Shown: positions 1-34,798 of the stretch, piece after piece | How positions within the stretch are numbered: the stretch's first letter is position 1 | How the letters are laid out: the number at the start of each line of letters is the position of its first letter | Source: Muribaculaceae bacterium | GTDB lineage: Bacteria; Bacteroidota; Bacteroidia; Bacteroidales; Muribaculaceae | Assembly: GCA_011959405.1 (NCBI GenBank) | Contig: BLLX01000016.1 | Span: 1-34,798, forward strand | DNA length: 34,798 nt | Direction: 5' to 3' | Made by a program: the position numbers and the translations under genes | Notes under the pieces: generated by a model | What the model was told of the DNA's origin: nothing | The model's database searches: none | What the model saw: only the letters and a program-made list of their open reading frames with translations

Positions 1-85
1 GGGAACGGAGCATTGTTGTGGTCACGGTTGAATATGTTTCATTATATGTTTTTGACTGATATATTGAAACAACCCTTTACAACAT

Positions 86-478
86 TTATGCTATTATTTC
101 CACATAGTTGCCCTCAGGATCCGCTACAGCACTCTCATAGTATCCGTCACCCGTTGTTCTCGGTTCGCTCAATATGGTGTAGCCGTCTGCTCTCAACCGT
201 TCGGTGAGTGTGTTTACCGTTTGAGTGTTTCCTACTGCAACGGCAAAATGCGCCAGCCCTTTCAGGTTGCCCCTGCTTGCTGGATTTTGCATATCAGGGA
301 TGTGCATGAGTTCAATACGGGTTTTATCCTCTCCAAAAGACAGAAAATAAGATGTGTAGTTTTTGGACGGGTTTGTATATTTACTGCCGCACTTCAAGTT
401 GAAATATCTGGCGTAAAATGCTCTTAGGGTTTCGAGGTCGTCCGTCCAGATTGCGATATGTTCTATTCTCATGGTCAT
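86..478 (-). CDS. VOC (glyoxalase/bleomycin-resistance fold) family protein
   Basis: A 130-residue single-domain protein of the vicinal-oxygen-chelate superfamily. The N-terminal stretch RIEHIAIWTDDLETLRAFYARYF is the usual first beta-alpha unit, with a metal-ligand-type His in EHIAI. A second repeat starts near residue 75 with GLAHFAVAVG, and the C-terminal VADPEGNYVEIIA carries the usual closing Glu. Length fits the family. VOC proteins act as lyases, dioxygenases or drug-binding proteins, usually cytosolic and metal dependent; the substrate cannot be told from sequence. Its ATG overlaps the stop of the DUF1349 gene by 4 nt (ATGA), so the two are translationally coupled, and it is the last gene of the minus-strand operon that starts with the acetyltransferase. 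No terminator was seen in the 85 bases between its stop and the window edge. Confidence 0.85.
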   Translation of the reverse strand: MTMRIEHIAIWTDDLETLRAFYARYFNLKCGSKYTNPSKNYTSYFLSFGEDKTRIELMHIPDMQNPASRGNLKGLAHFAVAVGNTQTVNTLTERLRADGYTILSEPRTTGDGYYESAVADPEGNYVEIIA

Positions 479-1152
479 TCCTTGTTTTCAGTTGTTTCCG
501 TATTGTTTTCCTTCAGCCATTGCACTCTGCGCAAATCGGGCAGATGCTTGACGGAGAAATTCTCAAACTTGGCTGTGAAGCCGTTTCCGTCAGGACAAGC
601 CCCCATTATTCCCACCATGACCGGACGATTGTCTTGCAGCCAGGCGTTGCGCATCATCGTGTACTCCTTGTCATCAAAAGAATAGAAAATTTCCACGGCA
701 TCGAGTCGGCGCACCGCCTTTATCCATACGAATGGCACGGGTTTATCCAGAGGTATGATGCTCCAGTCGCTCGTGTGATGCGTCACGACGGTGCTGAGGT
801 TGTATTTGCCGTCTACGAACTCAATCCCTGTCTTGATGTAATTTTCGTGGTCGACGCGAAGCATCAATCCCGACTGGTCGAAACGTGTCTTGTAGTCGCC
901 GGATATTTTTACCTTGGCTTCAAACTCTCCACCACGCAGGGTATACAGGAATGGGGCGTCGTCGACGGTAAATCCATAATGGGATATGCGCCAGTAGTCG
1001 GTTTGGGGAGTGACATTCATCGAAAGAGAGTTGCCCTTGATTTCCCATTGTTCCGGTTCGTTGAACCACTGCATCTTTTCCAATGACTGCGCCATGCAGG
1101 CAAATGAAGCGGAAATCATCAATCCGCTTAACAATAACTTTTTCATTTCCAT
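475..1152 (-). CDS. Secreted DUF1349 (concanavalin-like fold) protein
   Basis: About 225 residues. The open frame extends further upstream, but that part reads as a shadow of the acetyltransferase gene. The start at 1152 (MEMKKLLL; 1146 is the alternative) gives a typical signal peptide, a KK pair followed by LLLSGLMISASFACMAQ, with probable cleavage after the Ala-Gln pair. A lipoprotein reading with the Cys of SFAC is less likely but possible. The mature part has DUF1349 features: WFNEPEQWEIKGNSLSM near the start, TDYWR, a GLMLRVDHENYIKTGIEF core and a late MVGIMGACPDGNGF segment. Family members fold like small lectin or xylanase-type jelly rolls and many bind or act on carbohydrate; activity here is unknown. 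It starts 17 nt after the acetyltransferase stop and overlaps the VOC gene by 4 nt, so all three are probably one transcript. Confidence 0.8.
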   Translation of the reverse strand: MEMKKLLLSGLMISASFACMAQSLEKMQWFNEPEQWEIKGNSLSMNVTPQTDYWRISHYGFTVDDAPFLYTLRGGEFEAKVKISGDYKTRFDQSGLMLRVDHENYIKTGIEFVDGKYNLSTVVTHHTSDWSIIPLDKPVPFVWIKAVRRLDAVEIFYSFDDKEYTMMRNAWLQDNRPVMVGIMGACPDGNGFTAKFENFSVKHLPDLRRVQWLKENNTETTENKE

Positions 1153-1169
1153 GTGTTTTATGTAAAATA

Positions 1170-1727
1170 TTATATTTTCCGTATCACCCGGCAAGGATTT
1201 CCGACTGCCAACGAACCTTCCGGAATATCTTTGTTCACCACGCTTCCTGCACCGATAACACAGTTGTTGCCGATTGTAACACCGGGCAGCACACAGACAT
1301 GCGCACCTATCCACACGTTATCGCCTATGGTAATCGGCAGGGCATATTCCAGCCCCCGGTTTCTCTGCTCTACATCGAAGGGGTGACCGGCAGTGTAAAA
1401 TCCGCAGTTGGGAGCAATGAACACATTGTCGCCGAACTTGACCTTTGCTCCATCCAAGACAACGCAATTCACGTTTGCATAAAAATTTCCGCCAATCTCT
1501 ATGTTATAGCCGTAATCGCAAAAGAACGGTTGCTCTATCAGAAAACCACGTCCCGTCTTCCCAAACAGCTTGATTATAATATCGTTCCTGCGTTTGGTTT
1601 CTGACGGCAGCAGATGATTATATTCATGGCACAGCAGCTTACATGCTTGCCTTTCGGCTATCAATTCCACATCGTTGTTGGCATCGTACAATTCGCCTTG
1701 ACGGCATTTTTCTTTCTCTCTTATCAT
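1170..1727 (-). CDS. maa: Maltose/galactoside-type O-acetyltransferase (left-handed beta-helix)
   Basis: A 185-residue hexapeptide-repeat acetyltransferase of the MAT/GAT (Maa, LacA, NodL) group, predicted to transfer acetyl from acetyl-CoA to a sugar hydroxyl. The N-terminal helical cap (MIREKEKCRQGELYDANND) matches the family signature 'EKekmlaGelYda.d'. Hexapeptide repeats run from about residue 70 to 170 (IGDNVWIGAHVCVLPGVTIG, then NNCVIGAGSVV). The catalytic His lies in FYTAGHP, about residue 115, and the C-terminus GNPCRVIRKI is standard. Length is normal. It is first in an operon with the DUF1349 and VOC genes and is read from the shared palindromic promoter region. The symbol is given by family; which sugar it acetylates cannot be told. 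Confidence 0.88.
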   Translation of the reverse strand: MIREKEKCRQGELYDANNDVELIAERQACKLLCHEYNHLLPSETKRRNDIIIKLFGKTGRGFLIEQPFFCDYGYNIEIGGNFYANVNCVVLDGAKVKFGDNVFIAPNCGFYTAGHPFDVEQRNRGLEYALPITIGDNVWIGAHVCVLPGVTIGNNCVIGAGSVVNKDIPEGSLAVGNPCRVIRKI

Positions 1728-1810
1728 AAATAACCATTTATTTCAATTACCTTTGCAAAGGTAAGTCATTGCTATATACAGCGCAATGATTATAAATAAC
1801 CATTTTATTC
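1726..1810. repeat. Two direct repeats flanking the divergent promoter
   Basis: The 15-mer ATAAATAACCATTTA starts at 1726 and a near-identical copy, ATAAATAACCATTTT, at 1792. Both have the same orientation and bracket the palindrome and both presumed transcription starts. One copy overlaps the start codon of the acetyltransferase gene; the other lies just upstream of the LuxR gene start. Between them is also an inverted pair TCATTGC (1766-1772) / GCAATGA (1783-1789). These are plausible operator sites, but the protein that might bind them is not shown. Confidence 0.5.
1747..1764. promoter_or_regulatory. Perfect 18-bp palindrome holding a -7 box on each strand
   Basis: TTACCTTTGCAAAGGTAA is identical to its own reverse complement. 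Each strand reads TACCTTTG, an exact match to the Bacteroidetes -7 consensus TAnnTTTG (plus strand 1748-1755, minus strand 1763-1756). On the minus strand a TTG (1786-1784) sits 20 nt upstream of the box, the expected -33 spacing, so that direction (acetyltransferase operon) looks the stronger. On the plus strand no TTTG lies at the right distance. RNA polymerase could bind in only one direction at a time. The sequence match is seen directly; promoter activity is inferred. Confidence 0.65.
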
Positions 1811-1813
1811 CCA

Positions 1814-2572
1814 ATGATGGATAGTAAAGGCGTATTGGACAAGGAGTTTTCAGCACAGGATTTTGCGGAAGAGCAGCCGTATGCGGAGATGCTGGACAGA
1901 TATAAGGATATGGCGTGCAACTATGCACGTATGGAGAATGCTATTGCCGTATTGAGTGATTTGCGTACCAATGCCAGTTACATCTATTACGGCAAGTTCT
2001 CACGAATGCTTAAAATAGACAAATACGGTAAAGAAGGTAAGGTGCCTTCCATTTGGGAAGAAGAAATCTTCAGACTTATCCATCCTGACGATTTGGCAAG
2101 CAAACACTTACAAGAACTTTGTTTTTTCCATTTTGTCAAATGCCAGCCGAAAAAGGAACGTGCCAATTATTATTTGACGAGCAAGCTCCGTATGACAAGT
2201 AGCACGCATGGTTATATACCTGTATTGCATCGGATGTTTTACGTTTATGTTCCCACCAACGATACTTTGTGGCTGGCTCTATGCCTTTACAGTCCTTTAT
2301 TGTTTGATATTCCCGCGAAATGTCTGATAATCAATTCCGTCAATGGTCAGATGATGGAATTGGATAAACAGGATAGCACAAGAATATTGTCCGTCAGAGA
2401 AAAACAGGTTCTGAACCTTATCGATAAAGGTTTATTGAGCAAAGAAATAGCCGCCACGCTCCACATCAGCATAAATACGGTCAGCCGGCATAGACAGGAG
2501 ATTTTAGGGAAGTTGCAGGTGAAAAATTCTATTGAAGCCTGTCGGATAGCAAAGGATTTGAAGTTGATTTAA
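1814..2572 (+). CDS. LuxR-type transcriptional regulator with PAS-like N-terminus
   Basis: A 252-residue protein with two consecutive possible ATG starts (1814 and 1817). The C-terminal 60 residues are a clear LuxR/GerE helix-turn-helix: LSVREKQVLNLIDKGLLSKE, then IAATLHISINTVSRHRQEIL with the recognition helix, then a GKLQVKNSIEA closing helix. The N-terminal part (about residues 30-170) has a PAS-like pattern including IHPDDL, found in many Bacteroidetes LuxR regulators; the signal it senses is unknown. There is no receiver domain and no membrane segment, so it is probably a cytosolic one-component regulator. It diverges from the acetyltransferase-DUF1349-VOC operon and is the natural candidate for its regulator. 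Base composition is notably A+T rich relative to the genes right of position 3,600. Confidence 0.85.
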   Translation: MMDSKGVLDKEFSAQDFAEEQPYAEMLDRYKDMACNYARMENAIAVLSDLRTNASYIYYGKFSRMLKIDKYGKEGKVPSIWEEEIFRLIHPDDLASKHLQELCFFHFVKCQPKKERANYYLTSKLRMTSSTHGYIPVLHRMFYVYVPTNDTLWLALCLYSPLLFDIPAKCLIINSVNGQMMELDKQDSTRILSVREKQVLNLIDKGLLSKEIAATLHISINTVSRHRQEILGKLQVKNSIEACRIAKDLKLI

Positions 2573-2587
2573 TTGCATAATTAATAA

Positions 2588-2602
2588 TGGAATATAATTC
2601 CA
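2588..2602 (+). terminator. Weak hairpin after the LuxR gene
   Basis: A 6-bp stem TGGAAT / ATTCCA with a 3-nt loop lies 16 nt after the LuxR stop codon. It is A+T rich and not followed by a run of T, so it is at best a weak terminator. Confidence 0.25.
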
Positions 2603-2696
2603 CTACCTTTATTTGCATTTAATTCTTTCGGTCGGTTCTCATCTTTGATTTGAAACCCCGGTCGCCCGATAATGATATGGTCGGCAATGAAGTTGC

Positions 2697-2721
2697 CTGA
2701 CGAACTTCGTTCATTCGTCAG
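2697..2721. repeat. Hairpin downstream of the relaxase remnant
   Basis: CTGACGAA (2697-2704) and TTCGTCAG (2714-2721) form a perfect 8-bp stem with a 9-nt loop. It lies just past the stop of the relaxase-tail remnant on the minus strand and could be that gene's old terminator or a recombination-related site; no T run follows. Confidence 0.4.
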
Positions 2722-2739
2722 ATTGCAAATCTGTGGCTG

Positions 2740-2876
2740 TTACAACCTCATTCCCCGTTTGCGTTTCTTCTTCCTGCGAAGCATCTCTGCCATTTCCTGA
2801 TTGGCTTCCGCATCAGCGGCGTTGTAAGATGAACCGTTGCCGTTCAGCAATCCCAACGAACCGCTGAAGCCGCCAC
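2740..2876 (-). pseudogene. Probable relaxase C-terminal remnant
   Basis: On the minus strand, in a different frame from the integrase remnant, the last 43-45 residues read from GGFSGSLGLLNGNGSS to a highly basic end RRKKKRKRGMRL followed by a stop. A Gly-rich linker followed by an acidic/Glu stretch and a Lys/Arg tail is what I recall at the C-terminus of mobilization relaxases of Bacteroides integrative elements. It has no start of its own: upstream the sequence becomes the integrase N-terminus. The match is from memory of the family's tail, not a conserved catalytic motif, so the identity is tentative. That this is a fragment is more secure than what it is a fragment of. Confidence 0.45.
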
Positions 2877-3302
2877 ATAGTTTCTCGCACGCATCATTAC
2901 CTTGTATGTGCCGATGGTGCGGTCTTTGCCAACACGTTTGAGGAAGTTGGCGCAATCCTTGTCGAACGCCCTGATAAGCGTTTCATACTCGCTGCCGATT
3001 CCCTGATAGGCATTGCGCACCATTTCCGCCGTCACGAACGCCTCTCGGTCGGAAAGTTTCTGGTAGTGCTTGATGATTTGTGCCTTGATGTTGTCAAGGG
3101 CGAGGTTAATGTCCCGTGCCCCCTGGCTCTTGCCTTTCGCCCTGTTCCCTTTCACGTCCCAAAGTGCCTTTGGGATGTTCTGCTTACAACTGAACTGCGC
3201 CACAGTCCCGTTGATTGTCACCCGTCCCATGATGGGGACGATGCCGTTCTTCTCCTTGCTGCCGTTCACGTAGAACAGCACTTTGAATGTACTTCTTGCC
3301 AT
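2844..3302 (-). pseudogene. Truncated tyrosine integrase (N-terminal arm-binding and core-binding part)
   Basis: Starting at the ATG at 3302 (MARSTFKVLFYVNGSKEKNG), about 150 residues match the N-terminus of Bacteroidetes conjugative/mobilizable-element tyrosine recombinases. An arm-binding domain (IMGRVTINGTVAQFSCK, then ALWDVKGNRAKGKSQGA) is followed by the start of the SAM-like core-binding domain (NFLKRVGKDRTIGTYKVMMR ARNYV). The homologous reading stops near 2875; after ten alien residues a stop follows at 2844. Full-length integrases of this family are about 400 residues and carry the R-H-R-Y catalytic residues in the lost C-terminal half, so this copy cannot recombine DNA. The sequence continues in another frame into the relaxase-like tail, so an internal deletion removed most of the element. 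Confidence 0.85.
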
Positions 3303-3320
3303 ACTCGTCTTTTTTGATTG

Positions 3321-3328
3321 CAAAATTA
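3321..3328 (-). promoter_or_regulatory. -7 box of the integrase remnant
   Basis: Read on the minus strand this is TAATTTTG, matching TAnnTTTG, and it lies 18 nt upstream of the integrase ATG at 3302. The promoter may still be active although the gene is broken. Confidence 0.5.
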
Positions 3329-3412
3329 AGTATCAACGAGTTAGACCTTGTAAGCCAAACACAGCCACACGTAGAAAATGTCAGTGCCACGTGTTAAAAA
3401 TAGCATTTCGGC

Positions 3413-3477
3413 GGGTAATGATCTGAAAACCTAACGGCTTCATAAATCCGCTTTCATTTGCATTACCCCGTTTTTTT
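3413..3477. repeat. Inverted repeat with 40-nt spacer followed by T7
   Basis: GGGTAATG (3413-3420) and CATTACCC (3461-3468) are exact reverse complements, and a run of seven T follows at 3471-3477. The spacer is long for a terminator hairpin. It could be an element-end repeat or a structured leader upstream of the integrase. Confidence 0.4.
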
Positions 3478-3568
3478 GTCTGTCATCTTTTGTCCTCGCA
3501 AACGCCTTATAAACAAGCATTACGAAGACATTTCCTCCTTTTTATTAGCCTTTTCCAGAGATTTTCGG

Positions 3569-3576
3569 TAATTTTG
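3569..3576 (+). promoter_or_regulatory. -7 box of the MFS transporter gene
   Basis: TAATTTTG matches TAnnTTTG. No convincing TTTG lies at -33. A start about 7 nt downstream would leave a leader of roughly 35 nt to the ATG at 3618. Confidence 0.5.
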
Positions 3577-3617
3577 CGGCCGAATTTTCCATAACCGACA
3601 TTCCACAGTAGAAAGAA

Positions 3618-4841
3618 ATGAGATTCATAGCCGGAATCCGCAGCCTGACAACCATGCCCACCTTTCCGGTGCTTATGGCATTGTGTGCCGCGCACTGTCT
3701 GAACGATCTTCTGCAATCCGTCATCACCGCCGTCTACCCCATGCTGAAGTCCGACCTTCATCTCGACTTCACTCAAATCGGCCTTATCACTCTGGTCTAC
3801 CAGATAGCTGCATCCATATTCCAGCCGGTGGTGGGATATGCTTTCGACCGGCGCCCATTTGCATGGAGTCTGCCGGCCGGCATGTGCTGCACCACCGCAG
3901 GCATAATCATGTTTTCCTACTGCAACACCTTGCCGGGCATACTGGCGGCTGTGTTCATGGTAGGTGTAGGCTCGGCCACGCTACATCCTGAAGCCTCGCG
4001 TATCACTTCGCTGGCCGGACATGAACGCCGCGGCTTCGCACAGTCGGTCTTTCAGGTCGGCGGCAACTTCGGCGGTTCAATAGGCCCGCTGTTAGTAGCG
4101 CTGATAGTGGCACCCCACGACCGCCGATATGTGATGTGGTTTCTCGTCGTGGCCGCACTATGCTTCGCGGCTATGACTCCTATATGCCGGTGGTACAAAG
4201 GCTATCTGGCCATGCAGCGCAACAACCCGCCGGAATGCCGGACCGTGCCGTCCATGCCGCTGTCGCGCCGGCGCACGGCACTGGCCATAGCCGTCATAGT
4301 GGTGCTGATATTCTCGAAATACATCTATATGGCAAGTCTGTCGAGCTACTACACATTTTACCTCATCGAACGGTTCGGAGTATCAGTGTCGCAGTCCCAG
4401 ATATTCCTTTTCATCTTCGTTGTGTCTACCGCGGCAGGCACCCTCGTCGGCGGACCATTCGGCGACCGCTACGGCCGCAAGCCCGTGATATGGCTGTCGA
4501 TCCTCGGCACTGCTCCGTTCAGCCTGGCTCTGCCATACGTGTCGCTGCCGCTCACCGCCGCGCTGAGCTTCTGCGCCGGCTTCATGCTGTCGTCGGCATT
4601 TCCGGCCATCCTGCTCTACGCACAGGAACTGCTGCCGTCAAAACTCGGCATGATCTCCGGATTGTTTTTCGGATTTGCCTTCGGAGTGGGCGGTGTGGCA
4701 TCGGCCGTGCTCGGCAGATTCGCCGACAGCTACGGCATCGAGACGATCTATCATGTCTGTGCCTACATGCCGCTGCTCGGCGTAGTCGCATTCCTGCTGC
4801 CCGACCTCAAAAAAGCCGCAGCTGCCAAACATCACGCCTGA
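3618..4841 (+). CDS. fsr: MFS exporter, fosmidomycin-resistance (Fsr) type
   Basis: A 407-residue, 12-helix major facilitator. The N-terminus ALCAAHCLNDLLQSVITAVYP is the hallmark first helix of Fsr-type exporters, including the conserved AH..ND..Q pattern, followed by GLITLVYQIAASIFQP in helix 2. The loop 2-3 motif is the degenerate FDRRP and the second-half motif is GDRYGRKPVIW (about residues 283-293). Fsr proteins export fosmidomycin and other small anions or drugs by proton antiport; the natural substrate here is unknown. The start at 3618 fits the -7 box; an internal ATG at 3654 is the alternative and gives a shorter N-terminus closer to the E. coli form. The 3' end overlaps the convergent rsmA stop by 10 bp. 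Composition is chromosomal, unlike the island to the left. Confidence 0.85.
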   Translation: MRFIAGIRSLTTMPTFPVLMALCAAHCLNDLLQSVITAVYPMLKSDLHLDFTQIGLITLVYQIAASIFQPVVGYAFDRRPFAWSLPAGMCCTTAGIIMFSYCNTLPGILAAVFMVGVGSATLHPEASRITSLAGHERRGFAQSVFQVGGNFGGSIGPLLVALIVAPHDRRYVMWFLVVAALCFAAMTPICRWYKGYLAMQRNNPPECRTVPSMPLSRRRTALAIAVIVVLIFSKYIYMASLSSYYTFYLIERFGVSVSQSQIFLFIFVVSTAAGTLVGGPFGDRYGRKPVIWLSILGTAPFSLALPYVSLPLTAALSFCAGFMLSSAFPAILLYAQELLPSKLGMISGLFFGFAFGVGGVASAVLGRFADSYGIETIYHVCAYMPLLGVVAFLLPDLKKAAAAKHHA

Positions 4842-5620
4842 GCCCGGACCCGCTCCACCTCAAGAGTCAGTTCGATAAACTGCTCCACCGAAAGTTGCTC
4901 GGGGCGCATCTGCGCCAGAGGATGTCCGGCGGGAAAATCCGGACAGACAGCCCGGATGCTGTTGCGTATGGTCTTGCGCCGCTGGCCGAATGTCACCTTC
5001 ACCACGGATTTAAGAAGCTGCTCGGAGCAGGGCAGCAACCGCCGGTCGTTGCGCACCAGCTTTATAACTCCGCTTTTGACTTTCGGCGGCGGATTAAATA
5101 CGTTTTCACTGACCGTAAATAGATAATCCACCCTGTACCATAACTGCAGCAACACGCTGAGTATCCCCCGGGCCTTGGTGCCCTCCGGCGCAGCCAGACG
5201 CTCGGCCACCTCACGCTGAAGCATACCAGAACAGCACGGCACCATATCCTTGTAGTCGAGGATATGGAAAAATATCTGGGAGGAAATATTGTAAGGATAA
5301 TTGCCTATCACGCAAAACTCCCTGCCCCGGGTCAGTTCCGCCAGATCAAGCCGCAGGAAGTCGGCTTCGACAATACGGCCATGCAACTGCGGGAAATTAG
5401 CTTGCAGATACTCCACACTCTCCCGGTCAAGCTCCACCACCGTCAGATCATGACCTCCGTCAAGCAGAAAACGCGTCAGCACTCCCATGCCGGGTCCGAC
5501 CTCGATCACAGGCACGCCCACATAGTCCGACAATGTGGCGGCAATCCGCCCGGCCACCGAGAGGTCGGTCAGAAAATGCTGCCCGAGCGCTTTTTTAGGT
5601 TTAACTTTATCGACCGTCAT
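4832..5620 (-). CDS. rsmA: 16S rRNA (adenine1518-N6/adenine1519-N6)-dimethyltransferase
   Basis: A 262-residue KsgA/RsmA that dimethylates two adjacent adenines near the 3' end of 16S rRNA during late 30S assembly, using S-adenosylmethionine. The N-terminus KPKKALGQHFLTD is the universal RsmA signature. The SAM-binding motif I is VIEVGPGMGVLTRFLL, motif II has the acidic residue in LTVVELDRE, and the catalytic motif IV is NYPYNISSQI. The C-terminal domain starts with VFNPPPKVKSGVI and ends with FGQRRKTIRNS and a short helical tail. Length is typical. Its ATG overlaps the dapA stop by 4 nt (ATGA), so it is coupled to dapA in one operon. It ends within the last codons of the convergent MFS gene. 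Confidence 0.97.
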   Translation of the reverse strand: MTVDKVKPKKALGQHFLTDLSVAGRIAATLSDYVGVPVIEVGPGMGVLTRFLLDGGHDLTVVELDRESVEYLQANFPQLHGRIVEADFLRLDLAELTRGREFCVIGNYPYNISSQIFFHILDYKDMVPCCSGMLQREVAERLAAPEGTKARGILSVLLQLWYRVDYLFTVSENVFNPPPKVKSGVIKLVRNDRRLLPCSEQLLKSVVKVTFGQRRKTIRNSIRAVCPDFPAGHPLAQMRPEQLSVEQFIELTLEVERVRAQA

Positions 5621-6507
5621 TTCACAAGGGTGTCAAGAACTCGGTGTATCTTCTCGTATGTGGTGATGCGTGTCGGCACCAACGGCAGACGCAATTCATT
5701 CTCCATAAAGCCCATGGCGTGAAGCAGACACTTGACACCGGCCGGATTGCCGTCGACAAACAGCAACGAGAACAATTCCGTAAACCGATGGTGAATCAGC
5801 AGAGCGTTTGCATAATCTCCTTCCAGAGCCAGCCGCACCATGCGCGAGAATTCCTTTGGGAACGCATTGCCTATCACCGAAATCACCCCCACGGCCCCGA
5901 GAGTTATCAACGGAAAAGTAATGCCGTCGTCGCCGGAAATGACCATGAAGTCGGCCGGCTTGCGTTTGATAATATCGTCTATCTGTGTGAAATTGCCCGA
6001 CGCTTCCTTGATGGCCACTATCTTGTCAGGGAAGTCATTTGCCAGACGCAATGTGGTCTCGGCTGTCATGTTGACCCCGGTGCGTCCGGGCACGTTGTAC
6101 AGCACCACCGGCACCGGCGACGCCTTGGCAATCGCCGCATAGTGTATGTAAATGCCCTCCTGCGACGGCTTGTTGTAATACGGCACCACCGACAGCACAG
6201 CCTGATAGCCGCTCAGATCAAGCGTCTGAAGCTCCTCCACCACAGCCATGGTGTTGTTGCCTCCGACTCCGAGTACCAGCGGCACACGGCCGGCCACTCG
6301 GCCAGTCACAAACTCGCGCACCTGTCTCTTCTCGTCGGCCGAGAGAGTCGGTGTCTCCGCCGTGGTGCCAAGCACCACCAAAAAGTCTATTCCTGATTTT
6401 ATCTGATACTCGATAAGGCGCGACAAAGCCGTAAAATCTATTGATTTGTCAGCTTTAAAAGGCGTGACCAGAGCCACACCCATTCCCTTTAGATCGACAC
6501 GGGCCAT
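5617..6507 (-). CDS. dapA: 4-hydroxy-tetrahydrodipicolinate synthase
   Basis: A 296-residue DapA that condenses pyruvate with aspartate-4-semialdehyde in the lysine/diaminopimelate pathway. I chose the ATG at 6507 (MARVDLKGMGVALVTPF); the open frame runs 16 residues further upstream but would overlap the promoter. The Schiff-base Lys is K167 in VAIKEASGN; the active-site Tyr lies in VVPYYNKPSQEG; the substrate-binding Thr pair is in LGTTAETPTL; the GxxG-type SGDDG loop is present. TIM-barrel length is normal. It is first in a two-gene operon with rsmA (4-nt overlap) and is read from the strong promoter at 6544-6576. Confidence 0.96.
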   Translation of the reverse strand: MARVDLKGMGVALVTPFKADKSIDFTALSRLIEYQIKSGIDFLVVLGTTAETPTLSADEKRQVREFVTGRVAGRVPLVLGVGGNNTMAVVEELQTLDLSGYQAVLSVVPYYNKPSQEGIYIHYAAIAKASPVPVVLYNVPGRTGVNMTAETTLRLANDFPDKIVAIKEASGNFTQIDDIIKRKPADFMVISGDDGITFPLITLGAVGVISVIGNAFPKEFSRMVRLALEGDYANALLIHHRFTELFSLLFVDGNPAGVKCLLHAMGFMENELRLPLVPTRITTYEKIHRVLDTLVK

Positions 6508-6543
6508 ATAATAACAAACGGATAATTTCTGTTTTTCAATCGA

Positions 6544-6576
6544 CAAAGATAACAATTAAAACCGGAATTAAGCAAA
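6544..6576 (-). promoter_or_regulatory. Promoter of dapA-rsmA
   Basis: On the minus strand TTTG (6576-6573), a 21-nt spacer and TATCTTTG (6551-6544) form a near-perfect Bacteroidetes promoter (TTTG, 19-21 nt, TAnnTTTG). A start about 7 nt further leaves a leader of roughly 30 nt to the dapA ATG at 6507, which supports that start. Confidence 0.8.
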
Positions 6577-6658
6577 CAATCCGGTGTGAAGATTACCCCT
6601 GCCCACACTTCTTTAATAACAATTTGCGGCTCATTCAAACATTTACGCCAAAATTTTG

Positions 6659-6666
6659 TAACTTTG
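6659..6666 (+). promoter_or_regulatory. -7 box of alaS
   Basis: TAACTTTG matches TAnnTTTG and lies 40 nt before the alaS ATG. No TTTG occurs at the correct -33 distance. It is back to back with the dapA promoter. Confidence 0.6.
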
Positions 6667-6706
6667 CGCGATAAAAATCAACCAATACAGATATTTCCAA
6701 CTATCT

Positions 6707-9346
6707 ATGCGCACTGCAAAAGAAATACGCGAATCATTCAAAGAATTTTTTCGCTCCAAAGGACACCAGATCGTTCCTTCGGCCCCCATGGTCATCAAGG
6801 ACGACCCCACATTGATGTTCACCAACGCTGGCATGAACCAGTTCAAGGACATTATTCTGGGCAATGCCGCCGCAAAATACCGCCGCGTGGCCGACTCACA
6901 GAAATGTCTGCGAGTGTCCGGCAAACACAACGACCTCGAGGAAGTGGGAATGGACACCTACCACCACACCATGTTCGAAATGCTCGGCAACTGGTCGTTC
7001 GGCGACTACTTCAAACAGGAAGCCATCGACTGGGCCTGGGAATATCTGGTCGACGTACTCGGCCTTGATCCCGCCCGGCTCTATGCCACAGTGTTCGAAG
7101 GATCGGACGACGACTCACTGACGCGCGACGGCGAAGCCGCCGCGATCTGGGAGAAACATCTGCCCTCCGACCACATAATCAACGGCAACAAACACGACAA
7201 CTTCTGGGAAATGGGCGACACCGGACCCTGCGGACCCTGCTCTGAAATCCACATCGACCTGCGCTCCGACGCAGAACGTAGCGAGGTGGACGGACGCGAC
7301 CTGGTGAATCACGACCACCCGCAGGTGATCGAGATATGGAACCTCGTGTTCATGCAGTACAACCGCAAGGCCGACGGATCGCTCGAACCGCTGCCCGCAC
7401 GCGTGATCGACACCGGCATGGGATTCGAGCGCCTGTGCATGGCCCTGCAAGGCAAAACGTCCAACTACGACACCGACGTCTTCACTCCCCTGATCGACAA
7501 AATCGCGTCACTGTCGGGCAAAAAATACGGAGAAAACGCCAAGGTCGACGTGGCAATGCGCGTCATAGCCGACCACGTCCGCACCATATCATTCTCCATT
7601 GCCGACTCCCAGCTTCCCTCCAATGCCAAAGCCGGCTACGTGATCCGTCGCATACTTCGCCGCGCCGTCCGCTATGCCTACACCTTCCTCGACCAGAAGG
7701 AAGCATTCATGTATCGTCTGGTCGACACCCTGATCGAGTCTATGGGCGAAGCCTATCCCGAACTGGTCCACCAGCGCGAGCTGATCATGAAAGTCACCAA
7801 AGAGGAGGAAGACTCTTTCCTGCGCACTCTCGAAAACGGCATACGCCTGCTCGAAAACGCCATAGCCGCCGCACGCAAAGAGGGCAAGACAGAGATTTCC
7901 GGATCGGAGACATTCGTGCTCTACGACACTTACGGATTCCCCGTCGACCTGACCGAACTGATCCTGAAAGAAAACGGCATGACACTCGATCAGGCCGGAT
8001 TCGACAAGGAAATGGCCGCCCAAAAGGCCCGTGCACGCAATGCGGCCGCTGTAGAAGCCACAGACTGGGTAAGCGTCTACGAAGGACAGCCCGGATTCGG
8101 CGAATCGACATTCGTGGGCTATGACTGCACGGAAGCCGACGCAGCGATCCTGCGCTACCGCAAAGTCAAACAGAAAAACAAAGAATTCTATCAGATCATC
8201 TTCGACCGCACGCCTTTCTACGGCGAGATGGGCGGACAGGTTGGCGACCGCGGCACCATGACGCAGCCCGGCGGCGAACGCATCGACATATTCGACACCA
8301 AACGCGAAAACGGAGTCACCGTCCACCTCACGCAGTCTCTCCCGTCAGACGTAAACTCCAGATTCACACTGACCGTCGACCAGAACACACGCATGGCCAC
8401 CTCATGCAACCACACAGCCACACACCTGCTGCACGAAGCCTTGCGCGAAGTGCTCGGATCGCATGTGGAACAGAAAGGATCGCTGGTCACACCCGACATT
8501 CTTCGCTTCGACTTCTCACACTTCCAGAAAGTCACACCCGAAGAACTCCGCAAGGTCGAACATCTTGCCAACGAGAAAGTGCGCATGGCCATAGCTCTCG
8601 ACGAGCACCGCAACATGCCCGTCGACCAGGCCCGGGCCATGGGAGCCATGGCCCTGTTCGGCGAAAAATACGGCGAAGAGGTACGCGTGGTGCGCTACGG
8701 CTCCTCCATTGAGCTGTGTGGCGGCACGCATGTGGGCAACACCGGCAACATAGGCATGATCCGGATTGTCTCCGAAAGCAGCATCGCCGCAGGCATACGC
8801 CGTATAGAAGCCATTACAGGCTCACGCGTCGAAGAAGCGATCGACAACATGTCGGACACACTGCGCGAGATAGCCCAGATGCTCCACAATGCCCCCGACG
8901 TGGTGGCCGCGCTGAAAAAATCCATCGAAGAAAACACCGAGCTGCGACAGCAGGCCGAAGAATACATGAAAGAGCGCATAGCCACGCTTTCCAAATCGCT
9001 GATCGACGCTGCTCCTGTCCGAAACGGCATCCGCATGGTCACATTCGGCGGAGTACGCGTGCCCGACATTGTGAAAAACATTGCCTTTGCCGTGCGCGCA
9101 GCATCACCCCAGTCCACTGCATTCATCGGCGCCACTGTGGATCTTGCCGGAAAACCGCTGCTCACCGTCATGCTCACAAATGATCTTGTCGAAGAAGGTC
9201 ACAACGCATCGGCAATGGTCCGCGAGGCCGCCAAAGCCATAAAAGGCGGAGGTGGCGGCCAGCCCGGCTTCGCACAAGCCGGCGGCAAAGATGCCGAAGG
9301 GATATCAGCGGCAGCCGATATCCTCACCTCCCTTCTGCTAAAATAA
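6707..9346 (+). CDS. alaS: Alanyl-tRNA synthetase
   Basis: An 879-residue AlaS, close to the 876 residues of the E. coli enzyme. It charges tRNA(Ala) with alanine in the cytosol. The class II catalytic domain occupies residues 1 to about 250, starting [15 protein letters not shown], with the motif 2 region [11 protein letters not shown] and the tRNA acceptor-binding part following. The editing domain carries the zinc-ligand set H569 and H573 (HTATH) plus C671 and H675 (CGGTH), so mischarged Ser/Gly-tRNA clearing should be intact. The C-Ala domain ends with the glycine-rich [17 protein letters not shown]. It is monocistronic or read together with the acyl-CoA synthetase 16 nt downstream. Composition is ordinary for the right-hand part of the window. 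Confidence 0.98.
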
Positions 9347-9362
9347 CTCTCCCGTCCTCTTT

Positions 9363-11024
9363 ATGCAAGAATCCATCCTCACCCTGATCCAACAGGTGAT
9401 CCGCACAAACTGGGAGCATCTGGCACTCACCGATTTCAACGGTGAATCACTGCAATACAAGGATCTCGGAAGAAAAATAGCCAAACTCCACCTGCTGTTC
9501 GAGCACACGGGAGTGAAGCCAGGCGACAAAATCGCCATCTGTGGCAAAAACAGATCACAGTGGGCTGTGGCCTTTCTCGGCACACTGACCTACGGTGCTG
9601 TGGCCGTGCCCATACTCCATGAGTTCAAGCCAGACAACATACACCATCTGGTGAACCACAGCGATGCCCGGCTCTTTTTTGCCGACACCAGCATCTACGA
9701 GAACCTCGATCCGGACTCCATGCCTAAGCTCGAGGGCGCCGTGCTCATCAAAGACTTCTCGCTGCTGCTATGCCGCAACGAGAAACTGATGCACGCTCGC
9801 AAGCATCTCAACGAATATTTCGGCAAGAAATATCCCGAGCGCTTCACCCCCGACGACGTTGACTTCTTCAAAGTCACGGATGATATGCAGCCATGCATCA
9901 TCAACTACACGTCTGGCTCCACCGGATTCTCCAAAGGGGTGATGCTCAGCTACCGGGCGCTGTGGAGCAACGCACGCTTCGCCATAGACCGCCTGAAGCA
10001 TCCGAGCGTGGGGGAATCGACTGTGTGCATGCTCCCGCTGGCCCACATGTACGGTCTGTCCATCGAACTGATAGCCTGCATGCTAAAAGGATCGCACATC
10101 CATTTCCTCACACGTGTACCCTCGCCGAAAGTGCTCGTCGAAGCCTTCCAGACCACACGTCCCGGACTGATCATCACAGTGCCGCTGGTCATCGAGAAGA
10201 TCATCAAGACCAAAGTGTTCCCGACTCTGGAGAAGCCCATAATGAAACTGCTGCTGCACACTCCCTTCATCGACACCAAGATACTGGAGAAAGTGCGCGA
10301 GCAGCTCATGCAGGTGTTCGGCGGCAATCTCGACCAGATGATCGTGGGCGGAGCCGCGCTCAACAAGGACGTGGAAAACTTCCTTCACGAGATCAACTTT
10401 CCAGTCACCGTAGGCTACGGCATGACCGAATGCGCTCCGCTCATATCATACGCCTACTGGACCGAAAGCCGTCCGGGATCATGTGGCAAGCCGGTGGACA
10501 GGATGACCGTGAGAGTCGACTCGCCCGATCCCGAAAGAATCCCCGGCGAGATTATGGTGAAAGGCGACAACGTGATGCTCGGATACTACAAGAATCCGCA
10601 GGCCACGGCAGAAGTGATGACACCCGACGGATGGATGAAGACCGGCGACATGGGCACCATCGACTCCGACGGATTCATCTATCTGCGCGGACGCAACAAG
10701 ACCATGCTGCTCGGCCCCTCCGGACAGAACATCTATCCCGAGGAAATCGAACAGAAACTCAACAACATGCCCATGGTCAGCGAATCCCTCGTGGTGGACA
10801 ACGGCGATGGCAAACTTGTGGCTCTGATATATCCGGACTTCGACGAAGCCACCCGAGAGCAGCTAAGCCACGCCGACGTCAAGAAGCTGATGGAAGAGAA
10901 CATAGCCGAAGTCAACACAATGCTTGAAAGCTATGCCCGCCTGTCAGATTTCCGGATCATGACCGAGGAATTCGAAAAAACGCCCAAACGTAGCATCAAA
11001 CGCTATCTATATTCCAAATTCTGA
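9363..11024 (+). CDS. AMP-forming long-chain acyl-CoA synthetase-like ligase
   Basis: A 553-residue ANL-superfamily enzyme that activates a carboxylic acid, most likely a fatty acid, to acyl-AMP and then to the CoA thioester. The P-loop-like AMP motif YTSGSTGFSKGV begins near residue 182. GYGMTECAPL (about 351-360) is the adenine-binding motif, and DGWMKTGDMGTIDSDGFIYL holds the hinge region before the small domain. GRNKTMLLGPSGQNIYPEEI is the C-terminal A8-type motif, and the catalytic Lys is probably the one in EKTPKRSIKRYLY. A short first helix and no membrane segment suggest a cytosolic or peripherally bound protein. It starts 16 nt after alaS with no promoter box between them, so it may be cotranscribed. 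Exact chain-length preference cannot be read. Confidence 0.88.
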   Translation: MQESILTLIQQVIRTNWEHLALTDFNGESLQYKDLGRKIAKLHLLFEHTGVKPGDKIAICGKNRSQWAVAFLGTLTYGAVAVPILHEFKPDNIHHLVNHSDARLFFADTSIYENLDPDSMPKLEGAVLIKDFSLLLCRNEKLMHARKHLNEYFGKKYPERFTPDDVDFFKVTDDMQPCIINYTSGSTGFSKGVMLSYRALWSNARFAIDRLKHPSVGESTVCMLPLAHMYGLSIELIACMLKGSHIHFLTRVPSPKVLVEAFQTTRPGLIITVPLVIEKIIKTKVFPTLEKPIMKLLLHTPFIDTKILEKVREQLMQVFGGNLDQMIVGGAALNKDVENFLHEINFPVTVGYGMTECAPLISYAYWTESRPGSCGKPVDRMTVRVDSPDPERIPGEIMVKGDNVMLGYYKNPQATAEVMTPDGWMKTGDMGTIDSDGFIYLRGRNKTMLLGPSGQNIYPEEIEQKLNNMPMVSESLVVDNGDGKLVALIYPDFDEATREQLSHADVKKLMEENIAEVNTMLESYARLSDFRIMTEEFEKTPKRSIKRYLYSKF

Positions 11025-11063
11025 CCATAATATCACTCCTTCGCGAATTACACGAAACGAAAA

Positions 11064-13103
11064 ATGAAAAAAGTATCAGCCTTGATCTTCAGCGCTCTCA
11101 TAGCGCTCTCTGCTTCGGCTGTGCCGGCCAAGCGCGGACTGCGTCCGGTGCGGCAGGCCGACGGCACCACCGTAATGGTGGAACGTGTCGGTGACGAAAA
11201 CCGACACTTCACGCTCAATCAGGACGGCGCCATGCTGCGAAAAGTCAACGGAATCTATCGTCTTGCCGACATCAGCGACAACGGCACACTCATCGATGCC
11301 GCCGCTCCCGTATATTTCAGTTCCGAAGATGTGCAGCGCCGCATCGCCGCCACCAATGTCGCTGCAACCGCCACAGAACAGTCCGGACCGAAAATCCATC
11401 GTGTAGCCCAGATCGGCAAATTTCCCGACAGCGACTTTCCCGGACAAGGCAGCCCAAAAGCCTTGGTGATTCTGGTAGAATACTCCGACGTGAAATTCAC
11501 GCTCGACGACCCGCACACCTACTTCTCGGAGATGCTTAGCAAAGAAGGCTTCTCATCCTACGGAGCCACCGGCTCATGCCTTGAATACTTCATCGAGTCG
11601 TCAATGGGCAACTTTGCCCCTGAGTTTGACCTTTACGGACCTGTGACCCTGTCACGCACCCGCAGCTACTACGGCGGAAACGACGCCTACGACCAGGACT
11701 CACATCCCGAACAGATGGTCATCGAAGCATGCCGCCAGCTGGACGCTACGGTCGATTTCACCCAATACGACTGCAACGGCGACGGCTATATAGACAATGT
11801 GTTCGTGTTCTACGCCGGACAGGGCGAAGCGACCTACGGCGACGAAGACACCGTATGGCCGCACTCGGCCAACATCAGCGAGTGGGGCTATAACATCAAA
11901 CTCGACGGCGTGCGTCTCGGACGCTATGCCTGCACAAACGAATGGGAACAGAACCGTCCTGACGGCATCGGCACCTTCGTCCATGAATTCTCCCACGTGC
12001 TCGGCCTGCCCGACCTCTACCACACCGCCGCCATGGCCAACTTCACCCCTGGCACATGGTCAGTGATGGACTACGGCCCCTACAACAACAACGGCATGAC
12101 CCCTCCGGCCTACTCGTCGTTCGAGCGCAATGCCATGGGATGGATCACCCCCGAGGAACTCGTACTTGAGGACGGACAGGTGACACTGCCCGACCTGCGC
12201 ACGTCCAACAAAGCATACTGCCTGACAAATCCGTCGAATCCGCGCGAATTCTACCTCTTTGAAAACCGTCAGCAGCAGGGATGCGACAAATATCTGCCCG
12301 GCCACGGCATGCTCATCTGGCATGTGGACTACAACGCTACCACATGGACCCAGAACACCGTCAACAACGACAAAAGCCATCAGGGCGTAGACCTCTGCGA
12401 AGCCGACGGACGCGATTCCAAAAACCAGCGCACCCAGGGCGATGCATTCCCCGGATCGGCCAACGTGACCCGCTATCAGCCGCGCTGGTGGACCGGCGGC
12501 ACCGCATCGATCAAACTGTCCGGCATAACCGAGACCGAAGGCCGTATTTCATTCGCAATGGAGGAAGCCGAGGCTCCCGGCGACTATCTGTCCGTCTACG
12601 ACGTGGTCAACGGAACATCCAACACCACTACCAACGTAAAAGTACGCGGCTACATAGTCGGCTATGCCAAGAGCACATTCACCGAGAAAAGCGTGGAATT
12701 CTCCGCACCCGCCACTGTTGAATCCAACATCGTTCTCGCCGACTCCGAAACCGAAACCTACTACGCAAACTGCATACCCGTACAGCTGATGGCTGCATCC
12801 GATGCACGCAACGCGCTCAACCTCAAGACCAACCCCGGCATGCTTGGAGCATACGTGGAACTATACGGCGACCTCGAACGCTATATGCTGGTCAACGGCT
12901 TGAAATCAGTGCGCGAGTACACCATTCTGAGCAACGGCAACGTGTCCATTGACGAGATCGAGACGTCTGCCGACAACAATGACAACGACAATGCCGAATG
13001 GTTCAACCTGCAGGGCATGCGCGTGTCTCCCGAGAGCACGTCTGACGGCATCTACATACGCCGCACAGCCAATTCTGCAGAGAAAGTCACAATCAAACGC
13101 TAA
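11064..13103 (+). CDS. Secreted M6-family metallopeptidase with DUF6359 tail
   Basis: A 679-residue exported zinc peptidase related to immune inhibitor A. A signal peptide MKKVSALIFSALIALSASA is followed by an M6-type propeptide (QADGTTVMVERVGDENRHF, residues about 30-100). The catalytic domain (about 125-500) has HEFSHVLGLPDLYH, with zinc ligands H307 and H311, catalytic E308 and the Asp that is third ligand in this clan. A met-turn-like WSVMDYG follows. Near residues 510-620 a DUF6359 module is recognisable (VKVRGYIVGYAKSTF, then CIPVQLM and a late LERYMLVNGLKSV). The C-terminus EWFNLQGMRV, then GIYIRR, resembles Bacteroidales outer-surface sorting tails. It is paralogous to the M6 protein at 22072 but lacks its Fn3 modules. 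No promoter box is visible in the 39-nt gap after the acyl-CoA synthetase gene. Confidence 0.9.
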   Translation: MKKVSALIFSALIALSASAVPAKRGLRPVRQADGTTVMVERVGDENRHFTLNQDGAMLRKVNGIYRLADISDNGTLIDAAAPVYFSSEDVQRRIAATNVAATATEQSGPKIHRVAQIGKFPDSDFPGQGSPKALVILVEYSDVKFTLDDPHTYFSEMLSKEGFSSYGATGSCLEYFIESSMGNFAPEFDLYGPVTLSRTRSYYGGNDAYDQDSHPEQMVIEACRQLDATVDFTQYDCNGDGYIDNVFVFYAGQGEATYGDEDTVWPHSANISEWGYNIKLDGVRLGRYACTNEWEQNRPDGIGTFVHEFSHVLGLPDLYHTAAMANFTPGTWSVMDYGPYNNNGMTPPAYSSFERNAMGWITPEELVLEDGQVTLPDLRTSNKAYCLTNPSNPREFYLFENRQQQGCDKYLPGHGMLIWHVDYNATTWTQNTVNNDKSHQGVDLCEADGRDSKNQRTQGDAFPGSANVTRYQPRWWTGGTASIKLSGITETEGRISFAMEEAEAPGDYLSVYDVVNGTSNTTTNVKVRGYIVGYAKSTFTEKSVEFSAPATVESNIVLADSETETYYANCIPVQLMAASDARNALNLKTNPGMLGAYVELYGDLERYMLVNGLKSVREYTILSNGNVSIDEIETSADNNDNDNAEWFNLQGMRVSPESTSDGIYIRRTANSAEKVTIKR

Positions 13104-13150
13104 ATAAGAGCGACCGTCCACAACGACGACGTTCAGTAAGCAATTAAACA

Positions 13151-13183
13151 GACCGGAGCCGCGTGATTTACGCGGCTCCGGTC
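13151..13183. terminator. Strong hairpin between convergent M6 peptidase and DUF4831 genes
   Basis: GACCGGAGCCGCG and CGCGGCTCCGGTC pair in a perfect 13-bp stem with a 7-nt loop, followed by TTGTCTT. It lies between two convergent genes and probably ends transcription from both sides. Confidence 0.85.
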
Positions 13184-13221
13184 TTGTCTTATAATCTATA
13201 AGCCGTGATCCGACTCTCTTT

Positions 13222-14316
13222 CTACTCCGTCAAGGTACCGATCTCACGGATTCCGCCTGTGACTGAATCAAAAATAACGTACGACGGTGCTTTCTTCGAT
13301 GTGAACAATGCCGGATCCAGACCGTAGACCACTCCGAACTGCGCCACGGTCAAATCGACCGAATCCAGCGTGCGTCCGTCGGCACTGACCGTCACGTTGG
13401 CCGAGCCGGGTATACAGTAAGCCACACCGCCCTTGGGCATAGCCTTGGTCTCGCCCTTGTCATTGACGGGCATCTTGCCGCGCGAAGTCACGTCGACCGA
13501 TATATAAACAGGCACACCGCGCAGATCGTCGGCATCCACAATGCCTTCCGTTCGGCTCAGGCGGGCTATCACCTCGTCGGTCACATCGGCCTTGGGCATA
13601 TAAGTCAGCGTGACCACCTCGGTCGACGTGCTCTGAGTGCCCAGAAACATCGCTGTCAGCGCCTCCTCCTGAGCGTCAAGATTGCTCAGAATGAGTTTCA
13701 ATGCCGATCCGTCGGGCATCTGGTCCGCCTGGCCGGTAAGATAGTCATTGCGACTCGACCGTATCTCCATTATGCGGGCAGCGGCCAGTTCGGCGCGCTT
13801 GGCCGTAGAGGAACTCTGAACCATCTCGGCCGTGACCGCCTGACGGGCCGCCGGGCCGTCCAACGCCGTCGGCGAAGCCGGACGCGGCTCCGGCAACTCC
13901 ACCGTCTCCTTGGCCATGACCTGATCAGTGTTCAACGCAAGCGGCAGGCCGTTTTCATCAATAAGCAAAAACGGGTTTGACGCCGATTTAAGCTGCATCA
14001 GATATTTCTCGGCTCCGGTATCTATCACTCCCTCGGAAGTGACTGTGGCCCCGAGCAGACGCCACTGGACAGAAGGTGTGGCCACAGCGTCAGAAGTGCC
14101 CAGATAACGTCTCGCATATTTATAGAATTCGCCGGGATTGCGCTCCGTACGCTCGGCTTCGAGGGTAATTTTAAGGACTGTCGCGGGAAGCGAGTACATA
14201 ATCCCATAGTCATTGGCTTTGGACGCCGACAGTTTCTGGGTCGACTGCGCCGACGCCTGACAACACAGCATGCCGCAGCAACATACCGAAAACAAAAATC
14301 TCTTCATATACCTCAT
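13222..14316 (-). CDS. Exported DUF4831 family protein
   Basis: A 364-residue protein with a signal peptide (MKRFLFSVCCCGMLCCQASAQ; starts at 14316 or 14307 are both possible). The mature sequence has the DUF4831 pattern known from Bacteroidales: GIMYSLPATVLKITLEAERT near the start, a FYKYARRYLG motif, a central Ala-rich helix with IMEIRSSRNDYLTGQADQMP, and a late GGVAYCIPGSANVTV segment with the final AQFGVVYGLDP. No catalytic motif is visible and the function of the family is not established; a periplasmic or cell-envelope role follows from the signal peptide. The gene starts 16 nt after the nnr stop and probably belongs to the same transcript. An unusual Cys-rich signal-peptide core (CCC, CC) is notable but lies before the predicted cleavage. 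Confidence 0.82.
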   Translation of the reverse strand: MRYMKRFLFSVCCCGMLCCQASAQSTQKLSASKANDYGIMYSLPATVLKITLEAERTERNPGEFYKYARRYLGTSDAVATPSVQWRLLGATVTSEGVIDTGAEKYLMQLKSASNPFLLIDENGLPLALNTDQVMAKETVELPEPRPASPTALDGPAARQAVTAEMVQSSSTAKRAELAAARIMEIRSSRNDYLTGQADQMPDGSALKLILSNLDAQEEALTAMFLGTQSTSTEVVTLTYMPKADVTDEVIARLSRTEGIVDADDLRGVPVYISVDVTSRGKMPVNDKGETKAMPKGGVAYCIPGSANVTVSADGRTLDSVDLTVAQFGVVYGLDPALFTSKKAPSYVIFDSVTGGIREIGTLTE

Positions 14317-14332
14317 AACTTAACGGGGTTAT

Positions 14333-15850
14333 TTAAAATGCTATTGTCTTTATCGCACGCCCGACATTGGCCGCTATGTCGGCAGCAGTAACACCATACT
14401 GACCCTCTGTCTCGGCAGCCATGTCGCCTGCCACACCGTGGATGTAGACTCCGGCAAGCGCAGCCGCTTCCGGACGATAGCCCTGTGCCATCAGCGCCGC
14501 TATGATGCCGGTGAGCACGTCGCCGCTGCCGGGAGTGGCCATGGCGGCATTGCCGGATGAATTGAAATACAGGCGGCCGTCCGGACGCACTATGGTGGTG
14601 TAGCGGCCTTTGAGCACTATGAGGATATTGTGATAGCGCGACATCTCTATGGCCTTGACCAGACGGGCTTCGGCACTGGGCTGCGGCCCGAATATGCGGT
14701 CAAACTCTCCGGCATGCGGAGTGATGACCGAAAGCACCGGCACCAAATGCAGCAACGACTGCCTGCGGGCCATGCAATTCAGAGCATCGGCATCGAGCAC
14801 CACCGGCTTCTCCTGCAACTTCAGGAAATTCTCAAGCGCGTTGATCGTAGCGTCGGCCGTGCCTATGCCCGGACCGATGGCAATAGACGAATACTCCGAC
14901 CGGGGGCGTATCTCGTTGATATATATGTCGCTGTTCGATGCCTGATACATTGCTTCCGGCACCGCGCCCTGAACCACATCATAGCCACACCGAGGAGCAT
15001 AGACCGTCACCTTTCCGGCGCCGGCCCTGAGGGCGCCGCGGGCTGAAAGGACAGCAGCCCCCATCATTCCGTAGCTGCCGGCCACCAAAAGAGCTGACCC
15101 GAAATCGGCCTTAGAGCTGAACGGCGCACGCGGCTTCAGAATACGTTTCACATCCTGACGCTCCACAAGATAAAAAGGCGCCGGAGTGCGCCGTATGGCA
15201 CTTTGGCTCAAACCTATGTCTATAACCTTCCACTCACCCACAAGCTCGGCGTTGTCCTGCATCATGAATGCCGGATGAGGAAACTGCACGGCCATGGTCA
15301 CCGTGGCATGGATTATGTTGCGGTGCACGGAATTCGGATTCCAGTCGCCGAACAGACCCGACGGCACGTCGATCGACACGATCTGCGCGCCGCTGTCATT
15401 GATATATTTGACCAGTTCACGGAAACCTCCGGTGAGCGGTTCGCGGAGTCCGGACCCGAAAAGGCCGTCCACCACGATATACTGCGGAGAAAGCAACGGC
15501 AGATTGAACAGTCCGGTCACCTCCGTGAAGTCCACATCGGCGCCGAGCGCCAGAAGCTGACGCTTGCACTCGGCACAGTCAACGCTCAGACGATTGCCGC
15601 CCTTATTGAACAGAAACACCTCCGGACGATAGCCCTGCTCGGCAAGCATACGGGCCACAGCCAGTGCGTCGGCCCCGTTATTACCCGGACCGGCAAACAC
15701 GGCTATACGCATATTGGCACACAGCCGGCTGATGACTTCGGCAGTCACTCCCTCGGCCACACGCTCTATCAGCTGCAGAGACGACACGCCCTCCTTCTCA
15801 ATGGTCACGCGATCTATCTCCCTGATCTGTTCGGTAGTGAAAATCTTCAT
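14333..15850 (-). CDS. nnr: Bifunctional NAD(P)H-hydrate epimerase / ADP-dependent dehydratase
   Basis: A 505-residue fusion of NnrE (YjeF N-terminal, residues 1 to about 215) and NnrD (carbohydrate-kinase-like, about 225-505). Together they repair hydrated NADH and NADPH: the epimerase interconverts R and S forms and the dehydratase restores NAD(P)H at the cost of ADP. The epimerase has VFAGPGNNGADALAVARML and the substrate loop VVDGLFGSGLREPL. The dehydratase has VITPHAGEFDRIFG, VLKGRYTTIV and the nucleotide loop ATPGSGDVLTGIIAAL. Length is typical for the fused form. It is first in an operon with the DUF4831 gene and is read from the -7 box at 15876-15883. Confidence 0.95.
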   Translation of the reverse strand: MKIFTTEQIREIDRVTIEKEGVSSLQLIERVAEGVTAEVISRLCANMRIAVFAGPGNNGADALAVARMLAEQGYRPEVFLFNKGGNRLSVDCAECKRQLLALGADVDFTEVTGLFNLPLLSPQYIVVDGLFGSGLREPLTGGFRELVKYINDSGAQIVSIDVPSGLFGDWNPNSVHRNIIHATVTMAVQFPHPAFMMQDNAELVGEWKVIDIGLSQSAIRRTPAPFYLVERQDVKRILKPRAPFSSKADFGSALLVAGSYGMMGAAVLSARGALRAGAGKVTVYAPRCGYDVVQGAVPEAMYQASNSDIYINEIRPRSEYSSIAIGPGIGTADATINALENFLKLQEKPVVLDADALNCMARRQSLLHLVPVLSVITPHAGEFDRIFGPQPSAEARLVKAIEMSRYHNILIVLKGRYTTIVRPDGRLYFNSSGNAAMATPGSGDVLTGIIAALMAQGYRPEAAALAGVYIHGVAGDMAAETEGQYGVTAADIAANVGRAIKTIAF

Positions 15851-15875
15851 GTTGCGACGGAAATAATTTACACTA

Positions 15876-15883
15876 CAAAATTA
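15876..15883 (-). promoter_or_regulatory. -7 box of nnr
   Basis: Minus-strand TAATTTTG matches TAnnTTTG, 25 nt upstream of the nnr ATG at 15850. No -33 TTTG is visible at the right spacing. Confidence 0.55.
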
Positions 15884-15917
15884 CACAGAATTATTCAATT
15901 CCCACCCACCGCCTGAG

Positions 15918-16967
15918 CTAAATTTCCATAACGGCATCAAGCACCGTCATGGCTGCCATGGCCTCGACCACAGGCACAGCCCGCGGAAGCACACACGGGT
16001 CATGGCGGCCACGGGCCTTCAGTTCCTCCACTCCGCCGCAGTCGGTCGCCGCACGCAACGTCCGCATCAGAGTGGCCACCGGCTTGAAGGCCACGCGAAA
16101 AACAATATCGGCGCCGTTACTTATGCCCCCCTGAATACCTCCGCTATTGTTGCTCAAAGTCCTGAATCCGGAGCCAAACTCATCGACTGTCTCCGAACCC
16201 AAACGGCAGCACCCGTCAAAGCCCATGCCGAACTCCACACCCTTGGCCGCAGGAATACCCATCATGGCAGCGGCAAGAGCCGCATCAAGCTTGCCGAACA
16301 CAGGGTCGCCGACTCCGGCAGCCACACCCGAGATCCGGCACTCGGCTATCCCTCCAACACTGTCACCGTCCGCACGCACCGACTCGATCAGACGCACCAT
16401 TTTCTCGGAAGTCACGGTCTCCGGACACCTTACCGCGCTCAGCTCCACAAGGCCGGGCGAGACATCAACGGAATCCGGCATCTCCACTCTTCCTATCCTT
16501 CTGGTAAACGCCATCACCCTGATGCCGCGCGCTTCAAGCACCTGACGGGCAAACGCACCGCCCACCACCCGGCAAGCGGTCTCACGGGCCGAAGCCCGTC
16601 CGCCGCCGCGATGGTCACGGATGCCATATCTGGCGAAATAGGTGTAATCGGCATGCGAAGGCCTGAACACATGCCGCAGGTTCTCATAATCCTCACTTCG
16701 GGCATCCTTGTTCTCAATGATGAACCCGATCGGTGTGCCGAGAGTAAGTCCATCTGACGATATGCCCGAAAGAATCCTCACTATGTCCTCTTCTTTCCGG
16801 CCTGACGTCAGCGCGCCCTGTCCTGGGCGCCTTCGTGTAAGCTCGGCCTGCACGCGGTCCATATCTACCTTCACACGCGGCGGCATGCCGTCGATCACAC
16901 CGCCCACCGCCGCTCCATGGCTCTCGCCGAAAGTGGTAAGGCGGAAATTTCGTCCGAACGTATTCAT
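15918..16967 (-). CDS. aroC: Chorismate synthase
   Basis: A 349-residue AroC that makes chorismate from 5-enolpyruvylshikimate-3-phosphate using reduced FMN, the last shikimate-pathway step. The start at 16967 (MNTFGRNFRLTTFGESHG) gives the universal N-terminus; the longer open frame upstream is the ybaK gene read in another frame. Signatures are GVIDGMPPRV, RRPGQGALTSGRKE with the FMN and substrate residues, RDHRGGGRASARET and SNNSGGIQGGISNG. Length is normal. Its ATG shares one base with the ybaK stop (TGATG), so it should be translated by coupling with ybaK. No own promoter box is visible. Confidence 0.97.
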   Translation of the reverse strand: MNTFGRNFRLTTFGESHGAAVGGVIDGMPPRVKVDMDRVQAELTRRRPGQGALTSGRKEEDIVRILSGISSDGLTLGTPIGFIIENKDARSEDYENLRHVFRPSHADYTYFARYGIRDHRGGGRASARETACRVVGGAFARQVLEARGIRVMAFTRRIGRVEMPDSVDVSPGLVELSAVRCPETVTSEKMVRLIESVRADGDSVGGIAECRISGVAAGVGDPVFGKLDAALAAAMMGIPAAKGVEFGMGFDGCCRLGSETVDEFGSGFRTLSNNSGGIQGGISNGADIVFRVAFKPVATLMRTLRAATDCGGVEELKARGRHDPCVLPRAVPVVEAMAAMTVLDAVMEI

Positions 16968-17449
16968 CAGTCCTTTATCAGATCTGTTACGGCAGCACCA
17001 GTATAGGCGATCAAATCGGCCGGATCCACTGCAAGCTGAAGCCCACGCTGACCGGCGCTCACAAAGATCTCGCTGAAATCGGTGGCTGTATGATGAAAAA
17101 ACACCGGAAAAGGCTTTTTCATGCCAATCGGCGTACACCCACCGCGTATATATCCGGTAAGCGGCAAAAGTTCCTTCATGGGAATAAGGTCGGCTTTCTT
17201 GGCTCCTGCCGCACGGGCCGCCTTCTTCAGATCGACCTCGGCATTGCCGGGCACCACACAGACAAAATGTCCGGCCCTTTCGCCAAACAGCACCAACGTC
17301 TTGAACACCCGATTGATATCCTCGCCAAGAGCATCTGCCACATGCTGAGCCGCCAGATCATCCGGATCATACTCATACGGGATAATCCGATAAGACACCC
17401 CGGCCTTGTCAAGCAGCCGGGCGGCATTTGTTTTCATATCTTTTGCCAT
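16967..17449 (-). CDS. ybaK: YbaK/EbsC-type aminoacyl-tRNA (Cys-tRNA(Pro)) deacylase
   Basis: About 160 residues. It matches the YbaK family that hydrolyses mischarged Cys-tRNA(Pro) in trans: KTNAARLLDKAGVSYRIIPY at the start, FKTLVLFGERAGHFVCVVPG in the core with the conserved Lys, a LTGYIRGGCTPIGMKKPFPV loop and the VSAGQRGLQLAVDPADLI end. The start is either 17449 (MAKDMKTN) or 17437 (MKTN). The -7 box at 17458-17465 places a probable transcript start only a few bases before 17449, which favours 17437 unless the message is leaderless. Its stop overlaps the aroC start by one base. Confidence 0.93.
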   Translation of the reverse strand: MAKDMKTNAARLLDKAGVSYRIIPYEYDPDDLAAQHVADALGEDINRVFKTLVLFGERAGHFVCVVPGNAEVDLKKAARAAGAKKADLIPMKELLPLTGYIRGGCTPIGMKKPFPVFFHHTATDFSEIFVSAGQRGLQLAVDPADLIAYTGAAVTDLIKD

Positions 17450-17457
17450 AACAATGA

Positions 17458-17465
17458 CAAAAGTA
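17458..17465 (-). promoter_or_regulatory. -7 box of ybaK-aroC
   Basis: Minus-strand TACTTTTG matches TAnnTTTG. It lies only 8 nt from the first possible ybaK ATG and 20 nt from the second, so it helps decide the start. Confidence 0.55.
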
Positions 17466-17486
17466 GCAAAAACCACAGAAATTGCG

Positions 17487-17494
17487 TATCTTTG
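17487..17494 (+). promoter_or_regulatory. -7 box of the adhesin-like gene
   Basis: TATCTTTG matches TAnnTTTG. A start about 7 nt downstream leaves an A-rich leader of roughly 80 nt before the ATG at 17581. The box is 21 bases from the divergent ybaK box. Confidence 0.6.
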
Positions 17495-17580
17495 TGTGGA
17501 TTTTTATAAAAAACACAACATACTAAATACTAAGTTTCCAAAAAGTACAAACCTAATTTTCTAACAAAAAACAATCACTA

Positions 17581-20500
17581 ATGAAGCGGATTTCTGTCCT
17601 AAAAACTCTACTTCTACCGGCCGTTCTGGCGGTTGGAACGCCTGGCGCAAACGCCGCCGTACGTCCCGACCGTGACGCCATACGCAAGGCCAAACAGCAG
17701 GCGACAATGACCATGCCGAAAAAAGCTCCGGCAATACAGGCCGCCGCAAGTCTCACCGGTGTCAACTTCCTGGGTTACTTGTGTTACTCCGATTATAGCA
17801 ATCTGGGACTCTATTCAATCTCAGGCACCAACTTCCGATTCTCGTACACCGCCGACCTCAACGCATCCGGCGGCGGCACATACGGCAACGGAAAATACTA
17901 TGCCGTCGACATGGATAACTTTCCCGACGGACCGGCACAGCTGTCCGTCTACGACGCCAACTCATGGCAACTGCTGAACTCAGCAGAAAACCAGTCCGCG
18001 TCAAGCGTCTCGGCCGACCTCACCTTCGACCCTACACAGAATGAAGTCTACGGAATCTTCTTCGACGGAGACTACAGCATATTTTGGGATCCATCGCTCA
18101 GCACCGGTCTCGGCCTGCTCAACACCGAAACCGGCCGCAGCACCCTCATCGGCGACTCTTTTGCCGAACGCATGGTAGCCATAGCATGCAACGCCGACGG
18201 ACAGCTCTACGGCATCAGCATCTCCGGCGACCTCTACGCCATCAACAAGACTAACGCCCGGACCACTCTGATCGGTGCAACCGGCGTAACCCCCGACTGC
18301 GACATGCAGTCAGCCGTGATCGACTACAATACCGGCAAAATGTACTGGAGCGCCGTCTACGACGACTATACCACCGGCCTGCTTGAAGTCGACCTTTCCA
18401 CAGGCCGTGCCTCACAGGTCAAAGAATGGACCGACAGCTACGGCTATCCGACCATGGACATGGTCAACGGCCTGTCTCTGAAACAGGACATCCAGACCAG
18501 CGGCATACCCGACAAAGCCACCGGACTTGCGGCACAGTTTGCCACCGGCATGCTCTCCGGAACCTTCTCATTCACTCTCCCGTCTGCCGACATAGCCGGC
18601 AATCAGCTCTCCGGCACTCTTGACTACGCCGTTACCGCTGGCGAGATATCCAAATCAGGCTCAGCCAAGGCAGGCTCCACAGTCAACGTGCCCATGACTC
18701 TTCCGTCAGCCGGCGCCTACACATTCTCCGTCACCGTAAGCGCTGCCGGACAGACCGGCCCCGCCACCTCCATCGAAAAATGGATCGGATACGACGAGCC
18801 CAAATGGGAAGGCACACCCACAACCCGCCCCGACGGCAACGACGGATCAGCCATGATCATCGACTGGACTGAAAGCGTGCCCGTATCCGGCATCCACGGA
18901 GAAAGCATCGGCCGACTGACATTCGACGTTGTGCGCTATCCCGACGTAAAGACCGTGGCCACCGGAATCTCCGCAACCACCTGCACAGACAAGATCGATT
19001 CAAACGTACGCACCGAATACTGCTATAAGATCACCGCAAAGACAAACGGCGGCACATCGGCAACTGCATCGACAAACACCATTATCTACGGCACCACCTG
19101 GCCCGTACCCTTCAACGAAGACTTCTCGCAGCCCGGAGTGGAACGGCTCTACACCGTGGCCGACGTCAATAAGGACGGCTCGACATGGAAACTTGAAAAC
19201 GGCGCTTTCGTCTACGGCTACAACCAGAAGAACAACGCCAACGACTGGCTCATCACTCCCCCCGTACGTCTGGAAACAGGCAAGCTCTACACCTTCAGCT
19301 TCCATGCCCGCAACAGCTACCCCGACGAACGTATATGCGCATCCTTCGGCACAGCCGCCACACCCGAGGCCATGACCACACAACTCGTGGCCCCCATAGT
19401 GATCTCCGGATTCCAGACCCAGGCAAAACCAGAGACCAACTTCAGCGTAAACACCACTGGCGACTATTATTTCGGCATCCACGCATGCAGCGATGCCGAC
19501 GCAAGCGATCTCTATCTCTACGGCATCACCGTCAAAGCAGTGCCCGTCACCGCGCCCTCTTGCCCGCGTAACCTCACAGTAACCCCCGGCTCACAAGGCG
19601 CATCAGAAGCGACTCTAACATTCGACATGCCGTCGACAAGCATCAACGGCGACCGCCTAAGCGGCAATCTCGACGTCAACATCTACCGCAACGACAGCAA
19701 GATAGCTACCCTCAACAGCCTGACTCCGGGTGCCGGCAACATCACCTGGAAAGACGAAAACATCGACTTCCGTGGCCTTTACACATATAAAGTAGTGGCT
19801 GTCAACACTGAAGGCGAAGGAGAATACGCCACCGAGACCGCATTCATCGGCATCGACGTGCCCGGTCCCGTTCGCAACCTCACCGCCAAAGAGGACCCCA
19901 CATCCGAAGGCAACATCATAGTCACCTGGGACGCTCCCGAAAAAGGCGTCAACGGCGGCTACATCAACCCCGACGAACTCACCTACTACATCTCACCCGG
20001 TCTGGGCGGAGACGAGATCAATAACGGCCGCTCCACCATCTACCGCGACAACCTCAACGCCACCAAATCGCAGATATATCAGGGCTATAACGTCTGGGCA
20101 GAGAATGCATCCGGATCCGGACGACAGAACTGGAGCACAGTCACCACCATCGCCGGACCGGCCCTCAAACTGCCCGTCTACGAATCATTCGCCAACCAGA
20201 CCCAGCGCAGCGGTCCATGGCTCAACAAAATGATTGCAGGCGAAATCGGCGAAGCATTCTGGTTTATCTCCGACGGCACAATCTCATCATCCGGCACACA
20301 GGACTCCGACGCCGGCATCATGCTGTTCTCGGCAAGTGCCACCGGCCGCGCCTCACGCATCGAGACTCCCAAAATCGACATACGCGGCGCCAAAAACCCG
20401 TATCTCACATTCTGGGCTTATCTCACAGGCAAGAACGACCGTCTGGAAGTGATGCTGTCACGCGAATTCGGAGAATTCTCCACTGTCCTGACCATACCCA

Positions 20501-22065
20501 TGAACTCGGCGCCGAAAGGATGGAAACGCTTTGAACTCCCTCTTAGCGAATATGCCGACGCACGCTTCATACAGGCCGGCTTCGCCGCATTTGCCGTAGA
20601 AGCCACCGACTACATCATCGCCATCGACAACATCTCCGTGCGCGATCTTGTGGACCACGACCTCGAGCTGATGACACTCACCGCACCCTCCGACCTGAAA
20701 GTCGGTCAGAAAGGCGAATTCACAGTCTCCGTAAGAAATGTGGGACGAAATGACGCTCAGGCCGGCTCATACACCGTTAATCTGATCAAAAACGGCAAAA
20801 CCGTGGCCACAGCCGCAGGCAAAGCCGTCAACGCTGAATCACAGGTATCGTTCACAATGAACGACACACCCACCATCGACGACAGTGAAGAGACCATCTA
20901 CACCGCATCGCTGACCTACGAAGCCGACCAGAACCCCGACAACAACACCTCAACAGGCAAACGCGTGCGCATCGAACTGCCCGTCTACCCGTCTGTCACC
21001 GACCTCGACGGCGAAATCACCGCCAACGGCATCAGCCTGTCGTGGAGCGAACCCAACATCGCCGACATGCCGGCAAAACCCGTCACTGAAACCTTCGAAA
21101 GCTATGCTTCGTTCATCATCTCAGGAATCGGCGACTGGACTCTGGTCGACGGCGACGGACTCAAGACCATACAGATGACCCTGAGCGGCCTTGACGATCC
21201 CCTGCAGTACGACAACGTGGGCAAGCCCATGGCCTTCCAGGTATTCAACCCCGAAAAAGCAGCCATACCCTTCGCCACATGGGATCCCCATTCGGGCAAA
21301 CAGATGCTTGCCGCATTCCGTCCCACCGACGGCGTCAATGAAGACATCCCCAACGACGACTGGCTGATATCGCCCGAACTCAGCGGCAAGGCCCAGACCA
21401 TCACTTTCTACGCCAAACCCGGTGCATCCATTCCCGAGACCATCGAAGTGCTATACTCTGAGACCGGACACGATGTCGACGACTTCATCTACGGCAGCGA
21501 ACCCTTCATCGTAGCCGACGTGCGTGACTGGGAACAATTCCGCATAATGCTGCCCGACGGCGCCAAATACTTCGCCATCCACTGCATATCCGACTCACCC
21601 AACCACTTCGCGCTCCTGGTCGACGACATCACCTACACTCCCGCAGGCGCCCTGCCCGAGGAAGTGTCGCTGATGGGCTACAACGTGTATCGCGACGGAC
21701 GCCGTCTCAACAGCGAGCCGATAAGCGAATCCGTATTCGACGACAATGACGTCGAACTCGAGAACACCTATAAATATAAAGTAACCTCCGTCTACGACAA
21801 AGGCGAATCACTCTACTCCAACGAGTACACCGTGCTCTATACCCATGCCGGACTCGGATCCGTGGAAATCACCCGGATCACCGTTCAGTCCGACAGTGAA
21901 GGCTTAGTGATCAAGGGTGCCGAAGGAAAGAAAATAGACGTCTACACCCTCTCCGGAATCAATGCCTACAGCGGCATCGGAGACAACGTGACCCGCGTTT
22001 CCCTCCCCAAAGGCATCTACGCCATATCGATCGACGGACACATGTTCAAACATGCTGTAAGATAA
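17581..22065 (+). CDS. Large secreted modular protein with choice-of-anchor J, Fn3 and CARDB-like domains
   Basis: 1,494 residues. A signal peptide (MKRISVLKTLLLPAVLAVGT, then PGANA) is followed by a propeller-like region to about residue 310, with repeated strand patterns such as NADGQLYGISISGDLYAINK. Fn3-like modules follow (about 310-400, 660-760, 760-855). Three jelly-roll modules of the choice-of-anchor J/cleaved-adhesin type start near residues 506 (FNEDFSQPG), 864 (VYESFANQ) and 1168 (VTETFESY), each ending in a (AI/LV)D(D/N)I-type strand. A CARDB-like module lies at about 1027-1135. The third jelly roll sits inside an Fn3 domain. The C-terminus (IDVYTLSGINAYS, then PKGIYAISIDGHMFKHAVR) resembles type IX sorting tails. 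No catalytic motif is visible; adhesion or substrate display at the cell surface is inferred. It is 6 nt upstream of an M6 peptidase gene. Confidence 0.85.
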   Translation: MKRISVLKTLLLPAVLAVGTPGANAAVRPDRDAIRKAKQQATMTMPKKAPAIQAAASLTGVNFLGYLCYSDYSNLGLYSISGTNFRFSYTADLNASGGGTYGNGKYYAVDMDNFPDGPAQLSVYDANSWQLLNSAENQSASSVSADLTFDPTQNEVYGIFFDGDYSIFWDPSLSTGLGLLNTETGRSTLIGDSFAERMVAIACNADGQLYGISISGDLYAINKTNARTTLIGATGVTPDCDMQSAVIDYNTGKMYWSAVYDDYTTGLLEVDLSTGRASQVKEWTDSYGYPTMDMVNGLSLKQDIQTSGIPDKATGLAAQFATGMLSGTFSFTLPSADIAGNQLSGTLDYAVTAGEISKSGSAKAGSTVNVPMTLPSAGAYTFSVTVSAAGQTGPATSIEKWIGYDEPKWEGTPTTRPDGNDGSAMIIDWTESVPVSGIHGESIGRLTFDVVRYPDVKTVATGISATTCTDKIDSNVRTEYCYKITAKTNGGTSATASTNTIIYGTTWPVPFNEDFSQPGVERLYTVADVNKDGSTWKLENGAFVYGYNQKNNANDWLITPPVRLETGKLYTFSFHARNSYPDERICASFGTAATPEAMTTQLVAPIVISGFQTQAKPETNFSVNTTGDYYFGIHACSDADASDLYLYGITVKAVPVTAPSCPRNLTVTPGSQGASEATLTFDMPSTSINGDRLSGNLDVNIYRNDSKIATLNSLTPGAGNITWKDENIDFRGLYTYKVVAVNTEGEGEYATETAFIGIDVPGPVRNLTAKEDPTSEGNIIVTWDAPEKGVNGGYINPDELTYYISPGLGGDEINNGRSTIYRDNLNATKSQIYQGYNVWAENASGSGRQNWSTVTTIAGPALKLPVYESFANQTQRSGPWLNKMIAGEIGEAFWFISDGTISSSGTQDSDAGIMLFSASATGRASRIETPKIDIRGAKNPYLTFWAYLTGKNDRLEVMLSREFGEFSTVLTIPMNSAPKGWKRFELPLSEYADARFIQAGFAAFAVEATDYIIAIDNISVRDLVDHDLELMTLTAPSDLKVGQKGEFTVSVRNVGRNDAQAGSYTVNLIKNGKTVATAAGKAVNAESQVSFTMNDTPTIDDSEETIYTASLTYEADQNPDNNTSTGKRVRIELPVYPSVTDLDGEITANGISLSWSEPNIADMPAKPVTETFESYASFIISGIGDWTLVDGDGLKTIQMTLSGLDDPLQYDNVGKPMAFQVFNPEKAAIPFATWDPHSGKQMLAAFRPTDGVNEDIPNDDWLISPELSGKAQTITFYAKPGASIPETIEVLYSETGHDVDDFIYGSEPFIVADVRDWEQFRIMLPDGAKYFAIHCISDSPNHFALLVDDITYTPAGALPEEVSLMGYNVYRDGRRLNSEPISESVFDDNDVELENTYKYKVTSVYDKGESLYSNEYTVLYTHAGLGSVEITRITVQSDSEGLVIKGAEGKKIDVYTLSGINAYSGIGDNVTRVSLPKGIYAISIDGHMFKHAVR

Positions 22066-22071
22066 CCATCT

Positions 22072-24945
22072 ATGAAGCAAACCGCAAAAATCATTGCGAT
22101 GCTGGCGATCGGCATGCAGGCAACCGGCCTGCATGCCGTTCCTGCCATGCCAGGTGCCATGCGCATGACGCAGCCCGACGGCACCGAGATCACCGTAAGA
22201 CTCTACGGAGACGAATCCGGCCACTACTACCTGAGCGACGACGGCTACCCTCTGAGGCGCGACGATGACGGATTCTTCTACTACCGTACCGGCTTCTCCG
22301 GCTCTACCGCATCCGTCAGGGCTCACGACAAATCGGCCCGCACACCGGACGAACAGGCGTTTCTCGCCACGATCGACAAGAAATCAGCCGTAAACCACAC
22401 CGTGCTGCGCACCGCGGCCACACGCCGCAACAGCCCCCTGCTCAAGGCTTCGTCCACCACCACCTATCCCACCAAAGGCAAACAACGCGCCCTGGCCGTG
22501 CTCGTGGAGTTCCCCTCCGACGGCACCAACGACGAAGAAGTCACGTTCTCAATGGAAAATCCCGCCGGATTCTTCAACGACCTGCTCAACAAAACCGGCT
22601 TTGACGCTGACGGAGCCACAGGCAGCGTCCACGAATACTTCTATGAGAACTCGTCCGGACAGTTCGACCTTCAGTTCGACGTGTACGGCCCCGTGACCCT
22701 CTCGCGCGACATCAGCTTCTACGGCCAGAATGACCCGCAGGGCGGCGGCGACCTCAACGCATGGAACATGACAGTCGAAGCATGTCAGCAGCTCGACAAC
22801 GTGATCGACTTCAAAGAATACGACCGCGATCTGGACGGCTACATCGACAACGTCTACGTATTCTATGCCGGACTCGGCGAAGCATCCGGCGGCGAACGCT
22901 ACACCGTGTGGCCGCACGCCGGCGACGTGGAGCGCATCAGCGGCCAGCAGTTCACCTTCGACGGAGTGCGGCTCAACCACTATGCCTGCTCCAACGAACG
23001 CCGCGTGATCTTCAACGAAGAAACCAACACCCGCGAATCCCATACGGAAGGAATCGGCACCGTGTGCCACGAATTCACCCACGTGCTCGGATTCCCCGAC
23101 CTCTACGACACCAAAAGCCAGGGAGCATCATTCACTCCCGAATCATGGTCGGTGATGGACGTAGGCTCCCACAATAATCTCAGCCGCACCCCGCCGCTGT
23201 TTTCCGCCTACGAACGTTTCTTCCTCGGATGGCTCGAACCGGAAGTCATCTCCGGCACCGAGAGCGTCACGCTCAACCCTCTGTCCGACAACGTGGCCCG
23301 AATCATCCGCACTAAAAACGAAAACGACTTCTTCATCCTCGAAAACCGCCAGCAGAAAGGCTGGGACGAATATATCCCCGGCCACGGCATGCTGGTGTGG
23401 CACATAAACTTCGTGGCCGACCTCTGGGAAGCCAACCAGGTCAACAGCGGACTGCAACACATCGACCTGATCGAAGCCGACGCCATCCTCAGCGAATCAA
23501 CGCGCGCAGGCGATTCCTTCCCCGGCACCGCCGGAGTGACCTCATTCACATCCGAGACACACCCGGCCATGCTCACGGCCACCGGCGAACCTGTGGACAT
23601 GCCGCTGACCGAGATCGAAGAGCGCAACGGCATCATCTACTTCAAGGCAGGCGACGGCCACGTCTCGCTCGAACAGGTCACGGTGCTGCCCGCCGCCGAC
23701 GTGACCCCCGTGTCATTCACCGCACGCTGGGAACCGGTCGAAGGTGCCGAAGCCTACAAACTCGACGTGTACACCCTCGGCGGAGGTGGCTACAACTTCG
23801 TCGACGGCTTCCAGAACCGCATCGTATCCTCCACATCACAGCCGGTAGAAGGTCTCGCCCCGCAGACTCTCTACAACTATAGAGTCCGCGCCATCGCAGG
23901 CAACAGCGAGAGCGCCCTTTCGGAAGTGATGCAGGTCACCACCCCCGAGGCATCCTTCGAATTCACAAGACCCGAACCGCTTGCGGCGACCGACGTCACA
24001 TCGACCTCGTTCACCGCCAACTGGTCGGCACTCGAAGGCGCCGAAACATACCGTGTGGCTGTCTACACCAAAGCCAAAGGGGAACCCGACAGGACCACAG
24101 TCGACTTCACCGCAGGAGTGTCCAAACTCCCCGAAGGCTGGAAAAGCAACTGCACCATGGGACTCTCCATGGCAGGATACTTCGGACAGGCCGCCCCATC
24201 GATGTCCATGCCGTCAAACCTCAGCTACATCCAGTCGCCGTTGTTTGAGGACAATATACGCGGCATCAGCTTCTGGTACCGCGAGCGCAACAATCCCTCG
24301 GGCACCAACAAGATCCTCGTAGAAGGACTCGTCGGCAACGAATGGCAGCTTATCGACGAAGTGCAGCTGACCGTACCGGCAACCTCCGGCACAACGGCCC
24401 GCTGGTCCGACAACGACGCCGACTGCAAGATACCGGCCGACTGCAAATCCGTCAGGATCACCTACCGTCTTCTGGGCAAGGGCGCCCTGGCCATCGACGA
24501 CATCGAGATTGCCTACAACGACAAGCTCTATCCCGTCAGCCTGCCCGGCATGGACAACCTTGATGCCGGCGACGCCCTGTCGCTTGCCGTCACCGGCCTT
24601 CAGCCGCTCACCACATATTACTATACCGTCAGAGGTGTGGCGGGCGACATTGTCACCCTCCCCAGCAGCGAAACCACCATCGTCACCCTGCCCTCCGGAG
24701 CATCGCTCGACGAAATCGGATCCGCTACGGCTGAACCGGCCATCGCCCTCGACGGCCGCACCCTCACGGTGGACTTCAGCGGCCACGCTGCCGATGCCAC
24801 GGCCACCGTCAGCGACATGCAGGGACGCATCATAGGCAGCCTGTCGGCTACCGCAGGCACGCCGACGGCATCGCTCACCCTGCCGGCTCGCGGCATCTAC
24901 ATCGTCACCGCCGCAGGTCGTTCACACAAGATCGCCGTGCGATAA
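22072..24945 (+). CDS. Secreted M6-family metallopeptidase with Fn3 and inserted jelly-roll module
   Basis: 957 residues. A signal peptide (MKQTAKIIAMLAIGMQATGLHA) leads into an M6 propeptide (QPDGTEITVRLYGDESGHYY). The catalytic domain (about 130-525) has HEFTHVLGFPDLYD with zinc ligands H333 and H337, catalytic E334, and WSVMDVG as met-turn-like segment; the motif is intact. A first Fn3 runs from about 535 to 625. A second starts FTANWSALEGAETYRVAVYT (about 645) but is interrupted by a jelly-roll-like module of about 140 residues (WKSNCTMGLSMAGYFGQ to LAIDDIEIAY). It resumes at LPGMDNLDAGDALSL and finishes with YYYTVRGVAG. The tail (ATVSDMQGRIIGS, then ARGIYIVTAAGRSHKIAVR) resembles a type IX sorting signal. 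It is 6 nt after the adhesin-like gene, so the two are very probably cotranscribed; the peptidase may process surface proteins, including its neighbour (inference). Confidence 0.9.
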   Translation: MKQTAKIIAMLAIGMQATGLHAVPAMPGAMRMTQPDGTEITVRLYGDESGHYYLSDDGYPLRRDDDGFFYYRTGFSGSTASVRAHDKSARTPDEQAFLATIDKKSAVNHTVLRTAATRRNSPLLKASSTTTYPTKGKQRALAVLVEFPSDGTNDEEVTFSMENPAGFFNDLLNKTGFDADGATGSVHEYFYENSSGQFDLQFDVYGPVTLSRDISFYGQNDPQGGGDLNAWNMTVEACQQLDNVIDFKEYDRDLDGYIDNVYVFYAGLGEASGGERYTVWPHAGDVERISGQQFTFDGVRLNHYACSNERRVIFNEETNTRESHTEGIGTVCHEFTHVLGFPDLYDTKSQGASFTPESWSVMDVGSHNNLSRTPPLFSAYERFFLGWLEPEVISGTESVTLNPLSDNVARIIRTKNENDFFILENRQQKGWDEYIPGHGMLVWHINFVADLWEANQVNSGLQHIDLIEADAILSESTRAGDSFPGTAGVTSFTSETHPAMLTATGEPVDMPLTEIEERNGIIYFKAGDGHVSLEQVTVLPAADVTPVSFTARWEPVEGAEAYKLDVYTLGGGGYNFVDGFQNRIVSSTSQPVEGLAPQTLYNYRVRAIAGNSESALSEVMQVTTPEASFEFTRPEPLAATDVTSTSFTANWSALEGAETYRVAVYTKAKGEPDRTTVDFTAGVSKLPEGWKSNCTMGLSMAGYFGQAAPSMSMPSNLSYIQSPLFEDNIRGISFWYRERNNPSGTNKILVEGLVGNEWQLIDEVQLTVPATSGTTARWSDNDADCKIPADCKSVRITYRLLGKGALAIDDIEIAYNDKLYPVSLPGMDNLDAGDALSLAVTGLQPLTTYYYTVRGVAGDIVTLPSSETTIVTLPSGASLDEIGSATAEPAIALDGRTLTVDFSGHAADATATVSDMQGRIIGSLSATAGTPTASLTLPARGIYIVTAAGRSHKIAVR

Positions 24946-24970
24946 CACACTCACACACCTGCAACCTATC

Positions 24971-25018
24971 CTTTTTTTTTGGGGGGGGGGAAGACGCCGC
25001 AACACGCGTCTCCCCCCC
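24971..25018 (+). repeat. T9-G10 homopolymer tract and G/C hairpin
   Basis: After the M6 peptidase gene come nine T and ten G in direct succession (24972-24990). The last seven G and AGACGC can pair with GCGTCT and seven C (25006-25018), with one bulged A and an 8-nt loop. The hairpin could end the adhesin-peptidase transcript, though no T run follows it. Tracts like this are prone to slippage in cells and to sequencing error. Confidence 0.6.
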
Positions 25019-25056
25019 TCTGTTTCATAAATTTTCCGAATCTCGCTTTTTATACG

Positions 25057-25064
25057 TAACTTTG
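25057..25064 (+). promoter_or_regulatory. -7 box of the sigma-54 activator operon
   Basis: TAACTTTG matches TAnnTTTG. It overlaps the TTG that would give an 11-residue longer protein, so it supports the ATG at 25095 as true start with a leader of about 24 nt. Confidence 0.65.
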
Positions 25065-25094
25065 CATTCATATAAACCAAACGTCACACCGGCC

Positions 25095-26339
25095 ATGAAC
25101 TCAATCACATCCACCGGCCTTCAGGCCGTCAAGCAAAGGCTCGGCATTGTGGGATCATCGCCCGCTCTGCTTGATGCAATAGACCGCGCATTGAGGGTGG
25201 CGCCCATCGACCTGTCTGTCCTCATCATAGGCGAGAGCGGCACCGGCAAAGAATTCTTTCCGAAAATAATCCACTCGGCCGGAGCACGCAAACACGCCAG
25301 ATACATAGCTGTGAACTGCGGCGCCATACCCGAAGGCACCATCGACAGCGAACTCTTCGGACACGAGAAAGGAGCCTTCACCGGAGCCATATCCTCCCGC
25401 AAAGGATACTTCGAGGAAGCCGATGGAGGCACGATCTTCCTCGACGAAGTGGCCGAACTTCCCCTCACCACACAGGCCCGCCTTCTCCGCGTGCTCGAAT
25501 CGGGCGAATTCCTCAAAGTGGGATCAAGCACCGTACAGCGCACCAACATCCGCGTCGTGGCCGCAACCAACGTCGACATGGCCAAAGCCGTGGCCGAAGG
25601 ACGCTTCCGCCAGGACCTCTACTACAGGCTCTCGACCGTGCAGATCAACGTACCTCCGCTGCGCGACCGCGGTTCGGACATCACACTGCTCGCGCGGAAA
25701 TTCGCCGCCGACTTCTCCGAACGCTACTCCACCCCCGAAATATCGCTCAGCGACGACGCCCGCACCCTGCTCGCATCCTACCGCTGGCCCGGCAACGTGC
25801 GCCAGCTCAAAAACGTGGTGGAGCAGCTGTCGCTCTTCGAAGCAGGCGACGAGATCACGCGCGAACGTCTGCAAAGATACCTGCCAGCAGCCACATTCTC
25901 CCCGGTCGTGGCCGCCGCAGCTGCGCCCAACGATCCGTCAGAACGCTCCTACGCACGCGAACGCGAAGTGCTCTTCAACATGATCTTCCGTCTCAGAGAA
26001 GAAGTGGACTCCCTCAGGGCCGAACTGTCGGAGAAAAAAACGGCCGCGCCCGCCATGGCTGCGGTCACATCGGCGGCAATGGTGCCGGCCACCCAGCCAC
26101 AACCGCCCATTTCTCACCACAGAGCCCTGATAAACCTGCCGGAAGAAACCGCCGCCACCGAAGTGGAGACGCTTCAGGAAATCGTCATCCCAGCCATCAA
26201 GACCCTCGAGGACACCGAAAAAGAAACCATACGCGAAAGTCTCGAACGCAACGGCGGACGCCGCAAAGCCGCCGCCGCCGAACTCCGCATATCCGAACGC
26301 ACCCTCTACCGCAAAATAAAGGAATATGGCCTTGAATAA
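25095..26339 (+). CDS. Sigma-54-dependent transcriptional activator without receiver domain
   Basis: 414 residues from the ATG at 25095. The AAA+ domain begins almost at the N-terminus: Walker A GESGTGKE (from residue 46), the sigma-54-contacting loop GAFTGA (93-98), Walker B GGTIFLDEVAELP, sensor/arginine-finger segment RFRQDLYYRLSTVQI, and WPGNVRQLKNVVEQL. A low-complexity Ala/Pro linker with a short coiled-coil-like helix (LREEVDSLRAELSEKK) leads to a Fis-type HTH (ESLERNGGRRKAAAAELRIS ERTLYRKIKEYG). It should open sigma-54 promoters by ATP hydrolysis, but no sensory or phosphorylation domain is present. It overlaps the lptE gene by 14 nt and heads the lptE-TPR-secG cluster, an arrangement I recall as common in Bacteroidales. 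Its targets are not identifiable here. Confidence 0.93.
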   Translation: MNSITSTGLQAVKQRLGIVGSSPALLDAIDRALRVAPIDLSVLIIGESGTGKEFFPKIIHSAGARKHARYIAVNCGAIPEGTIDSELFGHEKGAFTGAISSRKGYFEEADGGTIFLDEVAELPLTTQARLLRVLESGEFLKVGSSTVQRTNIRVVAATNVDMAKAVAEGRFRQDLYYRLSTVQINVPPLRDRGSDITLLARKFAADFSERYSTPEISLSDDARTLLASYRWPGNVRQLKNVVEQLSLFEAGDEITRERLQRYLPAATFSPVVAAAAAPNDPSERSYAREREVLFNMIFRLREEVDSLRAELSEKKTAAPAMAAVTSAAMVPATQPQPPISHHRALINLPEETAATEVETLQEIVIPAIKTLEDTEKETIRESLERNGGRRKAAAAELRISERTLYRKIKEYGLE

Positions 26340-26868
26340 CTCCATCAGCCACACCATACTCAAACGGCTCCTGCCGCTTGTGGCTCTGCTGCTCATCCCC
26401 ACCGGATGCCGCATCAGCTACAAACTCAACGGCTCTGCCCTCGACTACACTGTCTACAAATCCATAGCCATAGGCAACTTCCCGATACGCGCCGCTCTGG
26501 TATATCCGCCGCTACAGCAGACATTTGAAAACGCCCTGCTCGACTACGTGCAGCGCAACACCCGGCTGCAGACCACCGACAACACCGGAGCGGCCGACCT
26601 GCAGATGGAAGGCGAGATCACAAACTACAGCCTGTCGCCGCAGGCTGTCGGTGCCGACGCCTACGCATCGCAAACGCGCCTGACCATCTCCGTCAGAGTG
26701 CGCTACACCGACAACCGCGACGACTCAAAGGACATTGACCAGACCTTTTCGGCTTACCGCGACTTCCCTGCATCGGAAATGCTCACCGACGTCCAGGACC
26801 AGTTGTGCACGGAAATCTCCGACGAACTGGTAGAACTGATCTTCAACTCCACACTCGGCAACTGGTGA
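26326..26868 (+). CDS. lptE: LptE-family outer-membrane lipoprotein (LPS assembly)
   Basis: A 180-residue lipoprotein. Its signal sequence (LKRLLPLVALLLIPTGC) ends in a Cys suited to lipid attachment, although Pro at -3 is not the classical lipobox residue. The mature part begins ISYKLNGSALDYTVYKSIAI and continues VYPPLQQTFENALLDYVQRN, then LQMEGEITNYSLSPQAVG, the pattern of Bacteroidetes LptE. LptE plugs the LptD barrel and helps insert lipopolysaccharide into the outer membrane. The gene overlaps the sigma-54 activator gene by 14 nt and is followed 2 nt later by the TPR-like gene, so it is in the same operon. Confidence 0.88.
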   Translation: MALNNSISHTILKRLLPLVALLLIPTGCRISYKLNGSALDYTVYKSIAIGNFPIRAALVYPPLQQTFENALLDYVQRNTRLQTTDNTGAADLQMEGEITNYSLSPQAVGADAYASQTRLTISVRVRYTDNRDDSKDIDQTFSAYRDFPASEMLTDVQDQLCTEISDELVELIFNSTLGNW

Positions 26869-26870
26869 TC

Positions 26871-27635
26871 ATGAACGGACTAAGACAAGAAATCACACGC
26901 TGGCTCGACCACGGAGAGACCCCATCACCGGAAAGAGTCGAAGAATTGCACCTTGCCTGTCCTTGCTTTCTGCTGCCGGCCGCATTACTGCTGCGCAACA
27001 AAGCAGAGGAGCTGGACGACTCCACACGCGCCGCTCTCACACGGCGTCTGGCCGTTGCCGCTCCCGACATCGAAGAAATGAGCCTGGCCACAGATGCCGA
27101 CCTGTCCGGCGAATTCTGCGGCTTCTACCCCGAAGAACAAAAGGCCACACCATCCACCGACGCCGCAATCGACAGATTCATATCGGCCTACGGATCCGAA
27201 AACCCCGAAGAGGAAGCCCTGCTCACCCGCCTGATCTTCAATCCCACGCCAGACTATGCACAGATACTCGCCCGCGAAGAGGAAGATAGCATACCCGACG
27301 GCGACGAAGCGCCCGACGGCTCTCAGGACCAGCTCATCAACAGTTTCATAATCAAAAGCAAAGCCGCAGGCGGCCAATTTCCGTCGGCTGCCGCCCCGGC
27401 CGCATCCGCAGAACAGCCCGCACCCGTCTCCGCAGTCGGAAAACCGGCAGCCGCCGACGACTCCCTCCTGTCCGAAAGCCTGGCTCATATCTACATACGC
27501 CGCGGCAACTACGCCAAAGCATACGAAATTATAAGCCACTTAAATTTGAATTTTCCCGAAAAAAGTATTTACTTTGCAGACCAATTACGATTCCTTCGGA
27601 AACTTATGCTTCTGGAGGGATCTATCCGTGAATAA
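26871..27635 (+). CDS. Cytosolic TPR-like protein of the lptE-secG cluster
   Basis: 254 residues from the ATG at 26871 (2 nt after the lptE stop; the longer open frame upstream overlaps lptE and is not credible). There is no signal peptide or membrane segment. The N-terminal half is helical (MNGLRQEITRWLDHGE) and has a Cys pair in LACPCFLLPA. A variable acidic and Pro/Ala-rich middle leads to one clear TPR-type helix pair at the end: SESLAHIYIRRGNYAKAYEI, then ISHLNLNFPEKSIYFADQLR. I do not recognise a named function. Proteins of this shape sit between lptE and secG in many Bacteroidales. The last 90 bases turn A+T rich and contain a probable promoter for secG. Confidence 0.8.
   Translation: MNGLRQEITRWLDHGETPSPERVEELHLACPCFLLPAALLLRNKAEELDDSTRAALTRRLAVAAPDIEEMSLATDADLSGEFCGFYPEEQKATPSTDAAIDRFISAYGSENPEEEALLTRLIFNPTPDYAQILAREEEDSIPDGDEAPDGSQDQLINSFIIKSKAAGGQFPSAAAPAASAEQPAPVSAVGKPAAADDSLLSESLAHIYIRRGNYAKAYEIISHLNLNFPEKSIYFADQLRFLRKLMLLEGSIRE
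27545..27576 (+). promoter_or_regulatory. Probable promoter of secG-prfB inside the TPR gene
   Basis: TTTG (27545-27548), a 20-nt spacer and TTACTTTG (27569-27576) match the Bacteroidetes pattern TTTG-N20-TAnnTTTG in all but one base. It lies within the 3' end of the TPR gene, where codons switch to A+T-rich ones, and about 93 nt before secG. Confidence 0.55.
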
Positions 27636-27668
27636 ATGAATTAAAACCATAAATCACATAAACACCTT

Positions 27669-28034
27669 ATGAATCTGCTTCACACAATTGTAATAATCCT
27701 CACACTGCTCGCAGCCATTCTGCTCATCGGCATCGTGCTTATCCAGAAATCCAAGGGCGGCGGTCTGTCATCGTCGTTTGCCGGAAGCAACCAGATCATG
27801 GGCGTGCGCCGCACCAACGACATTGTCGAGAAGACCACATGGTATCTCGCCGCGGCTGTAGCAGTTCTGGCAATCCTGAGCGTGTTCACGGCTCCCTCCA
27901 TGACCCACTCCATACGCACCCAGATGGAAACCTCCATGCCCGCCGACCTCGACTTCAGCGCTCCCGCAGCATCGCAGGAAGCTCCCGCAGTTGAAGCCGC
28001 AGCATCCGAGACTCCCGCTCCCGCAGCCGAATAA
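27669..28034 (+). CDS. secG: Preprotein translocase subunit SecG
   Basis: A 121-residue SecG, the small accessory membrane protein of the SecYEG channel. There are two membrane helices (about residues 4-24, LHTIVIILTLLAAILLIGIV, and 58-78, WYLAAAVAVLAILSVF). Between them lies the conserved cytosolic loop LIQKSKGGGLSSSFAGSNQI MGVRR. The C-terminal extension is Ala/Pro/Glu rich, as in other Bacteroidetes SecG. It is read in the same direction as the lptE operon and 33 nt after the TPR gene, probably with its own promoter inside that gene. Confidence 0.96.
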   Translation: MNLLHTIVIILTLLAAILLIGIVLIQKSKGGGLSSSFAGSNQIMGVRRTNDIVEKTTWYLAAAVAVLAILSVFTAPSMTHSIRTQMETSMPADLDFSAPAASQEAPAVEAAASETPAPAAE

Positions 28035-28120
28035 TAATCGCGCCGCCACAGCCGGAGCCACAGCCGGCAACCGAATCAGACAAACCAAATCACGCAACAC
28101 TCTCACCCCCTATATTCCCG

Positions 28121-29237
28121 ATGATAACTCAGGAACAGCTAAAAGAGACCTTTGAGCGCAAGCTTGCGCTGAGGAGGTATCTTTGACATCGACAACAAGA
28201 AAATTCAAGTAGAGGAAGAAGAACTCCGCACCCACGTGCCCGACTTCTGGGAACACCCCAAAGAAGCTCAGATACAGATGAAGAAGATCAAGGATCTCCA
28301 GGCATGGATCCACGGATATGAAGACGTGGAGAAAGCCGTGGAAGAGCTTGGTCTGTCGTTTGACTTCTACAAAGAGGAACTCGTGACCGAAGAAGAGGTC
28401 GACGCGCTCTATGCCGAAGCCATATCCAAGATCGAAGCCCTGGAGCTGCGCAACATGCTCCGGCGCGAGGAAGACAAGCTCGGAGTAGTGCTGAAAATCA
28501 ACTCTGGAGCCGGCGGCACCGAAAGCCAGGACTGGGCATCCATGCTCATGCGCATGTACCTGCGCTGGGCCGAAAAGAACGGCTACAAGACCTCCATCGC
28601 CAACCTTCTCGACGGCGAGGAAGCAGGCATCAAATCTGTCACCATAAACGTCGAAGGCGACTTTGCCTACGGCTATCTCAAAAGCGAGAACGGCGTGCAC
28701 CGTCTGGTGCGCGTCAGCCCCTATAACGCTCAGGGCAAACGCATGACCTCGTTTGCTTCCGTATTCGTCACCCCGCTGGTCGACGACACCATCGAGGTCA
28801 AGGTCGAGCCGGCGTTGCTGTCGTGGGACACCTTCCGATCCGGAGGTGCCGGCGGACAGAACGTCAACAAGGTGGAATCCGGAGTGCGCCTGCGCTACCA
28901 GTTCACCGACCCCTACACAGGCGAGAAAGAAGAGATCCTAATCGAAAACACCGAAACCCGCGACCAGCCCAAAAACAAAGAAAACGCCCTGCGGCAACTG
29001 CGCTCGATCCTCTACGACAAGGAGCTGCGCCACCGCATGGAGGAACAGGCCAAAGTCGAAGCTTCGAAAATGAAAATCGAATGGGGATCGCAGATACGAA
29101 GCTACGTGTTCGACGACCGCCGTGTCAAAGACCACCGCACAGGCCATCAGACGGCCGACGTGGGCGGAGTCATGGACGGCGACATAGACGGCTTCATCAA
29201 AGCCTTCCTGATGGAATTCGCAGGCAATGAAGAATAA
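28121..29237 (+). CDS. prfB: Peptide chain release factor 2 (programmed +1 frameshift)
   Basis: RF2 of about 371 residues, read in two frames. The first 21 codons (MITQEQLKETFERKLALRRY L) end at an in-frame TGA at 28184-28186. Skipping one base after CTT resumes at GAC (28185) with DIDNKKIQVEEEELRTHVPD and continues to 29237. RF2 releases proteins at UGA and UAA; the catalytic GGQ is at about 244-246 in SGGAGGQNVNKVESG. At the codon-recognition tripeptide this protein reads SPY (199-201) in RVSPYNAQGKRMTSF, where E. coli RF2 has SPF. The N-terminal domain and the rest are normal in length (E. coli 365). The gene lies 86 nt after secG. Confidence 0.96.
28172..28187 (+). promoter_or_regulatory. 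RF2 autoregulatory +1 frameshift site
   Basis: AGGAGGTATCTTTGAC differs in a single base from the E. coli site AGGGGGTATCTTTGAC. It holds the internal Shine-Dalgarno-like AGGAGG, a 3-nt spacer, the slippery CTT and the TGA followed by C. When RF2 is scarce the ribosome pauses at TGA and slips forward, so RF2 controls its own synthesis. Confidence 0.95.
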
Positions 29238-29250
29238 TTGAACTCATCAT

Positions 29251-29281
29251 TTTGGCACTTTGATAAAAAAATGTATCTTTG
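29251..29281 (+). promoter_or_regulatory. Promoter of the PpiD/SurA-like gene
   Basis: TTTG (29251-29254), a 19-nt spacer and TATCTTTG (29274-29281) fit the Bacteroidetes promoter consensus fully. The box is 46 nt before the ATG at 29328. Confidence 0.8.
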
Positions 29282-29327
29282 TGCGCCTGAAATCACGTAA
29301 AATCAGTTAAAAGACACAAAATATTCA

Positions 29328-31364
29328 ATGGCAACACTCGAAAAAATCCGCAGCAGATCGGTGCTCCTCGTGAGCGTCATTTTCGTTGCACTTTTCCTGT
29401 TCATCATCACTATCGTGGACAACCCCATGGGACTTGTACAGGACCACACCACAGTGGCCAAAGTGAAAGGTGACAAAATCGACTACGAAAAATATCAGAA
29501 CCGTGCCAACCAGCTGCGCGAACAGAACCCCAATGCCGAAGGCGCCGACGCCCAGGCACTTGAGGGACTCATCATGGAATCGCTGATGAACCGTGAGTTC
29601 GACAACCTCGGCATCACCGTCACCGACGCCGAGATAACCGAAGCGATGGTAGGCGAGAAAGCCGCCATGATGACTGCCTACAGATTCCAGCAGACCCACA
29701 ACGGCGTCACTCCCGAAGAATTCTACTCATACATGACCGATCCCGACTCCTACGGCATCCCCGCAGAGCAGGTACAGGCCATGGAAGCAGACTGGATGAA
29801 CTTTGAAAACGAAGTCGAGCAGATGCTCAAAAGCCAGAAACTCTACTCGCTGCTCGTCGGCACCATCAAAGCCAACAAGGTAGACGCAAAAGCCATGTTC
29901 GACGAAGGCAACACCACCTACACCATCGTTTCCGTAGGCAAAAGCCTTTACTCACAGCCCGACACTCTCACCGACGAGGACATCAAGGCCTACTACGCCA
30001 ACCACCGCGCCGACTACGCCATCAAGGAGCCGCACCGCTATGTGCGCTATGTCAACCTCGACATCAAGCCCTCGCAGGCCGACCGCAACGCCGCTCTCGA
30101 TGCTGCCGCGATGGCAGTGGCCGACCTCTCTGAGAAACCCGCCATGGAAGGTCTCGCAGGCAACTCCACATTCGTTGTCGACTACATCACTGCCGACGCC
30201 GACGAACTCACCGCAAAGCGCCAGCCCACCCTCTCCGAATTCCTCAAAGGCGCAGCCATCGACAGTGTCTACGTGATCAACAACGCCGTCTACTCTCCTG
30301 CCAACCCCTCTATCGTCATCGCCAAACTTCTTGACCGCCAGACCAAAGTCAACGGCGCCAAGATCACACAGTTCCAGATCGACCCCTCCTACAATGCCGA
30401 CTCTGTAGTAGCCCAGCTCAACTCCGGCGCAGACCACGCTTCGATCAAAGGACTCCTCGGCGAAGCCCAGACCTATCCCGTAAAATACTCACAGCTCCCA
30501 GACGAGATCGCCGACACGCTCAACGCTGCAGGCGTCAATGTCTACCTGCCCCTCTCCGGTCCCAACGGATCCGTGGCTGTGGCTGTGACCGCCTACGACG
30601 AACCCTCTGAAATCTACGAATACGCTACCGCCACCTACAGCGTCGAGCCTTCAAAAACAACCATCGACGAACTCAAAGGCCGCATGCGCTCATTCCTTGA
30701 GAAAGTATCATCTGTCAACGACTTCAACGCCGAAAACGCCATGATGGACGGCCTTATGGTCAACGACGAGATCGTCAACGCATCGTCAAACTCCCTGGCC
30801 AACCTTACTGACAGCCGCGGCATCGTGGCATGGGCAATGGAAGCCGACAAGGGCGACGTGAGCCACGTGTTCACCGACAGCCGCAACAGCCGTATGACGG
30901 CAGTGGCTGTGGCCGACATCTACGACGGAAAATACATCCCCGTATCCTTCCCTCAGATCCGCAACTCGCTTGAAGTGCTCGCACTCAACGAAAAGCGCAC
31001 CGACATCCTCGTCAAAGAACTCTCCGGCAAAGGCACCACACTGGCCGACTACGCCAAAATCATGGGAGCTACCCCTGACACCGTGCGCAACGTGAACTTC
31101 GCCAACAACTCCGCCCGCTTCGCTCCGCTGGCCGGCATACGCGGCCACAAGCCTGGCGACGTGGTGGGTCCCCTCCGCTGGAACTCATCGGTAGTTGTCT
31201 ACGAAGTTATCGACGCCACCGAAGGCACCATGCCCTACGACGAAAAATCCAACCTCATCAACATCAACAACCGCATGCAGGGCATCGTGATCAACGACCT
31301 CAAGAACCTGCTTCTGGGCGATGACGTGGTTGAAAACCGTATTCTCAAATTCACACGCCAGTAA
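29328..31364 (+). CDS. ppiD: PpiD/SurA-like periplasmic folding factor, membrane anchored
   Basis: 678 residues. A short cytosolic start (MATLEKIRSRS) is followed by one membrane helix (VLLVSVIFVALFLFIITIV, about 12-30). A SurA-N-like helical region comes next (VAKVKGDKIDYEKYQNRANQ, then LEGLIMESLMNREFDNLGIT and VTDAEITEAM), as in PpiD, the chaperone facing the periplasm next to the Sec channel. I do not see the parvulin signature (HIL at the start, GGDLG near the end) where the isomerase domain should be (about 220-500), so it may be a chaperone without isomerase activity. The far C-terminus includes a second region (AGIRGHKPGDVVGPLRWNSS) that looks like a degenerate parvulin end (GdvvgP). 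It has its own strong promoter and a strong terminator. Confidence 0.85.
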   Translation: MATLEKIRSRSVLLVSVIFVALFLFIITIVDNPMGLVQDHTTVAKVKGDKIDYEKYQNRANQLREQNPNAEGADAQALEGLIMESLMNREFDNLGITVTDAEITEAMVGEKAAMMTAYRFQQTHNGVTPEEFYSYMTDPDSYGIPAEQVQAMEADWMNFENEVEQMLKSQKLYSLLVGTIKANKVDAKAMFDEGNTTYTIVSVGKSLYSQPDTLTDEDIKAYYANHRADYAIKEPHRYVRYVNLDIKPSQADRNAALDAAAMAVADLSEKPAMEGLAGNSTFVVDYITADADELTAKRQPTLSEFLKGAAIDSVYVINNAVYSPANPSIVIAKLLDRQTKVNGAKITQFQIDPSYNADSVVAQLNSGADHASIKGLLGEAQTYPVKYSQLPDEIADTLNAAGVNVYLPLSGPNGSVAVAVTAYDEPSEIYEYATATYSVEPSKTTIDELKGRMRSFLEKVSSVNDFNAENAMMDGLMVNDEIVNASSNSLANLTDSRGIVAWAMEADKGDVSHVFTDSRNSRMTAVAVADIYDGKYIPVSFPQIRNSLEVLALNEKRTDILVKELSGKGTTLADYAKIMGATPDTVRNVNFANNSARFAPLAGIRGHKPGDVVGPLRWNSSVVVYEVIDATEGTMPYDEKSNLININNRMQGIVINDLKNLLLGDDVVENRILKFTRQ

Positions 31365-31381
31365 ACCAAGCGCGACAACAC

Positions 31382-31411
31382 AAAAGCGCCTCTCTCCCGA
31401 GGCGCTTTTTT
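31382..31411 (+). terminator. Rho-independent terminator after ppiD
   Basis: AAAAGCGCCTC and GAGGCGCTTTT form an 11-bp stem with a 6-nt loop, followed by more T. It lies 18 nt past the ppiD stop and, being A-flanked on the left, could also work on the other strand. Confidence 0.92.
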
Positions 31412-31422
31412 AATATCCACAG

Positions 31423-31463
31423 ACTCCCAACTACTCCTAATTCCTAACTCCCAACTCCTAACT
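31423..31463. repeat. Short imperfect tandem repeat rich in CTCCTAACT
   Basis: Between the ppiD terminator and ychF the 41 bases consist of variants of CTCC(T/C)AA(C/T)T: ACTCCCAACT, ACTCCTAATT, CCTAACTCCCAACT, CCTAACT. The run ends 4 nt before the ychF ATG, so it lies in the presumed ychF leader. No promoter box is recognisable between the terminator and the gene. Confidence 0.6.
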
Positions 31464-31467
31464 GAAT

Positions 31468-32571
31468 ATGTCACTGCAATGCGGTATAGTGGGCCTGCCA
31501 AACGTAGGCAAATCCACACTCTTCAACTGTCTCAGCAACGCCAAGGCCCAGTCGGCCAACTTTCCCTTCTGCACGATCGAACCAAACGTAGGTGTGATCA
31601 CCGTGCCCGACGACCGTCTCACCAGACTCGTAGAGCTATGCAACCCCCGGTCCGTTGTTCCTGCCACAGTAGAGATCGTAGACATTGCCGGACTGGTCAA
31701 GGGTGCCAGCAAAGGAGAAGGACTCGGCAACAAATTCCTGGCCAACATCCGTGAGACAGACGCCATACTCCACGTGCTGCGCTGCTTCGACAACGACAAC
31801 ATAACCCACGTGGACGGATCGGTCGATCCCGTGCGCGACAAAGAGATCATCGACTACGAACTGCAGATCAAAGACCTCGAGACCGTCGACAGCCGACTCG
31901 CCAAAACCCTCAAACAGGCCCAGACAGGCGGTGACAAGACCGCAAGAATGCAAGCCGACGTGCTTCTGAAATTCAAAGAAGCTCTCGAAGCCGGCAAAGC
32001 CGCACGCACAGTCACATTCGACACACCCGACGAACAGAAATTCGCCCGCGAGCTGTTTCTGCTCACATCCAAACCGGTCCTCTACGTGTGCAACGTCGAC
32101 GACGCATCGGCCGTGAACGGCAACACCTACGTCGACGCCGTGCGCCAGGCCATTAAGGACGAAAACGCCGACATACTCATCGTAGCCGCGCAGACCGAAA
32201 GCGAGATCGCCGAACTCGACACCTACGAAGAGCGCCGCGAATTCCTTGAAGAGATCGGACTGGAAGAATCCGGCGTGGCCCGTCTGATCCGCGCCGCCTA
32301 TTCGCTGCTCGACCTGCAGACATATTTCACCGCCGGAGCGGACGAAGTACGCGCGTGGACGTTTATCCGCGGCAGCAAAGCGCCGAAATGCGCCGGAATC
32401 ATCCACACCGACTTCGAAAAAGGCTTCATCCGCGCCGAAGTCATCAAATACGACGACTATGTGACCCTCGGATCCGAAGCGGCCGTCAAAGAAGCCGGAA
32501 AAATGAACGTAGAAGGCAAGGAATACGTGGTGCAGGACGGCGACATCATGCACTTCCGCTTCAACGTATAA
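31468..32571 (+). CDS. ychF: Redox-regulated ATPase/ribosome-binding P-loop protein YchF
   Basis: A 367-residue YchF/Ola1 (Obg-related) protein. The P-loop is GLPNVGKSTLFN (residues about 9-20), switch I follows at NFPFCTIEPNVGVI, and Walker B/G3 is VDIAGLVKGASKGEGLGNKF. The base-recognition motif, NxxE in the family and the reason it binds ATP rather than GTP, reads NVDD at 209-212, a conservative E to D change. A coiled-coil region (LQIKDLETVDSRLAKTLKQA) precedes it and the C-terminal TGS-like domain ends HTDFEKGFIRAEVI, then VQDGDIMHFRFNV. It is cytosolic and ribosome associated; its exact role is not settled. It follows the ppiD terminator, so it needs its own promoter, which I cannot see. 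Confidence 0.96.
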   Translation: MSLQCGIVGLPNVGKSTLFNCLSNAKAQSANFPFCTIEPNVGVITVPDDRLTRLVELCNPRSVVPATVEIVDIAGLVKGASKGEGLGNKFLANIRETDAILHVLRCFDNDNITHVDGSVDPVRDKEIIDYELQIKDLETVDSRLAKTLKQAQTGGDKTARMQADVLLKFKEALEAGKAARTVTFDTPDEQKFARELFLLTSKPVLYVCNVDDASAVNGNTYVDAVRQAIKDENADILIVAAQTESEIAELDTYEERREFLEEIGLEESGVARLIRAAYSLLDLQTYFTAGADEVRAWTFIRGSKAPKCAGIIHTDFEKGFIRAEVIKYDDYVTLGSEAAVKEAGKMNVEGKEYVVQDGDIMHFRFNV

Positions 32572-32624
32572 GACCTGCCGCCGCACCGTCACCACCATAA
32601 CAACACAACCTGCATCACGGCCAC

Positions 32625-33503
32625 ATGAACACGATGACACGGCGCATCACAACAGCCTTCACAGCGGCCGCCCTGTGCGCGGCCGCCGCATGGGCCGCCG
32701 ACTCCTCCTCCCGCGTCAGATTCCATAACGAAGCGGCCGACACCACCCGTCTCAACGAACTGATAAGTGCCGCCGCCCGGATCGACAGCCACTCCCGACG
32801 CATCGAATGGCTCGGACACAGATTCATCGGGGCCCCTTACGTCGCAGGCACACTCAACTGCGACGGCACGGAGGAACGTATCACCGTCAACCTCGACGAA
32901 TTCGACTGCACTACACTTGTGGAGACTGTGCTCGCCATCAATGCCGCCGCGGCCGACCGAAGGCTGTCGTGGCGTGACTTCCTGTATGCGCTTGAAAACA
33001 TGCGCTATCGCTCCGGCACTATGGCTGGATACGCGTCCCGTCTGCACTACATAACGGACTGGGCACTCGACAATTCCCACCGCGGCAACCTGCGCGAGAT
33101 CACCTCATCCATGCCCAAAGCTGTCTATACGGAAAAGAATCTGGACTTCATGTCGACCCACGCCAACGCCTATCCGCAACTCGCCGACTCCGCCCAGCTC
33201 GCCGGAATCAAAGCCACAGAACGCAATTTCCGCCATATCAGGATATACTACATCAAAAGCGCAGACGTAGATACTCCCGAAGTGCAGAATGCCCTGCAAA
33301 GCGGCGACATTGTAGCACTGTCCACCAAAATAAAAGGTCTCGACGTAACCCACATGGGCATCATAGTCAAAGAACCGGGCAAACCGGCGGGACTGCTGCA
33401 CGCGTCAAGCAAACACGGCAAAGTGACGGTGGATCCGCTGTCGCTCGCCGACTACCTCCGCCGCTCCCGGTCAGTGACGGGCATAAGGATCTTCAGACCG
33501 TAA
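32625..33503 (+). CDS. Secreted DUF1460 (NlpC/P60-like, amidase-type) protein
   Basis: 292 residues. A signal peptide (MTRRITTAFTAAALCAAAAW AA) leads into a DUF1460 domain: FIGAPYVAGTLN at about residue 68, the probable nucleophile C95 in LDEFDCTTLVE, and the probable catalytic His in VTHMGIIVK near residue 245. LLHASSKHGKVTVDPLSLAD and the final RSVTGIRIFRP match the family end. DUF1460 proteins are papain-like and are thought to cut cell-wall amide bonds (N-acetylmuramoyl-L-alanine amidase-like), in the periplasm; substrate is inferred from the fold. It lies 53 nt after ychF. Its last 52 bp overlap the end of the convergent glycosyltransferase gene. Confidence 0.88.
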   Translation: MNTMTRRITTAFTAAALCAAAAWAADSSSRVRFHNEAADTTRLNELISAAARIDSHSRRIEWLGHRFIGAPYVAGTLNCDGTEERITVNLDEFDCTTLVETVLAINAAAADRRLSWRDFLYALENMRYRSGTMAGYASRLHYITDWALDNSHRGNLREITSSMPKAVYTEKNLDFMSTHANAYPQLADSAQLAGIKATERNFRHIRIYYIKSADVDTPEVQNALQSGDIVALSTKIKGLDVTHMGIIVKEPGKPAGLLHASSKHGKVTVDPLSLADYLRRSRSVTGIRIFRP

Positions 33504-34402
33504 AGCCAGCGGCGCACGCGGGTGCGGAAAGCAAGGCGAAGCGACACAGCACTACACGTACGGTCCAGTGCGTCCACCGCACACGGGTCGCCCGACGCTA
33601 TGGCCAGATACATGGCGTATGCCCCCAGTTTTCTCAGACCCGGATCAATGAGCCGGCGCGACACCCCGGTTCGCGATGCCAGAGCTGCCGTCATCCCTAT
33701 GCTCGCTCTATAGAATCCGGCGGCCCGAGAGAGCCTTGCCGGATTGCTCACGGAGTCGCCGCCCACACTGTAGCAGAGAGTCACCTGCGGCATATACGCC
33801 ACCTTCCATCGGGCAGCCAGCACAGCCATGATAGGCAGGTCCTCGGCACACTGGGAACGGAAAAACTCACGGTCGGCAGTATATTCGGCCATAATCGCAT
33901 CGCGCCTGTACATCGCCGTGCACAGATGCACCGGCTGCGGCTTGTCATGTCGCAGCAGCCTAAGAAGCACATCCCTGCCGCCGGCCACCGGCGGATAGTC
34001 CAGACACACTGTCTCGCCTGCACTGGTACGCCATGCGGTGTGCACCAACGCTATCTCCGGATCCGAATCGAGCACCGCGACCTGACCGGCCAGCTTGTCG
34101 GGATCAATCCAGTAATCGTCGCCTGCACAATCGGCCACATACTCTCCGCAGGCCGATTCCAGACAATCGAAATAATTGCGTGTCACACCCTTGTTAGGCG
34201 CAGCCGGCATTAGCCGCACCACCTCCGGATAACGGCGCGCATACTCCTCACACACGGCCCGCGTGCCGTCGGCCGACGCATCGTCGCCCACCACTATCTC
34301 AAACGGAAAATCCACCCTCTGCGACAATATATGGTCAAGCGTGCGCGAGATGCTGTCACGCTGGTTATATGTCACCACAATCACCGAAACCTTCTTCTTC
34401 AT
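33452..34402 (-). CDS. Family 2 glycosyltransferase
   Basis: A 316-residue GT2 of GT-A fold. The N-terminus VSVIVVTYNQRDSISRTLDH is the nucleotide-sugar binding start. VGDDASADGT holds the first acidic pair, and the DxD-like site with the acceptor region is ADCAGDDYWIDPDKL, about residues 92-106. A further LPIMAVLAARWKVAYMPQVT gives the usual later catalytic segment. No membrane helix is evident. Such enzymes add one sugar in capsule, O-antigen or exopolysaccharide synthesis. Its ATG overlaps the upstream GT4 stop by 4 nt (ATGA), so both belong to a polysaccharide operon that continues beyond the window. The 3' end overlaps the convergent DUF1460 gene by 52 bp. Confidence 0.92.
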   Translation of the reverse strand: MKKKVSVIVVTYNQRDSISRTLDHILSQRVDFPFEIVVGDDASADGTRAVCEEYARRYPEVVRLMPAAPNKGVTRNYFDCLESACGEYVADCAGDDYWIDPDKLAGQVAVLDSDPEIALVHTAWRTSAGETVCLDYPPVAGGRDVLLRLLRHDKPQPVHLCTAMYRRDAIMAEYTADREFFRSQCAEDLPIMAVLAARWKVAYMPQVTLCYSVGGDSVSNPARLSRAAGFYRASIGMTAALASRTGVSRRLIDPGLRKLGAYAMYLAIASGDPCAVDALDRTCSAVSLRLAFRTRVRRWLYGLKILMPVTDRERRR

Positions 34403-34798
34403 GGCACCAGTCCCCTTATTTCACGCGCGAAGGCGCGACGCAACGGCTCCGCGTCAAGATCACGGCGCCACCGCTCCAGAGCTGCGGCCCGCATGGCCTG
34501 ACGCCGCGGCATGGCCGCATCGGCCGCCGACACGAATTCCTCAGGTACCGGCGCCGGCGACAGCAACGCCCCCACCTCAGCGTCGATTATCTCAGGCACT
34601 CCGCCAACCCCCGACGCAATCACAGGCACCCCGTAGCTCAAGGCCTCGCACAAGGCTATTGGCCTGCCGCCCTCTGAACGGCTCATCATCACCACAAAGT
34701 CCACATGACGTCCGCCCAGTATGGCCCTGACTCCTGAATTGGGCAACGCGCCGCAAAGCTCCACATCGAGGTTGGCCGGCACATCCTCCGCAGCCTGA
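34399..34798 (-). CDS. Family 4 glycosyltransferase, C-terminal part (cut by window edge)
   Basis: At least 132 residues, open to the window edge; the start is outside. It shows the C-terminal Rossmann domain of GT-B family 4 enzymes: VDFVVMMSRSEGGRPIALCE, with the E-x7-E pair (SEGGRPIALCE), then ALSYGVPVIASGVGGVPEII, where the donor diphosphate and sugar are bound. A helical tail with many Arg/Ala (MPRRQAMRAAALERWRRDLD) closes it. It should transfer a sugar from a nucleotide donor to a growing glycan. It is coupled by a 4-nt ATGA overlap to the GT2 gene. Confidence 0.9.
   Translation of the reverse strand, partial: QAAEDVPANLDVELCGALPNSGVRAILGGRHVDFVVMMSRSEGGRPIALCEALSYGVPVIASGVGGVPEIIDAEVGALLSPAPVPEEFVSAADAAMPRRQAMRAAALERWRRDLDAEPLRRAFAREIRGLVP

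Follow-up and report, generated by a model that had tools for sequence, protein, structure and literature searches.

Why should a perfect palindrome lie between a regulator gene and a divergent operon, and does it act as a promoter for both, as an operator for one, or merely reflect chance? The initial annotation of this locus, in the window (the whole 34,798-bp stretch of DNA analysed here), described the palindrome as two -7 boxes on opposite strands, and the sequence bears this out: positions 1747-1764 are exactly self-complementary, reading TTACCTTTGCAAAGGTAA, and each strand spells TAnnTTTG (TACCTTTG on both + and −). The palindrome had also been taken to be the entire 18 bp separating the operon from the LuxR-type gene, a description that does not hold, as the intergenic region is really 86 bp (1728-1813). 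One box (1748-1755, + strand, a conserved TAnnTTTG) points toward the regulator and lacks a -33 element; the other (1756-1763, − strand, read 1763-1756, conserved as CAAAnnTA) points toward the acetyltransferase/DUF1349/VOC operon, so that the two face each other with a gap of 0. No TAnnTTTG other than these two is present between the genes. Among palindromes of at least 18 bp in the window this is the only perfect one, against 0.15 expected from composition, and it is also the only site in the 2.4 Mb assembly with at most one mismatch (allowing up to two mismatches gives the 1 exact copy and 3 sites with 2 mismatches each). Chance is excluded as its origin, both by this expectation and by its recurrence at the same position in more than 100 loci. 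A second perfect palindrome in the window, AGCGCAAGCTTGCGCT (16 bp, 28155-28170), lies within a possible reading frame and is likely a product of chance.

The two boxes differ in what lies upstream of them. As originally proposed, a well-spaced -33 TTG is found on the minus strand only (CAA on the + strand at 1784-1786), separated from its box by a 20-bp spacer, and the combination of TTG, a spacer of exactly 20 bp and TAnnTTTG on the − strand is present in all 65 non-redundant loci. The σABfr promoters of Bacteroides carry a -33 TTTG and a -7 TAnnTTTG (PMC7366714), and the operon side of the window matches them in both consensus and spacing, having TAnnTTTG with a TTG within the range of about 19-22 bp upstream; spacers of 19-20 are the commonest among generic B. 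fragilis promoters. The window differs from σABfr promoters in that two opposed boxes occupy one and the same set of bases and in lacking a -33 element on the + side. Upstream of the + box, a + strand TTG occurs in only 0-3 of the 65 non-redundant loci at each spacing, with no enrichment at any. The regulator side, with a box and no TTG at 19-22 bp, is thus at most a -33-less promoter and its box could be weak.

The gene pair is of the kind expected to flank a bidirectional promoter. On the + strand, the regulator (1814-2572; Pfam GerE, 2.7e-15) has a PAS-like N-terminal domain and a C-terminal GerE domain, and its top fold match is 3clo (E 3.8e-19), which places it in the PAS-LuxR architecture of that structure; it also resembles the Bacteroides 3CLO regulator (PDB 3CLO, NP_811094.1) in sequence over its full length (E 2.6e-52). 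Neither a DNA site nor a function for the 3CLO regulator was found in the literature searched. The next fold matches are to VqmA, the PAS-LuxR quorum receptor of Vibrio, which likewise combines PAS and GerE domains, but identity is low (9-13%); the likeness is one of architecture and fold and does not imply a shared ligand. On the − strand, the operon begins with a maltose-O-acetyltransferase-like hexapeptide protein (1170-1727; Pfam Mac and Hexapep), followed by a DUF1349 protein (475-1155; Pfam 5e-65) and a VOC/glyoxalase-family protein (86-478; Pfam PF00903, 9e-20). The acetyltransferase had been regarded as the regulator's partner, but in nearly all relatives' loci the divergent partner is DUF1349, the acetyltransferase being optional and present in some. 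TTTGCAAA was found upstream of none of 20 acetyltransferase genes lacking the regulator. We presume that the 3CLO protein may be BT2181, the neighbour of BT2182 in B. thetaiotaomicron. BT2182, a DUF1349 gene, shows a 2.0-fold change in a published iron-response table (PMC10434189). Two minor features of the regulator gene and its surroundings were also observed: one relative (L245, genome G041) carries a single in-frame TAG in the regulator gene, possibly reflecting a pseudogene or recoding, and beside the regulator of the window, at 2740-3323, lies a truncated tyrosine recombinase (an integrase fragment with the arm-DNA-binding domain Pfam PF17293), which suggests a degraded mobile element downstream of the regulator.

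We used homologous loci to examine how far the arrangement is conserved. Intergenic regions were initially collected by searching 393 genomes of the order at the DNA level, and the set was enlarged to 150 distinct loci by scanning species genomes with the regulator alignment and by further genome searches. Rows of the initial conservation alignment had been picked by TTTGCAAA, which makes the fixed core seen there circular; box conservation was instead scored with the CAAT / AATAACCATT element as anchor in place of the palindrome, which avoids this circularity. In the first 81 Bacteroidales loci, an abutting + TAnnTTTG was present in 75 and the − box in 80, compared with a background of 9/8991 for TAnnTTTG at other positions leftward in the same set. 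Among 51 additional loci that were not used to form the pattern, the − box was present in 45 and an exactly abutting + box in 27, and most of those without the latter have a + box a few bp away. Over all 131 distinct Bacteroidales loci, boxes on both strands lie close together, as they do at 1748-1763 in the window: the + box is 0-8 bp from the − box in 123 (123/132 if the same-order locus L132, which lacks a + box, is added), with a gap of 0 in 101. A gap of 5 bp was seen in 15 loci, most of them from one Bacteroides group with large genomes (probably including B. thetaiotaomicron) whose sequence, TATCTTTG-TGGTG-CAAAGATA, keeps both boxes intact, and gaps of 1, 2, 3, 6 and 7 bp were seen in single loci each. 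B. fragilis carries a single copy of the motif, located at the regulator locus. The initial annotation had named a lack of conservation beside homologous gene pairs as refuting; conservation there proved strong, but it attaches to the pair of facing boxes and not, as had been predicted, to the perfect palindrome, since 5-bp gaps occur.

Outside Bacteroidales the picture is different. The + box was present in 0 of 17 well-anchored loci and the − box in 16 of them (this count excludes the same-order L132 and the anchorless L125), and some loci from other orders have a loose TTAnnTTT at the place of the + box, without symmetry. On a tree of 101 regulators, at least four + box changes fall on well-supported branches, indicating that the box was gained or lost more than once. 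In one Flavobacterium succinicans locus (L084), the regulator nests among Bacteroidales sequences, which suggests its transfer between orders, and yet the + box is missing.

These comparisons bear on two readings that would deprive the + box of its role. If the palindrome were an integrase attachment site, or a chance palindrome near a mobile-element remnant, the integrase fragment nearby on the right (2844-3323) would fit, and the attB core of CTnDOT, which we take to be GTANNTTTGC, resembles a palindrome arm. Such a site would not be expected at the same position in more than 100 loci with varying outer flanks, nor at an exact 20-bp spacing from the -33; the attachment site is ruled out by this conservation, and we give the reading as a whole almost no credence. 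It is also conceivable, if rather improbable, that both boxes fire, the + transcript being a by-product that is weak or noncoding, and that the regulator is transcribed mainly from a promoter elsewhere. The lack of a -33 on the + side is compatible with this, and one weak side is common in bidirectional promoters (PMC12825309), but the window offers no alternative + strand TAnnTTTG between the genes, and retention of the + box in 123/131 loci would be unlikely for a by-product.

A more serious alternative, although still an unlikely one, is that the palindrome is a dyad operator, bound by a dimeric repressor or second regulator over the -7 of a single operon promoter, with the + box arising as a by-product of symmetry. 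Several features of the variable nn positions fit such an operator: they are symmetric in 38/65 loci, compared with 22 expected from shuffling, and on each arm their C content exceeds that of the same positions in 95 generic B. fragilis boxes. In addition, one locus (L104) has, upstream of the regulator, a symmetric double change (TACCTTCG|CGAAGGTA) that keeps the symmetry while breaking both boxes. However, the mutual information of mirror columns is no higher than that of non-mirror columns, so the nn symmetry is explained by shared descent. The TA and TTTG positions stay constant, whereas nn differs among loci on either arm and in many loci changes on one side, as expected of a -7 box, and in some other orders the loose TTAnnTTT left arm occurs without any symmetry. 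A dimeric repressor would require a strict dyad with fixed half-site spacing, but the arms are 0 to 7 bp apart, including the 15 loci at 5 bp, most from one Bacteroides group. A 5-bp gap, half a helical turn, would be difficult for a dyad operator to accommodate, whereas two promoter boxes acting independently would tolerate it easily, and the finding that both boxes remain intact at this gap gives the idea of facing promoters good support. Both the group with 5-bp gaps and the mutual information of the mirror columns thus speak against a dyad operator alone, and two promoter boxes are clearly more likely. Nevertheless, both may be true together, the C-rich nn positions and the L104 double change hinting at an extra dyad constraint.

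The region around the two promoter boxes contains further repeats, which agree with the direct and inverted repeats reported initially. Directly upstream of the operon -33 lies a proposed activator operator, TGATTATAAATAACCATTTT (1787-1806; near-invariant columns +32 to +44). Within it, ATTATAAATAACCATTTT is a near-invariant stretch that adjoins the operon TTG at a position fixed across loci, and almost every locus contains AATAACCATT with 0-2 mismatches; judged from this conservation, ATTATAAATAACCATTTT is likely the operator of the regulator. A second, weaker copy (1723-1744) overlaps the place of the absent + strand -33: the two form a 22-nt direct repeat, 86% alike, with starts at 1723 and 1789, and the left copy is present with at most 2 mismatches in 33/65 non-redundant loci, at a fixed position and in the same orientation. 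Both flanking repeats are probably sites for the regulator. An inverted repeat, TCATTGC-N10-GCAATGA (1766-1789), overlaps the -33 with its right arm, and its left arm is partly conserved. If the operon start is taken to be ~4 nt past the box, as inferred from the name -7, the centre of ATTATAAATAACCATTTT falls at about -47, which suits an activator; the same site is also downstream of the regulator's presumed start.

From these box positions, their spacing and conservation and the pairing of the genes, we infer that the palindrome is, with reasonable probability, a bidirectional promoter in which the regulator and target operon sides are mutually exclusive because they share one polymerase site. 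The compact divergent promoter proposed initially is thereby retained in its two facing boxes and their conserved geometry, and not in its emphasis on the palindrome itself, which is the form that such a facing-box promoter takes most often, or in its acetyltransferase partner. Polymerase with the primary sigma factor of Bacteroidota would bind a single stretch of 16-18 bp facing either way, and the melted region and start point belonging to each strand's -7 box would fall inside the opposite strand's box. In the absence of activation, the bare + box would give low synthesis of the regulator. The PAS-LuxR protein, on sensing its signal, would bind ATTATAAATAACCATTTT beside the operon -33 and recruit polymerase in the leftward direction, so that the DUF1349 operon would be switched on, and the leftward polymerase would physically block the regulator's own start, a form of negative feedback to which the left repeat may contribute further repression in loci that have it.

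This arrangement has close counterparts in the bidirectional promoters that Warman, Grainger and colleagues described in E. coli and other prokaryotes (PMC12825309), in which, as in the window, one short symmetric sequence carries a core box on each strand. Those promoters are pseudo-symmetric sequences from which polymerase starts either way, the common distances between starts being 18, 10 and 23 bp, and two polymerases cannot bind together (PMC12825309); by arithmetic, the class with starts 10 bp apart has facing boxes like those of the window. The E. coli cases often separate a regulator gene from its target (soxR/soxS, acrR/acrA), as here, and a factor that activates one direction tends to repress its opposite (PMC12825309). 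Counting against exclusion, the same study found basal activity often too low for competition (PMC12825309). The window differs from the E. coli promoters in using the TAnnTTTG of Bacteroidota and in having two complete 8-bp boxes, abutting or a few bp apart, with no shared -10; its arrangement has been traced across an order, unlike theirs. The locus is probably a bidirectional promoter of this known kind, fitting the sequence part of the definition.

Facing boxes might not be confined to this locus. Pattern searches, together with 400 kb of B. fragilis, were used for genome-wide statistics. In 99 genomes, TAnnTTTGCAAAnnTA occurs 546 times, whereas ATnnTTTGCAAAnnAT occurs 372 times and the reversed pattern 77 times, and the count of TAnnTTTGCAAAnnTA holds some excess because TA is rarer than AT. 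An excess of copies in divergent gaps (11/28, P 0.02-0.06) is suggestive, these figures being soft because crude ORF calls put some known intergenic matches inside ORFs. Other copies between divergent genes (names read from translations) separate sstT from gnd, an AraC-type gene from a hydrolase, a GntR-type gene from a glycosidase and pdxJ from a CBS protein. We tentatively raise the possibility, which remains more doubtful than the reading of the locus itself, that facing -7 boxes are a general and selected switch in Bacteroidota, in which a regulator promoter sits atop its target promoter and target activation shuts off the regulator through nothing more than polymerase exclusion. If so, the present locus would be one case, spanning an order, in which the switch was built in Bacteroidales upon a one-way promoter that already existed. 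The loci compared form an evolutionary series, with a one-way promoter in other orders, abutting boxes in Bacteroidales and, in one Bacteroides group, boxes separated by 5 bp. No report of a bidirectional promoter in Bacteroides was found in the literature searched, such promoters having so far been described mainly in E. coli, and regulation by polymerase exclusion would become testable in tractable gut commensals. The locus also supplies a defined candidate operator for a family of regulators that has a crystal structure but no known DNA site. Finally, in a Bacteroides genome (L142, around 1501), TATGTTTGCAAAAGTA separates an sstT-like gene from a divergent gene for 6-phosphogluconate dehydrogenase, where it is a candidate for a second conserved facing-box promoter, and this 16-mer is also present several times in genome G089 and once in G003.
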